Assembly: GCF_022482905.1 (NCBI RefSeq)
Contig: NZ_JAKVOI010000001.1
Coordinates: forward strand, 124,001 to 188,000
Direction of reading: 5' to 3'
Origin: Clostridium sp.
GTDB lineage: Bacteria > Bacillota > Clostridia > Clostridiales > Clostridiaceae
DNA length: 64,000 bases
Part shown: positions 1 through 64,000 of the stretch, in pieces
How positions within the stretch are numbered: the first letter of the stretch is position 1
Layout: each line of letters opens with the position of its first letter
Notes under the pieces: generated by a model
What the model saw: the letters and a program-made list of their open reading frames with translations, nothing else
Told to the model about the DNA's origin: nothing
Databases searched by the model: none
Program-made: the position numbers and the translations under genes

Positions 1-213
1 AAAGGCTTCCGTCTGTATTTTTGGCCTCTTGGTGTTGTCTACAGTGAAACCATAATAGGTAATTTCATGAATGCCCAATTTTTTGCACAGCCTGAATAAT
101 TCAACTCCAGGCTTTAATCCGCATTCATAGCCCTTTTCTTTACTCATGCCGTTTTTTACTGCCCAGCGCCTATTTCCATCTGGAATTATTCCTATATGAT
201 TTGGAATTTTCAT
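1..213 (-). CDS. uppS: UppS-like cis-prenyltransferase (5' part only)
   Basis: The first 71 codons of a gene that runs off the left edge. The start IPNHIGIIPDGNRRWA is the family's diphosphate-binding signature, with the Mg-binding Asp in PDGNRRW. Family members (undecaprenyl diphosphate synthase type) add isopentenyl diphosphate to farnesyl diphosphate to make the lipid carrier for cell-wall sugars. The ATG has an AAAGAGGT ribosome binding site. The later motif reads FTVDNTKRP where housekeeping enzymes have FSxENWxRP, so this may be a divergent paralogue rather than the main UppS. The catalytic C-terminal half is not visible. Confidence 0.85.
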   Translation of the reverse strand, partial: MKIPNHIGIIPDGNRRWAVKNGMSKEKGYECGLKPGVELFRLCKKLGIHEITYYGFTVDNTKRPKIQTEAF

Positions 214-310
214 AAAATAAATACCTCTTTAAACAAATTTAAACATACAGCTATTGTTAAATTATTGCCACATGAAAAATTATTATTCAACTAATGCATA
301 TTAAAAATGT

Positions 311-346
311 AAAAGAGGATGTTTCAAAACCAGGACATCCTCTTTT
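311..346 (-). terminator. Rho-independent terminator of the ABC permease gene
   Basis: Perfect 12-bp inverted repeat (AAAAGAGGATGT at 311-322, ACATCCTCTTTT at 335-346) lying just past the stop codon at 355. On the minus strand the stem is followed by a T-rich run. Confidence 0.75.
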
Positions 347-354
347 GAATGCTA

Positions 355-1161
355 TCAATGCAAAAGTCTTTTCTTAACTTTTTTTTCAGCAGCTTCCACA
401 AGTTTGTACATGATATAAGCTAACACGGACAATATTATTATACTCAGCATTACCGTATCTAATTGTGATATTTGTCCTCCAAATATTATGAGAAAACCAA
501 GGCCTTCCTTTGCTACAAGGAATTCGCCCATAATTACTCCTACCCAGGAAAGTCCCACATTTATTTTCAGTGTAGATATCAGCGCAGGAATTGAGGCGGG
601 CATTACAAGATGCATCAAAATCTGAAACTTTGAGGCACCAAAGGTTTTTAACAATCTTATTTTGTCCCTGTCAACTTCTTTAAAGGCATTTAGTACATTC
701 AGTATAGTCACTACTATGGAAATAAGTACGGCTACCATGATAATAGCCGATATTCCGTTGCCTACCCAGAATATTATTATCGGTGCCAGGGCTATTTTAG
801 GAAGTGCATTCAGTACAACAAGGTATGGATCAAGTACTTCGGATACGAAGTCAGACAGCCACAGAAGTACTGCAATTAAAGCACCAAGGATTGTACTTAT
901 CAGGAATCCAAGTATGGTTTCGATACAGGTTATACCTATATGTTCAAACATGGAACCTTCCATATATAGTTTTATCAGGTTTTTCCACATTCTAGAGGGG
1001 GTACTTGTCAGAAAGGGATCTATCCATTTCAAGTCACCGGCTATTTCCCATAGAGCAAAGAAACATATTAAAATCAAAGTTCTACATATAAGTATTTTCC
1101 TTTTCTTAGTGCGTATACTTTTTATATACAGCTGATGTTCTTTCAAATTGTCTATCATCAT
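355..1161 (-). CDS. ABC transporter permease, SsuC/TauC/NrtB type
   Basis: Integral membrane subunit of an importer of the nitrate/sulfonate/taurine class; about six hydrophobic helices across 268 residues, matching the family length. The cytoplasmic EAA loop that docks on the ATPase is visible as KTFGASKFQILMHLVMP. I place the start at the ATG at 1161, eight bases after a GGAAGGAG site, and not at an upstream in-frame TTG. It overlaps the end of the ATPase gene by 4 bases, so the two are translationally coupled. The matching binding protein is encoded at 6546 on the other strand. The substrate cannot be read from the sequence; an organic sulfur, nitrogen or thiamine-precursor compound is typical. 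Confidence 0.88.
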   Translation of the reverse strand: MMIDNLKEHQLYIKSIRTKKRKILICRTLILICFFALWEIAGDLKWIDPFLTSTPSRMWKNLIKLYMEGSMFEHIGITCIETILGFLISTILGALIAVLLWLSDFVSEVLDPYLVVLNALPKIALAPIIIFWVGNGISAIIMVAVLISIVVTILNVLNAFKEVDRDKIRLLKTFGASKFQILMHLVMPASIPALISTLKINVGLSWVGVIMGEFLVAKEGLGFLIIFGGQISQLDTVMLSIIILSVLAYIMYKLVEAAEKKVKKRLLH

Positions 1162-1916
1162 ATATTCAACTCCTTCCAAATTTTGTTGAAGTATATTCTG
1201 AATTCAGGATCTTCTCTGCATTTTAAAGGAGAGGTATAAGATTGATCAAAGGTTATATCAAATATCTTTTTTACTCTGGCAGGTCTGTTAGAAAGTACCA
1301 GAATTCTATTTGACATGGAAATTGCCTCGGCAATATCATGAGTTACCATTATAACTGTTTTACCTTCCTTTTTTAGTATTTTAAATATCTCATCGCTTAT
1401 ATTGAGTCTTGTCTGATAATCAAGTGCTGAAAAAGGCTCGTCAAGGAGAAGAACTTCAGGGCTTAGAGCCAGGGTTCTTATTAGAGCCACTTTCTGCCTC
1501 ATTCCGCCGGATAGCTCTTCGGGATAGTAGTTTACGAAGTCTATAAGGCCATAGTTCTTTAGTAGTGAAGTTATCTTATTCTTATATAAATCGATGGACT
1601 TATGTTGTATTTTTATACCTAATGTTATGTTGTCCCAGACAGTTGACCACTCAAAGAGCTGGTCCCTTTGAAACATATATCCCATTTTAGCAGAAGCGGA
1701 AGTTATCTTTTCATTGTCTATATATATATTTCCATAGGAAGGTTTTATGAGACCTGCAATTATATTTAAAAGAGTAGTTTTACCACAGCCGGAAGGTCCA
1801 ACTATACTTAAAAATTCACCTTCCTTTACGGAAAGGCATATATCCTTCAAAGCTTCTGTAGAACCTTTTGGTGAATGGTAGTTCATATATATATCTTTTA
1901 CTGTTAATTTATCCAA
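1158..1916 (-). CDS. ABC transporter ATP-binding protein, SsuB/TauB type
   Basis: Cytoplasmic ATPase that powers the adjacent permease. Walker A GPSGCGKTT is at residues 40-48, the Q-loop at FQRDQ, the ABC signature LSGGMRQK at 135-142, Walker B VLLLDEP around 155-161 and the switch His in VTHDI. At 252 residues it has the normal length for the family. The start is a TTG at 1916 preceded by GGGAG. It is the first gene of a two-gene minus-strand operon (ATPase, then permease) divergent from the long BadF-type gene at 2154, so both may share the control region 1917-2153. Confidence 0.9.
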   Translation of the reverse strand: MDKLTVKDIYMNYHSPKGSTEALKDICLSVKEGEFLSIVGPSGCGKTTLLNIIAGLIKPSYGNIYIDNEKITSASAKMGYMFQRDQLFEWSTVWDNITLGIKIQHKSIDLYKNKITSLLKNYGLIDFVNYYPEELSGGMRQKVALIRTLALSPEVLLLDEPFSALDYQTRLNISDEIFKILKKEGKTVIMVTHDIAEAISMSNRILVLSNRPARVKKIFDITFDQSYTSPLKCREDPEFRIYFNKIWKELNI

Positions 1917-2082
1917 AATATCATCTCCCAGCCAGAGTTTGGTTGTTTATTTCAATTAATATGTTGTAAACCATGATTTATTATATGAAAATCCGAAATG
2001 TATTGTGATTGATGATTTTGGTGCTGTAAATATTGGGCAATTATGATTAGTGTCTTGAATTATGATCTATTTCATGTTAGAA

Positions 2083-2110
2083 TTGCGTGATAACTCACAT
2101 ATGATATAAT
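2083..2110 (+). promoter_or_regulatory. Candidate sigma-A promoter for the BadF-type gene
   Basis: TTGCGT (2083-2088), 16-bp spacer, perfect TATAAT (2105-2110). It lies 43 bases before the start codon at 2154, inside the 237-bp divergent intergenic region. The -35 is only a partial match. Confidence 0.45.
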
Positions 2111-2153
2111 GTAATTGACAATAAAAAACTATTATTTTAAAAGGTGATTATGT

Positions 2154-5100
2154 ATGAAAAATTTATTTCACGTGGGTCTTGATGTAGGTTCGACTACTGT
2201 AAAAATAGTTGTATCAGATATTAAAGACAGTATTGTTTACAATAAATATCAAAGGCACTTTTCCGATATAAAAAGTACTATATCCAGGGTTATTAGAGAT
2301 GCCTATGAAAAGCTGAAAGATTCAGATATCACCATAATGGTTACGGGATCAGGAGGATTATCAGTATCCAAGTGGCTCAATATACCTTTTATACAGGAAG
2401 TAGTAGCTTGTACGAATACTATAGAAAAATTTATTCCACAAACCGATGTGGCCATAGAGCTTGGTGGAGAGGATGCAAAGATAACATTCTTTGAAGATGG
2501 AGTGGATCAGAGAATGAATGGTTCCTGTGCAGGTGGGACAGGTGCTTTCATAGATCAGATGGCTTCACTTCTCCAGACAGATGCAGAAGGATTGAATGAA
2601 CTGGCTAAAAATTATAGAGTTATATATCCTATAGCAGCAAGATGCGGTGTTTTTGCAAAAACAGATGTTCAGCCGCTTTTGAATGAAGGCGCTGCCAAAG
2701 AGGATATTGCAGTATCAATATTTCAATCCGTAGTGAATCAAACAATAAGTGGACTTGCTTGTGGAAAAACTATAAAAGGCAATGTGGCATTTTTGGGAGG
2801 TCCATTGTATTTTTTATCCGAACTTAGAAAGAGATTTATAGATACATTGGGACTAACCGAGGATCAGGTTATATTTCCGAATAATTCACAATTGTTTGTT
2901 GCCCTTGGGGCGGCCATTTCTTCCAAGGACAAGAGGATTATTACATTTGAAAGCCTTGTAGACAGGCTTTCCCATTTAAGTGACACTTTAACTGATGAAG
3001 TACAGACTTTAAGGCCGCTTTTCAAAGACAATGGGGAATTGAGAAGATTTAAAGAGAGACATTCCAACAGTGTAGTTGAAAGGGAGAGCCTGGAAAATTA
3101 CAGCGGGAACTGCTATTTTGGCATAGATGCAGGATCGACGACTACAAAGGCTGTACTTATAAGCGAGAATGGAAAGCTGCTGTATTCATTTTATGGAAGC
3201 AACAATGGAAATCCACTGAGATCTTCAGTAGAAATATTACGTGATATATACGGTAAGCTCCCCAAAGACGTTAAAATTGTCAATTCGGCAGTTACGGGTT
3301 ATGGAGAGGCACTTATAAAGTCTGCACTTTCTGTAGACATTGGGGAAGTTGAGACAGTATCACATTATAAAGCAGCCCAATTTTTCCAGCCAGGCGTGGA
3401 TTTTATACTTGATATTGGCGGACAGGATATGAAATGCCTGAAAATAAGGGATGGAGTAATTGACAATATAATGCTCAACGAGGCTTGTTCTTCGGGGTGC
3501 GGTTCATTTATTGAAACTTTTGCAAACTCCCTGAATATGAAAATTGAGGATTTTGCTAAAAGTGCGGAAACTTCAAAACGGCCTGTGGATTTAGGCTCAC
3601 GATGCACTGTATTTATGAATTCCAAGGTCAAACAGGCGCAGAAGGAAGGCCTGTCTGTAGGAGATATATCTGCAGGACTTTCATATTCCGTTATAAAAAA
3701 TGCACTTTTTAAAGTTATAAAAATAAGAGATCCAAGAGAACTTGGGAAAAAGATAATAGTCCAAGGTGGAACTTTTTACAATGATGCCGTGCTCAGGGCA
3801 TTTGAGCTTATATCTGAAAGAGAAGTAATAAGACCTGATATAGCCGGGCTTATGGGAGCCTTTGGAGCGGCTATTATTTCCAAGGAAAGATATAATCCCT
3901 CATATACGAGTACTCTCCTGAAAAGGGAACAGCTTAAGAATTTTAATGCAAAGACAGCTATGAATAGATGCGGCAGATGTGCAAACAATTGTCTGCTCAC
4001 TATAAACGAATTTTCCGATGGACACAAGTTTGTTTCAGGCAACAGGTGTGAAAGAGGAATAGGAATTCAAAATACCGGCAATGACATCCCGAATCTTTTT
4101 GATTACAAATATCGAAGAATATTTAATTATGTTCCTCTTAAAAAGGATGAGGCCTTTAGAGGACAAGTCGGTATTCCGCGAGTGTTGAATTTATACGAGA
4201 ATTATCCATTTTGGTTTACATTTTTTACAAAATTAGGGTTTAGGGTGGAACTTTCACCTCGATCCACGAAGGACATATATGCTCTCGGGATAGAGACAAT
4301 ACCTTCAGAGTCGGCCTGCTATCCTGCAAAACTGGTACATGGACATATAATGAGCCTTATCAACAGGGGAATTAAATTTATATTCTATCCGTGCATACCT
4401 TATGAGCAGAAAGAACAGAAAAAGGCAGACAACCACTATAATTGTCCTATGGTAACTTCTTATCCGGAAGTCATAAAAAACAACATGGACGTACTCTCTG
4501 AAGAAAATATCAATTTCAAGAATCCATTTTTACCGCTGGATGACAGGAACAGGCTTATAGACAGGCTGTTTGAAGAATTTGGTGAATTCAATATACCAAA
4601 GGGAGAAATAAGGGAAGCAGTAGAAGCTGCATATAGAGAAGACAGGTGTGTAAAGGAAGATATAAGAAAAAAAGGTACAGAAGTAATTGAATATCTTAGG
4701 GAAACTGGCAAAACAGGGATAGTTCTTGCAGGAAGACCATATCACATAGATCCTGAGATAAATCATGGAATACCAAACATAATAACTTCCTATGGCATGG
4801 CAGTTTTAACGGAGGATTCCGTAGCACACCTTGGAGTTGTTGAAAGGCCTCTGAGGGTTGTGGATCAGTGGGTATATCATTCTAGATTATATTCCGCTGC
4901 AAGCTTTGTAGCAGTTCAGGATAATCTTGAACTTATTCAGCTGAATTCTTTTGGATGCGGACTTGATGCTGTTACTACAGATCAGACTCAGGAAATATTA
5001 AATAGGTATGAAAAATTGTATACTGTACTTAAAATAGATGAGGTAAGTAATCTGGGTGCAATAAAGATAAGAATACGCTCACTGAAGGCTGCGCTGGAAG

Positions 5101-6449
5101 AGAGGAAAAAGGCAGGTTTTAAACCTCACAAAGTTGGAGAAAATACCAAAAAGATAGTATTTACCAGAGAGATGAGGAAGAAACATACAATATTATGTCC
5201 TCAGATGTCACCAATACATTTCCAGTTTATTCAGGAAGCTTTCAATGCTTCAAACTATAAACTTGAAGTGCTTCCTTCAGTGGACAGGAGAGCGGTGGAT
5301 GAAGGACTTAAGTATGTAAACAATGATGCCTGTTATCCATCCATAATAGTCGTAGGGCAGATAATAGAAGCTCTTAAATCAGGGAAATACGATCTGCACA
5401 ATACATCGGTCATGATATCACAGACAGGCGGAGGCTGTAGAGCAACCAACTATATAGCATTTTTGAGGAAGGCATTGAAGGAAGCGGGAATGCAAAATAT
5501 ACCTGTAATATCCATAAATGTTGTTGGAATGGAAAAAAATCCGGGATTTAAAATTACACCGGGACTTATCAACAAGGGAATAATGGGACTTGTATATGGA
5601 GATCTCCTGATGAGGGTATTGTACAGGGTAAGACCTTATGAAAGAATACCGGGTTCTGCAAATTCTCTGTATAAAAGATGGGCTGAAAAATGCAAGGGAA
5701 ATGTGAGAAATGGAAGTCATGTGGAATTTAAGCAGAATATATATAACATAGTAAGGGAATTTGACAATCTGGAGATAAATAATGTGAGAAAGCCGCGTGT
5801 GGGAGTAGTAGGCGAGATACTTGTAAAATTTCATCCAACTGCCAATAATGAAATTGTCAAGGTTCTTGAAAATGAAGGGGCTGAGGCAGTAGTTCCGGAT
5901 CTAACGGACTTTCTGCTCTACTGTGCTTACGATGCAAAATTTAAACATGAAAATCTGTCGGGAACATTGCTGAGTGAAATAATAAAAGGTGCAGGTATAA
6001 AGTTCATCGAATATTATAGACGGCACATGAAAATTGCATTGAAAAACAGCTGCCGTTTTTCACCGCCTTCTGACATAGAAGAACTGGCAGAGGGGGCGTC
6101 CGGTGTGCTTTCTCTGGGAAATCAGACAGGTGAGGGATGGTTTTTGACAGCTGAGATGATAGAGCTTATAAAAAGCGGCACCAGGAATATAGTATGTATG
6201 CAGCCTTTTGCATGTCTCCCGAATCATGTGACGGGCAAGGGAATGATAAAGGAATTGAAGAGGAAATATCATGGAAGCAATATAGCTGCCATTGATTATG
6301 ATCCCGGTGCAAGTGAGGTCAACCAGCTGAACAGGTTGAAGCTTATGCTCTCCGTTGCCTTCAAGTCACTTAAAGATCAGGAAGCCTTTGAAGCTGAAAG
6401 CAGTGAGTTTATGGGCAAACCTGCATTTGCGGATGATATAAATAAATAA
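2154..6449 (+). CDS. Giant double BadF/HgdC-type activase with DUF2229 region
   Basis: A 1431-residue cytoplasmic iron-sulfur ATPase of the acyl-CoA dehydratase activase family. Two actin-like ATPase domains are visible: [10 protein letters not shown] near residue 8 and [10 protein letters not shown] near 323. Each keeps the pair of cysteines that holds a bridging [4Fe-4S] cluster in HgdC: Cys125/Cys164 and Cys445/Cys484, both 39 residues apart. An extra cysteine group RCGRCANNC near 603 and the long DUF2229-type C-terminal half follow. Relatives use ATP to push low-potential electrons into a partner enzyme; the partner here is not visible. It sits between the two halves of an ABC importer, suggesting a joint role. 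The start follows AAAGGTGAT. Confidence 0.85.
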
Positions 6450-6460
6450 TGATTAATGGA

Positions 6461-6502
6461 AATGATTTTGTGAAAAATAGTTTTTCACAAAATCATTTTT
6501 TA
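6461..6502 (+). terminator. Rho-independent terminator after the BadF-type gene
   Basis: Perfect 17-bp inverted repeat, arms 6461-6477 and 6481-6497, with a 3-base loop and a T run. It separates the activase gene from the binding-protein gene at 6546. Confidence 0.85.
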
Positions 6503-6545
6503 TTTCATACTATGGACTAGTATAAAAATTATATGGGGGACAAGT

Positions 6546-7565
6546 ATGAAAAAACATAAAATAAGTATTTTGGCACTTCTGTTCAGCTTTGTAATGGCAG
6601 CTTCAATTTTTTCAGGATGCGGAAGCAGCAAGAATGGAGATAAAAGCCTTAAAAAGGTAAGGTTGAACGAGGTTGCAAGATCCGTATTCTATGCACCTAT
6701 GTATGCAGCTATAAATGAAGGCATGTTCAAAAAGCAGGGGCTTGAGATAGATATTACTACAGGACAGGGAGCAGACAAGACAATGCAGACTGTGTTGAGT
6801 AAAAACGCCGACATAGGATTCTGTGGTCCTGAACAGGTAATATACATCTATAATCAAAAGAGAGAGGATTATCCTATATTATTTGCACAGATGACTACAA
6901 CCGACGGTTCTTTTATGGTAAGCAGAAAAGATGAGAAAAATTTTAAATGGCAGGATTTGAAGGGAAAGAACATAATAGGTGGAAGGCCAGGGGGAGTACC
7001 GGAAATGGCGCTTGAGTATGCACTTAGAAAAAATAAAGTTGAACCTGGAAAAGATGTGAATATTATAACGAATCTTGCATATACTGCAACATCAGGTGCC
7101 TTTAAGTCGGGTACGGGAGACTATGTTGCACTTTTCGAACCTACTGCAAGTATGCTTGAGAAAGATAAAAATGGATATATAGTTGCCTCGGTAGGAGGAG
7201 CATCGGGAAGCCTTCCATATACCTGTTACTTTGCAACCAAATCCTATATTTCACAAAATCCTGATGTTATAAAGAAATTTACCAAAGCCATATATGAAGG
7301 TCAGGTATGGGTTCAAAAACACAGTGACAAGGAAGTTGCAGAATCTATAAAATCATTTTTCCCTGGTACTGATGAAGGAATACTCGAATCTGTGGTCAAA
7401 AATTATAGAAGTATAAATGCATATGCACTGACACCGGAAATCAAACAGGAAAACTTAGATAGATTAATGGATATAATACAGTCATATAAATCCAGTTTAA
7501 TACCACAGAGACCTCCTTTTGAAAAAATAGTTGACAATTCCTTTGCAAAGGAAGCTGTAAAATGA
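6546..7565 (+). CDS. ABC transporter substrate-binding lipoprotein, SsuA/NMT1-like
   Basis: Extracytoplasmic binding protein of 339 residues. A charged start, a hydrophobic stretch and the lipobox FSGC (lipidated Cys25) mark it as a membrane-anchored lipoprotein. The body looks like the NMT1/SsuA family: an opening around EVARSVFYAPMYAAINEGMF followed by the GLEI and ADIGFCGPEQ elements. It is probably the solute receptor for the permease and ATPase at 355-1916, which lack their own binding protein. A strong GGGGGA site precedes the ATG. The ligand is unknown. Confidence 0.88.
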   Translation: MKKHKISILALLFSFVMAASIFSGCGSSKNGDKSLKKVRLNEVARSVFYAPMYAAINEGMFKKQGLEIDITTGQGADKTMQTVLSKNADIGFCGPEQVIYIYNQKREDYPILFAQMTTTDGSFMVSRKDEKNFKWQDLKGKNIIGGRPGGVPEMALEYALRKNKVEPGKDVNIITNLAYTATSGAFKSGTGDYVALFEPTASMLEKDKNGYIVASVGGASGSLPYTCYFATKSYISQNPDVIKKFTKAIYEGQVWVQKHSDKEVAESIKSFFPGTDEGILESVVKNYRSINAYALTPEIKQENLDRLMDIIQSYKSSLIPQRPPFEKIVDNSFAKEAVK

Positions 7566-7575
7566 TAAAAAATTC

Positions 7576-7603
7576 TTGACAGTTCTTCAATTAACGTTAT
7601 AAT
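7576..7603 (+). promoter_or_regulatory. Sigma-A promoter of the valS T-box transcript
   Basis: TTGACA (7576-7581), 16-bp spacer, TATAAT (7598-7603): both hexamers are perfect. It is placed correctly to start the T-box leader. Confidence 0.8.
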
Positions 7604-7609
7604 TATAAT

Positions 7610-7875
7610 GTATAAATTGAATTACAGTACTGACTGTGAAGAAGAGTAGTAGAAATAACACGGTATAAAGAGAGGAAAATTATTAGTTGAGAGATTTTCC
7701 ATACTATATTATTTCGAAGGTAGCTTTGGAGTTTCTTTATTGAATGCAAGTAGATAAAGACGGTTGTTTCCGTTAATTATTTAAGAGTCTGCATTATAGG
7801 TTTGTATGCTGCAGAAAAAAAGGTGGTAACGCGAGTCTTCGTCCTTTATTGGATGAGGACTTTTTATTTTTAAAA
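7610..7875 (+). ncRNA. T-box leader controlling valS
   Basis: tRNA-sensing riboswitch that fills the gap between the binding-protein gene and valS. The conserved T-box AGGTGGTAACGCGA is at 7821-7834. It overlaps a terminator with arms 7834-7844 and 7851-7861 followed by a T run. The likely specifier codon is GTA (Val) at 7720-7722 in the context TTCGAAG-GTA, which agrees with the downstream gene. Uncharged tRNA-Val should stabilise the antiterminator and allow valS transcription. Confidence 0.9.
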
Positions 7876-7911
7876 GAAAAGGAATATTACAAATAAATAA
7901 GGAGGATTTTT

Positions 7912-10563
7912 ATGTCAGAGAAAAAAGAGATATCAACAACTTATAATCCAAAACAATTTGAAAAGAGAATTTATGACAACTGGCAGGAAAAGGGATACTT
8001 CAGTCCGCAGCCGGATGACCATAAAAAACCATATACTATAGTCATACCCCCTCCAAATATAACTGGCAAGCTTCATTTGGGCCATGCACTGGATGACACA
8101 ATACAGGATATACTGATAAGAACTAAAAGAATGCAGGGTTATAGTGCATTATGGGTGCCCGGCGAGGATCATGCAAGTATAGCTACAGAAGTAAAGGTTG
8201 AAAAAGAACTTTTAAAGGATGGTATCAAGAAGGATCAAATAGGAAGAGAAGCATTTTTGGAAAAAACATGGGATTGGACTCATGAATACAGGGCAAGAAT
8301 TGCCAATCAAATAAAAAAGCTTGGCAGTTCTGTAGATTTTACAAGAGAAAGATTTACCATGGATTCAGGACTCAACAAAGCAGTCAGAAAATTTTTTGTG
8401 AAGTTATATGATGATGGACTTATATACCAGGGCAACAGGATAATAAACTGGTGTCCAAAATGTCAGACGGCACTGTCCGATGCTGAAATAGAGTATGAAG
8501 AGCAGGAAGGTCATTTCTGGCATATAAAATATCCCATAGTAGGAAGTGACAGATATCTGGAAATAGCTACTACAAGGCCGGAGACAATGTTTGGTGATAC
8601 TGCAATAGCTGTAAATCCCAAAGATGAAAGATACAAGGATCTAGTAGGGAAAAAAGCCATATTGCCAATAATAAATAGAGAGATTCCAATAGTTGAAGAT
8701 GATTATGTCGACATGGAATTTGGAACAGGTGCTGTCAAAATAACACCTGCACATGATCCTAACGATTATCAGGTTGGAAAGAGACATGACCTTCCTGAGA
8801 TAATAATAATGAATGAGGATGGAACAATAAAGCTGCCTGGAACCAAATACGACGGGTTGGACAGGTATGAAGCAAGAAAACTGGTAATAGAGGATTTGAA
8901 GCAGCAGGGTTTTCTGGTAAAAATACAAGAACATGTACATAATGTAGGATGTCATGACAGGTGCGGCACTACTGTTGAACCTATGCTTTCAAAGCAGTGG
9001 TTTGTAAAGATGAAGTCACTGGCAAAGCCGGCAGTTGATGCAGTTAGACAGGGAAAGATAAAATTCGTACCTAAAAGGTTTGAAAAGATATATTTCAACT
9101 GGATGGAAAACATACAGGACTGGTGTATATCGAGGCAGCTCTGGTGGGGTCATAGGATACCGGTGTGGTACTGCAAGGACTGTGGTGAGGTTATTGTATC
9201 CATGGATGAGCCTGAAAAATGTACGAAATGCGGTTCTAGTAATCTGGAACAGGATAAGGATGTGCTGGATACCTGGTTCAGTTCTGCACTATGGCCGTTT
9301 TCAACGCTTGGATGGCCTGACAATACCGATGATCTTAAATACTATTATCCAACAAGTACGCTGGTTACAGGCTATGATATAATATTTTTCTGGGTGGCAA
9401 GAATGGTTTTCTCGGGACTTTACTGTATGGATGATATTCCATTTCAGAATGTACTCATACATGGAATTGTCAGAGATTCTGATGGAAGAAAGATGTCGAA
9501 ATCTCTCGGAAATGGTGTTGATCCTATAGATGTAATAGATGAATATGGGGCAGATGCACTCAGGTTTACGCTCATTACGGGAAATTCCCCTGGAAATGAT
9601 ATAAGGTACTATCCTGAAAGGGTGGAGGCTTCCCGAAATTTTGCAAATAAGATATGGAATGCATCCAGATTTGTGCTGATGAATATGGATGAAGATCTTA
9701 TGAAAAAATATTCAGAGTGCAAAAATTATACTGAAGCAGATAGATGGGTATTGTCCAAATTGAATACACTTGTAGGGGAAGTTACTGAAAATATAGAGAA
9801 ATTCGAACTTGGGATAGCATCGCAGAAGATATATGACTTCATCTGGGGAGAATTCTGTGACTGGTATATAGAACTTGTAAAGCCGGTTATGTACGGTGAC
9901 AATGAAGAAGCAAAAGGTGTGGCCTATAATGTATTGAACAGGGTGCTGACTGTAAGTCTGCAGCTTTTACATCCAATAATGCCGTTTATAACTGAAGAAA
10001 TATATACTCATCTCTATAACAGGGAATATGAGTCCATATGTATATCCAAATGGCCTGATTATGATGAAAAATTAAAGGATATGGAAGCTGAACGGAATAT
10101 GGACTATATTATAGAAGCGATTAAGGCTGTAAGAAATTTAAGAACAGATATGAATGTCCCTGTTTCAAGAAAAGCAAAGGTACTTCTGCATATAACTGAA
10201 GATAAAGCAATAGGAGCCTTTCAATGTGGAGAAGATTATTTCAAGAAACTTGCTTCTGCTTCTGAAGTTCAATTTCTTGAAGATGAAAATGAAGTACCTG
10301 AAAATGCAGTTTCTACAGTTACAAAAGGAGCCCAGATATTCATTCCACTCTTTGATCTTGTAGACCGGGATAAGGAATTGGAAAGGCTGAACAAAGAGAA
10401 AACAAGACTTATGGGCGAAATAGAAAGAGTTGAAAAGAAGCTCAAAAATGAAAAATTTGTATCCAAGGCACCTGAGAAAGTAGTAGAGGGAGAAAGAGCC
10501 AAGGGTGAAAAGTACAGAGAGATGTTTAAAACTGTTTCAGAGCGAATAGATAGTTTGAATTAG
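7912..10563 (+). CDS. valS: Valyl-tRNA synthetase
   Basis: Class I synthetase that charges tRNA-Val in the cytoplasm. The ATP-binding HIGH motif is HLGH at residues 55-58 and KMSKS is near 527-531. The editing (CP1) domain with [10 protein letters not shown] lies between them and a C-terminal coiled coil, typical of ValRS, closes the 883-residue protein. Start ATG follows GGAGG. It is regulated by the T-box directly upstream and followed 16 bases later by folC, an order common in Firmicutes. Confidence 0.97.
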
Positions 10564-10579
10564 TTAGGTGTGAAAGAGT

Positions 10580-11926
10580 ATGAATTATATGGAAGCGCTG
10601 AATTATATAGAGAGTACGGCCAGATTCGGAAGCAATCTCGGGTTGGAAAGGGTTGAAAAATTACTTGAATTGCTTGGAAATCCACAGGAGAGGATAAAGT
10701 GCATACATGTAGCAGGTACAAATGGCAAGGGCTCAATAACAGCAATGATCAGTAAAATATTGAGTACATCCGGTTATAGAGTTGGAATGTATACATCTCC
10801 ACATCTGGAAGTTTTTGAAGAGAGAATACAGATAAACGGAAACAACATATCCAGGGATGATCTTGCACTGTCAGTTACAGAAGTATCAAAAGCTGTTGAC
10901 AAGGTATTGGAACTTGGATATGACAATCCCACGGAATTTGAGATAGAGACCTGTGTCATGTTCCACTATTTTGACAGGAAAAAGGTTGATTTTGCCGTAG
11001 TGGAAGTCGGACTTGGCGGAAGACTGGATGCAACCAATGCAATACCTCCCTTTGATGTGGGAACCGGTGGAGGCACGATTTTGAGCGTAATTGCATCCAT
11101 AAGTTATGACCACATGAAGATTCTTGGAGATACTCTTGACAAGATAGCTTATGAAAAAGCGGGAATAATAAAAAAAGGTATTCCCGTAATTCTGTATCCC
11201 CAGAAAAAAATTGCAGAAAAAGTGATAGAGAACATATGCTTTGAAAAAAAATGTAGGCTTGTGAAAGTACCATGCAATTCTGTCAAACTGGTACAGAAGG
11301 GGAAAATAGACAAAAACAGCAGAAACTATTGTCAGGATCTGAATGCTCTTATGGCCGACGGGAAAGTGTACAGTATAAAATTATCACTGCTGGGTACTCA
11401 TCAGATACTGAATTGTGTTGTCGCTATATTTGCTGCAGAAGAACTTATGAGAATGGGTGTAAATATTACAATGGAAAAATTGGTTCTGGCACTGTCTGAA
11501 GTAAACTGGATAGGCAGACTTGAAGTGATGAACAACAAGCCTCTTGTGGTTATGGATGGCGCACACAATATAGACGGTATAGAAATTCTTAAAAAGAGTA
11601 TACAAACTTATTTTAAATATGAGAACATGGTCCTGATACTTGGAATATTGGCGGACAAACAGGTTGACGATATGGTGAGGGAAATAGTGCCTATGGCTAA
11701 AAATGTATTATGTGTCACTCCTGATAGTGACAGGGCGGAAAGTGCGGAAGAACTTAAAAAGGTTGTATTTAAATATAATAAAAATTGTGAAGCATTTGAA
11801 GATTATTATTCTGCCTATGTGAAAGCCATGTCCTGTGCAGGTGAAGATGACATAGTTGTCATAGCCGGTTCTCTTTATATGATAGGAGGCATGAGAAAAC
11901 AGATTAATACCAATAAAAAAATATAG
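10580..11926 (+). CDS. folC: Folylpolyglutamate/dihydrofolate synthase
   Basis: Adds glutamate to folates (and usually to dihydropteroate) in the cytoplasm. The Mur-ligase-type P-loop is GTNGKGS at residues 46-52, followed by the MYTSPHL element and the EVGLGGRLDATN motif; the C-terminal domain carries DGAHN. The 448-residue length is normal. It is probably cotranscribed with valS (16-base gap) and therefore under the same T-box. Confidence 0.95.
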   Translation: MNYMEALNYIESTARFGSNLGLERVEKLLELLGNPQERIKCIHVAGTNGKGSITAMISKILSTSGYRVGMYTSPHLEVFEERIQINGNNISRDDLALSVTEVSKAVDKVLELGYDNPTEFEIETCVMFHYFDRKKVDFAVVEVGLGGRLDATNAIPPFDVGTGGGTILSVIASISYDHMKILGDTLDKIAYEKAGIIKKGIPVILYPQKKIAEKVIENICFEKKCRLVKVPCNSVKLVQKGKIDKNSRNYCQDLNALMADGKVYSIKLSLLGTHQILNCVVAIFAAEELMRMGVNITMEKLVLALSEVNWIGRLEVMNNKPLVVMDGAHNIDGIEILKKSIQTYFKYENMVLILGILADKQVDDMVREIVPMAKNVLCVTPDSDRAESAEELKKVVFKYNKNCEAFEDYYSAYVKAMSCAGEDDIVVIAGSLYMIGGMRKQINTNKKI

Positions 11927-11957
11927 AAATGGCAAAAACATCAAAGGTGGCTTTATT

Positions 11958-13340
11958 ATGAATCTTTTTAGGAAAAAATCACTGGAACAATTGCAGTATA
12001 GTATTCAAAAAACAGATCTGAGTAAAAATTTGAAAGCGGCGGATATAGCAGCACTCGGCATTGGAGCAGTTGTAGGTGTGGGAATATTTGTTGCAACTGG
12101 AGAAGGAGCCCATATGGCAGGACCGGGAATAATATTGTCATTTATTCTTGCTGGAATAGTAGCTTGCTTGTGCGGTCTGTGTTATTGTGAACTCTCTACG
12201 ATGTTTCCGGTGGCAGGAAGTACATATTCATATGCATATATAGCTTTTGGTGAATTTATAGCTGTAATCGTGGGATGGTGTTTGACAGCGGAATATATTG
12301 TAGCGGCAAGTGCAGTAGCATCTGGATGGTCAGGAACTTTTAGGGGAATATTACAATCTACAGGTATAGTACTTCCACAGGTTATCTCTGCATCTCCAGC
12401 AAGTGGTGGAATCATAGATCTGCCTGCTGTTGTAATAATAATGCTTTTGACGGTACTGCTCTATACCGGAATGAAGGAGAGCTCAAAGGTAAATAATGTA
12501 ATTGTTGTGATAAAGATGTCTGTAATTTTACTTTTTGTATTTTTAGGTGCATCACATATAAAAATTTCTAATTATCATCCTTTTATTCCCAATGGGTGGC
12601 ACGGAGTTTTTACTGGAGCCAGTATTGTATTCTTTTCATTTCTAGGGTTTGATGCCATTTCCACTTCGGCTGAAGAAGCGGCTGACCCCAAAAAAGATGT
12701 ATCAAAGGGTATAATAATGTGTCTTATAGTGGTATGTATTCTTTATGTGTCGGTGGCAACCGTACTTACAGGAGTTGTTCCATACAGGGAAATTGTTTCT
12801 GACAATGCAGTACCTGAAGCTCTATTCAGACTGGGTATAAGGTGGGGATCTGCTCTTGTAGGCGTAGGTGCCATTTTGGGAATGATTTCAACTATGATAG
12901 CGGTTTTATATGGTCAAGTAAGAGTATTTATGGCCATGTCACGGGATGGATTGCTGCCCAAAATATTTTGCAAAATACACAGCAGACACAAGACTCCATA
13001 TGTGGCTACTGTAGTTGCAGGAATAATAGCTTCTATAATAGCAGGCTTCCTGCCCCTTAGAATAATAGTTGAATTTGTAAGTATCGGAACTTTGTTGAGC
13101 TTTATAGTTGTATCTGCAGGAGTAATTCATCTTAGAAAAACTATGCCTGATTTTGAAAGAAAATTTAAGTGCCCAGGAGTCCCGTTTACACCTATAATAA
13201 CCATAATATGCTGTATAGTATTTTTGGTATCAATGAGGGGTATAACATGGATGGGATTTGCAGTATGGTTGTCTGTAGGACTCATTATATATTTTATCTA
13301 CGGAAGAAAACACAGTGTACTGCAAAAAGAAGATAAATAG
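11958..13340 (+). CDS. Amino acid permease, APC superfamily (CAT-like)
   Basis: Polytopic membrane transporter of 460 residues with about twelve hydrophobic segments. The first segment carries the APC signature GIGAVVGVGIFV and is followed by GPGIILSF and the ELSTMFPVAGS turn, as in YfnA/CAT-type cationic or branched-chain amino acid carriers. The ATG follows AAAGGTGG and lies 31 bases after folC. A hairpin at 13368-13402 follows. The exact substrate and whether it works by symport or exchange cannot be told from the sequence. Confidence 0.9.
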   Translation: MNLFRKKSLEQLQYSIQKTDLSKNLKAADIAALGIGAVVGVGIFVATGEGAHMAGPGIILSFILAGIVACLCGLCYCELSTMFPVAGSTYSYAYIAFGEFIAVIVGWCLTAEYIVAASAVASGWSGTFRGILQSTGIVLPQVISASPASGGIIDLPAVVIIMLLTVLLYTGMKESSKVNNVIVVIKMSVILLFVFLGASHIKISNYHPFIPNGWHGVFTGASIVFFSFLGFDAISTSAEEAADPKKDVSKGIIMCLIVVCILYVSVATVLTGVVPYREIVSDNAVPEALFRLGIRWGSALVGVGAILGMISTMIAVLYGQVRVFMAMSRDGLLPKIFCKIHSRHKTPYVATVVAGIIASIIAGFLPLRIIVEFVSIGTLLSFIVVSAGVIHLRKTMPDFERKFKCPGVPFTPIITIICCIVFLVSMRGITWMGFAVWLSVGLIIYFIYGRKHSVLQKEDK

Positions 13341-13367
13341 CAATTTAAAAAAGGTAGAGTTATCTAT

Positions 13368-13402
13368 ATTGACAGGAACCAGCACTAGCGGTTCCTGTCA
13401 AT
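13368..13402 (+). terminator. Hairpin after the amino acid permease
   Basis: Perfect 13-bp stem (arms 13368-13380 and 13390-13402) with a 9-base loop. The tail is not strongly T-rich, so it may be a weak terminator or an mRNA 3' stabiliser. Confidence 0.55.
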
Positions 13403-13453
13403 GTTAAGTTGTGATTAATTTAGTTAATTTCTCCGAATTGTAGTGTAATCACT

Positions 13454-13490
13454 AATCTAATTTTGTATAATTGTAGTACATAATTAGATT
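13454..13490 (+). promoter_or_regulatory. Inverted repeat spanning a TATAAT box, possible operator
   Basis: AATCTAATT (13454-13462) and AATTAGATT (13482-13490) are perfect inverted arms. They flank a TATAAT at 13466-13471, 22 bases before the start codon at 13512. The region is AT-rich, so chance is possible. Confidence 0.3.
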
Positions 13491-13511
13491 GGAATTGGAG
13501 GATATGACAAT

Positions 13512-15116
13512 ATGGAAGTGATTGTTCTTAATGGCAGCCCTAAAGGAGAAAAAAGTAATACATTCAGGATAACTAGGGCTTTTTTGGAAGGACTCATGGA
13601 AAGCAGAGACTGTAATATACATATGTTCAATATTTGTGAAAAAACTATTGAACACTGCAGGGGATGTTTTTCCTGCTGGACTAAAACTCCAGGTAAATGC
13701 ATAATAAAGGACGATATGGAGGAACTTATAGAGAAGTATGTAGCATCAGATATTGTCATATGGAGTTTTCCACTTTACTATTTTGGAATGCCTTCAAAGG
13801 TCAAGGCATTTCTTGATCGAATGCTTCCTACGAATCTTCCATATATGAAAATAAACAATGATGGAACAAGCGGACATCCTTCCCGATATGATTTATCAAA
13901 TCAAAATTATATTCTCGTTTCCACCTGCGGCTTTTACAGTAGAAAAAACAATTATGATGCTCTTATCAGGCAGTTCGAAATCATGTTTGGAGATAAACTT
14001 TCAAAAATAATTTGTCCCGAAGGAGAATTATTCCGTGTTCCGCAGCTTGAGAGAAGAATTTCAGAATATCTTTCCCATGCAAAAAAAGCTGGAATAGAAT
14101 TTGGATGTAATGGTGTTATAAGTGGCAGCATACAAGATAAACTTGATGAATTGCTGTATCCTCCTGATGTATTTGTGGAAATGGCAGATGCCAGCTGGGA
14201 TATTTCCGAAAATTCTTCAGAAGGGAAATCAAGTAAGGACAAGTCATACAATTTTATGAAGCAAATGGCAGCAATATACAACCCCGGAAGTTTTGAAAGA
14301 GATGTTCTGCTTGATATATATTTCACAGATATTGACAAAACCTATCAGCTTCACCTGGGAAGGGAACGATGTACTGTGGATACAGGAACCTCTGTTTCAT
14401 ATACAACGAGAATTGAAACTACTTTCGAACTTTGGAGAAGAATTTCAGAAGGAAAGGTCAATGGAGCGGAGGCACTGATGAAAAAACAGTATAAAGTTCT
14501 GGGTGATTTCAGTACAATGCTTAAAATGGATAGTTACTTTGGAATAAAGAGACAAACTACTGAAGTAGAATTCCAAAGGTACAAAACAAACATGCTTATA
14601 CTTTTGCTCCAGTGGATAGTAATCTGGGTTGTACTGCCTATAGACAAGACCTGGGGAGGTACTGCGGGTATTGCTGTCTGTTCAATAATACCCCTTTTGT
14701 CATATAAGTTTAAACTTACGATTTATGATAAAATGAGTATTCCTCTAATCTGTTCATTGAGTATTTTGGGACTACTTGGAATTAGTTCTGCATTTCTAAT
14801 ATGTCTCTCATATTTAATGTTTGGCTTTATGTGGCTGCTTTCCTGCAGAAAGAAAATACCTCTTACTGCGTATTATTCAAGTAATGATTACAGTGGAATG
14901 GATGCCCTCGGTAATCCACTATTCTTGAAGACGAATAGAATTCTGACTGCGGCCTGGGGGGTACTTTATATTGTAATTGCTTTCTATACTTATTTTTTGA
15001 TGGGAAGTATTTTATCAAGCTATGTCGGTCTCATAAATTCAATTGCACCTGTTGTCATGGGAGTTTTTACAAAATGGTTTGCAGGCTGGTATCCTGCCAA
15101 AATTGCCAGAGGATAA
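13512..15116 (+). CDS. Flavodoxin-fold/SCP2-like/membrane fusion protein
   Basis: A 534-residue fusion. Residues 1 to about 200 have an NADPH-dependent FMN reductase/flavodoxin-like fold (opening VIVLNGSPKGEKSNT) with four cysteines at 49, 52, 55 and 63. This CX2CX2CX7C spacing matches the cluster motif of iron-sulfur flavoproteins. Residues about 255-350 resemble an SCP2 lipid-binding domain. The rest has about six hydrophobic helices. A plausible role is electron transfer to a membrane or lipid-soluble acceptor, which is inference. It appears monocistronic, preceded by an inverted repeat over its -10. The ATG follows GGAGG. Confidence 0.7.
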   Translation: MEVIVLNGSPKGEKSNTFRITRAFLEGLMESRDCNIHMFNICEKTIEHCRGCFSCWTKTPGKCIIKDDMEELIEKYVASDIVIWSFPLYYFGMPSKVKAFLDRMLPTNLPYMKINNDGTSGHPSRYDLSNQNYILVSTCGFYSRKNNYDALIRQFEIMFGDKLSKIICPEGELFRVPQLERRISEYLSHAKKAGIEFGCNGVISGSIQDKLDELLYPPDVFVEMADASWDISENSSEGKSSKDKSYNFMKQMAAIYNPGSFERDVLLDIYFTDIDKTYQLHLGRERCTVDTGTSVSYTTRIETTFELWRRISEGKVNGAEALMKKQYKVLGDFSTMLKMDSYFGIKRQTTEVEFQRYKTNMLILLLQWIVIWVVLPIDKTWGGTAGIAVCSIIPLLSYKFKLTIYDKMSIPLICSLSILGLLGISSAFLICLSYLMFGFMWLLSCRKKIPLTAYYSSNDYSGMDALGNPLFLKTNRILTAAWGVLYIVIAFYTYFLMGSILSSYVGLINSIAPVVMGVFTKWFAGWYPAKIARG

Positions 15117-15194
15117 TTTGTTTTTAATTGTAGTATGATAAGCAGAAAATGAGTAAAAAATTTTATTTTACTATATTTAGGAGGATGAAATCCT

Positions 15195-17303
15195 ATGCTG
15201 AAAAAGATGAACTTGAAAACAAAAATTAGTATTATGATTGGCGCACTGTTAATATTGATTTTTGCAGCAACATTTTTTCTAGTACTGACGAGGCTGTATA
15301 ATAGTAATATATTGCAAGCAAGGACTCTTTCAAAGGAAGTATCGAAATCTTACGCAAGTGAAATTGACAGACACTTTATAACTCTTGAGACAATAGCTGA
15401 CACATTAAAAAGTTCAATAGATAGTCAAATGAAAAATGGTATTACAAATAGGAATATTATTATTGATGTTCAGAAAGATATATTAAATAAATATCCTCAT
15501 ATTTATGGAGTAACAGTGGCTTTTGAGCCCAATGCTTTTGATGGCAAGGATGCATCTTATGCTGGAAAACCGGAATATGGGAAAAAGGGAATGTTTATAC
15601 CTTATGTAACGAGAGATAACGGTTCTTTTCATGTTGAACCGGCATATAATTCTGAAACGGACATGAACTGGTACAATAGGCCAAAAGAAAGTAAAAAGAC
15701 ATTTGTGACGGAGCCAACCGTATATAAGGTAAATGGCCAGGATATTTCTATGGCATCTTTGGTAGTACCTATTTTAGATGAAAATAAAAATTTTAGAGGT
15801 GTCATATCTATAGACTACAGCCTTGAAACATTTCAAGGTATTGTGGAGCAGATAAAACCTATGGGGGGATATGCACAACTTTTATCTAGAAATGGTAAAT
15901 ATGTAGCAAGCGGGGCTAACAAAAAATTGAGAATGACTGATGCAAAAAAAAGTGGCGGTGACTGGAATAATATTGCGAATCAAATTTCATTGGGAAAAAG
16001 TGTACAGGTTTTAGGAAAATCAATTTTAACTAATGAGGATGTTTTTAGAGTTGCATATCCGGTAAAGATAGATGACTATGATATAAATTGGAGTCTATGT
16101 GTGGATATTCCTGTAAAAAATGTTTTACAAGATTTCTATACTCAATTACGGTATATAATATTATTAGCTTTTATAGGACTTATTATTGTAATAGCAGTAA
16201 CGATATTGATAGTTTCTTATATTACCAAGGGACTTAAATATGCTGAAAGTCAATTGGATTTACTAGCACAAGGTGATTTAAGCAGGAAGATTGATGTTAA
16301 GTATTTGAAATCAGAAGATGAGATTGGAAAAATGATCAATTCAATGTGGAAAATGCATGAGTCAATTAAAAATATAATAAAGGGAGTAGAGAATGGGTCT
16401 CTAAGTGTGGAATCAACTATAAGCAGTGTTGAGAAAAATATTGGAAATCTAAATTCTAGAATTTCTGATATATCTGCAACCACCGAAGAGCTGTCGGCAG
16501 GAATGGAGGAGACAGCTTCATATTCCGAAGAAATGAATAATTCCGTATCTCAAGTCAAGAAAAATATTGATGGAATATCGGTAGAAATCGAAAATGGTTT
16601 AAGAACAGCGAGGGAAATTAACGAGAGGGCAATTCAACTAAAATCCTCGGCGATTCAGTCACAAAAAAGTGTTCACAATATGAGTGACAATATAAAAATA
16701 AAACTTCAAGTGGCAATTGAGAAATCTAGAGCTGTAGAGCAAATAGGATCATTGACAGAGGGAATATTGGAAATAACTTCTCAGACTAATTTGCTAGCGC
16801 TAAATGCAGCTATTGAGGCTGCAAGGGCAGGAGAAGCTGGAAAAGGGTTTGCCGTCGTTGCAGATGAAATTAGAAAACTTGCCGACTTGTCAAAAAGTAC
16901 TGTTATTGAAATCCAAAATATAATAAAAACTGTAACTGAGTCAGTTGATGCACTTAAAGGCAGTTCGAAAGATATGATCGAATTCGTTGAAACTCAGATT
17001 ATACCGGATTATGATAATTTGGTAAATACAGGTGAACAATATAGTAGAGATTCTTCTGTAGTTGAAAAATTGGTTTCAAATTTTAATGAAATATCTGAAG
17101 AGTTGCTTGTCTCAATTTCCGGTATAGTAAAATCTGTGGAGGAGGTAGCCGCAGCATCTGGAGAAGGGGCTAAAGGAACAACCAATATAGCTCAGATGAC
17201 ATCGGCCATAGTTGAATTAAGTGATAATGTGATGAATCAAGCAGTTCAGTCAAATTTGAATGTAGAAAAATTAAGAAAGATAATTTCAGCATTTAAATTA
17301 TAA
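15195..17303 (+). CDS. Methyl-accepting chemotaxis protein with dCache sensor
   Basis: Chemoreceptor of 702 residues. TM1 is about 14-34, followed by an extracellular double-Cache-like region of some 280 residues (WYNRPKES lies within it). TM2 is about 318-342, then a HAMP domain and the cytoplasmic signalling coiled coil with the invariant hairpin core [11 protein letters not shown]. Ligand binding outside controls CheA inside. The start follows AGGAGG. It is ended by a very strong hairpin, so it is probably a single-gene unit. Its presence indicates a motile organism; the ligand is unknown, though small organic acids or amino acids are common for dCache domains. Confidence 0.93.
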
Positions 17304-17328
17304 AAAGTTGAAAAAACATAAAATAAAG

Positions 17329-17378
17329 AAAAGGAATGGCTGTCACACTAATTTTTTAGTGTGACAGCCATTCCTTTT
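17329..17378 (+). terminator. Strong bidirectional-type terminator after the chemoreceptor
   Basis: Perfect 22-bp stem (arms 17329-17350 and 17357-17378) with a 6-base loop and A-rich and T-rich flanks. It insulates the anf operon from upstream transcription. Confidence 0.92.
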
Positions 17379-17502
17379 ATACAAAACATAACTAAATGGA
17401 ATGTATAGATCTTTATGTAATCGTTAAATTTATAATATATTATTAAATTACTAAAAATAGATAGTTATTTTAACAATTTAACAAAAAAATATAAAAATAA
17501 TA

Positions 17503-17531
17503 TTGACAGTTAATAAAATCTCACATATAAT
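17503..17531 (+). promoter_or_regulatory. Consensus sigma-A promoter of the anf operon
   Basis: TTGACA (17503-17508), exactly 17 bp, TATAAT (17526-17531): a perfect match to the vegetative consensus. Transcription would begin near 17538, leaving a leader of about 105 bases before anfH. A strong core promoter for a costly system implies repression or activation by a bound factor. Candidate sites upstream of the -35 are GTTATTTTAAC (17464-17474) and two TTTAACA copies (within 17470-17486). Confidence 0.8.
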
Positions 17532-17559
17532 CATATAAAACAATACAAAAACATATTAA

Positions 17560-18471
<912 letters not shown>

Positions 18472-18485
18472 GTAAATATTATTAA

Positions 18486-20099
<1,614 letters not shown>

Positions 20100-20118
20100 T
20101 AAGTGGAGGTGACTGTTT

Positions 20119-20469
20119 GTGGAACAGGATATGAAAGACAAGGTAGAGCAGCTTACAAATTATATAATGAAAAATTGTCTCTGGCAATTCAATTCACGTG
20201 CATGGGACAGAGAAAATCAGAATGAAGGAATACTTACAAGAACCATGCAGATATTATGTGATGAACCAGTTGAAAAAGAGACACCGGCCGGGAGGTATTA
20301 CTGGGCTGAAGCTGTATATCTGGCAGGAGTTTATAAAAGCAGATATACGTGGATAAATGATATGAGCAAGGAAGAAATCAAGATACTAATGAAGGAACTC
20401 AAGGACAATATAGATTATTTGACTATTACAGGATCATTGAACGAAGAACTCAAGGATCCATTATATTAG
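20119..20469 (+). CDS. anfG: Fe-only nitrogenase delta chain
   Basis: Small subunit of 116 residues found only in alternative (V and Fe) nitrogenases, bound to the alpha subunit. It carries the family's WQFNSRAWDRENQN core followed by a PAGRYYWAEA motif. The start is a GTG at 20119 with GGAGG nine bases upstream; an ATG at 20131 is a less well placed alternative. It lies between anfD and anfK with gaps of under 20 bases, which fixes this operon as an alternative and not a Mo system. Confidence 0.96.
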   Translation: MEQDMKDKVEQLTNYIMKNCLWQFNSRAWDRENQNEGILTRTMQILCDEPVEKETPAGRYYWAEAVYLAGVYKSRYTWINDMSKEEIKILMKELKDNIDYLTITGSLNEELKDPLY

Positions 20470-21870
<1,401 letters not shown>

Positions 21871-21891
21871 ATATTATAAATATAATTTTAT

Positions 21892-21930
21892 ATTTTGCCA
21901 GGATCGGTAGGTTATCGATTCTGGCAAAAT
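21892..21930 (+). terminator. Stable hairpin between anfK and the downstream genes
   Basis: 15-bp stem with one G-T pair (arms 21892-21906 and 21916-21930) and a 9-base loop, but no T run. It is more likely a processing or mRNA-stability element, or a partial attenuator, that sets a step-down between anfHDGK and the downstream genes. Confidence 0.55.
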
Positions 21931-21951
21931 CATTAAAGGAGGGTTATTGAC

Positions 21952-22398
21952 ATGATAGGTAGCACAATACGTATAGAAATAGACCTGGAGTCGTTTGAAA
22001 AACATTATAAAGACGCAAAAGGATTTCACCGCAGAGCGGAACAGTTTCTAAATGAGGGCCAGAGCTCAAGTGTAATATTCAATGTAGCTTCTATTGCTCT
22101 TGAACGATATTTGATTGCGATATGTTATCTATATGGAGCACCCCCATGGAACAATACTTATGCTTCTCTTATGGATATTGTAGAAATAATTGTTGACTTT
22201 CCACAAGATTTAAATGATGAAATAAGATCTATAGGCAAGTTGTCTCAGCCATATCTTTGCTCTATGGAGCCATATCATGGAAAGTTTCCTGAAGCAGCTG
22301 ATGCAGATAGAATTCTTTCAATATGTGATAAAGTGAGCAGAACATTTGATCAATCAAGGATTTCAGCAATTAGATCAACAAAAAAGAAGGGAAAATGA
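21952..22398 (+). CDS. Small helical HEPN-like protein of the anf operon
   Basis: 148 residues, mostly helical by composition. The pattern (A-E-Q-F-L near 27, ALERYLIAICYLYG near 53-66, then a DIVE helix) resembles HEPN domains, but I see no Rx4-6H RNase motif, so nuclease activity is not supported. It has a strong AAGGAGGG site and follows anfK by 81 bases across a hairpin; the next gene starts two bases after its stop. It does not resemble AnfO or AnfR as I know them. The context suggests a role in alternative nitrogenase maturation, protection or control; the function is unknown. Confidence 0.6.
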   Translation: MIGSTIRIEIDLESFEKHYKDAKGFHRRAEQFLNEGQSSSVIFNVASIALERYLIAICYLYGAPPWNNTYASLMDIVEIIVDFPQDLNDEIRSIGKLSQPYLCSMEPYHGKFPEAADADRILSICDKVSRTFDQSRISAIRSTKKKGK

Positions 22399-22399
22399 T

Positions 22400-23128
22400 A
22401 TGAAAATTCACTATTTACAGCATGTGCCTTTTGAGGGCCCAGCAAATATTGTAAACTGGGCATATAAAAGAGGACATAAACTTACTGGTACCCATTTCTA
22501 CAATTATGAAACTGTCCCTGATATGAGTCAATTTGATTGTCTTATTATCATGGGTGGACCTATGAATATTTATGAAGAAAAAAAATATCCGTGGCTGAAA
22601 TATGAGAAAAAATTTATTAAAGAGGCTATTGATAATCATAAGACTGTATTGGGTATATGTCTTGGTGCACAACTTATTACTGATGTTCTCGGTGGTAAAG
22701 TAACTAAAAATCCGGAAGGAGAAATTGGATGGCTGCCTGTCAATTTCAACATAAAAGGAATCAATTCATCTCTTTTTAAGAGTTTTCCTGAAATGTTGTA
22801 TGTTTTCCAGTGGCATAATGATACGTTCAGTGCACTGGGAAATGGTGCCAGATGCATTGCATATAGTAAAGCCTGTAAAAATCAAGCTTTTATATATAGA
22901 GACAGAGTAATAGGTTTTCAGTTCCATATGGAAAGTACAAAAGACAGTATTTTTTCACTTATGGAGAATTGCAAGGATGAGATGAAAGAAGGCTCCTATG
23001 TACAGACTCCTCAAGAGATAGAAGCAAAAATGGACAATTTGAAGGCAGCGAATGAAATTATGAATGATTTTTTAGATAAGCTTGAATCCATTATTTTGAA
23101 AGGAGACAATTATATATGGAAAGAATAA
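22400..23128 (+). CDS. Class I glutamine amidotransferase-like protein
   Basis: Cytoplasmic protein of 242 residues with the GATase1 fold: GGPMNIYEE oxyanion region, nucleophile Cys87 in GICLGAQ and the His176-x-Glu178 pair in FQFHMES. The complete triad suggests that it hydrolyses glutamine, or acts on a gamma-glutamyl compound as in the stand-alone GMP-synthase-like members. The start is the ATG at 22400, two bases after the upstream stop and after AAGAAGGG; its end overlaps the next gene by 13 bases. Its place in the anf operon is notable because nitrogenase output enters metabolism through glutamine. The substrate is unknown. Confidence 0.85.
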   Translation: MKIHYLQHVPFEGPANIVNWAYKRGHKLTGTHFYNYETVPDMSQFDCLIIMGGPMNIYEEKKYPWLKYEKKFIKEAIDNHKTVLGICLGAQLITDVLGGKVTKNPEGEIGWLPVNFNIKGINSSLFKSFPEMLYVFQWHNDTFSALGNGARCIAYSKACKNQAFIYRDRVIGFQFHMESTKDSIFSLMENCKDEMKEGSYVQTPQEIEAKMDNLKAANEIMNDFLDKLESIILKGDNYIWKE

Positions 23129-23628
23129 GATATATCCAGAGAGTCTGTCATGACGAGGAAAAAATCCACAGATTTTTGGATGAACAAAAGGTTGGAATAC
23201 TTGGTATGTGTGACAAAAACAGTCCCTATGCCATACCCGTAAATTATATATATTGGAATAAAAAAATTTATATACATGGTATGGGAAGCGGTAAAAAAAA
23301 TAGTATACTTGAAGCAAATTCCAAAGTCTCCTTTACAATCTTTGAGGAATTTGGAACAGTGAAGGATCCTATACCCTGTAAATGTGATACTTCATATTTT
23401 AGTGTTGTTATTTTTGGAAAAGCTATTCTTGTAGAAGACCTTGATGAAAAGACAAAAGCTCTTACAAAATTTCTGGATAAATTTGTTCCGGGATTTTTTA
23501 ATAGTCCCCTTTCTACAAAATTTGTGAATAAATATCGTTCGTCACTGGACAATATGGCCGTTACTGTATATTGCATTTATCCTGATGATCTAACTGCTAA
23601 AGAAAACCCGGCAAACAACATTTATTAA
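23116..23628 (+). CDS. PPOX/Nim-like FMN-binding split-barrel protein
   Basis: 170-residue flavoprotein of the pyridoxamine 5'-phosphate oxidase-like family. It has the GILGMCD strand, then PYAIPVNYIYWNKKIYIHG and GKKNSIL, the order seen in NimA-type proteins. Such proteins bind FMN or haem and reduce small molecules. It overlaps the amidotransferase gene by 13 bases (ATG after AAAGGAG), so the two are translationally coupled. A redox or oxygen-protection task beside nitrogenase would be reasonable but is inference. Confidence 0.82.
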   Translation: MERIRYIQRVCHDEEKIHRFLDEQKVGILGMCDKNSPYAIPVNYIYWNKKIYIHGMGSGKKNSILEANSKVSFTIFEEFGTVKDPIPCKCDTSYFSVVIFGKAILVEDLDEKTKALTKFLDKFVPGFFNSPLSTKFVNKYRSSLDNMAVTVYCIYPDDLTAKENPANNIY

Positions 23629-23675
23629 TAGTTATGTTATTCATATACTGTTATTTTAAAGCATTATATTATATA

Positions 23676-23699
23676 ATAATGTTATTAGTTTAACATAAT
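23676..23699. promoter_or_regulatory. Palindromic candidate operator upstream of the HTH-PBP regulator
   Basis: ATAATGTTA (23676-23684) and TAACATAAT (23691-23699) form an inverted repeat with a perfect ATGTTA/TAACAT core and one mismatch, separated by 6 bp. A GTTATTTTAA motif at 23650-23659 and the TTTAACA within this palindrome both recur near the anfH promoter. Confidence 0.4.
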
Positions 23700-23727
23700 A
23701 AAAATAATTTACAGAAAGGAATTTAAT

Positions 23728-24678
23728 ATGTATATAGATACAGCTCTCACTCCCCAGGAAGTAGCTGATATACTGAAAATTTCCAAAAGTACGGTATATG
23801 AATTAATAAAGCGAAAAGAAATAAATTCCTATAGAGTGGGCAAAAAAGTACGTGTGGATTTGAAAGATGTTGAGGCATATAAGAATAAAACTAAAAATAC
23901 CGTCACTGATGCAGCAGTACCTGAACCTGTATCATATAATACGGAACCTCGAAATAAGGTGCCTTTTGAAAAGTATAGTTTTGTTATATGTGGGCAGGAC
24001 CCTATTTTGGACATACTTTGCAGATATCTGTCCTGTTATAAAGATGGAATACGTGTACTGAGATCCTATGAAGGAAGCTATAATGGGATATATGCACTTT
24101 ATTGTGATAAAGTACAGGTAGCAACAGCCCATATGTGGGATGAGAGGACAGGAGAATATAATGTGCCCTATATAGAAAAAATGCTTCCTGGTACTCCTGC
24201 AATAGTAATAAGACTTGCTGCAAGAATGGAAGGATTTTATGTAGCCACGGGTAATCCAAAAAATATAAAAGATTGGGAAGATCTTAAAAGATCAGACATT
24301 ACATTGGTAAATAGGGAAAAGGGAAGTGGAACAAGAATACTTCTTGATGAGCATCTTCGCAGTATGGGAATCGATGGAAGCAAAATAGAGGGCTATTATA
24401 GAGAATGTGTTTCACATCTTGCGGTAGCAAGTGTAGTTGCCAGAGGTGGTGCGGATTTTGGAATTGGAAATGAAAAAGCATGTTCTCAGGTTAAAGGCAT
24501 AGAGTTTATACCGATACAAGAAGAAAAATATGATATGATCGTGAAAAAAAGGGATTTAAATAAACCATCCATCAAAGCCATCATGAACATATTGGAATCT
24601 GAGCAATTTCAAATGGAAATCATGGGTATAGGCGGATATGATATTAGCGAGATGGGAAAAATTATAGCCGAAACATAA
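23728..24678 (+). CDS. One-component regulator: excisionase-type HTH plus PBP-like sensor
   Basis: 316 residues in two parts. Residues 1-58 form an excisionase/MerR-type helix-turn-helix (LTPQEVADILKISKSTVYEL, then YRVGKKVRV). Residues about 74-316 form a periplasmic-binding-protein-like domain (NREKGSGTRILLDEHL, then GGADFGIG), without a signal peptide, so it senses inside the cell. Proteins of this design are often linked to molybdate or tungstate genes. Directly downstream of anfHDGK, the simplest reading is that it represses the Fe-only enzyme when molybdate is available. It has its own AAAGGAA site and upstream palindrome. The ligand is inferred. Confidence 0.82.
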   Translation: MYIDTALTPQEVADILKISKSTVYELIKRKEINSYRVGKKVRVDLKDVEAYKNKTKNTVTDAAVPEPVSYNTEPRNKVPFEKYSFVICGQDPILDILCRYLSCYKDGIRVLRSYEGSYNGIYALYCDKVQVATAHMWDERTGEYNVPYIEKMLPGTPAIVIRLAARMEGFYVATGNPKNIKDWEDLKRSDITLVNREKGSGTRILLDEHLRSMGIDGSKIEGYYRECVSHLAVASVVARGGADFGIGNEKACSQVKGIEFIPIQEEKYDMIVKKRDLNKPSIKAIMNILESEQFQMEIMGIGGYDISEMGKIIAET

Positions 24679-24802
24679 TTAAAATAAAAGGGAATTAAGT
24701 ATATATTTGTGTAAAAGTCAAATCTATGCTCATTCCCACCGTGATTAGACCATATTATCCAGTTTCATGTAAACGTATAAAAATATAATTATCTAAAATA
24801 AT

Positions 24803-24832
24803 ATCCCTTAAAACTTAACAGCTTTAAGGGAT
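24803..24832 (-). terminator. Terminator of the tRNA operon
   Basis: 10-bp inverted repeat ATCCCTTAAA (24803-24812) and TTTAAGGGAT (24823-24832), immediately past the 3' end of tRNA-Cys on the minus strand and followed there by a T-rich stretch. The rest of 24679-24836 shows no gene. Confidence 0.7.
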
Positions 24833-24836
24833 TCTT

Positions 24837-24910
<74 letters not shown>

Positions 24911-24919
24911 ATATTGAAT

Positions 24920-24994
24920 TGGAGCGGAAGACGAGATTCGAACTCGCGACGTTCACCTTGGCAAGGTGACGCTCTACCACTGAGCCACTCCCGC
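24920..24994 (-). tRNA. tRNA-Gly (GCC)
   Basis: 75 bases with encoded CCA. The acceptor GCGGGAG pairs with CTTCCGC, the anticodon GCC is in the loop CTTGCCAAG and the T-loop GTTCGAATC is intact. Confidence 0.95.
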
Positions 24995-25011
24995 ATATTA
25001 AACTACAACAA

Positions 25012-25087
<76 letters not shown>

Positions 25088-25096
25088 AACTTGACT

Positions 25097-25175
25097 TGAC
25101 GACTCAGAAGGGACTACGATCCTCAACTTTCAGCGTGACAGGTTGATACACTCCAACTAACTGAGCCACCGAACA
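25097..25175 (-). pseudogene. Decayed tRNA-Asp (GTC)
   Basis: Between tRNA-Phe and tRNA-Val lies a tRNA-like stretch with an intact D-arm core (GGCTCAGTTAGTTGGAG) and an Asp anticodon loop CTGTCAC. The 5' acceptor TGTTCGG needs CCGAACA on the 3' side, but the sequence there is TGAGTCG. The anticodon stem has one A-C mismatch, the T-arm is distorted (GGATCGTAGTCC in place of GGTTCGAGTCC) and the end is TCA, not CCA. It sits where clostridial clusters usually have tRNA-Asp, so it is best read as a degenerate copy. Confidence 0.75.
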
Positions 25176-25180
25176 CAACC

Positions 25181-25256
25181 TGGTGGGCACAACAGGGCTC
25201 GAACCTGTGACCCTCTGCTTGTAAGGCAGATGCTCTCCCAGCTGAGCTATGCGCCC
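25181..25256 (-). tRNA. tRNA-Val (TAC)
   Basis: 76 bases with encoded CCA. The acceptor GGGCGCA/TGTGCCC pairs, the anticodon is TAC in CTTACAA and the T-loop GTTCGAGCC is intact. It is the first gene of the cluster, directly behind a consensus promoter. Confidence 0.95.
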
Positions 25257-25292
25257 TGATATATCACGCACTATGCCGTCGCAACAATTAAT

Positions 25293-25321
25293 ATTATATA
25301 TGCTGGATTTTATATTGTCAA
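25293..25321 (-). promoter_or_regulatory. Consensus sigma-A promoter of the tRNA cluster
   Basis: On the minus strand: TTGACA (25321-25316), 17 bp, TATAAT (25298-25293), a perfect match, 37 bases before tRNA-Val. Strong promoters of this kind are normal for stable RNA operons. Confidence 0.88.
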
Positions 25322-25356
25322 TACTTTATTTTTAAACTTTATCGTAATTTCTATAA

Positions 25357-26244
25357 TTATCTATTAGTTGCAGATTTTAATATTTGGCCAATTTGTTCAT
25401 GAGTAAATTTATAACTTTTGTTGCAGAAGTTACAGTTAAGTTCTTCTGTTTTACCGTCATCGTATATTTCTTTAAGATCCTTGGCCCCTATGCTTATTAG
25501 AGCTCTTTCGACCTTTTCCCTGGAGCAGTTGCATTTGTACACTGGATGGATTTCGTCAAGAATTTTTAAATCAGCTCCTTTAAAAATAGTTTTTACAATA
25601 CCACCGGCATCCATACCGCTTACGATCATATCGGTTACAGAGGATATGTTTTTTATTCTGTCCATTACAAAATTTACTGTATTTTCTTCACAATCCGGCA
25701 TCATCTGTATTATAAAGCCCCCGGCAGCTTTTATAGTCAGATCCCTGTCTACAAGCACACCGACTGCCACAGCTGAGGGAGTTTGTTCGGATACAGTGAA
25801 ATAATAGGCGAGATCATCACCGATTTCTCCTGTAACTATGGGAACCTGACCTACATAAGGTTCTTTTAATCCCATATCCTTTATTACGACAAGATTTCCA
25901 TTTGTACCTATTGCACCGCCTACATCCAATTTATCCTTGTTGTTAGGGGGCAGTTCTACTTGAGGATTTCCCATATAACCTTTAACACTTCCATCAGGAT
26001 ATGCCACTACAATTACGCCCCTGGCAGCTCCACCCCCGGATATTTTAATAGTCAGACTATCATTTTCTGATTTCAGCATGGTTCCCATGAGACTGCCGGC
26101 CGTAAGCATTCTTCCAAGAGCTGCAGCTGCCGTAGCAGAACATTTGTGTATTTTGACAGCTTCATTTACCAGCTGTGTAGTTGTAGTTGAAATTATTCTT
26201 ACATTATTATCTAGAGCCATAGCTCGTACTATGTTATCGTCCAT
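25357..26244 (-). CDS. hslO: Redox-regulated chaperone Hsp33
   Basis: Cytoplasmic holdase activated by oxidation, 295 residues. The N-terminal domain has [11 protein letters not shown] and the GGGAARG turn; the C-terminal redox switch shows the zinc-binding cysteines as YKCNCS and LNCNFC. Oxidative disulfide formation releases zinc and activates client binding. The ATG at 26244 follows AAAGGAG and overlaps the end of the methyltransferase gene by 11 bases, so the minus-strand order is SASP, methyltransferase, hslO. Confidence 0.95.
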
Positions 26245-27004
26245 TATTATCTCCTTTGCGTATTACGTAAACTATTCTTTCTGAATTTTTTTGTACAAGT
26301 TCATCTGTATAATTATTGAGCTTTTGTAATATTTCAAATCCACATTTTGAAAGTAGGTTTTCTATATAATCACATTGATATGCTCTTTCTCTGTGGTGCT
26401 CATCAAATCTTCTGTATAATCTGCCTTCCCTGACAAAAAACGTAAGGTACATATCAACAACTTCATTTTCTAAATTATTATCCCATATATAGGTCAATTT
26501 CTCATCATCATAGTCGTATAAATTATTTCCAAGTATTTGGGTAAGTTTGTAATAGGAATTTATATCAAATACCAAAATACCATCTGTTTTCAAATGATTG
26601 AAAACCGCCATAAAATATTTTGTGAGATCGTCTTTGTTGAGTATGTAATTTGTTGAGTCCAGACAGCAGGTTATCAGATCAAATTCCATATTTAAATTGA
26701 GTTCAATCATGTTCTGACATATTAAATGTACTTTTAAGTTCCTGGCTCTAAACTTTGCTTCTGCTTCTGCAAGCATGTCGCTTGAAAAATCAACACACCA
26801 GATATCATGGAAAGATGGAGCGATTTTTTCTGTCAGGTTTCCTGTACCACATCCAATATCCAGATAATTTATTCTATCTATATTATATTTCTCACAGATT
26901 CCCAGAATTTTAGTACCCCATATATAGTAGTCTACATCTGTATTTATTAAATAATCATATATATATGCCAAATTGCTGTAACAGTCCATCTTTGTATCTT
27001 TCAT
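26234..27004 (-). CDS. Class I SAM-dependent methyltransferase
   Basis: 256 residues with the SAM-binding motif [16 protein letters not shown], the acidic motif WCVDFSSDM and a later VFDINSYYK element; the fold is of the Methyltransf_25/41 kind, acting on an unknown small molecule or macromolecule. I choose the ATG at 27004, behind AGAAGGA with a 12-base gap, over an in-frame TTG at 27016 that abuts the ribosome binding site. It overlaps hslO and starts 8 bases after the SASP stop, so all three are probably cotranscribed. Confidence 0.85.
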
Positions 27005-27012
27005 AACATACT

Positions 27013-27279
27013 TCAATCCTTCTGCCTTTTTTGGTTTTCAATTATTATTTTATTTTTAGGTATATTGAGTTCTTTCTTGCGTTTGGCCATTATGCCGCCG
27101 ATCCTTCCAGTTTCTTCTGCAGTAAGTCCACTCCATCCATAGCTGCTGACTTTTTCTCCAAGCCCAAGTTCCTCTGCTATTTCATATTTGAGTTTTTCCC
27201 TTAATTTTTCAGCATCTGTAAGTTCCTTGTTTGCCCTGAGTTTTGCCTTTATTATTTTTTTTAAAGGTGTTTTTGACAT
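27013..27279 (-). CDS. Small acid-soluble spore protein, alpha/beta-type (divergent)
   Basis: 88 residues. The core KLKYEIAEELGLG, followed by GWSGLTAEETGRIGGIMAKR, matches the alpha/beta SASP pattern of a GPR-protease site (YEIA-E) followed by a TARxxGxxGG-like DNA-contact helix. Such proteins coat and protect spore DNA. The N-terminus is longer than in the major SASPs and resembles the minor clostridial type. The ATG follows GGGGAGGG. A forespore (sigma-G) promoter would be expected, but I cannot point to a convincing one. Confidence 0.8.
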   Translation of the reverse strand: MSKTPLKKIIKAKLRANKELTDAEKLREKLKYEIAEELGLGEKVSSYGWSGLTAEETGRIGGIMAKRKKELNIPKNKIIIENQKRQKD

Positions 27280-27600
27280 ATACGACCCTCCCCGCTTCTA
27301 TATAAATTATTTTTTCCTGAAAAGCGAGATTTATACTTATATTGATTATTTTAAGGGTTAACTTTTTACTGCAATCTGTTATAATTATACAAAGAATATA
27401 AATGTATGAATTATATAACTTTAATATATTTTATCACAGTGGATCAAAAATATAAAATCTTTATGTTATTTACTATTTTGCAAGTTTGGGTGTAAAATAT
27501 TTAGTATATTCATATATAATGCTATTGAACAACATCTATATTTAAAATATAATATTATAAATGATTATGGTTATGCAAACTATACAAGGAGTGATTAATA
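27280..27600. other. Divergent intergenic region between the SASP gene and asd
   Basis: 321 bases, very AT-rich. On the plus strand TTAACT (27358-27363), a 16-bp spacer and TATAAT (27380-27385) make a fair sigma-A promoter for asd-dapAB with a leader of over 200 bases. I looked for a lysine riboswitch because of the downstream genes and did not recognise its conserved core. No further gene or repeat is visible. Confidence 0.4.
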
Positions 27601-28593
27601 ATGAAGTCCAATGTTGCAGTTGTAGGCTGTACAGGAATGGTAGGAAGAACTTTTATCAAAGTATTGGAGGAAAGGAATTTTCCAATAGAAAATTTATATT
27701 TATATGCTTCGTCCAGATCGGAAGGTAAAGTAATTAAATTTAAGGACAAGAATTTTACCGTAGAAGAATTAAAAGAGGATAATATAAAGAATAAAAAAAT
27801 AGATATTGCATTGTTTTCAGCAGGGGCATCGGTAAGTAAGGAATATGCCCCTATATTTGCACGTTATGGAGCTACTGTAGTTGACAACAGCAGCTGCTGG
27901 AGAATGGACAAGGATATTCCACTAGTTGTACCGGAGGTAAACCCCGAGGATATAAAATGGAACAAGGGAATAATTGCAAATCCAAATTGCTCGACTATAC
28001 AAGCCATGCTTCCACTTAAAGCGTTGTACGACAAATATGGTATAAAGAGAATAATATATTCAACATATCAGGCAGTATCGGGTGCAGGACTGGGAGGATA
28101 CAATGACCTGCTCAATGGATACAAAAATGAACCTCCGAAGAAATTCCCATACCCCATAGCAGGAAATATACTTCCACATATAGACGTATTTTTGGACAAC
28201 GGATATACGAAAGAGGAAGAAAAGATGATAAATGAAACCAGGAAAATCCTCCATGATGATAACTTGAAAATAACTGCTACAACTGCACGAGTGCCAGTAT
28301 TTTACGGCCACAGTGAAAGTATAAATGTAGAATTGAAAAGTCAGTTTGAAGTGGATGATATATTTGAGTTGTTCAGAAATATAGAGGGACTGATTTTAAA
28401 AGACGATGTTAAAAATCTTGTCTATCCAATGCCTATAGATGCAGAAGGCCATGATGAAGTATTTGTTGGAAGGATAAGAAGGGATTTCAGTATAGAAAAT
28501 GGCTTGAATATATGGGTTGTAGCAGATAATATAAGAAAAGGTGCTGCTTCAAATGCAGTGGAGATAGCTGAATGCATCATAAATGGGAAGTAA
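27601..28593 (+). CDS. asd: Aspartate-semialdehyde dehydrogenase
   Basis: NADPH enzyme that makes aspartate semialdehyde for lysine, diaminopimelate, threonine and methionine. The nucleotide-binding start is VAVVGCTGMVGR and the catalytic Cys130 is in NPNCST. 330 residues is the usual length. The ATG follows AAGGAG. It is first in the asd-dapA-dapB order, a typical clostridial diaminopimelate operon. Confidence 0.96.
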   Translation: MKSNVAVVGCTGMVGRTFIKVLEERNFPIENLYLYASSRSEGKVIKFKDKNFTVEELKEDNIKNKKIDIALFSAGASVSKEYAPIFARYGATVVDNSSCWRMDKDIPLVVPEVNPEDIKWNKGIIANPNCSTIQAMLPLKALYDKYGIKRIIYSTYQAVSGAGLGGYNDLLNGYKNEPPKKFPYPIAGNILPHIDVFLDNGYTKEEEKMINETRKILHDDNLKITATTARVPVFYGHSESINVELKSQFEVDDIFELFRNIEGLILKDDVKNLVYPMPIDAEGHDEVFVGRIRRDFSIENGLNIWVVADNIRKGAASNAVEIAECIINGK

Positions 28594-28638
28594 TAATATA
28601 CTAGAATATATAATATGAATTTAGAATGGAGTGTTTTT

Positions 28639-29520
28639 ATGAGTTTATTTAAGGGTTCAGGAGTTGCTATTGTTACACCGTTTAAGAATAACTCTGTAGA
28701 TTATGAAAAGCTGGAAGAACTTATTGAATGGCATATAAAATCTGGTACAAAGGCTATAATTGTATGTGGTACTTCCGGTGAGTCATCTACCATGACGGTA
28801 AAAGAAGACCAGGACACAATAAAGTTTACTATAGACAAGGTAAACAAGAGAATACCTGTAATAGCAGGTACGGGAAGTAATTGTACGGCAGATGCCGTAT
28901 ATATGAGCCAGTGGGCTGAAAGTGTAGGAGCTGACGGACTGCTTGTAATTACTCCATATTACAATAAAACTACACAGAAGGGGCTTATAGAGCATTTCAA
29001 GGCGGTAAATGACAGTGTAAAAACTCCTATAATACTTTACAATGTTCCCAGCAGGACGGGATTGAATATACTTCCCAAAACACTGCAGAAACTGTGTGAA
29101 TTTGAAAATATAGCTGCAATAAAGGAAGCAAGCGGTGATATATCCCAAATTGCATATATGAAGGCATTGTGTAGGGACAAGATAGATATATATTCGGGAA
29201 ATGATGACCAGACAATTCCAATACTGTCTTTAGGCGGTATAGGGGTAATATCTGTACTGGCAAATATAGTTCCTTCCGATATGGAAAAAATGTGTGAACT
29301 ATTTTTTAATGGTGATTTGGAAGGTGCACTTAAAATACAGCTGGACATGTATCCTCTTATAAAAGCCATGTTTATAGAGACAAACCCAATTCCTATAAAA
29401 ACTGCCCTGAATCTTGTAGGGAAAGATGTAGGCCACTTAAGGCTTCCTCTCTGCAATATGACGGATGAAAATCTTGAAATATTGAAACGTGAACTGAAGA
29501 ATTACAAGCTTCTAAAGTAA
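28639..29520 (+). CDS. dapA: 4-hydroxy-tetrahydrodipicolinate synthase
   Basis: Condenses pyruvate with aspartate semialdehyde, the first committed step to diaminopimelate and dipicolinate. The TIM-barrel enzyme shows CGTSGES for carboxylate binding, Tyr134 in YNVPSRTG and the Schiff-base Lys162 in AAIKEASG. The start is the ATG at 28639 behind TGGAG; an upstream in-frame codon at 28615 has no ribosome binding site. It is 293 residues, the normal size, and sits between asd and dapB. Confidence 0.97.
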
Positions 29521-29554
29521 ATTAGTAACTACTAATTATGTGAGGTGTATTTGA

Positions 29555-30310
29555 ATGGTTAAGATAATGTTAAATGGATGCAGCGGTAAAATGGGAATAG
29601 TAGTATCGAAATTGGCAGACAGTGTTGAAAATGTATCCATTGCTGCAGGTGTAGACAAAAATTCCAGCAAAGAAAATTATCCTGTTTTCCAAAGTATAAA
29701 CGACTGCAATATTTCTGCAGATGTAATTCTGGATTTTTCGAGACCGGATTCTCTGGATTCACTTATTGAATATGGAAAAAACAATAATATTGGCCTTGTA
29801 CTGTGTACTACCGGATATACTGATGAGCAGATAAAAAAAATTGAAGAGGCATCACAAATAATACCTGTATTCAAGTCTGCAAATATGTCAATAGGAATAA
29901 ATGTTATAAACAATGTGCTCAGGAATATAAGTTCGCTGTTATATAAAAACTTTGATATAGAAATAATTGAGGCCCATCATAACCAGAAAGTGGATTCACC
30001 AAGCGGGACTGCACTTTTACTTGCAGATAGCATAAAGAAATCCATTGATGAAAATATTGAATTTGTAAATGGACGACAGGGTATTAAAAAAAGAGTGCAC
30101 AATGAAATAGGAATTCATTCAGTAAGGGGAGGCGATATAGTAGGGGAGCACGAGATCATTTTTGCAGGCAAGGGAGAGACCGTAGAGATAAAACATACTG
30201 CAATTTCAAGAGATGTATTTGCAGTGGGTGCATTGAAGGCTTGTGAGTTTATGTACAAGAGAAAAGCAGGCATGTATTCAATGGACGATATTATTTCAAT
30301 CAACAAATAG
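29555..30310 (+). CDS. dapB: 4-hydroxy-tetrahydrodipicolinate reductase
   Basis: NAD(P)H reductase following DapA. It has the dinucleotide-binding start [10 protein letters not shown] and the family signature [15 protein letters not shown] with the catalytic His pair and Lys. 251 residues is on the short side of normal. The ATG follows GAGGTG. It is the last gene of asd-dapA-dapB; a hairpin separates it from the convergent aminotransferase. Confidence 0.97.
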
Positions 30311-30318
30311 AATGAAGG

Positions 30319-30340
30319 GGGATTTTCAGTTGAAAATCCT
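30319..30340. terminator. Hairpin between dapB and the convergent aminotransferase
   Basis: GGATTTTCA (30320-30328) pairs with TGAAAATCC (30331-30339) over a very short loop, and a TATGTTTTATT stretch follows. It is placed to end both converging genes. Confidence 0.5.
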
Positions 30341-30353
30341 CATTATGTTTTAT

Positions 30354-31496
30354 TCATTCCAGCCATTTTTCCAATCTGTCTGCTGCCAGTTTGAGTTTAT
30401 CCATGGAGGATGCATAGGATATCCTTATATAACCTTCCCCACCAGGTCCAAAGGCAGATCCAGGTACAATTGCCACTTTGGCTTCCCGCAATAGCCTTTC
30501 ACAAAAGTCCTCACTGCTCATACCGAAATTTTTAATAGAGGGAAACATATAGAAGGCTCCCATTGGAAGCTTTACATCAAAGCTCATTTCTCTTAATCTG
30601 GTGTACAGATAGTCTCTTCTTTTTATAAATTCACTTTTCATGTTTTCCACATCCTTCATGCAGTTCCTGAGTCCGTAGACTGCTCCCCATTGTACAATAG
30701 ATGGTGCACAGGACACATTGTATTGATGGACCTTCATTATTGCATTCATGAATTTATCCACGGCGCATATATATCCAAGTCTTAGTCCTGTCATGGAAAA
30801 CATCTTTGAAAATCCTCCTACAAGCATGATCTTGTCTTTTATATCATTGAATTGGGCTATAGAGTAATAATTTTGATAAAAAGAAAGTGATGCATACATT
30901 TCATCGCTTACAACAAAAATATTATGTTCCTTGATGATTTTATGTAATCTCGTATTGTCATTTTCGGACAAAACTGCACCAGTCGGATTGCATGGATAGG
31001 ATATGACAAGTATCTTGGGTATCTCCGATTCAAGTATATTTTCCAGATTGTCGAAGTCAATGGAGAAATCATCTTTCAATTTATAATGTATAACCTCTCC
31101 GCCTATTATTTTCACACAGCTTTCATAGGCAGGATAAGCAGGTGTGGGTACCAGAACCCTGTCTCCTGTATTTATAAGTGCTGTGAATACATCCATGAGT
31201 CCTTCGCTTCCACCTATGGTAAGACAGATCTCATCACTTTCATAGTTTATGTTTAAAGATTGCAAGTAAAAGGATATTTCCCTTCTAAGCTCTATTATAC
31301 CGGAATTAGACGTATAACCGGTTTTATTGTTGCCTATGGCAGCTATAATAGCTGATTTTATTCCAGAAGGAACATTGAAATCAGGCTGTCCAAGAGTAAG
31401 AGATACTGCATCCGGATATTTTTCAACCTTGTTATAGAATTTCCTTATACCAGATATTTCAACTTTTTGAACATTTTTAGATATTAAACTATTCAA
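30354..31496 (-). CDS. PLP-dependent class I/II aminotransferase, possible PatA
   Basis: 380 residues with the fold type I pattern: SLTLGQPDF start, YTSNSG, NPTGAVLS, DEMYASL and the PLP lysine in GGFSKMFSMTGLRLGY, with the closing Arg in YIRISYA. It resembles aspartate/aromatic aminotransferases and N-acetyl-diaminopimelate aminotransferase (PatA). Since it abuts dapB on the opposite strand, the diaminopimelate step is an attractive guess but not proven. The start is a TTG at 31496 with TGGAGG six bases before it. Confidence 0.85.
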   Translation of the reverse strand: MNSLISKNVQKVEISGIRKFYNKVEKYPDAVSLTLGQPDFNVPSGIKSAIIAAIGNNKTGYTSNSGIIELRREISFYLQSLNINYESDEICLTIGGSEGLMDVFTALINTGDRVLVPTPAYPAYESCVKIIGGEVIHYKLKDDFSIDFDNLENILESEIPKILVISYPCNPTGAVLSENDNTRLHKIIKEHNIFVVSDEMYASLSFYQNYYSIAQFNDIKDKIMLVGGFSKMFSMTGLRLGYICAVDKFMNAIMKVHQYNVSCAPSIVQWGAVYGLRNCMKDVENMKSEFIKRRDYLYTRLREMSFDVKLPMGAFYMFPSIKNFGMSSEDFCERLLREAKVAIVPGSAFGPGGEGYIRISYASSMDKLKLAADRLEKWLE

Positions 31497-31525
31497 GATA
31501 TACCTCCATTATAAATAGTATCCAG

Positions 31526-31795
31526 TTATCTACCTATTTTGGATACTTCTTTTTTAAATACAAGACTGTCTATAGCTCTGGCAAACTGATCAGGACAGGA
31601 GGTACTTTTTCCATTACAGGAAATGCCCTTCAGCTTTTTTACCGCATCTTCCACATTCATTCCTTCGAGAAGTTTTGAAATTCCTTGGAGGTTGCCGTTA
31701 CATCCCCCTACAAAACTTACATTGGTAATTTTATTGTCAACTACATCAAAGTTTATCTGTTTTGAACAGACGCCTGTTGGCTTATAACTATACAT
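31526..31795 (-). CDS. Small TSCPD-domain protein (TIGR03905-like)
   Basis: About 89 residues: a YSYKPTGVCSKQINF start, FVGGCNGN in the middle and ISCNGKSTSCPDQFARAI near the end. The conserved cysteines match the stand-alone TSCPD proteins related to a C-terminal domain of class II ribonucleotide reductase. The function is not known; metal or cluster binding is possible. I prefer the ATG at 31795 after GGTGAT over a GTG at 31816. It shares the minus strand with the aminotransferase gene, 29 bases away. Confidence 0.75.
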   Translation of the reverse strand: MYSYKPTGVCSKQINFDVVDNKITNVSFVGGCNGNLQGISKLLEGMNVEDAVKKLKGISCNGKSTSCPDQFARAIDSLVFKKEVSKIGR

Positions 31796-31944
31796 ATTAT
31801 TATCACCACATTTCACATTTTATTGATTTACAGGTCTATTATATATAATATTAAATAATTGCACAACTACAGGCAAAATAATTTTACTGTAATTATTACA
31901 CTTTTTAAGGGAACTTCATATTATATTTGTAGGGGGTGATGATA

Positions 31945-32832
31945 TTGAATCATATTTATATATGCAGTACTTCCTCTGACTTTATATCCAGGGTTAGTTT
32001 AAATGACTTTAAAGTTGAAAATAAAATCCATCTCAAATCAAATGATTTAAACAATAGAGTAGGTCCCCATGGCATATGCATCAAGGATGATAAAATTATA
32101 ACAGCCAATAATTATAACAATAGTATATCAATAATAGATCTAAAAAATAATGTCCAGGAAGAAAGTTATTATATAGGTTCCCATTGCAATGATATAGTAA
32201 CTTTAGGGAAAAAGGCATATATAATATGCGGTGATTCAAATAGTCTTGTAGTTTTTGATCTTGCTATAAAGAAGATTATTGAGCAGATACCCTGCGGGAA
32301 TCTCCCCCACAGCATATGTCTGAATGTCAACAAAAAGTTGCTTCTAGTATCCAATATGGAAAATGATACGATAACGCTTATAGATTGTATGGATAGAAAC
32401 AACATTAAAAATATAAAAGTTGGTTCCTACCCTACAAAAGCCATATTTACAATAGATGGTGAACATATAATAGTGTGTGAAAGTAATTTGGGGTCTGAAT
32501 TCAGAGGCAGTATATCAGTATTGTCACTCAGAAACTACAAAATTATAAACAGAATAGTAGTTGGAAATTCACCGTTGGATATATATTGCAGCAGCAGGTA
32601 TTGTTTTATATCAAATTTTGGCGATGGAACGGTTAGTGTAGTAGATATAAACAACTACAAAGAAGAAAAAAGAATTATAGTAGGTGGAATGCCGGCAGGA
32701 TTATTAAAATATAATGACAATTTGTATATTGGGGACAATTACAACAACCTTTTGATAAAACTGGATATTAAAGACAACAGCAGACAATTCATACCTATAG
32801 GAGCAGAGCCTACAGGTATGGTATTGAATTGA
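31945..32832 (+). CDS. YncE-like beta-propeller protein
   Basis: About 295 residues built of repeated blades of the YVTN/YncE type; recurring units include VGPHGICI, NNSISIIDL, NLPHSICL, SYPTKAIF, NSPLDIYC and AEPTGMVL. No signal peptide is seen, so it may be cytoplasmic or spore-associated. A near-perfect ribosome binding site AGGGGGTGAT (31931-31940) points to the TTG at 31945 as start; earlier in-frame GTG/ATG codons lie inside that site. It converges with the DUF4364 gene with only 5 bases between. The ligand is unknown. Confidence 0.72.
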   Translation: MNHIYICSTSSDFISRVSLNDFKVENKIHLKSNDLNNRVGPHGICIKDDKIITANNYNNSISIIDLKNNVQEESYYIGSHCNDIVTLGKKAYIICGDSNSLVVFDLAIKKIIEQIPCGNLPHSICLNVNKKLLLVSNMENDTITLIDCMDRNNIKNIKVGSYPTKAIFTIDGEHIIVCESNLGSEFRGSISVLSLRNYKIINRIVVGNSPLDIYCSSRYCFISNFGDGTVSVVDINNYKEEKRIIVGGMPAGLLKYNDNLYIGDNYNNLLIKLDIKDNSRQFIPIGAEPTGMVLN

Positions 32833-32837
32833 CTTTT

Positions 32838-33365
32838 TTATTTTTCAAGGAGAAGCTGAATAATTCTATAGTATAGGTCAGAATAATTGCTTTTCCACTT
32901 GTGACATAATTTATCTGCTTCTTTACTTGAATTTACGCATAATTTTATATTCATAAGAACAGTTCCATCTTTAACTGCACTTAGATCCACCATGAAATTG
33001 TTCTTGTTTTCCACGACATAATCGGCGCTTACTGAAATATTTTTTTTTATATTTTCAATATGTTTTTCCAGATATTCATTTATTGTCTGTATTTTGTCCG
33101 CTGAAATCATATTTTCAAATAGATCCAATACTTTTATACCTTTTTTGGTGATTTCCATTTTGTGGTCAGTATCTGGATCCACATATTCTATAAATTTTGA
33201 AGTCAGGAGTTCTCCTATATACTGCTGCAGTACAAAATAATTTATAAGATTGTTTTCAAGTATAATCTGTGTAATCTTGTTGTTGGATACAGGAATACTT
33301 ATTTTTTTGAATATATATAGTAAAAGAAGTTTATTTTCTGCTAATTCTAGAGTATTTTCAGACAT
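32838..33365 (-). CDS. DUF4364 family protein
   Basis: 175 residues with a winged-helix-like N-terminal half (ENKLLLLYIFKKISIPVSNN, then FVLQQYIGELL and MEITKKGIKVLDLF) and a C-terminal mixed region. The pattern fits the clostridial DUF4364 family, whose role is unknown; the winged helix suggests gene regulation. The start is the ATG at 33365, nine bases after GAGG; upstream in-frame ATGs at 33380 and 33371 overlap the ribosome binding site. Confidence 0.78.
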   Translation of the reverse strand: MSENTLELAENKLLLLYIFKKISIPVSNNKITQIILENNLINYFVLQQYIGELLTSKFIEYVDPDTDHKMEITKKGIKVLDLFENMISADKIQTINEYLEKHIENIKKNISVSADYVVENKNNFMVDLSAVKDGTVLMNIKLCVNSSKEADKLCHKWKSNYSDLYYRIIQLLLEK

Positions 33366-33556
33366 TAACATCCACCTCATTGAATTAAAATATTATAATG
33401 ATCTCTTAAATAATTATAACATAAAACATATGAAAATAAATAAAATGGAAATTTCATTTATACCGGACTGACTGCTCTATAATTTTTTATTTAGTGTAAT
33501 ATTTGCTGAATTGAAATACTATATAAAACTATAGAAACAATTTGGGAGGTATATAT

Positions 33557-34312
33557 GTGAAATCAAGAACATTGATAAAATTGTCCATGACCTTTATGTG
33601 TATATTCATAGGCACACTGTTTTTCATCATTACAAATTATAGGTATACTGGAGCTTTTACAACTGCAGACAGGGAATTGCCCATATACCACGTGAATACA
33701 GATGAAAAAAAAATAGCCCTGACCTTTGATGTAAGTCTTGGAAATGAAGAACATACCGGGGAAATATTAAATATACTTGATAAATATAAAATAAAGGCTA
33801 CTTTTTTTATAGTAGGAGACTGGGCTGACAAATATCCTGATATATTGAAAGAAACTTCGGAAAAAGGTCATGAAATAGGCAATCATTCAAACAGGCATCC
33901 CGACATGACCATGCTGTCAGAGGACAAAATTCTGGAGGATATAAACATAAATGAAGCTAAAATAAGGAGGATAACGGGGAAAGGTACAAAACTTTTTAGA
34001 TGCCCTTCAGGTTCCTATAATAATTCTGTAATAAATACAGTTAAAAATGCAGGATATTACTGCATACAGTGGGATGCTGACAGTACTGACTGGATGGAAA
34101 AAGGTGCAGATGCGGAATACAGGCGTATAATTAAAAACACAAAACCAGGTTCAATACTATTGTTTCACAATAGTGCCAGATATACTCCTGAGAATTTACC
34201 GAAAATAATAGAAAAACTTCAAAGTGATGGTTATAAATTTGTTACAGTGGGAAGCTTGATCTATAAGAGCAATTACAGTATAGATAATCATGGCAACCAA
34301 ATTGCACAATAA
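33557..34312 (+). CDS. pdaB: PdaB-type polysaccharide deacetylase
   Basis: 251 residues with an N-terminal membrane anchor (about residues 7-27), so it acts outside the membrane or in the spore cortex. The NodB domain shows motif 1 LTFDVS (as in PdaB, where the second Asp of TFDDG is replaced), motif 2 HSNRHPDM, motif 3 RCPSGSYN, motif 4 WDADSTDW and motif 5 LLFHNS. PdaB-class proteins are needed for spore cortex upkeep. The start is a GTG at 33557 after GGGAGGT. Confidence 0.85.
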   Translation: MKSRTLIKLSMTFMCIFIGTLFFIITNYRYTGAFTTADRELPIYHVNTDEKKIALTFDVSLGNEEHTGEILNILDKYKIKATFFIVGDWADKYPDILKETSEKGHEIGNHSNRHPDMTMLSEDKILEDININEAKIRRITGKGTKLFRCPSGSYNNSVINTVKNAGYYCIQWDADSTDWMEKGADAEYRRIIKNTKPGSILLFHNSARYTPENLPKIIEKLQSDGYKFVTVGSLIYKSNYSIDNHGNQIAQ

Positions 34313-34422
34313 CCGTGTATTAAATAATTACAATTTATACTTATTTTAGTATATTTTATATTTAAAATGAATAATTATATGTAGATAAACTAATTTGAAA
34401 ACCAATGGAAAGAGGGGTTTAG

Positions 34423-35148
34423 ATGGAGAATCTTATGTTAAACAACAAGATTTATCTAGAGGGGGAAGTGATCTCTGAACTTAATTTTAGTCATGAAATG
34501 TACGGTGAAGGCTTTTATACTTTTTATATTAAAGTTCCCAGGCTGAGTGATACGAACGATGTATTATTTATAACAATTTCAGAAAGGTTAATAAATGATA
34601 TAGACGTTAAAATAGGAACAAATATAACAGTTGAGGGACAATTGAGATCATATAATAAATTTGTAGATGGAGCAAACAGACTTATTTTAACTGTATTTGC
34701 AAGAAATATAGGCGTATGTACGGAAAAGAGTAAAAATCCAAACCAGATTTTTCTTGACGGATTCATATGCAAGGAACCGGTTTATAGAACAACTCCATTT
34801 GGTAGGGAGATTTCAGATATGCTACTTGCAGTAAATAGAGCCTATAATAAATCAGACTACATACCAACTATAGCATGGGGAAGAAATTCCAGGTTTTGCA
34901 AAACCTTAAAAGTTGGTGACAATATAAGAGTATGGGGAAGACTCCAGAGTAGAGAATATCAGAAAAAGATATCTGAAACTGAAACTGTAAAAAAGGTTGC
35001 TTATGAAGTCTCCATATCAAAGATGGAGAAGATAAACAAATCAACAGAGGACAATAATGACATAGATGAGATTGATGAAGAAGAAATTAATGTTGACAAT
35101 ATAGATAAGAGCAAGGACAGCAATTTGAAAAATAAACGGATTTCATAA
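34423..35148 (+). CDS. Double OB-fold single-stranded DNA-binding protein
   Basis: 241 residues with two OB-like halves: residues about 6-105 (YLEGEVISEL, then TVEGQLRSY) and about 108-205 (FLDGFICKEPVYR, FGREISDMLLAVNR, then RVWGRLQSREYQ). An acidic tail rich in Asp/Glu closes the protein, but it ends in basic residues and lacks the DIPF tip that normal SSB uses to recruit partners. It is therefore an SSB paralogue rather than the housekeeping SSB. The ATG follows GAGGGG. Confidence 0.8.
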   Translation: MENLMLNNKIYLEGEVISELNFSHEMYGEGFYTFYIKVPRLSDTNDVLFITISERLINDIDVKIGTNITVEGQLRSYNKFVDGANRLILTVFARNIGVCTEKSKNPNQIFLDGFICKEPVYRTTPFGREISDMLLAVNRAYNKSDYIPTIAWGRNSRFCKTLKVGDNIRVWGRLQSREYQKKISETETVKKVAYEVSISKMEKINKSTEDNNDIDEIDEEEINVDNIDKSKDSNLKNKRIS

Positions 35149-35169
35149 TTTATTATACATTAGGATCTT

Positions 35170-35195
35170 GAGGGCCTTTATGGGCCCTTCTTCTA
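35170..35195 (+). terminator. Terminator after the SSB-like gene
   Basis: AGGGCC and GGCCCT arms around 35171-35188 with a short loop, followed by TTCTTCTAT. The stem is short but GC-rich for this genome. Confidence 0.55.
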
Positions 35196-35264
35196 TAGGT
35201 TGGAATAAGTTGAAACAATCAATTATAATAGTTATATATGAGTTAAACAGAAGGAGATAAATCA

Positions 35265-37271
35265 ATGAGAAGAAAATACATAAATTATCCCCCGGATATT
35301 CCTGTCTCAATAACGTTGGCTGATATAACAAACTATCCTATACACTGGCATGATTCCATAGAGATACTTTATGTACTGGAAGGTAATCTTACCATTACAA
35401 TAGAAGCTGACAAATATGAGCTTATAGAAAATGACATAGAAATAGTAAATATAGATGAAGCTCATTCAATTATAGGTAATAGTTCTGAAAATAGAGTTTT
35501 AATATTTCATATGGATCCCATGTTTTTTAAGAAATATTACAGAGATATAAAAAATATGTTCTTTTTTACAAATACCACGGATGACATGGCTCAAGCAAAT
35601 GATACATATAATAATTTAAGAATATTCCTGGCAAGGATAACCTGTGAGGCAGCTCAAAAGCAGAAGGGTTATGATGAAGAGATAAAGTCTATTCTTATAG
35701 ATTTTCTTTATTATCTTATAAATAATTTTCACTATTTAATATATGAAAATGAAGAACTCAAGGGGAATGAAGAAAAACTGGAAAGATATCATAGAATTTC
35801 AAAATACATTTTTAACAACTATAACGACAACATAACCCTTCAGGATATAGCAAGACGGGAATTTTTGAGCACGGATTATTTATCACATGGAATAAAGGAC
35901 GTTACAGGCTACAGCTTTACTGATCTTTTAAATTCAAACAGAGTTGAAGAGGCCCTGAAACTTCTCTTGGATACAGATAAACCAATATCCGAAATTTCAG
36001 AGGAAGTTGGCTTCTCACATGTCAGATATTTTAACAAACATTTCAAGCGTAGTTATAAGTATACTCCATTTCAATACAGGAAAAAATTTAAAATAGATGA
36101 TGAGAAATTTGAAATGGAAAAAGTTGTAGAGTATCATGAGTTAAGCGAATGCATTTCATGGATAACTTATTATTTGAAGGATTATGATAGGTTCAACTAT
36201 AAAGAGAATATAACTGAAATAAATATAAATATGAAACAGAATCTAGGGGATTTTACTAAAAGCTTTAAAAATATATTGAACATTGGAGATGCTTTTGATG
36301 TACTGCTTGAGGATAATAAAAAAATACTTGAAACTTTTCAGGAGGAGATTGGGTTCAAATATGGAAGGGTGTTAAATGTATTCAGTACAGACATGTGCGT
36401 ATTTCCAAACTCAAGATTCTATAACTGGAACAGAAGCAGGGATGTATTCGAATTTTTAAATACTATTGATCTTATTCCACTTATAGTACTGGATAGCACG
36501 GGATTTTCAGCATCGGAATTTTTATTTGCAATTAAATCTTTTCTGAATTATTTTTCTGAATTGGATAGTTTGGATTTGAGTTCATTCAGGTTTCAATTCA
36601 GTTCGAAAATGGGTGACCATTTAAAAGATGAGATAATTGAGAATGCAATGGCTGAGTATAGTTTGCAGACAGAGTCTGATTTATTTTTTTATGAGGAGAA
36701 GCTGGATTATATATATGATACAGGCTATATGATACCTTATATTATAGATAGTTGTGCAAATAAAAGCTGCTCTCCAGGTTTTTTGAGGGCATTTGATGTA
36801 ATCGACAGACAGGTTGATTTGACAAATGAGGTTTTTTTTGGATATCCTGGGCTCATAAATGATAAGGGAATAAAAAAACCTTCCTATTATGCTTATTATT
36901 TAATGAACAAGCTTGGAAATATTCTGGTTTCTACAGGTGAAGGATATATTGCCACCAAGTCGGAAAGTGATTATCAGATTTTAATTTACAACTATGATAA
37001 TATGCACAATTTTTCAATAAATATAGTAAATATACCTTTTCCAATAAGAACTACCATGTACAAAATAAGTGAGGGCTGCGGATCTTCGTATAATTACTGG
37101 ATTGACATGGGAAGACCCAAAAGACTGAATAAGGAAGAAAATCAGATTCTTCACAAAGCTGCTTTCCCGAATATACAATTTAAAAATTTTAGAAAAAGTA
37201 CCATATATAATATACAGACTGTTCTAAAAGGACACGGTGCTGTACTTATATTGATAAAAGAAGCTTATTAA
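35265..37271 (+). CDS. AraC-family regulator with GH39-like C-terminal domain
   Basis: 668 residues: an N-terminal cupin sensor (HWHDSIEILYVLEG), an AraC HTH pair at about residues 185-285 (ITLQDIARREFLSTDYLS, then ISEISEEVGFSHVRYFNKHF) and a C-terminal region of about 370 residues resembling a GH39 beta-xylosidase barrel (EEIGFKYGRV, CSPGFLRAFD, GYPGLINDKGIKKPSYYAY). I cannot confirm both catalytic glutamates, so it may sense a glycan rather than cut it. It reads toward the MATE gene 148 bases downstream, its possible target. The ATG follows AGAAGGAG. Confidence 0.8.
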   Translation: MRRKYINYPPDIPVSITLADITNYPIHWHDSIEILYVLEGNLTITIEADKYELIENDIEIVNIDEAHSIIGNSSENRVLIFHMDPMFFKKYYRDIKNMFFFTNTTDDMAQANDTYNNLRIFLARITCEAAQKQKGYDEEIKSILIDFLYYLINNFHYLIYENEELKGNEEKLERYHRISKYIFNNYNDNITLQDIARREFLSTDYLSHGIKDVTGYSFTDLLNSNRVEEALKLLLDTDKPISEISEEVGFSHVRYFNKHFKRSYKYTPFQYRKKFKIDDEKFEMEKVVEYHELSECISWITYYLKDYDRFNYKENITEININMKQNLGDFTKSFKNILNIGDAFDVLLEDNKKILETFQEEIGFKYGRVLNVFSTDMCVFPNSRFYNWNRSRDVFEFLNTIDLIPLIVLDSTGFSASEFLFAIKSFLNYFSELDSLDLSSFRFQFSSKMGDHLKDEIIENAMAEYSLQTESDLFFYEEKLDYIYDTGYMIPYIIDSCANKSCSPGFLRAFDVIDRQVDLTNEVFFGYPGLINDKGIKKPSYYAYYLMNKLGNILVSTGEGYIATKSESDYQILIYNYDNMHNFSINIVNIPFPIRTTMYKISEGCGSSYNYWIDMGRPKRLNKEENQILHKAAFPNIQFKNFRKSTIYNIQTVLKGHGAVLILIKEAY

Positions 37272-37419
37272 GCTATTTTCATATTGTACTTGTTTGTTAA
37301 ATAAAGCAATATTGTACATTTTTATCAGCATTTAAGTGAATGTAAATTTTACTCAATAAATATTATAATTCAATTAGATTGGTGGCTATTTATTTTATAG
37401 GAAATTTGGAGTGAAATTT

Positions 37420-38799
37420 ATGGAAATTGGCGATAATAATTTTGCAAAAGAAAAAATAACACGATTGATTTTTAAATTTGCAGTACCCTCTATTCTGGCC
37501 TTACTTGTTTCAGAACTCTATAATGTGGTTGATACCATATATGTAGGACACTATATTGGTATAGATGCGCTTGCAGCTGTTACCATTGCATTCCCAATTC
37601 AAAAATTACTTATAGCTACTGGCTTGTTGATAGCTGTAGGAAGTTCTACCTACTGTGCCAGAAGTCTAGGCAGGAAGGATAATGAAGGATTCGGGAAAAT
37701 GGTACTTACATCCATTGGGATTACAGTGATAGTATTATTGTTCATATCTTTGATAATTTTTATATTCAGAGGTCCAATATTTTTTGCCCTTGGTGCGGGT
37801 AAATTGACGTATGGATTAGTTGATAAATATGTATCCATAATATTATTGGGAGGAATTTTTCAATCCCTGTCAGTAGTTGTCTGCTATATAATGATAGCAT
37901 TGAAAAAAACAAGTGCATTATTGTATACTAATTTGGTGGGCGTTACTCTAAACATAGTGGTAAACTATATATTGATAGTTGTATTTGGTTTTGGCATAGA
38001 AGGGGCGGCATTGGCTACAGTAATATCCCAGATAAGTGCATTTGTTTTTGCATTTTTTAAATTCAAGGAGGTTGCAGCAGTATTCAATATTTCAATTTCT
38101 ATTAAGTCAATTTATAAGTCTATTAGAATGGATAACGTAATTGATATAATAACAGTTGGATTTTCAACATTTGTTATAGAATTTGAAGACGCACTTGTTT
38201 CCATTGTGCTAAATAGCATACTTTATTCCCAGGGAGGTAATTCTGCAATAGTCATGATGGGAATAATAACAAAGGTTTCAATGTTTCTTTATGTTGTAAT
38301 AATTGGTATAAGTTATGGTATACAGCCGATAATAGCCTACAATTGTGGTGCTCAGGATCACTCTAAAATAAGAAGTGTCCTGATTACCTCGATCAAGACT
38401 ATATTGTTGACATCTTTTGTCTGCCTGCTGGTATTTATTGTATTAGCAAATTCTATAATCGGATTCTTTCTGAATGATTCAAACCTAATCAATGAGACAG
38501 TGAGAACATTTAGGCTGTGCACTTTTCTAGTCCCGTTTACGGGAATATATTATATAGTTATAAATTATTATCAGGCTATAGGGGAAGCCAAAAAGAGTTT
38601 CTTGTTTTCAATATACAAGGAAATATTGATATTTATTCCGTTGTCCCTGATGCTAATCCAGCTGTTTGGCTTGAATGGGCTCTGGTATGCGTATCCAGCA
38701 GCGGACGCAGTGGCTGCAATTACAGCTGTGTATTTTTTAAATCAGGTATTGAATGAAAATGAATCCCACAATTTAAAGTCCAGCTTTGCTGCCAAATAA
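37420..38799 (+). CDS. MATE family efflux transporter
   Basis: 459-residue, twelve-helix exporter. Two MatE halves are visible, the first with PSILALLVSELYNVVDTIYVG and the second with a GISYGIQPIIAYNCGA turn. These carriers use Na+ or H+ gradients to expel cationic compounds. The ATG at 37420 has GGAG eight bases upstream; a GTG at 37411 overlaps that site. It is downstream of the AraC/GH39-like regulator on the same strand. It ends 10 bases before the convergent flavin reductase gene, with no obvious terminator between. Confidence 0.92.
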   Translation: MEIGDNNFAKEKITRLIFKFAVPSILALLVSELYNVVDTIYVGHYIGIDALAAVTIAFPIQKLLIATGLLIAVGSSTYCARSLGRKDNEGFGKMVLTSIGITVIVLLFISLIIFIFRGPIFFALGAGKLTYGLVDKYVSIILLGGIFQSLSVVVCYIMIALKKTSALLYTNLVGVTLNIVVNYILIVVFGFGIEGAALATVISQISAFVFAFFKFKEVAAVFNISISIKSIYKSIRMDNVIDIITVGFSTFVIEFEDALVSIVLNSILYSQGGNSAIVMMGIITKVSMFLYVVIIGISYGIQPIIAYNCGAQDHSKIRSVLITSIKTILLTSFVCLLVFIVLANSIIGFFLNDSNLINETVRTFRLCTFLVPFTGIYYIVINYYQAIGEAKKSFLFSIYKEILIFIPLSLMLIQLFGLNGLWYAYPAADAVAAITAVYFLNQVLNENESHNLKSSFAAK

Positions 38800-38809
38800 A
38801 TCCTCAAAA

Positions 38810-39388
38810 TTACTTTTTCCTTTTTTTCTTTCTTACCGAGAAACCGAAAGTACCAAGTGGTTTTGAATTCAGGGCATAATATTCTCCATGGCTATAACAT
38901 ATAAGATTTGCCTTATTAAAACATATTCTATTATTTGAATCCAGCAAATTTTCATCAACTTTGACATTTAATATTTTAAAAAGAAAAAGATCATGTGTTC
39001 CAAGGGAAGTAATTGATTTCAATCTGCACTCCAGAGCAACTGGAGAAATTTCCAGAGAAGGTGTTGAAACACAAATACCTTTATCAAGATTTAAGTTGAA
39101 GTGTTTTATTTTATCTTCCCTTGAACCGGAAATTACACCGCAATAGTCTACAATTTTGACCATATCTTTTGTAGGAAGATTTACAACACATTCGCCGGTC
39201 TCTTTTATGTATTTATAGGAAAGTCTTTCAGGTCTTATGCCTATGGCAATAATGGGATCTTTTGTACAGACGGTGCTGACCCAGGCAGCCGTGAATATAT
39301 TTAATTTATCAGATGAACTTTTGGAAGTAACGAGAACTACCGGAGCTGGATTCAACATTACACTGCCTTTAAAGTTTATTTTGCTCAT
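38810..39388 (-). CDS. Flavin reductase / flavoredoxin family protein
   Basis: 192 residues of the FMN-binding split-barrel (flavin reductase-like) family: PAPVVLVTS, NIFTAAWVSTVCTKDPI, the IRPERLSYKYI loop and the GECVVNLP strand. Flavoredoxins bind FMN and shuttle electrons in anaerobes. The C-terminus is very basic (RKKKRKK). The ATG follows GGAGG. Confidence 0.87.
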   Translation of the reverse strand: MSKINFKGSVMLNPAPVVLVTSKSSSDKLNIFTAAWVSTVCTKDPIIAIGIRPERLSYKYIKETGECVVNLPTKDMVKIVDYCGVISGSREDKIKHFNLNLDKGICVSTPSLEISPVALECRLKSITSLGTHDLFLFKILNVKVDENLLDSNNRICFNKANLICYSHGEYYALNSKPLGTFGFSVRKKKRKK

Positions 39389-39567
39389 TTATGACCTCCA
39401 GATTATAATTTGATTTTATAAAGCAATTATAATTAATATATGAACATAAGTAAAATTTAAATTTTTTTATGTTTTGCTTTTTATGTCCACTTTGTAGTAA
39501 TATTAAAATGTAGCTGTAAAATACTAGAAATACGGCTAAATAAATATCTACCAAAGAGGTAAAATAG

Positions 39568-39852
39568 ATGAAACAAGACTACAAGAAACAAGTAATTTTT
39601 TTGCCGCTGATTTGTATTTTACTGATAATAGCTAATTGTATATTCAACAATATTATCCTGAGTATGATAAGTTCAATAATATTACTTTCCTGTTCTGTTG
39701 TATATATTAAAATATACTCAGATGATAAAATAAAAGGTAACACAATTCCAAATGAAAGGCTAATAGTTATTAGTACAATAGGGCTGATCCTGAGTCTTGG
39801 CTGGTTGATTTTGAATATATTTATGTTTATTATATTTCAATTTGTTTCATGA
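39568..39852 (+). CDS. Small hypothetical membrane protein
   Basis: 94 residues with three likely hydrophobic helices (about 10-26, 28-48 and 66-92) and a charged loop KIYSDDKIKGNTIPNER between the second and third. The ATG follows AAAGAGGT. I do not recognise the family. It lies upstream of the holin-like gene on the same strand but with 140 bases between, so a shared role is uncertain. Confidence 0.6.
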   Translation: MKQDYKKQVIFLPLICILLIIANCIFNNIILSMISSIILLSCSVVYIKIYSDDKIKGNTIPNERLIVISTIGLILSLGWLILNIFMFIIFQFVS

Positions 39853-39992
39853 TTCAGTATTTTTATAATAACCATTTTTTATATTGTTTAATACACTGAA
39901 AATTGAGGGGAATGTATAACAAAAATAATGTGCATAAATGTCCCTGTGAGACACAGACAGTATAAACTTTATAAAAATGGGGGAAAATAATT

Positions 39993-40478
39993 ATGTTTAA
40001 TATAAATGATATTATTGCAGTTGGAGGAATTCTGGTAGGAGTAATTGGAGGTGTATTTGGAATTGTGTCGCTTTTGAAAAGAGACAGCAAGTTTCAAAAA
40101 AAAGTATCATCGTCAAAACCTACAGCTGCATTGATTGACTGGATTGAGCAAAAATCGGTGTCAGGAGTAAAGGCAGCTGAACAGCTGTCACATTCAGGAA
40201 GACTAAAGACAAATCAGGAAAAATTTACGGCGGCACAGAATACAGTGTATGCAGCACTTGAGGAAATAGGCGTGGTTCCTACAGATAATCAGAAGAAGCT
40301 GATTGATGATTTTATTCAAGGAGCTGTCAATGATCTTGGACATGGGCCAGAGGATGAAGTACAGAAAAATCAACAGCTGCAGAGTATTCAACAGAAGCTT
40401 GCAGTTCTGCAGTCAGAAAATGCACAGCTGAAGCAGACACTTATCTCAATAAAAGGTACGGCGGGAACAATAGAATAG
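39993..40478 (+). CDS. LLH-type phage holin-like protein
   Basis: 161 residues: one N-terminal transmembrane helix (about 6-28), then a soluble helical region with IEQKSVSGVKAAEQLSHSG and KLIDDFIQGAVNDLG, and a C-terminal coiled coil with several Gln. This layout matches the phage LL-H holin family, which forms lesions for endolysin release. No endolysin gene is nearby. It has its own GGGGGA site and is followed by a terminator, so it is an isolated unit, either a phage remnant or a recruited membrane protein. Confidence 0.65.
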   Translation: MFNINDIIAVGGILVGVIGGVFGIVSLLKRDSKFQKKVSSSKPTAALIDWIEQKSVSGVKAAEQLSHSGRLKTNQEKFTAAQNTVYAALEEIGVVPTDNQKKLIDDFIQGAVNDLGHGPEDEVQKNQQLQSIQQKLAVLQSENAQLKQTLISIKGTAGTIE

Positions 40479-40520
40479 AGATATGTCATCAAGTCTTAAA
40501 AATAATATGGAATTAAGAGT

Positions 40521-40560
40521 AAGAGACGGCGCTTTTAAAAGGGTGCTGTCTCTTATTTCT
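40521..40560 (+). terminator. Terminator after the holin-like gene
   Basis: AAGAGAC (40521-40527) pairs with GTCTCTT (40548-40554) with further imperfect GGCGC/GGTGC pairing inside; a TATTTCTTTT tail follows. Confidence 0.7.
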
Positions 40561-40633
40561 TTTATATGATACATAAATTGGAACATATAATTTTAGAATT
40601 GAGGGAAAAATACACTTGAAGGGAGGAAATAAA

Positions 40634-41308
40634 ATGAAAAAGATAAGGCTTCTGAAAGCAGGAGAAATTGAGGTAAGAGTGCAGAGCATAAAAGAAATCA
40701 ATAATGCTGTAGGTTGTGTGCTGCTGCTGTATAAGGATGCAAGAGTCGATATGAAGATATTAGATGAAACTTTTGGAATAACAGGATGGAGAAGAACACA
40801 TGAGCTTATAAATGGCAATTTATTTTGTAATATAGATATATGGGATGATGAAAAAAAGGAGTGGGTAAGAAAACAGGATGTTGGGGTTGAAAGTTATACC
40901 GAAAAGGAAAAAGGACAGGCGTCGGACAGTTTTAAAAGAGCCGGGTTCAACATTGGAATCGGGAGAGAACTCTACACTGCACCGTTTATATGGATTAACC
41001 TTACAAATGGTGAGGTCGTTCAAAGAGGCAGCAATCTAAGTTTGTCACCAAGATTGAATTTTAAGGTTAAATCAATAGATTATAATGACAGCAGGGAAAT
41101 CAGCTCACTTAGAATTGAAGACAACAACCATAGAATAAGATACTCCATGGGTAAAAATACAGAAGAAAAAGTATCGCCTAAAAACAACAATAAGTGTGAA
41201 AAGTGCGGTATTGAAATAACAGAGAATGTAGCAAACTACAGCAAAAGCAAATTTGGACATGTATTATGCATGAATTGTCAGAAAAGCGAGTTCAGTATAA
41301 AAAGATAA
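40634..41308 (+). CDS. Rad52/Sak-like single-strand annealing protein with zinc ribbon
   Basis: 224 residues. The N-terminal part (VDMKILDETFGITGWRR, IDIWDDEKKEWVRKQDVG, then EKGQASDSFKRAGFNIG) has the pattern of phage Rad52/Rad22-type annealases, in which an ASDSFKRA-like helix and basic residues grip DNA. A zinc ribbon CEKCG...CMNC closes it. Such proteins pair complementary single strands in phage recombination. It stands alone between two terminators. The ATG at 40634 follows GGGAGG; a TTG at 40616 is upstream of that site. Confidence 0.72.
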   Translation: MKKIRLLKAGEIEVRVQSIKEINNAVGCVLLLYKDARVDMKILDETFGITGWRRTHELINGNLFCNIDIWDDEKKEWVRKQDVGVESYTEKEKGQASDSFKRAGFNIGIGRELYTAPFIWINLTNGEVVQRGSNLSLSPRLNFKVKSIDYNDSREISSLRIEDNNHRIRYSMGKNTEEKVSPKNNNKCEKCGIEITENVANYSKSKFGHVLCMNCQKSEFSIKR

Positions 41309-41379
41309 ATAAAGTGGACAAGTATTTACAGGCAGGGGGATGGTTTAAGGAGAATAGATATTGAAAAATACTGTCAGTG

Positions 41380-41425
41380 TTCAATTAAAAAAGATGTACT
41401 GTGAAGCACATCTTTTTTAATTGAA
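41380..41425. terminator. Bidirectional terminator between Rad52-like and Cys-rich genes
   Basis: Perfect 18-bp stem (arms 41380-41397 and 41408-41425) with A-rich and T-rich sides. It can end the Rad52-like gene from the left and the Cys-rich gene from the right. Confidence 0.88.
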
Positions 41426-41434
41426 ATTTTTATT

Positions 41435-42208
41435 TCAAGGATGTAAATTTGAGTTGATCTGTTTATTTTCTGAAATAGGATCACAATCTGGAAACAGAGG
41501 TTTTAAGTTCTGATCCGGATAAAATTTTGGTATCGGTTCCTTATTGAATTTTTCACATACATTTTCTTCAGGTTCAGATGGACATGGCTCCTTAGGAACA
41601 GGACAATAGCTATAGGCTGGTATGAGAAGCTGTACTATGAGTTCACATTTAACAACAATGTAATACCCCAGGGTTATATCCAAAACCACACATTTATCAT
41701 CATCTTTGTGGAATGAAGTCTGAAGTGCTTCGGCTACCATTTCAAGCTTTATTATATTTGTATCCTGACTGCAGTTTCCAGATACCTGAACTATAGAATC
41801 CGGACAATAAAATTTACCTATTACATCCTGCCTGTTTATTTCGAATAATTCACTTTTATTTGTTGCATTGCAATCAACGTAGTCAGCATAGAATGAAATA
41901 GTATAGCATATAATAAGTTTTTTAAAACCTTCTTTACCGCGAATTGGAATTTTATTCACGGATTTTAATGTAATTTTAAAATCCCTGCAGCCGATAAATA
42001 TTTTGGGGCTATCCAATGGATTGCTTCTTAATTCACAGTCTGTAGTATTTGTGTCAGGCCCTTTACAATAAGAGAGGCATCTTTTAATTAGACATTGGTC
42101 AAAAACTTTTGGAACTTCAACACAAACAAGTTCTGATGGATCTGGCAAACGTCCTTGTTTGTTTACAAGACCGGGACGAGGCACAAATTTATCAAAATTT
42201 ATGGACAT
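41435..42208 (-). CDS. Uncharacterised Cys- and Pro-rich protein
   Basis: 257 residues, no signal peptide, with about fifteen cysteines (CLIKRCLSYCKG, KFYCPDS, VSGNCSQD, YCPVPKEPCPSEPEENVC) and a Pro-rich C-terminal tail. The high cysteine count without secretion signal is typical of clostridial spore coat or exosporium proteins; I cannot assign a family. The ATG follows GGAGGAG. It diverges from the propeller/coiled-coil gene at 42380, across 171 bases, which may mean common control. Confidence 0.65.
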   Translation of the reverse strand: MSINFDKFVPRPGLVNKQGRLPDPSELVCVEVPKVFDQCLIKRCLSYCKGPDTNTTDCELRSNPLDSPKIFIGCRDFKITLKSVNKIPIRGKEGFKKLIICYTISFYADYVDCNATNKSELFEINRQDVIGKFYCPDSIVQVSGNCSQDTNIIKLEMVAEALQTSFHKDDDKCVVLDITLGYYIVVKCELIVQLLIPAYSYCPVPKEPCPSEPEENVCEKFNKEPIPKFYPDQNLKPLFPDCDPISENKQINSNLHP

Positions 42209-42379
42209 TGATTCTCCTCCTTATAAAAGATTATGGTGATAATACATTACTTACGATATATATTATGCAGAAATATTATAGTTGTGATATTTAAGTAAGC
42301 TGCTTTGGGAAATTTTTATTGAGCAAGCAGGTTATAAATTGAATTCAACCAAATATAATTAAAGGGGGTGGATAATACT

Positions 42380-43861
42380 ATGAAAAATGATTATCCTTGG
42401 ATACTTAATATTGATGATACTTTGTGGAAAGTATATTTAGATGGCAATAATTCGTTAGTTTATAGGATAATGCAAGAGGAAAGCAAGTGGTCAGAGGAAA
42501 AAATTATTGATGTAGAAGTAATTAAATTTACAATATGTGTAGAAAGTGAAATAATTCATATAATATATTTAAATAAAAATAATGAGATGAAATATTGTAC
42601 AAACAAAGAGGAAAAATGGTTTGGAAAAGTACTTTATATTGTAGAAAAAAATGAATTGAATATAGAGAGTTTAAAAACAGCAATTTTAAATGGCAGGATG
42701 CATTTATTCTATTTGCTTGTAGCTCCGGGAGAAAGCAAGCATGGAATTTTAAAACACTGTATATGGAATGGTACCAGGACAGATATTTATACTGTTCAAC
42801 ATATAGTTCTTTCAGACAAGGTTGAAGAATATTATGAAGTGGTTGTGGAAAAAAATAAATATATTCATGCTTTTTTCCTTTCAGACAGAGGAAATGAGAT
42901 ATCGTTGAATTACTGCAGATATGATGACTCATGGTCGACAGCCCAGAGACTCTATGGGCTGCAGGGTAATAATATATTGTTTAGAGTACTGTATATAAAT
43001 AGTGGATTTGAAATAATCAACAAGAGCAGGGATGGAGTAATATATTCTCTGGACCATGTTCATATTGAAGATAACATAGACATGAAGGAATATAAAATAT
43101 ATAAAGGTGAAGCAGATCCGGTAGAACCTGTTCTATTTTATGCAAAAAACAGCATTTATACCTGCTGGAAAGAGAAAAACAGTATATTTTGTTCCAACTA
43201 CAAGATGGGCAAATGGAGCATACCTGTTTGTCTCAACAAGGGAAATGAAATGCAGCTTGGAATATTCAATTTTATACAGGGAGCTGCCGGTGAAGTAGCT
43301 AATATGATTTATGGCGCTGAAAATGCCAGAGATGATACAACACATGTATTTTCACATGAAGAATTATGGGAGAACTTTGTAAGAAAACAAAAGAATAGGG
43401 AAAACAGCAGTATAAATATAAGACAGGAAGATGAAAGCATTGAGGAAATACAGGAAAAGTTTAAAAACATATTTTATGAAAACAGTATTTTAAAAGAAAA
43501 GATAGATTCCTTCAGCAGTTATATGCAGAAGAAAAAACAGATTACAGACGAATATAAAAATAAAATTGCAAAAATCATTGAGCAAAAAAAGAGGCTGGAG
43601 GAAAATTGTAAATTCTTTATGGAGGTCAAGGATAATATACAAAGAGAACTCAATCAGGTAAAACACAAGTTGGAAAGCAAGGAGAAAGCTGAGAAGAGTA
43701 CTAAATATAAACTTGAAGAAAAAGATAGAAGCAACAGGGAATTGAAAGACAGGCTTGATTCTCTTATAGAAGAAAATATGAGACTTAGAGAGGAATTGAA
43801 TTTGGAGAAAAGCAGGCCGCTGTTGAGAAAGTTGTTTGGAAAAAAGGACAATGATATATAA
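42380..43861 (+). CDS. Uncharacterised propeller-like and coiled-coil protein
   Basis: 493 residues. Residues 1 to about 315 consist of repeated short strands with Trp/Tyr/His blocks (NDYPWILNIDDTLWKVY, IIHIIYLNKNNEMKYC, MHLFYLLVAP, YIHAFFLSD, SIYTCWKEK), which suggests a beta-propeller. Residues about 355-480 are a charged coiled coil (KIIEQKKRLEENC to LIEENMRLREELN). No signal peptide. I do not recognise a named family. The divergent Cys-rich neighbour suggests a spore-coat or assembly role, which is a guess. The ATG at 42380 is preceded by GGGGG; a GTG at 42368 lies inside that site. Confidence 0.68.
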   Translation: MKNDYPWILNIDDTLWKVYLDGNNSLVYRIMQEESKWSEEKIIDVEVIKFTICVESEIIHIIYLNKNNEMKYCTNKEEKWFGKVLYIVEKNELNIESLKTAILNGRMHLFYLLVAPGESKHGILKHCIWNGTRTDIYTVQHIVLSDKVEEYYEVVVEKNKYIHAFFLSDRGNEISLNYCRYDDSWSTAQRLYGLQGNNILFRVLYINSGFEIINKSRDGVIYSLDHVHIEDNIDMKEYKIYKGEADPVEPVLFYAKNSIYTCWKEKNSIFCSNYKMGKWSIPVCLNKGNEMQLGIFNFIQGAAGEVANMIYGAENARDDTTHVFSHEELWENFVRKQKNRENSSINIRQEDESIEEIQEKFKNIFYENSILKEKIDSFSSYMQKKKQITDEYKNKIAKIIEQKKRLEENCKFFMEVKDNIQRELNQVKHKLESKEKAEKSTKYKLEEKDRSNRELKDRLDSLIEENMRLREELNLEKSRPLLRKLFGKKDNDI

Positions 43862-43870
43862 TAATCTGTA

Positions 43871-43908
43871 TAAAACTCTGATTGATTGATCGGAGTTTTA
43901 TATTTTAT
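43871..43908 (+). terminator. Terminator after the propeller/coiled-coil gene
   Basis: 11-bp stem TAAAACTCTGA (43871-43881) with TCGGAGTTTTA (43890-43900), one G-T pair, followed by TATTTTAT. Confidence 0.8.
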
Positions 43909-43997
43909 AAGGCCAGATGTTGCATCAGCACTTGAAAATATAGAAATTTCAGTCTAATATTAAGTATTACATGGATATTTTATTAGGAGGGAAAAAC

Positions 43998-45401
43998 ATG
44001 CGTTCCAGGATAGAGAAGGATTTGCTTGGGGAAAGAAAAATATCTGATTTAAACTATTTTGGTATAAATACACTTAGGGCCCTGGAAAATTTTGATTTAC
44101 AAGGTAAGATCAATAATGTAAATTTAATAAGGGAAATTGCACTTATAAAAAAAGCTGCAGCCATAGTCAATAGGAATTTGAATAATATATCGGATAAAAA
44201 AGCAGCTGCAATAATTAAGGCCAGTGAAGAAGCTGCAGCCGGGAAATTTGACGGACAATTCAAATTAAGTGCCTTTCAAGGCGGGGCTGGAACGTCCACA
44301 AATATGAATGTAAACGAAGTTATTGCCAATAGGGCAATAGAGCTGCTGGGAGGTAAAAAAGGCGACTATAGTTTGGTCCATCCACTTAATGACGTTAATA
44401 TGTCGCAATCTACCAATGACGTCTATCCAACTGCACTTAGAATTGCAGCTATAAGGGCTATAAGAAAATTGAGCAGTTCCCTGGCTGATCTTCAGAATGA
44501 ACTGCAAATTAAGGAAAATGAATTTTCAGATATATTGAAACTGGGCAGAACTGAGTTGATGGATGCACTTCCGATGATGGCAGGACAGGGATTCGGAGCT
44601 TATTCCAGGGCAATATCAAGGGATAGATGGAGAATCTACAAGGTGGAGGAAAGACTCAGAGAAGTAAATATAGGCGGTACTGCAATAGGTACTGGATTTA
44701 ATGCTTCAAATAAATTTATATATGAAATAACAGATGTGCTCCAGGATTTGACCGGGCTTGGAATTGCAAGATCCGACTATCCAATGGATATTACCCAAAA
44801 TTGTGATGTTTTTGTGGAAGTATCCGGATTGCTAAAATCACTTGCGGTCAATCTCATGAAAATTTCAAGTGATCTGAGAATTTTAAATTCAGGACCGAAA
44901 GGTGGAATTGGGGAGGTTATTCTTCCGGAGGTTCAGGCAGGTTCTACTATAATGCCCGGGAAGGTCAACCCTGTTATAGCTGAAATGGTTGCACAGGTCA
45001 GCATGAGAGTCATATCGAATGATGCAGCCATAACCATGGCAGCTGGATCAGGACAGCTTGAATTAAATGCATTTGTTCCTTTAATAGCTGAATGCCTTTT
45101 GGAATCACTTGAGCTTCTTGAAAGGGCAGTAGTGATATTTGGAGAAAAGTGCATTAAAAGTATCAATATAAATGAAGAGAATTGTAGAAAAAATATAGAG
45201 GCTTCTACAGCTGCAGCTGCAGCTCTCGTGCATTATATTGGATATGACAGGACAAGTGAACTGGCAAAAAAGGCTTTGAAGGACAATAGATCCATAAAAG
45301 ATATTCTGTATGAAATGGACATATTGCCAAGGGATAAAATTGATGAGATATTAAATCCGTATCAGCTTACCAAACCGGGTATACCTGGTAAATATGAATA
45401 A
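43998..45401 (+). CDS. aspA: Aspartate ammonia-lyase
   Basis: Fumarase/aspartase superfamily, 467 residues. Signatures: GGAGTSTNMNVNEV, the TNDVYPTALR element and the catalytic loop GSTIMPGKVNP. It releases ammonia from aspartate to give fumarate. The ATG at 43998 follows AGGAGG; codons upstream to 43971 lack a site. It overlaps the ribosome binding region of hydF, and an aspA gene coupled to hydF is a recurring clostridial arrangement; a link to hydrogenase maturation, for example ammonia handling, has been guessed at from such neighbourhoods but is unproven. Confidence 0.93.
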   Translation: MRSRIEKDLLGERKISDLNYFGINTLRALENFDLQGKINNVNLIREIALIKKAAAIVNRNLNNISDKKAAAIIKASEEAAAGKFDGQFKLSAFQGGAGTSTNMNVNEVIANRAIELLGGKKGDYSLVHPLNDVNMSQSTNDVYPTALRIAAIRAIRKLSSSLADLQNELQIKENEFSDILKLGRTELMDALPMMAGQGFGAYSRAISRDRWRIYKVEERLREVNIGGTAIGTGFNASNKFIYEITDVLQDLTGLGIARSDYPMDITQNCDVFVEVSGLLKSLAVNLMKISSDLRILNSGPKGGIGEVILPEVQAGSTIMPGKVNPVIAEMVAQVSMRVISNDAAITMAAGSGQLELNAFVPLIAECLLESLELLERAVVIFGEKCIKSININEENCRKNIEASTAAAAALVHYIGYDRTSELAKKALKDNRSIKDILYEMDILPRDKIDEILNPYQLTKPGIPGKYE

Positions 45402-45414
45402 TGGAGGTGCAGTG

Positions 45415-46650
45415 ATGGGATTGAACGAAACACCGCGTTCAGTTAGGACGCATATAGCAATCTTCGGGAAAAGGAACGCTGGGAAATCAAGCGTTATAAA
45501 TGCCATAACTGAGCAGAATGCAGCTATTGTATCAGACGTTAAGGGAACTACTACAGATCCTGTTTATAAGTCTATGGAAATCCTTCCAATAGGGCCCTGT
45601 GTAATAATAGATACTGCCGGTCTTGATGATACTGGTGAATTGGGGCAGCTTAGAAGACAAAAAACAATGAAAGTTCTGAATGAGGCAGACATATCCATAG
45701 TTGTAGTGGATTCGACTGTTGGAATAACAGATTATGATGAATACATAATAAATGATATAAAGGAAAAGAAAATTCCAATTGTAATTGTATTGAATAAAGC
45801 GGATTTATCAGATGCAGGAAGTGATGAAGTTCAGAGTATAGAAAAAAAATTTGGAAGCCCTGTAATAAAAGTATCTGCAGTTACAGGTAGTGGAATAAGA
45901 GAACTGAAGGGTGAAATCATAAAAGTACTGCCTGAAAGCAGTGATAAATTCAAGATAATTGGAGACCTGATAAATCCAGGAGATTTTGTGGTCCTGGTTA
46001 CCCCTATAGATAAAGCGGCTCCTAAAGGAAGACTTATACTTCCACAGCAGCAGACAATAAGAGATGTTCTTGAAAGTGATGCCATGGCTGTAATTACAAA
46101 GGAATACGAGTTGAGAGATACCCTCGATAACTTGTCCAAGAAACCCAAAATAGTTGTAACGGATTCCCAGGTATTTCTAAAAGTTGCTGCTGATACACCT
46201 AAAGATATATTGATGACGTCATTTTCAATATTGTTTGCAAGGTATAAGGGAAATCTAGTAGAGCTTGTAAAAGGGGTCAAGGCCATAGGTAAATTAAAAG
46301 ATGGGGATAAGATCCTGATAGCAGAGGGGTGTACCCATCACAGACAGTCAGATGACATAGGAACAGTCAAAATACCAAGATGGATAAGGCAGGCTACCGG
46401 GAAGAAAATAGACTTTGAATATTCTTCAGGAGTTTCTTTTAAAGATGACATAAGAAAATATGCTCTTGTAGTTCACTGCGGTGGATGTATGCTGAACAGG
46501 TCAGCCATGCTCTACAGGATCAATTCGGCTAAAAAGTTTAAAGTCCCAATAGTCAATTATGGTATACTTATTGCATATGTACAGGGCATATTGGATAGGG
46601 CACTAAAACCATTCCCGCTGGCAAATATGGTATGGAAAGAAGAAAATTAG
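45415..46650 (+). CDS. hydF: [FeFe]-hydrogenase H-cluster maturation GTPase HydF
   Basis: Scaffold on which the diiron subcluster is built before transfer to the hydrogenase. The GTPase part has GKRNAGKSS (18-26), DTAGL and NKADL. The cluster-binding part has Cys306-x-His308 and His354-Cys355-x2-Cys358, matching the CxH...HCxxC rule. 411 residues is normal. The ATG at 45415 follows GGAGG; the gene begins 13 bases after aspA. HydE and HydG are not in this window. Confidence 0.96.
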   Translation: MGLNETPRSVRTHIAIFGKRNAGKSSVINAITEQNAAIVSDVKGTTTDPVYKSMEILPIGPCVIIDTAGLDDTGELGQLRRQKTMKVLNEADISIVVVDSTVGITDYDEYIINDIKEKKIPIVIVLNKADLSDAGSDEVQSIEKKFGSPVIKVSAVTGSGIRELKGEIIKVLPESSDKFKIIGDLINPGDFVVLVTPIDKAAPKGRLILPQQQTIRDVLESDAMAVITKEYELRDTLDNLSKKPKIVVTDSQVFLKVAADTPKDILMTSFSILFARYKGNLVELVKGVKAIGKLKDGDKILIAEGCTHHRQSDDIGTVKIPRWIRQATGKKIDFEYSSGVSFKDDIRKYALVVHCGGCMLNRSAMLYRINSAKKFKVPIVNYGILIAYVQGILDRALKPFPLANMVWKEEN

Positions 46651-46660
46651 AAGAACAGGG

Positions 46661-46690
46661 CCTGTTGAAATGAAATTTTCAACAGGTCTC
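46661..46690 (+). terminator. Terminator after hydF
   Basis: CCTGTTGAAA (46661-46670) pairs with TTTCAACAGG (46677-46686). It also lies at the 3' end of the convergent gene at 46690. Confidence 0.7.
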
Positions 46691-47385
46691 TATATAAAGA
46701 ATATACTTCCTCTGTCTATGAGTTTCCCTTTCCTCAAGAATACAGGCTTCATATTGTGTTTTTTTAGAAAAGCAAGCATTTTTTCACCATAGGAATAATA
46801 GCTCAAGTCTCCAAAAAATACTACACAATCGTCAAAGGAGCCGCAGCATCCCCCTATAAAGCCATAATCGAAGTTAGGAAGTAAAATATCTCCATAGGGG
46901 ATTTGCAGCAAATTGACATTCTCCTCTAAAAGTGCAGTATAAATACCGGTATCACTTGTAACAACTGCATTTTTACCGATTATTGCCGAGGAACATTTTG
47001 TATAGCCCTGGTTTACATTTATAAGCTTTTTATTTTTTATATTATTTAATAATACATGATCTGTATATTTTAAATTGTGGACGAATAATTCTGGAAGATC
47101 AAGTGCGTTCAAAATTATGTCCTCTGGATATCTATCTGTAAGTTTGCATTCGGATAAAAGCACATCTATGCCTATATTTTCTAACTTTTTTATAAAACTT
47201 TTATCAATATTTCGGTGAACTACAGCAGTATGTTTGTCTATAAAATGCAGAAGCATATCCGGATGACCGCAGACTTCGCCGTAGAGCTCTCTGCATGGCG
47301 GGCATATTATAATTTCTGCTCCAAGTTTGATCAAATTTTCTTTTTCTTCAATGCTTGTTCTAAAATCAATAATTGCGTATTTCAT
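46690..47385 (-). CDS. DUF6873-like GME-fold protein
   Basis: 231 residues with recurring pattern blocks IICPPCRELYGEVCGHPDM, VNQGYTKCSSAIIG, AVVTSDTGI and FIGGCCGSFDD. This looks like the guanidine-modifying-enzyme fold of the clostridial DUF6873 group. The CGHPDM His and paired cysteines (GGCCG) may be functional, but the reaction is unknown. The start is the ATG at 47385 behind AAAGGAG; the reading frame stays open upstream to 47451 without a site. Confidence 0.65.
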   Translation of the reverse strand: MKYAIIDFRTSIEEKENLIKLGAEIIICPPCRELYGEVCGHPDMLLHFIDKHTAVVHRNIDKSFIKKLENIGIDVLLSECKLTDRYPEDIILNALDLPELFVHNLKYTDHVLLNNIKNKKLINVNQGYTKCSSAIIGKNAVVTSDTGIYTALLEENVNLLQIPYGDILLPNFDYGFIGGCCGSFDDCVVFFGDLSYYSYGEKMLAFLKKHNMKPVFLRKGKLIDRGSIFFI

Positions 47386-47510
47386 GTTAATTCTCCTTTT
47401 ATGTTTGTAAATATTATAAGCTTGCAGGCTAAACTTGTCGATATTTGACAATCAAATTTTGAATATAGATTTTGTTTAGATGCATACTATTTGAGAAGGG
47501 AGTGTGAAAA

Positions 47511-48377
47511 ATGCCGCTGTTAATTTTAGTTTATAAGGCTGAAAAAGAAAATATAATAAATGGAATAAGAGCTATGAGAGAATATTTTAAAGGTAAAAAT
47601 ATAAATATAGGTATATCTGAAAAGATGGAATCCGATACTCACTTCCTAAAGATATTTTCCGATAGTGAATTAAATGAAAGGCTTAAAAATATATTCAATA
47701 TTTATATAGCTGATATACTGTACAGTATAATGGTAGATGAATTCTACAAAAAGGACATGGACAATTTTTTAAGTGAGACCTATTTTTTCTTGAATACCGG
47801 GGAGATTGAGTGGATAAAAAAAGAAAGTATTAATTGTATTAAAGGAAACATATCAATTATAGATGAAAATTCTGTCTATTGTATAAATAAAAAAAATGAC
47901 ATAATTGAAAAGATAATAAGATGTATAGATGAAAACAACAATATAAACGTAGAAGGATTTGTTACCTTCAGAATGAAGAATATACTGGATGATTTTGAAA
48001 GTATAGTGGATAAAGTGGTAGAAAAGTACATGGTTGAAAAAGAATATGATGAGTTTATAAAGCTTCTTAAGTATTTTGTGGAAATACAGGAAAGCAAAAT
48101 AGATTATCTGGATATAGTTATACAAGATAGTGGAAATTATATTATAAGAGACGAAAATGGCGCTGATATAACAAATAAATTGTTCAACGAGCTGGATGAA
48201 TGCAGAAACAATAATGCTGCAACTTCTGAAGATATGCTCATAAGTACTCTTATAACCAATGCCCCTGAGCGTATAAGCATACATTCCATTGAGAATTGCA
48301 GAAATGAAGAGCTTATAGATACAATACAGAAAGTGTTTACTGACAGGGTAAAGCTTTTTAATAAATGTAATGTATAA
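47511..48377 (+). CDS. ytxC: YtxC-like sporulation protein
   Basis: 288 residues, cytoplasmic. The central FVTFRMKNIL segment and the helical block KYMVEKEYDEFIKLLKYFV match the YtxC family, named a putative sporulation protein. Its usual position just upstream of thrS is kept here, which supports the call. The ATG follows AAGGGAG. The biochemical role is unknown. Confidence 0.82.
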   Translation: MPLLILVYKAEKENIINGIRAMREYFKGKNINIGISEKMESDTHFLKIFSDSELNERLKNIFNIYIADILYSIMVDEFYKKDMDNFLSETYFFLNTGEIEWIKKESINCIKGNISIIDENSVYCINKKNDIIEKIIRCIDENNNINVEGFVTFRMKNILDDFESIVDKVVEKYMVEKEYDEFIKLLKYFVEIQESKIDYLDIVIQDSGNYIIRDENGADITNKLFNELDECRNNNAATSEDMLISTLITNAPERISIHSIENCRNEELIDTIQKVFTDRVKLFNKCNV

Positions 48378-48391
48378 TAGAATTTTTTATA

Positions 48392-48420
48392 TTGACATAT
48401 TTGATCAATAATAATAAAAT
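48392..48420 (+). promoter_or_regulatory. Sigma-A promoter of the thrS T-box transcript
   Basis: TTGACA (48392-48397), 17 bp, TAAAAT (48415-48420). It directly precedes the T-box leader. Confidence 0.7.
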
Positions 48421-48426
48421 AAGTAC

Positions 48427-48735
48427 CATAAGCAAAGGTAATGACAAGGAAAAGTAGATAAAACATTGTCTCAAGAGATAAAAACTTGTTAGCTGAGAGG
48501 TTTTTTAGACGATGTTTATTGAAAAACCACCTTTGAACCGGATACTGAATATGGTATCACATATTTATCCATTATTAAGTATTTCCGTTAACCGGCGTTA
48601 AAGGTACAGAGATAACAGTATAAGTGTATGTATCGATCTATATAACTATACAATTATTTGTATGCTTTACGGTTAACTTGGGTGGAAACACGGCAGACAG
48701 CTCGTCCCATGATTTATGGGAGGGGCTTTTTTAAT
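48427..48735 (+). ncRNA. T-box leader controlling thrS
   Basis: This fills the 408-base gap before thrS. The T-box GGTGGAAACACGG is at 48681-48693. The terminator stem (arms 48699-48710 and 48715-48726) is followed by a T run at 48725-48732. A likely specifier ACC (Thr) is at 48537-48539 in the CTTTGA-ACC context, consistent with the gene. Confidence 0.88.
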
Positions 48736-48785
48736 TTTAAAATTATTAATATCGTTGCTATATATTTTGTAGGAGGAGGAAAATA

Positions 48786-50699
48786 ATGATAAAAGTATCT
48801 TTGAAAAATGGAAAAGTAATTGAAGTTGAGAGCGGATCTACTATATCGGATGTAGCATCTAAAATAAGTATTTCCCTCGGGAAAAAGGCGGTAGGTGCCA
48901 AGTTGAATGGAAAAGTTGCAGAACTCATGGAAGAAGTGAGGGAAGATTGCAGGGTTGAAATACTTACATTTGAAGATGAGGAAGGAAAGAAGATAGTATG
49001 GCATACTGGATCCCATATACTTGCACAGGCAGTCAAAAGGTTATATCCGGATGTAAAATTAGCCATAGGTCCTGCCATAGACAATGGATTTTATTATGAC
49101 CTGGATGCAGATTTTTCATTTACGCCGGAGCTTCTTGAAAAAATTGAGTCAGAAATGAACAAAATAATAAAACAAAATGAGAAGCTTGAAAAATTTGAGT
49201 TGCCAAGACCTGAAGCCATAAAATTAATGGAAGAGGCTGGAGAACCCTATAAAGTTGAATTGATTAAGGATCTTCCAGAAGATGAGGTAATAACTTTCTA
49301 TAGACAGGGAGACTTTGTAGATCTCTGTGCAGGTCCCCATGTACCTTCAACAGGCAGGGTAAAGGTAGTAAAACTTCTTTCAATTGCAGGGGCCTACTGG
49401 AGAGGAAATGAGAACAATAAAATGCTCCAGAGAATATATGGAATTGTCTTTGAAAAGAAAAGCGAACTGCAGGATTATTTGAAAATGATAGAAGAAGCCA
49501 AAAAGAGAGATCATAGAAAACTTGGGAAAGAACTTGATTTATTCAGCATACATGAGGAAGGCCCCGGATTTCCTTTCTTCCATCCAAAGGGAATGGTTAT
49601 AAGAAATACCCTTCAGGAGTTCTGGAGGGAAGTTCATAGGAAAGCAGGGTATGATGAGATAATGACTCCGATCATATTGAATGAGGAATTGTGGCACAAG
49701 TCAGGACACTGGGATCATTATAAAGAAAATATGTATTTTACTAAAATAGATGATGAGGATTATGCTATAAAGCCAATGAACTGTCCAGGTTCAATACTTG
49801 TATATAAGAGTAAAATGCATTCCTACAAGGATTTTCCTATAAGATATGGTGAAATGGGAATTGTTCACAGACACGAGAAATCAGGAGCACTTCACGGACT
49901 TATGAGAGTGAGATGTTTTACCCAGGATGATGCACATATATTCGTAACTAGGGATATGATTAAAGAGGAGCTTTTGAATGTAATAAAACTTATAGATAAT
50001 TTTTACAAGGTATTTGGATTTGAGTATTTTGTGGAACTGTCCACAAGACCGGAGAATTCCATGGGAAGTGATGAAGACTGGAATACTGCAACAGAGGGCT
50101 TGAAGTCTGCATTGGAGGCAGCAGGACTGGATTACAAGGTGAATGAAGGAGATGGAGCTTTCTATGGACCTAAGATAGACTTCCATTTAAGAGATTCAAT
50201 AGGAAGAACATGGCAGTGTGGAACAGTTCAGCTGGATTTCCAGATGCCATCATGTTTTGACTTGACCTATGTAGGACCGGATGGGGAAAAACACAGACCA
50301 GTCATGCTCCACAGAGTTGTATTTGGATCTATAGAGAGGTTCATAGGAATATTGATAGAAAACTATGCAGGAGCTTTTCCCGTATGGCTTGCACCGGTTC
50401 AGGTTGAAGTTATGAATATAACTGACTCACAAATTGATTATGTGAATAAAATAGTAGAGGAATTAAAGGAAAGGGACATTAGAGTGGAGTCCGATGTAAG
50501 AAATGAAAAAATAGGATATAAAATAAGGGAAGCTCAGATGCAAAAAGTACCATATATGATTATAATTGGAGAAAAAGAAGTAAGAGAAGGAAACATATCC
50601 GTTAGAAGTAGAAAAGAAGGGGATATAGGAAGCATGCCGCTTGATGAATTCATTTCCAGAATCAAACATCAGATAGCTGAAAAATCAAGGGATATATAA
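48786..50699 (+). CDS. thrS: Threonyl-tRNA synthetase
   Basis: Class II synthetase of 637 residues: a TGS domain (1-62), an editing domain with the HTGSHILAQAVKRL motif, the catalytic core with MNCPGSILVYKS and the class II motif 3 region near GSIERFIG, and a C-terminal anticodon-binding domain. It charges tRNA-Thr and edits mis-charged serine. The ATG follows AGGAGGAGG. The T-box upstream makes expression respond to threonine supply. Confidence 0.97.
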   Translation: MIKVSLKNGKVIEVESGSTISDVASKISISLGKKAVGAKLNGKVAELMEEVREDCRVEILTFEDEEGKKIVWHTGSHILAQAVKRLYPDVKLAIGPAIDNGFYYDLDADFSFTPELLEKIESEMNKIIKQNEKLEKFELPRPEAIKLMEEAGEPYKVELIKDLPEDEVITFYRQGDFVDLCAGPHVPSTGRVKVVKLLSIAGAYWRGNENNKMLQRIYGIVFEKKSELQDYLKMIEEAKKRDHRKLGKELDLFSIHEEGPGFPFFHPKGMVIRNTLQEFWREVHRKAGYDEIMTPIILNEELWHKSGHWDHYKENMYFTKIDDEDYAIKPMNCPGSILVYKSKMHSYKDFPIRYGEMGIVHRHEKSGALHGLMRVRCFTQDDAHIFVTRDMIKEELLNVIKLIDNFYKVFGFEYFVELSTRPENSMGSDEDWNTATEGLKSALEAAGLDYKVNEGDGAFYGPKIDFHLRDSIGRTWQCGTVQLDFQMPSCFDLTYVGPDGEKHRPVMLHRVVFGSIERFIGILIENYAGAFPVWLAPVQVEVMNITDSQIDYVNKIVEELKERDIRVESDVRNEKIGYKIREAQMQKVPYMIIIGEKEVREGNISVRSRKEGDIGSMPLDEFISRIKHQIAEKSRDI

Positions 50700-50719
50700 A
50701 AAAATTATAGCAGCATATA

Positions 50720-50748
50720 TTGACAACAGTGGATATGTATATTATACT
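50720..50748 (+). promoter_or_regulatory. Sigma-A promoter of infC-rpmI-rplT
   Basis: TTGACA (50720-50725), 17 bp, TATACT (50743-50748), upstream of a structured leader. Confidence 0.75.
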
Positions 50749-50754
50749 GAATCA

Positions 50755-50892
50755 TGTTGAGTTTAAAGAAGAAACCAGCCGTTTCTCACCTTACGACATT
50801 GCCGATAGGGTTATCAGGAATTTCAATATAGGATTTTAACATCTTTTTTCTATTGAAGTATAAGAGACGGCATATGCTGTCTCTTTTTTATA
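50755..50892 (+). promoter_or_regulatory. infC leader with attenuator (L20-leader type)
   Basis: A leader of about 140 bases ends in an intrinsic terminator: arm AAGAGACGGCA (from 50862) with TGCTGTCTCTT and a TTTTT run ending near 50889, about 30 bases before infC. In Firmicutes, ribosomal protein L20 binds the infC leader to promote termination; the position and architecture fit, though I cannot confirm the L20-binding fold by eye. Confidence 0.65.
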
Positions 50893-50923
50893 TGTGTGAT
50901 TGATTTATTAGGGGGTGAAAATT

Positions 50924-51436
50924 ATTAATAAAGATTTTCTTGTAAATGAAAAAATAAGAGAAAAAAAGGTAAGAGTTATTGGAAATGACGGACATCAATT
51001 CGGCATTATATCTTTGGATGAAGCTCTTGGGTTTGCAGAAAAAAGTGAACTTGACCTGGTATTGATAGCTCCGGATGCAAAGCCGCCTGTCTGTAAGATA
51101 ATGAACTATGGCAAATTTCTTTATGAGCAGACAAAGAAGGAGAGGGAATCCCGAAAAAAACAGAAAGTTACGGCACTAAAAGAAGTGAGACTCAGTCCTA
51201 CTATTGAAGAACATGATATTTCCATTAAATCCAATAATGCAAGAAAGTTCTTGCTGTCAGGAGATAAAGTTAAAGTTACGATAAGGTTCAGAGGAAGAGA
51301 AGCAGAGTATTCATTTACTGGAAGAAAGATATTAAATAATTTTTATTCTAAACTTGAAGATGCCTGTACAATAGAAAAAAAGGCAAAACTTGAAGGAAGA
51401 AATATGATAATGGTTTTATCACCTAAAAAAGCATAA
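50924..51436 (+). CDS. infC: Translation initiation factor IF-3
   Basis: 170 residues: N-terminal domain with [11 protein letters not shown], linker, then C-terminal domain with [11 protein letters not shown]. It keeps the ribosomal subunits apart and proofreads initiation codons. There is no ATG at the conserved N-terminus. The ribosome binding site GGGGGTGA (50911-50918) points to an ATT at 50924, in the protein order [12 protein letters not shown]; a GTG at 50915 lies inside that site. An AUU start is the classic self-control device for infC. It heads infC-rpmI-rplT. Confidence 0.93.
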
Positions 51437-51459
51437 TTGAATCGAGAGGAGGAATTGCT

Positions 51460-51657
51460 ATGCCAAAAATGAAAACTAAGAAGAGTGCAGCAAAGAGATT
51501 TAAGGTTACAGGGACTGGAAAGCTTAAAAGGGCAAAGGCTTACAAAAGTCATAAGTTAACTGCTAAGACTTCAAAGGTCAAGAGAAATCTTAGGAAAACA
51601 GGATATGTTGCAGGAGCTCAGGAAAAGAATATGAAGGATTTACTACCTTATTTATAA
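51460..51657 (+). CDS. rpmI: Ribosomal protein bL35
   Basis: 65 residues, very basic, beginning [15 protein letters not shown], the family hallmark, and ending in the usual LLPYL. The ATG follows GAGAGGAGG. Middle gene of the infC operon. Confidence 0.98.
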
Positions 51658-51684
51658 TCGGGAATTCTAGAAGGAGGTTAAAAA

Positions 51685-52044
51685 ATGGCAAGAGTGAAAA
51701 GAGCTGTGAATGCTCGTAAATATCATAAAAAAGTATTAAAATTGGCTAAAGGCTATTACGGCGGAAGAAGCAAACTGTTTAAAACTGCCAACGAGTCTGT
51801 TATAAGGGCACTTAGAAATGCATATGTAGGAAGAAAGTCGAAAAAGAGAGATTTTAGAAAGCTTTGGATAGCACGAATAAATGCTGCAGCAAGATTAAAT
51901 GGGCTTTCATATTCAAGGTTTATAAATGGAATAAAGACTGCGGGAATAGATATGAATAGAAAGATGCTTTCAGAAATAGCAATAAATGATCCAAAAGCAT
52001 TTACTGAACTGGTTGAGATAGCCAAGAAACAATTAACTGCATAA
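51685..52044 (+). CDS. rplT: Ribosomal protein bL20
   Basis: 119 residues with [18 protein letters not shown] at the start, [13 protein letters not shown] and [11 protein letters not shown]. It is needed for early 50S assembly and is probably the autogenous repressor of this operon through the infC leader. The ATG follows AAGGAGG. Confidence 0.98.
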
Positions 52045-52061
52045 ATAAGATTGTATTTACA

Positions 52062-52090
52062 TAAGAGTGTAGGGTTTCTACACTCTTTTG
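52062..52090 (+). terminator. Terminator after rplT
   Basis: AAGAGTGTAG (52062-52071) and CTACACTCTT (52077-52086) with a 5-base loop and TTTTG tail. Confidence 0.85.
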
Positions 52091-52127
52091 AATTAGTATA
52101 TTACAAATAGAAGTTCAGGTGAATTTA

Positions 52128-52916
52128 TTGGATATTATAAAGAGCAGGGATAATTTCAGGATTAAAGAAGTCAGAAAACTAAAGAATAGAAAATACAGGA
52201 ATCAAAAAGGTGAATTTATAGTAGAAGGATTCAGATTTGTAGAAGAGGCGGTCAAGTCCAGATTCAATATTTTAATGATTTTTGTAGAAGAGGATTCGAA
52301 GGATAAATGGAGAGAATATATGGACAGCAGAAATATGGATATAGATGTTGTCGGAAGGATGTATTATACTTCCCATGATGTATTTAAAACCATAAGCAAT
52401 ACAGAAACTTCACAAGGTATAATTGCCGTAGTTCAAAATAACAATTTAAATATCATAAAGAAGGATGGCTTCTATGTACTTGCGGATAAAATTCAGGACC
52501 CCGGGAATATGGGAACTATAATAAGAAGTGCCCATGCATCTGGAGCATCAGGCATAATATTGACTAGGGGAACTGTAGATGTATATAATGAAAAGACACT
52601 CAGATCTACCATGGGCTCCGTATTTTACATACCAATATTGATAGATTATGATTTGGAGATTACAAGGTCGTTGAAAGAAGACGGGTTTCAAGTTGTAGCC
52701 AGTGAACTTGATGCCAATGTGAATTTTTACAATGTAGACTTAAAAGGGAAAATAATACTGGCTGTGGGAAATGAAGGAAATGGACTAAGTGATGATATAA
52801 AAAACATGGCAGACATAAAAGTTAAAATACCAATGCCGGGAAATGCTGAATCACTAAATGCCTCTGTGGCTGCATCCGTTATGATGTTTGAAGTTGTAAG
52901 ACAGAAATTAAATTGA
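52128..52916 (+). CDS. TrmH/SpoU-family RNA 2'-O-methyltransferase
   Basis: 262 residues. An N-terminal substrate-binding domain (EVRKLKNRKYRNQKGEFIVEG) precedes the SPOUT knot with motif 1 DPGNMGTIIRSAHASG, motif 2 VGNEGNGLSDD and motif 3 MPGNAESLNASVAASV. It likely 2'-O-methylates a ribosomal RNA or tRNA ribose; the target is unknown. I take the TTG at 52128, eight bases past AGG; a GTG at 52119 overlaps the site. Confidence 0.9.
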   Translation: MDIIKSRDNFRIKEVRKLKNRKYRNQKGEFIVEGFRFVEEAVKSRFNILMIFVEEDSKDKWREYMDSRNMDIDVVGRMYYTSHDVFKTISNTETSQGIIAVVQNNNLNIIKKDGFYVLADKIQDPGNMGTIIRSAHASGASGIILTRGTVDVYNEKTLRSTMGSVFYIPILIDYDLEITRSLKEDGFQVVASELDANVNFYNVDLKGKIILAVGNEGNGLSDDIKNMADIKVKIPMPGNAESLNASVAASVMMFEVVRQKLN

Positions 52917-52926
52917 CTTTTAAATA

Positions 52927-52955
52927 TTGACATTGCAATAGGATAATTGTAATAT
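52927..52955 (+). promoter_or_regulatory. Sigma-A promoter of the pheST T-box transcript
   Basis: TTGACA (52927-52932), 17 bp, TAATAT (52950-52955). Confidence 0.65.
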
Positions 52956-52961
52956 TTACAA

Positions 52962-53222
52962 TATGCAATAAATTATATACTGTACTTTGATGGAAAGAGT
53001 AGAAGTATGATTATTTACAGAGAGAGAAAATTTTAGTTGAGAGTTTTCTTAAAGTACATCCTGCTTTGAAGTTCATTCTGGAGTTCCAATTGTGAATATA
53101 CAGTAGCGGTTGGCGGGTAAAATCGTTAAATTTGACAAGTGGATATTTATTATATCAATTTGGGTGGTAACGCGGATACGGAGTTCGTCCCTTTATAGAG
53201 GATGGACTCCTTTTTATTTTAA
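52962..53222 (+). ncRNA. T-box leader controlling pheST
   Basis: This fills the 344-base gap before pheS. The T-box GGTGGTAACGCGG is at 53163-53175. The terminator arms are 53180-53190 and 53200-53210, followed by a T run. The specifier TTC (Phe) is at 53072-53074 in CTTTGAAG-TTC, matching the gene. Confidence 0.9.
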
Positions 53223-53260
53223 CGAGTTTTATATGTTGTTATATTGAAGGAGAGGATATT

Positions 53261-54283
53261 TTGATAAAGGAAAAGTTACAGAAGATAAAAGAAGAGGCCA
53301 TCAGGGAACTTAAAGACATAAAAGATAATACGGATGTAAACAGTATAAGAGTGAAATACCTTGGGAAAAAGGGAGAACTTACCCATATATTGAGAGGTAT
53401 GAAATCACTTTCACCAGAAGAAAGACCTTTGGTGGGCAAATTGGCAAATGAAGTGAGAAAAAACCTTGAAGATGCCATAGAAGGAGCTTCACACAGGATA
53501 AAGAATGCAGAGAAAGAAGTTAAATTGGGAAATGAAACAATTGATATAACCATGCCTGGAAAAAAACAGATTATAGGTAAAAGACACCCTCTCGAACAGA
53601 CTCTGGAGGATATGAAGCAGATATTTATTTCAATGGGATTTACTATAGAGGAGGGTCCGGAGGTAGAACTTGATTACTACAATTTTGAAGCACTTAACAT
53701 ACCGAAGAATCATCCGGCAAGAGGTGAACAGGATACTTTCTATATAAATGACAACATAGTTCTCAGAACACAGACTTCTCCAATCCAGATAAGAACTATG
53801 GAAAAACAAAAACCTCCTATAAAAATGATATCTCCAGGAAAGGTCTATCGTTCAGATGCAGTGGATGCTACGCATTCACCAATATTTTATCAGATGGAAG
53901 GACTTGTAGTTGACAGGGGAATAACTTTTTCAGACTTGAAGGGGACTCTGGAACTGTTTGCAAAGAAGATGTTCGGTGAAGGAATAAATACAAAATTCAG
54001 ACCACACCATTTTCCATTTACAGAACCTTCTGCAGAAATGGATGCAACATGCTTTGTGTGTGGAGGAAAAGGATGCAGGGTTTGCAAGGGTGAAGGCTGG
54101 ATAGAGCTTTTAGGATGTGGAATGGTACATCCGCAGGTACTTAGAAACTGCGGTATAGATCCGGAAGTGTACAGCGGTTTTGCCTTCGGCATGGGTGTGG
54201 ACAGAATGGTTATGCTGAAATATGGCATAGATGATATAAGAAATATGTATGAAAGCGATATGAGATTTTTAAATCAATTTTAG
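53261..54283 (+). CDS. pheS: Phenylalanyl-tRNA synthetase alpha subunit
   Basis: 340 residues: N-terminal coiled coil, then the class II core with [13 protein letters not shown], the motif [16 protein letters not shown] and a closing [17 protein letters not shown]. It forms an alpha2-beta2 enzyme with PheT. The start is a TTG at 53261 eight bases after AAGGAG. CxxC pairs in the [14 protein letters not shown] loop are normal for Gram-positive PheS. Confidence 0.97.
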
Positions 54284-54296
54284 GAGGAAATTATTT

Positions 54297-56675
54297 ATGA
54301 AAGTTCCAGTAAGATGGTTGAAGGATTATGTAAATGTTGATATTCCAGCTAAAGAATTAGGAGATAAACTTACCTTGAGCGGATCAAAAGTGGAGGAGGT
54401 CATAACTACGGGAGATGAAATAAATAGCGTAGTTACCGGTAAAATCATAAAGATAGAGAAACATCCCGATGCAGATAAGTTATTTGTGTGCAGTGTTGAT
54501 ATAGGAAAAGAGGAACCTATTCAGATAGTTACAGCTGCCACCAACATGAAGGAGCAGGATATAGTGCCTGTGGCACTGCATGGTTCCACCATACACGGCG
54601 GCGTGAAGATAAAAAAGGGAAAACTTAGAGGTATTATGTCAAACGGAATGTTCTGTTCCGAAGAGGAACTTGGCATAGCTGGAGATAAGCCGGTATATGG
54701 ACTTATGATACTTCCAGGATCTACACCTATTGGCAGTGACATAAAGTCGGTTCTTGACTTGGACAGCAGTGTAATAGATTTTGAAATAACATCCAACAGA
54801 CCGGATTGTCTGAGTGTTATGGGAATAGCAAGGGAAACAGCTGCAATACTAAATGGAAAATATAGAGCTCCGGATATGTCATATAGGGAATGTCGGGACG
54901 AAGACATTAAAGATAAATTGAAAGTTGAAGTGGAAGATGAACTTTGCAGAAGATACATAGCAAAAATAATAAGAAATGTAAAAATAGCTCAATCACCGGG
55001 CTGGATGCAGAAAAGACTTTTAGAATCGGGAGTAAGACCTATAAACAATATAGTTGATATAACCAATTTCGTAATGCTTGAGCTTGGTCAGCCCATGCAT
55101 GCTTATGATTTAAGGAATGTAGGATCAAGGACCATAGTTGTAAGAAGGGCCGGAGACGGTGAAAAGTTTACTACTTTGGACGGAGAAGAGAGAGAACTTG
55201 ACAGAAATGTACTTACAATAAGGGATGGAGAAAGAGCAATAGGTCTTGCCGGAATAATGGGAGGACTTAACTCGGAAATAAAAGATGATACCAGAGACAT
55301 AGTATTTGAATGTGCAAATTTTGATGGTACCAATATAAGAATTTCAGCACAGAAACTTTCACTTAGAACAGAAGCTTCATCCAGATTTGAGAAGGACCTG
55401 GATCCAAACCTGGCTGAAATTGCCATGAACAGGGCATGTCATCTGGTAGAAAAACTCGGTGCAGGAGAAATTATAGAAGGAAGTATTGATATTTATAATA
55501 AAAAGATTGAGCCTCATTATTTAGAGGTGGATTCATGCTGGATCAATAAATTTCTTGGAATAGACATATCAGCAGAACAAATGGCTCAATATCTTGACAG
55601 ACTTGAATTAAAAGCGGAAATAAATAGTAGTATGCTGAAAATTCATGTTCCTACATTTAGAAGTGATATTAATATAAAAGAAGATGTAGCTGAAGAAGTG
55701 GCAAGAATATATGGATACGATAAAATACCATCTACTATAATAGATAGTGTAAATACCAGGGGTGGAAAAAGTGAAAAGCAGAAATTGGATGACAAGATTA
55801 TAGACATACTTATTGCAAGTGGTTTGAATCAGTCTATAAGTTATTCTTTTTTCAGCAGGAAATCTTTTGATAAAATATGCCTTGATGAAGACAGTCAACT
55901 GAGGAAAGTAGTGACTATAAGAAATCCATTGGGTGAAGATTACAGTGTAATGAGAACTACTACAATTCCACCTATGATGGAGGCTCTTGGCAGAAACTAT
56001 TCACGAAATAATAAATCTGCACGACTATTTGAAATTGGAAGAATATACATACCCAAAGATGATATGAACAAACTTCCAGATGAAAAAAATATGGTAACTG
56101 CAGGCATGTATGGAAATGTGGATTATTTTGATTTAAAAGGTGTTGTAGAAAATATTCTGTCATCTTTTCAAATAAAAGATTTTTCATTAAAGAGAGAGAG
56201 CAGCAATCCCACATTTCATCCAGGCAGGACTGCAAATCTCTATATAAAAAATAAATTTATAGGGGTTTTCGGAGAAGTACATCCAAATGTTGTTGAAAAC
56301 TATGGAATTGAAGACAGATGCTATATATTTGAGTTGAACCTGGACTTGATTTATAGATATTCAAATTCCGATAAAAAGTATAGACCGCTTCCTAAATTCC
56401 CGGCTGTTTCAAGGGATATAGCCGTACTTGTGGATAAAGACGTACTTGTAGAGGATGTAGAAAATATAATTAGACATCAGGGAGGCAAAATGGTTGAGAA
56501 TATAAAATTATTTGATGTGTATACTGGAAAACAAATAGAAAGAGGAAAAAAGTCCATAGCGTATTCCATATCTTACAGGCTTGAAAATAGAACTTTAACG
56601 GATTCAGAGGTAAACAAGGTTCATGACAGAATATTGAAAAATCTTGAGAACAAGCTTGGAGCAAAATTGAGATAG
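54297..56675 (+). CDS. pheT: Phenylalanyl-tRNA synthetase beta subunit
   Basis: 792 residues: N-terminal EMAP-II-like tRNA-binding domain (about 40-150, with [12 protein letters not shown]), B3/B4 editing region ([19 protein letters not shown]), B5 domain, catalytic-like core, and a C-terminal ferredoxin-fold anticodon-binding domain. It is separated from pheS by 13 bases. The ATG follows TAGGAGG. Confidence 0.97.
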
Positions 56676-56694
56676 ATAAATTGACAGACTGGCC

Positions 56695-56724
56695 TTGTCA
56701 TTGAGTATTTAAATTCAATGACAA
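56695..56724 (+). terminator. Hairpin after pheT
   Basis: Perfect 10-bp stem TTGTCATTGA (56695-56704) and TCAATGACAA (56715-56724). The tail AGTCATTTCA is weak in T, so termination may be partial. Confidence 0.5.
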
Positions 56725-56849
56725 AGTCATTTCAAGAAAACCAATACAGGAATTTTTTACCATTAAATTTAATTAGCGGTTTAATATGTGAGGAATTTGT
56801 GATAAAATAGTTTTATATTGAAAACAGCAGTATCTGAGAGGGTGTTCAA

Positions 56850-57461
56850 ATGAATGTAGTGACAGTTGTCATAAATGGCATAGAGTATAACTTAAAAGGT
56901 GACGAACAGGAAGAATATCTACACACATTGGCCAGTTATGTTGACAAAAAAGTAAAAAGTGTGCTGGAAATCAACAATAAATTAAGCACTTCCTCAGCGG
57001 CTATACTGTCGGCGGTGAATGTAGCTGATGATATGTTTAAAATGAGAGAATCCAATAAAAAGCTGGAAAAGGAATCTGAACAGTTTAAAAAAATTCAGAA
57101 AGTATATGAAGAAGAGATAGCTTCTCTAAAGAAGCAAATTCAATATAAGGAAGAATATAATGCAGAACTTCAGCAAAAATTGAAAGATTACGAGCAAAGT
57201 GGGTATTCCAAGAAAAAAGCTGAAGAAAAGGATAATGAAGTTCAAAAGTTGAAAGAGGAAATAGATATAACCAATGAAGCTGCAAAGGAGTATTTAAAAG
57301 AAAATGAGGAAATTAAATCTGAAAATAGGGAGTATAAATTTAAAGTTCAATCCCTTAAATATAAAATAATGGATCTCCAACATAAACTGGAACAAAATCA
57401 AATAAGTCTGGCAAAGGAAAGAAGCAGAAAGAATCCTCTTTTAAATGATAAATCAAATTAG
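56850..57461 (+). CDS. zapA: Cell division protein ZapA, long coiled-coil form
   Basis: 203 residues. The N-terminal 95 or so residues are the ZapA domain (VTVVINGIEYNLKG, then YLHTLASYVDKKV and AAILSAVNVADDMFK), which tethers FtsZ filaments at the division site. The rest is a long charged coiled coil, common in clostridial ZapA. The ATG follows GAGAGGGTG. It lies downstream of pheT, as in many Firmicutes, with its own likely promoter (TTTAAT, 17 bp, TAAAAT) just upstream. Confidence 0.9.
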   Translation: MNVVTVVINGIEYNLKGDEQEEYLHTLASYVDKKVKSVLEINNKLSTSSAAILSAVNVADDMFKMRESNKKLEKESEQFKKIQKVYEEEIASLKKQIQYKEEYNAELQQKLKDYEQSGYSKKKAEEKDNEVQKLKEEIDITNEAAKEYLKENEEIKSENREYKFKVQSLKYKIMDLQHKLEQNQISLAKERSRKNPLLNDKSN

Positions 57462-57500
57462 AAACCGAACTAAATAGAAAGTTTTAGTTCGGTTTCTTTG
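57461..57500 (+). terminator. Terminator after zapA
   Basis: Arms GAAACCGAACTAAA (57461-57474) and TTTAGTTCGGTTTC (57483-57496) pair perfectly; a TTTG tail follows. Confidence 0.85.
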
Positions 57501-57562
57501 TGTGGATATTTTCTGCATGCTGCATATAATAAAATAATATATCAAGTAAACTCAGGAGTAGT

Positions 57563-58570
57563 ATGGTGGTAAATATATTATTTTGCATAAGGGAGGATTA
57601 TGATAGAAATTTTGCAGGTGATTCAATGCAGTTTATCAAAACTATAAAATACCTTGAAAAAAAAGGCATAAAGGTGGATATAAATACAGGAATGATACAG
57701 GATTATTCCAAGTATGATATTATCCATTTATTCAATCTTACAAGAATAAGGGATACGTATAGTTATTATAAAAAGGCAAGATGCTTTGGAAAAAAGATAG
57801 TGTTATCACCTGTATACTGGAATCTAATAAAGTATTATAAGTTTATTCATGATGAACACGATATAGAATTGTGGAACAGGGGAAACACCAAGAGAAAGAG
57901 TATACTTCAGGGCTGTGATATGGTATATCCAAACAGTGAGCTTGAAGGAAAAGCAATATGTAAGGATTTCAATATGGATGTACCATATACAGTCGTTTAT
58001 AATGGAGTTGAAACCGGGAATAGTGATATTGTAAAGTTTGACTTTAGAAAAAAGTACAGTTTGGAAAACTATATACTCTGTGCAGCTAGAATATGCAGCA
58101 GGAAGAATCAGCTTGCATTGTGCAGGGCGGCGCAGTATTTGAAATATGAACTGGTACTTGTGGGAAATATAAATGACAAGGCATATTTTAGAAAATGTAT
58201 GAATTATAGAAATGTAAAATATCTTGGATTTATGGATAAATATAATCTATATAATGCATATAGATGTGCGAAGGTCCATATACTCCCAAGTTTTGTGGAA
58301 ACTCCGGGGCTTTCATCACTTGAAGCCGCTTCTCTGGGATGTAACATAGTGTCGACTCTGGAGGGGAGCAGTAAGGAATATTTTAAAGATAAATGTATCT
58401 ATTGCGATCCCTACAGTGAAGTGAGTATAAGAAAATCACTTGAAAATGCCTTGAATATGGCTGAAAGGGGCGGAGAATCCAAGGAATTAAAAGAATACGT
58501 GAATTTAAATTACAATTGGGAAAAATGTATAGATAAATTATATAGAAGCTATGAGATTTTATTAAGTTAG
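57563..58570 (+). CDS. Glycosyltransferase, GT-B fold (GT4-like)
   Basis: 335 residues, cytoplasmic. The C-terminal half has the GT4 pattern: CAARICSRKNQLALCRA, YLGFMDKYNLYNAYRCAKVHILPS and the nucleotide-sugar EX7E-type segment FVETPGLSSLEAASLG. The donor and acceptor are unknown. It begins with ATG after AGGAG and is followed within 15 bases by a second glycosyltransferase; the collagen-like spore glycoprotein nearby is a plausible acceptor. Confidence 0.85.
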   Translation: MVVNILFCIREDYDRNFAGDSMQFIKTIKYLEKKGIKVDINTGMIQDYSKYDIIHLFNLTRIRDTYSYYKKARCFGKKIVLSPVYWNLIKYYKFIHDEHDIELWNRGNTKRKSILQGCDMVYPNSELEGKAICKDFNMDVPYTVVYNGVETGNSDIVKFDFRKKYSLENYILCAARICSRKNQLALCRAAQYLKYELVLVGNINDKAYFRKCMNYRNVKYLGFMDKYNLYNAYRCAKVHILPSFVETPGLSSLEAASLGCNIVSTLEGSSKEYFKDKCIYCDPYSEVSIRKSLENALNMAERGGESKELKEYVNLNYNWEKCIDKLYRSYEILLS

Positions 58571-58584
58571 ACCAGGTGATATTT

Positions 58585-59574
58585 ATGGCAACTTTTATTC
58601 AAATGCCTACAGTTCCATATAATAGAATGTATCAGAGACCACAGCAGATAATGAGAAAATTGAGTGAGAGAGGACATACTGTATATTATATGGACAATAT
58701 AAGGGAAAACTATATCATAAGAATAAATAAAAAATTATATGAGATTGGAGCGAATTACAGTATAGACACAAATCGGTTGGAGAGACCGATAATATTATGG
58801 TGTTCTCATCCGGAGAATGTAACCAGGATAGATAATCTATATCATGATTATATAATATTTGACATAATAGATGATTATTCCTACGAGTTTGAAAGCTGGA
58901 ATGTATATTTAAAGGATATGTTGAAAGCTGCAAATATCATATTTGCCACTTCTGAAGAACTCTACAATAAATTTTTGACAGAATGTCATAAAATATACAT
59001 GATAAAAAACGGACTGGATATAGAAAACTTTTCACCGGATAAAAAGAGCATTCCTGCAGATTTGCCATCAGGGAAAAAGATTGTGGGATATGTGGGGGCT
59101 GTTGCCGGCTGGATAGACTGGGAATTGATAAAATATATATCTGGAGGCAATTATAATATTGTTTTCATCGGTCCCAAAATTGGCAGTATAGATTTGGAGT
59201 TCAATAAAAATAATGTGTATTTTTTAGGAGAGAAAAAATACTGGCAGCTTCCATTTTATATAAGTAATTTTAATTGCTGTATTATACCTTTTAAAGTAAA
59301 TAAAATGACCAACAGCTGTGATCCTATAAAGTTATATGAGTATATGGCATTGGGGAAACCTGTAGTAAGTACTGCCATACATGAAATAATAAAACTAGGG
59401 AATCTATGTTATGTATCTAGAAACTTTACAGAATTTATTATAAATCTGAATAAAGCGATTAATGATATCGATATGGAAACAGCCATTGCAAGGAGAAGGT
59501 TTTCAATAAATAACAGCTGGGATGAAAGGGTTGATCTGGTAATTAAGAAATTAAAAGATGACAATATATTATGA
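58585..59574 (+). CDS. Glycosyltransferase, GT-B fold
   Basis: 329 residues. It opens with MATFIQMPTVPYNRMYQRPQQ, a group of glycosyltransferases acting on surface glycans, and closes with KLYEYMALGKPVVST, the usual donor-site segment. The central IGYVGAVAGWIDWELI-like turn matches GT1/GT4 members. The start is the ATG at 58585 after AGGTGAT. It is cotranscribed with the gene before it. Confidence 0.85.
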   Translation: MATFIQMPTVPYNRMYQRPQQIMRKLSERGHTVYYMDNIRENYIIRINKKLYEIGANYSIDTNRLERPIILWCSHPENVTRIDNLYHDYIIFDIIDDYSYEFESWNVYLKDMLKAANIIFATSEELYNKFLTECHKIYMIKNGLDIENFSPDKKSIPADLPSGKKIVGYVGAVAGWIDWELIKYISGGNYNIVFIGPKIGSIDLEFNKNNVYFLGEKKYWQLPFYISNFNCCIIPFKVNKMTNSCDPIKLYEYMALGKPVVSTAIHEIIKLGNLCYVSRNFTEFIINLNKAINDIDMETAIARRRFSINNSWDERVDLVIKKLKDDNIL

Positions 59575-59627
59575 CAAGCTACCGCATACTTGTTATTTTA
59601 AGACAGGGTAGCCCGAACGTAATCCGA

Positions 59628-60710
59628 TTATAAAATTCCAATATTGTTGAAATACTTTCTATTGAATTTGATTTTTTCGTCTTCCGGTATAAATGCTGCT
59701 GCCATTTCATTGTGTTCATATGCCAGTTTATGATTACCAATGATATCATAACATACACATAATTGAAGGTGGGGAATCCATGTCCAATATGCATCATTGA
59801 AAAACCCGAGGCTGTCTTTGGGTTTTTCCACTTTCAGGGCCATGTCATACCAGAAAATTGCCTGTGCAATTTTGCTTTCTTTGAAAAACGATAAGCCTAA
59901 TCTGCAGCATCCTTCAGCTCTGGGATTGTCATATTCAAAGCTCTTGAATATATAATTTCTTGCCTTTAAAAATTCTCCTGTCTTCTCGTAATAATCAAAT
60001 ATTTTATTACATACATTTATATTGTCTTCATACCAACCCATGTTTGAATTTAGAAATTTAGTATAGTATTCAACTGCCTCCTCATATCTGTTGTGGTCAT
60101 AGAGTTCATTTCCATAATAAAGTATGTCTCTTAAAGAAAAATCCACACCTTGTTTTAACTTATTTTCATATATTTCAATATTTCTCTTAGGTTTATACTC
60201 CATCTTTCTATGGGTTATACTTATACTGCTGTTGATTATATTTCCGTATACTTTGAGATATTCATGAACAAACCCTAGCCATCTGAAATTTTTTTCTCTT
60301 TTTATCAATCTATTTCTCCTGTAACTCAAAGTTATATTTCCGTATTTGTCAAATCCAACATTATACTTCATTGTTACAGAATCCACAGAGTGATCCAAAG
60401 TATCTTTCAATGCGCTGAATTTTTTTATGTCTTCAGGAAGAAGAATATCATCTGCATCCATCCATAATATATATTCCTTGGTTGCTTTGCTGAAAGAAAA
60501 GTTTCTTGCAGCAGAAAAATCGTCTACCCATTTAAAATCATATATTTTATTGGTAAACTTTTTACATATATTTATTGAATTATCAGAAGAACCTGTATCT
60601 ACAATTATTATCTCATCTACTATGTCTTTGATTGAATCAAGGCATCTTTCTATTACTTTTTCTTCGTTTTTGATTATCATACATAAACTTATAGTTATAA
60701 AATTTGGCAA
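59628..60710 (-). CDS. Family 2 glycosyltransferase with TPR-like tail
   Basis: 360 residues. The N-terminal GT2 domain shows ISLCMIIKNEEKVIERCLDS, IIIVDTGSSDNS and the metal-binding DXD-like LWMDADD. The C-terminal third is a helical repeat region (EAVEYYTKFLN, KARNYIFKSFEYDN) of TPR type. Relatives glycosylate surface proteins. The real start is a TTG at 60710, eight bases after GAGGAG; the open frame further upstream crosses the terminator of the collagen gene and has no site. Confidence 0.85.
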   Translation of the reverse strand: MPNFITISLCMIIKNEEKVIERCLDSIKDIVDEIIIVDTGSSDNSINICKKFTNKIYDFKWVDDFSAARNFSFSKATKEYILWMDADDILLPEDIKKFSALKDTLDHSVDSVTMKYNVGFDKYGNITLSYRRNRLIKREKNFRWLGFVHEYLKVYGNIINSSISITHRKMEYKPKRNIEIYENKLKQGVDFSLRDILYYGNELYDHNRYEEAVEYYTKFLNSNMGWYEDNINVCNKIFDYYEKTGEFLKARNYIFKSFEYDNPRAEGCCRLGLSFFKESKIAQAIFWYDMALKVEKPKDSLGFFNDAYWTWIPHLQLCVCYDIIGNHKLAYEHNEMAAAFIPEDEKIKFNRKYFNNIGIL

Positions 60711-60769
60711 AAAATCATCTCCTCGTTTAAAATCTTTATGTATAATAGGATAAGAACAAAATAATTGAT

Positions 60770-60795
60770 AGAAGGACTGCTTAAGCAGTCCTTCT
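60770..60795 (-). terminator. Terminator of the collagen-like gene
   Basis: Perfect 11-bp stem AGAAGGACTGC (60770-60780) and GCAGTCCTTCT (60785-60795) with a 4-base loop, 13 bases past the stop codon of the collagen-like gene. Confidence 0.8.
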
Positions 60796-60807
60796 AAAAA
60801 TGGTGTA

Positions 60808-63234
60808 TTAGGAAATTCCAACACCTGCACTGGCGTAACCTGCAACGGTATTAATGAGACTAAGTCCTGATGCCGTTGCTGAGAATACCAGTAATAGTCG
60901 GGTACCTGCAGTTACAGAAATTGATAATCCTTCAGTCAATCCACTGCTCGTATTGCCTATAGATACTAAACCAGACAGTGCCGGAGATAAAGTTGCAACA
61001 GCACCCGGAATTGCAGTGAAACTATTGTCAGGAGCAGTCGATTGATATAACTGTGCTGTAATAGTTGTTGTTGAACCTATAAGAGATAATGCTGCACTTG
61101 TACTGAAATATGCTGCTATTGAGGTTATAACTCCATCACGGGGAACTGAAAATGCCATATTAATCAATGTCCCTGCAGCTCCAGTCAAATCAATTGTTCC
61201 ACCTGTGACGTTTATATTAGTAGCAGAGTTTCCGAATCCCAGAACGCTTGCTGTACCAATTAATCCACCAGCAACAGTAGTCAGCACGACAGGACTTCCA
61301 GATGCAAATGGAATTATAGCACCAGCACCATCAGCACCGGCAGGGCCAGTAGGACCAGTAGGGCCTATAGGACCTTGAGGGCCGGTAGCACCTGGATTGC
61401 CTTGAATACCTTGAGGACCTTGAGGACCGACAGGACCTTGAGGACCAGTAGGGCCAGTAGGGCCGACAGAACCTTGGGCACCAGTAGCACCTTGAGGACC
61501 AGCAGGGCCTTGAGCGCCAGTAGGACCGGTAGGGCCAGCAGGACCTTGAGGGCCTTGAGGACCCTGATCACCGGCAGGACCCTGGGCACCAGTAGGACCA
61601 ACAGGACCCTGAGGACCTTCTACACCTTGAGGACCAGTAGGACCGGCAGGACCAACAGAACCTTGGGCACCAGTAGGACCGGCAGGACCAGCAGGACCCT
61701 GGGCACCAGTAGCACCGTTGGCACCGGTAGGGCCAGTGGCACCTGTATTACCCTGAATACCCTGAGGACCCTGAGGACCTTCTACACCCTGTGCACCAGT
61801 AGGACCAGTAGGGCCGGCAGGACCAACAGGACCTTCTACACCTTGAGGACCGGTAGCACCAGCAGGACCGACAGGACCTTGAGAACCTTCAGGACCCTGG
61901 GCACCAGTAGCACCCTGAGGACCAGCAGGACCTTGAGGGCCAGTAGCACCGTTGGCACCGGCAGGACCCTGTGCACCAGCAGGACCTTGAGGGCCTTGAG
62001 GACCGGTAGGACCTACGGCACCATCAGCACCGGCAGGACCCTGTGCACCAGTAGGACCAGCAGGACCCTGAGGACCGGTAGCACCATCGGCACCGGTATT
62101 ACCCTGGATACCTTCTGGACCTTGAGGACCCTGGGCACCAGTAGGACCGACAGGACCTTGAGGACCGGTAGCACCGTTGGCACCAGCAGGGCCCTGAGGA
62201 CCAGTAGGGCCTTGAAGACCTTGAGGACCGGTAGCACCGTTGGCACCGGCAGGGCCCTGAGCACCAGTAGGACCGACAGGACCTTGAGGGCCGGTAGCAC
62301 CGTTGGCACCAGCAGGACCCTGTGCACCAGTAGGACCTATAGGACCTTGAGGGCCGGTAGCACCGTTGGCACCAGCAGGACCCTGAGCACCAGTAGGACC
62401 GACAGGACCTTGAGGGCCAGTAGCACCGTTGGCACCAGCAGGACCCTGTGCACCAGTAGGACCAACAGGGCCTTGAGGACCGGTAGCACCGTTGGCGCCG
62501 GCAGGACCCTGGGCACCGGTAGGACCTATAGGACCAGCAGGGCCTTGAAGACCTTGAGCGCCAGTAGGACCGACAGGACCCTGAGGACCTTGAGCACCAG
62601 TAGGGCCTATAGGTCCGGCAGGACCTTGAGGACCAGTAGGTCCAGTTGGACATATAGGGCAAGGTGGAGGGCAAGGCGGTGGACAAGGCGATCCGCAATC
62701 ATATTCGATTGACAGATAAGGAGGGTTTTGACCTCTGCTGCTGTCATATCCTATTATTGTATTCACAATATTTTCTATTCCTATTAAGGTTAGTCCATTA
62801 TTTTCAATAGTGTGGTTGTACCATCCTCTAACCAACTCAGTAATATCTATTTGTATATAATTACATAAATCACCATCTGTAATTATTGTAGATCCATAAG
62901 GAGTTTGAAATACATTTGGTTTGTTATTCCACGTAACTGTATTTTCACTAAAGTCATTTAAATTTCTATATGCAGTCACGTATTGAGGCTGAAGGTTGCA
63001 ATCTGGCGTGTTTTTTCCATTTACATAGAGATTTAAAACGGCATTTTTTATTGTACATCCAGATGGAATTGAACCTGGAATGTTGAATTTTAACAGGGAT
63101 CTATACGCATCTGCATGTCCGCAGTTTTGGGTATATTGCCCGGTATATAAGGATGATGATGAGACAAAATTGGTATTTGAGAAAAACTCTGCTACATACA
63201 CATCATCCGTTGGATAAGCTGTATAAAAAGCCAT
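60808..63234 (-). CDS. DNRLRE/collagen-like/BclB spore-surface protein
   Basis: 808 residues in three parts. Residues 1 to about 180 form a DNRLRE-type beta domain ([34 protein letters not shown]). A short Cys/Pro spacer ([12 protein letters not shown]) precedes about 146 Gly-X-Y triplets (197-637) rich in GPT, GPQ and GAN. The last 171 residues match the C-terminal domain of exosporium protein BclB ([24 protein letters not shown]). It should form trimers; Thr-rich triplets are typical O-glycosylation sites. No signal peptide, as is usual for spore-surface proteins. The ATG follows GAGGAGG. Three glycosyltransferase genes lie beside it. Confidence 0.88.
61325..62658 (-). repeat. Gly-X-Y coding repeat array
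   Basis: About 1.3 kb of 9-bp based repeats (units such as GGTCCTGTC, GGTGCTACC) inside the collagen-like gene, with a larger repeated block of roughly 90 bp visible between 62150 and 62520. It also opens long but meaningless frames on the opposite strand. Confidence 0.9.
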
Positions 63235-63259
63235 AGATTTACCTCCTCACTTTCGAGTA

Positions 63260-63463
63260 TTATTCTGTTGTAATGAATGTTTTAAGTTTTATTTGTGGTT
63301 CAATTATAATATATGGATTCCTATTAAACTTGGTTACATGTTTTACAGGAATACAGACATAAAGATGAATATAATCAGAGGATTCAGTACTGAAAGTGTA
63401 TTTCAATACCAAATCCTCTGATTTACAGACGAAAATATGGAATATCTCATTGTTTTGAGACAA
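63260..63463 (-). pseudogene. Short in-frame remnant behind the DUF4489 gene
   Basis: A 67-codon open stretch (NNEIFHIFVCKSEDLVLK to PQIKLKTFITTE) that reads like real protein but has only a TTG start without ribosome binding site. It lies in the same frame as the DUF4489 gene, and the open frame runs back without interruption to that gene's TAA stop at 63530. This suggests either the fragment of a decayed gene or an alternative C-terminus lost by a stop mutation. The family is not recognised. Confidence 0.35.
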
Positions 63464-63529
63464 TCCATATAATAATTTAATATTAATGTATAGATAGGCA
63501 ACTTGGTTTAAAGCTGTATATCTATATTT

Positions 63530-64000
63530 TTAGTTGCAGGAGCATCCGCAGGTTACTATTGCTCCAAGTGTTGAATTGTTCAGTGAAAGTGTACCAAGGG
63601 CAACAGTTGTTGTTGCTACTACCGTATAGGTACAGCATCCGTCAAAACATGAATCATCACAATCGCAGACAAAGAATGAAAAAGTATCATTGCCTATTGC
63701 TATAGGACCGTAGCTCCATGTTGGACCTATAGGAACTGGATTCATCTGACCAGTGCATTGTTTGAATACTTGAAATCTCAAAATACCGGCACCTGCAACG
63801 GTTCCTATGAGATTGGTGGCAAATTCAAGTTTTACACATGGATTTGATATTTTTGAAGTATTCAAATTCAGGGAAGCAACAGTAAAACTATCTCCAATTG
63901 ATACAAGAGGTACTACAGTTGAAGTAGGACAGCTACATTTAATTATTGGCTGACAGCTTTTTTCTTCTTTTTGTTCTACCTTGCAGGGATTTACAGCGCA
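63530..64000 (-). CDS. DUF4489 protein (5' end outside window)
   Basis: At least 156 residues, open to the right edge. The visible part has CQPIIKCSCP, NPCVKLEFATN, ILRFQVFKQC, SFFVCDCDDSCFDGCC and a CGCSCN end. This pattern is that of DUF4489, a clostridial Cys-rich protein family, probably spore-associated. It lies upstream of the collagen-like gene on the same strand. Confidence 0.78.
   Translation of the reverse strand, partial: CAVNPCKVEQKEEKSCQPIIKCSCPTSTVVPLVSIGDSFTVASLNLNTSKISNPCVKLEFATNLIGTVAGAGILRFQVFKQCTGQMNPVPIGPTWSYGPIAIGNDTFSFFVCDCDDSCFDGCCTYTVVATTTVALGTLSLNNSTLGAIVTCGCSCN

Follow-up and report, generated by a model that had tools for sequence, protein, structure and literature searches.

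The question raised by this locus is how the genes of a Mo-free nitrogenase are controlled in a Gram-positive diazotroph, and what part is played in this by the helix-turn-helix (HTH) protein encoded at the end of its anf cluster. In Proteobacteria, alternative nitrogenases are under enhancer-binding proteins with metal availability as the switch, according to the accessible part of PMC9542535. For Gram-positive diazotrophs without ModE and AnfA, the accessible portions of the open-licence literature yielded no description of the on/off control of these enzymes. The window analyzed here is a stretch of 64,000 nucleotides from Clostridium sp. that contains the anf cluster of an Fe-only nitrogenase. 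In the preliminary description, the HTH protein, which carries a periplasmic-binding-protein (PBP)-like domain, was proposed to bind molybdate or tungstate and to repress anf, and no described regulator of this type was known for an alternative nitrogenase. As a type the regulator is not new, since TaoR, a characterized tungstoenzyme regulator, has the same pair of domains (accessible part of PMC11980592), while a role of an HTH–PBP regulator at anf or vnf is indeed not described in the portions of the open-licence literature at hand. The comparative evidence, with real gaps, supports a TaoR-type regulator in a new setting and with an operator form of its own, and we consider it probable that the protein acts in the cytoplasm as a repressor that senses oxyanions and is dedicated to the Fe-only nitrogenase.

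The regulator gene and the anf cluster

The features of the region, which belongs to a genome of 3,567,184 bp in one contig, are given in Table 1.

Table 1. Features of the anf region, with their positions in the window.
Feature	Position	Strand	Basis or remark
Second operator-like element, TATACATTCC ATTTAGTTAT GTTTTGTATA	17378..17407	-	Third-best 3-unit match in the 64-kb window
anfH promoter, TTGACA (17503-17508), 17 bp, TATAAT (17526-17531)	17503..17531	+	All 12 consensus bases present
Proposed main operator, tandem 10-bp units	17526..17556	-	Overlaps -10 and transcript start
anfH	17644..18471	+	NCBIfam nifH cut-off passed; start codon chosen by eye
anfD	18504..20099	+	NCBIfam ANFD cut-off passed
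anfG	20119..20469	+	NCBIfam cut-off passed
anfK	20485..21870	+	NCBIfam cut-off passed
148-aa protein	21952..22398	+	Without Pfam or NCBIfam match
Class-I glutamine amidotransferase-like gene	about 22400..23128	+	Pfam; ATG start chosen by eye
Pyridoxamine-oxidase/Nim-like gene	23116..23628	+	Pfam, NCBIfam
Inverted repeat ATGTTA-N6-TAACAT	23679..23696		By eye; 31 bp before regulator start; weak, could be chance
HTH–PBP regulator gene, TaoR-type architecture	23728..24678	+	316 aa; ORF, Pfam, NCBIfam, AlphaFold2
HTH_17 / excisionase-type DNA-binding domain, aa 7-54	23746..23889	+	Pfam
PBP_like domain, aa 106-289	24043..24594	+	Pfam, AlphaFold2; holds most of the predicted oxyanion pocket

The regulator begins with an HTH_17 domain (PF12728, E 2e-15), which is also matched by the NCBIfam 'excise' domain TIGR01764 (aa 7-53, E 2.2e-15), and continues with a PBP_like domain (PF12727, E 1.3e-69) containing a borderline SBP_bac_11 match. 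No export signal is visible by eye and the N-terminus is the HTH itself, which does not fit an exported protein of the ModA/TupA type; there are also no transporter genes among the neighbours at 17560-25357. A ModE-type HTH (TIGR00637) and a TOBE domain are absent from its Pfam and NCBIfam tables (E up to 0.001), and PF00158, the AAA+ domain of sigma-54 activators, is absent from its Pfam table. Chance can be ruled out for this gene, because the 20 aligned relatives are 48-77% identical to it.

The domain pair without a signal peptide, located downstream of anf, is thus as initially described. However, the placement "immediately" downstream has to be corrected: three genes and a gap of 99 bp separate anfK from the regulator, which is therefore the last gene in the cluster. 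Within this gap, neither promoter-like nor terminator-like sites are listed, and co-transcription of the regulator with anf is therefore likely.

The amidotransferase-like and Nim-like genes are found beside anf across genera, and the pair occurs also in L074-L076, L079, L081, L082, L084, L196-L199 and L213; they are possible accessory genes of the Fe-only nitrogenase. The 148-aa protein recurs beside anf with 47-54% identity in L196, L197, L198 and L213. Between the chemoreceptor gene and anfH there is a very stable 20-bp hairpin (17330-17377), probably a terminator. In Desulfosporosinus, a small gene is found near the regulator (L079:9166-9672, L080:9273-9713, L082:9273-9746, L078:8855-9343), in the first three cases between the regulator and anfH.

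The AlphaFold2 model, based on an alignment of 86 sequences, has confident domains with a mean pLDDT of 89 and is of low confidence at residues 1-3 and in the linker 57-83. The predicted pocket would be lined by G116, S117, H135, W137, R196, E197, S200-G-T202, R203, E226, S229, H230, D243, E249 and K250, together with G89, Q90 and D91, which sit just N-terminal of the Pfam match.

Turning to the ligand, in the fold comparison with VIA-align, ModA ranks no higher than phosphate-binding proteins, TAXI-TRAP proteins and the effector domains of LysR proteins, and this ranking does not identify the ligand. The best PDB sequence matches of the PBP part are sulfate-binding proteins, and the regulator has an R-x5-T spacing like that of TupA, with residues resembling TupA R118 and T124 (by eye). 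The ligand might thus be chiefly tungstate or another oxyanion, that is, sulfate, phosphate or vanadate, with a signal other than molybdate acting on anf. This option is favoured by the TupA-like spacing, by the sulfate-binding matches, by phosphate-binding proteins coming first by fold, and by the fact that TaoR regulates a tungsten enzyme, as stated in the available part of PMC11980592. We nevertheless consider it unlikely, as relatives of the regulator stand repeatedly beside modABC, the modA promoter of the same genome has the family operator (see below), and metal availability is the known cue for alternative nitrogenases (PMC9542535, in the part available).

Relatives of the regulator and their gene neighbourhoods

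When 59 whole genomes of relatives were searched with the protein, 37 of them gave matches. The strong matches are HTH–PBP proteins, and the weaker ones, which have 35-43% identity and for the most part lie in open frames of some 600-660 aa, were taken to be MoeA–PBP fusions. From a scan of named genome contigs, the best 80 of 296 encoding stretches were retained, corresponding to 79 loci. The two sets contain 103 regulator genes, of which 93 remained after removal of 10 duplicates. One nif-linked regulator (G006:C12:316398-317341, L055), which is interrupted by a stop codon while sister species have intact copies, was left out of the tree and the counts.

Using local BLAST against reference genes from the analyzed loci, mod, nif, vnf or anf genes were found within 9 kb of 80 of the 93 regulators. 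The link is to mod in 43 cases, vnf in 10, nif in 9, anf in 7, mod and nif in 4, mod, mop and nif in 3, mod and mop in 2, and anf with mod or mod with vnf in 1 each; the 13 without any of these include some on short contigs. The suggestion that homologues are mostly linked to anf, mod or molybdenum-enzyme genes is thus supported within this set.

In the tree of the 93 sequences, the window protein falls into a clade of 13 rows (SH-aLRT 97), together with regulators of Desulfosporosinus, Ruminiclostridium, a Eubacterium MAG and Clostridium that adjoin anf or vnf. A second, 10-row clade (SH-aLRT 99) also consists mostly of anf- or vnf-linked copies. Linkage to anf or vnf is found for 18 of the 23 rows in the two clades and for 1 of the 70 outside them, the rows not being independent. 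Both clades are kept in a 56-row tree with newly fetched sequences (97/97 and 100/98), where two vnf-linked copies and the window protein belong to a starred set of four. The tree of the 93 also contains a mod-linked deltaproteobacterial member with 53% identity (L153).

The clades differ also in the DNA-binding part. The recognition helix starts mostly with SKSTVY in the window clade, including the window protein, and mostly with AKNTVY in the mod- and nif-linked copies. The latter, common helix is found in a second regulator of the same genome, 59% identical, which faces nifH of the Mo-nitrogenase operon at about 3.05 Mb. One member of the window clade, from a Desulfosporosinus MAG (L085:4505-5461), has the pocket changes R196H, H230Y and K250I, and no anf or vnf cluster is present on its contig of 9,982 bp.

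We have also taken the opposite direction and started from the nitrogenase clusters. All AnfG/VnfG loci over the cut-off in 206 family genomes, 24 in number, and 3 more from a sample of the class were each inspected across about 20 kb or as far as the contig extended; G490, whose match falls below the AnfG cut-off, was left out. Of the 12 anf clusters, 5 have an HTH–PBP regulator within reach, and of the 15 vnf clusters, 13 do; the two vnf clusters without one (L073 and L204) are both at contig ends. That such a regulator would accompany anf in general is therefore not supported, as it is missing from the neighbourhood of 7 of the 12 anf clusters sampled. The same seven clusters would be consistent with an incidental neighbourhood, in which a duplicated mod regulator is parked beside anf without controlling it. 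However, this scenario is highly improbable in view of the two separate clades that track alternative nitrogenases and of the sampled vnf clusters, almost all of which have one or two copies.

Two regulators, mostly from different clades, are found in each of the vnf clusters L200, L203, L208, L209, L210 and L211, which might read two metals. Three further vnf-linked regulators (L053:8990-9940, L054:9030-9977 and L056:8941-9888) have the pocket changes D91E, S117G, H135N, R166H, E249Q and Y268C. By eye, these three adjoin transporter-like genes, which might carry vanadate.

The anfH promoter and its putative operator

Expectation maximization on the 93 upstream regions yields tandem direct repeats with a period of 10 bp, of the type ATTATATCAC GTTTCGTCAC GTTT. 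None of 231,716 background positions reaches 13 bits. In the window genome, the gap between nifH and the second regulator, which was part of the training set, scores 23.2 bits, and a 3-unit match of 22.5 bits is located just before modA of the modABC genes, about 2 Mb from the window. The latter site was outside the training set, and there is no regulator gene among the neighbours read. Of the modA promoters, 23, some from closely related loci, did not belong to the training set: in 15 of them the motif is the best site of the whole locus, in 4 more it scores 17-19.5 bits, and in 4 it is absent.

In the window itself, the general motif scores low. Upstream of anfH it reaches at most 7.7 bits as a 24-mer and 9.2 bits with three units (at 17378), a match that is only suggestive, and in the gap before the regulator the 24-mer score of 3.9 bits is not significant. 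The case for the window sites is therefore carried mainly by the conservation of a promoter–operator pattern. Two other approaches were tried and discarded: a de novo motif search restricted to the promoters of the window clade returned chiefly words resembling ribosome sites or the -35 element, and a search for words shared by four promoters did no better than on shuffled sequences.

The anfH promoter is of the sigma-A type and is the sole 12-of-12 match among the 29 promoter-like sites of the region. With the mod motif known, a derived form of the operator was found by aligning promoters by eye. Eight promoters aligned at the -10 element share TTGAC(A/T)-N17-TATAAT-NNTAYRAAACARTACAAAAC or a close form, and on the other strand the aligned element is the same 10-bp tandem repeat as the family motif. 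Four of the eight precede anfH or vnfH, namely those of the window, the vnf cluster of C. luticellarii (L073), and the anf clusters of the Eubacterium MAG (L081, 428 bp from the gene) and R. cellobioparum (L084, 511 bp). The other four are from the group of G011/G004/G009, where the promoters of L054 and L056 precede an operon extending over transport genes as far as the regulator, and those of L053 and L056 precede an operon with XRE-type and nifI1/nifI2-like genes that diverges from nifB-vnf. The possibility that these divergent promoters serve nifB-vnf was ruled out by their opposite orientation. As read at L215:1059-3832 and L216:1104-3877, the operator-bearing promoter that diverges from nifB-vnf is followed by an XRE-type gene, a pair of unknown genes and nifI1/nifI2-like genes.

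It should be noted that the search pattern was built from aligned promoters that include that of the window. A search of about 2.0 Mb of loci gives 11 distinct matches with no more than 2 mismatches; beyond the eight aligned promoters, these are L079 (before the small gene preceding anfH), L083 (515 bp before vnfH; L214 is the same locus and is counted once) and, in L088, the promoter of modA. When as many as 5 mismatches are allowed, there are 21 distinct matches for the true pattern and 5 in all for the reversed one. The exact pattern occurs 6 times in the 206 family genomes, in 4 genomes and always in anf/vnf regions, and a slightly looser form has one match in 391 class genomes, the anfH promoter of the window; the control gave 0 in both cases. 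In the window genome, 20 matches are found at up to 3 mismatches, compared to 8 for the control, the exact pattern being present only at the anfH promoter.

We then consider the 13 loci that have an anf or vnf cluster and a window-clade regulator, either adjoining or in the same genome. Seven of them have the pattern at up to 2 mismatches (the window, L073, L079, L081, L083, L084 and the vnf locus L203, the last at 1 mismatch), two have it at 4 mismatches (L082 and L200), and four do not have it at up to 5 (L080, L107, L127 and L130). In the second clade, the only group seen with the pattern is that of L053, L054 and L056, in which it does not precede the vnf structural genes. Among the 12 sampled anf clusters, the operator at up to 5 mismatches is present only in that of the window. 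It is absent both from the seven without a neighbouring regulator (L074, L075, L076, L197, L198, L199 and L213) and from four that have one (L196, L201, L202 and L212). Since, in addition, most of the sampled clusters have no regulator nearby, another control must exist in many anf clusters.

The preliminary description had pointed to 17380-17540 and 23640-23720 as stretches to be tested for binding by the regulator. The first has the two candidates of Table 1 within or beside it, but in the second no significant site was found.

These results bear on the possibility that it is the nif-linked paralogue that represses both anf and mod in response to molybdate, the window protein having another or auxiliary job, such as in a hetero-oligomer or for its own neighbours. 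The paralogue has the common recognition helix, the strongest sites seen in the genome are at nifH and modA, and there are anf clusters without an adjacent regulator in genomes with regulators elsewhere (L074-L076). However, the anf promoter has the derived operator and not the mod version, and this form occurs at anf and vnf beside window-clade members in other genera. It is furthermore missing from all 7 anf clusters that have no regulator beside them, although it is missing as well from the 4 with another regulator nearby. On balance, we find this explanation rather improbable.

Another scenario is that the window protein activates anf as apo-protein when molybdate is absent, or acts as a dual regulator. 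TaoR is said to activate one target and to repress another, as reportedly described in 2019 by Rajeev et al., and the title of that work is said to associate the TaoR family with molybdate/tungstate transport genes. Such a role is nevertheless quite improbable, because the anfH promoter matches the sigma-A consensus in all positions and would need no help, and because the operator occupies the -10 element and the bases that follow it, a position typical of repressors.

The proposal that ModE and AnfA are replaced is supported in silico. ModE (TIGR00637) over the cut-off is found in none of the 13 genus genomes, with weaker matches in 7; among the latter, that of L069 is a protein of 323 aa whose C-terminus resembles ModE (by eye). 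Although the window genome has 21 PF00158 matches, none lies within the window, where sigma-54 promoter matches at up to 2 mismatches number 31, compared to 31.2 by chance, and none has 0 mismatches.

Proposed control and known systems

The repressor reading is thus favoured because of the HTH–PBP architecture, the position at the end of the anf cluster, the retained pocket residues, the membership in a mostly anf- or vnf-linked clade and the repeats across the -10 element and the transcript start of the anfH promoter. In the mechanism we propose, plentiful molybdate (or tungstate) would fill the cleft of the PBP domain, and the ligand-bound regulator would line up along the DNA on the 10-bp repeats, which would block RNA polymerase at an otherwise perfect sigma-A promoter. 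When molybdate is exhausted, the regulator would release the DNA and anfHDGK would be expressed. As the regulator is probably part of the anf transcript, it would also repress its own synthesis. The second copy facing nifH would then serve as the general Mo regulator and control modABC and the region of the Mo-nitrogenase via the parental repeat.

One can speculate further that, in Clostridia and their relatives, the choice of nitrogenase is made by duplicated oxyanion-sensing repressors, each wired to an isozyme via its own tandem-repeat operator (one for nif/mod, one for anf, and one or two for vnf), and that the vnf copies with a changed pocket (L053, L054 and L056) have turned into vanadate sensors. 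We put this forward as a tentative and still doubtful generalization; if true, one protein family would read both Mo/W and V. The analysis provides a named gene and a base-level candidate operator for the control of a Mo-free nitrogenase. It suggests that one regulator family has split into isozyme-dedicated copies along with its DNA site, and it may provide a sensor part for Mo/W, and perhaps V, that could be used in the engineering of nitrogen fixation.

Among known systems, TupA and ModA share the fold and, in the case of TupA, the residues mentioned above, but they are exported components of transporters and not regulators. The MoeA–PBP fusion MoeA1 has a cytoplasmic PBP-like domain as well, presumed fusions being the 35-43% identical matches found here, but joined to a molybdopterin enzyme instead of an HTH, according to the available part of PMC11733289. 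In Paenibacillus, a COG1910 gene among the mod genes is raised under nitrogen fixation, as given in the available part of PMC4774088.

With AnfA and VnfA of Proteobacteria, the common element is the switching of alternative nitrogenase genes by metal availability (PMC9542535, available part). However, those proteins are enhancer-binding activators, whereas the window has a consensus sigma-A promoter with repeats on its -10 element and is without PF00158. ModE is similar in the molybdate-dependent repression of mod and alternative-nitrogenase genes that is proposed here for the window protein, but it consists of a ModE-type HTH and TOBE domains, while the sensor domain of the window protein has the PBP fold.

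With the TaoR family, the common element is the architecture, with an excisionase-type HTH_17 and a PBP-like domain. The linkage to mod is also shared as far as the relatives are concerned, the window gene itself being at anf, which encodes a Mo-free enzyme. The difference lies in the targets: TaoR regulates a tungsten aldehyde oxidoreductase, according to the accessible part of PMC11980592, whereas the window clade is found at the genes of Fe-only and V nitrogenases, with an operator form of its own.
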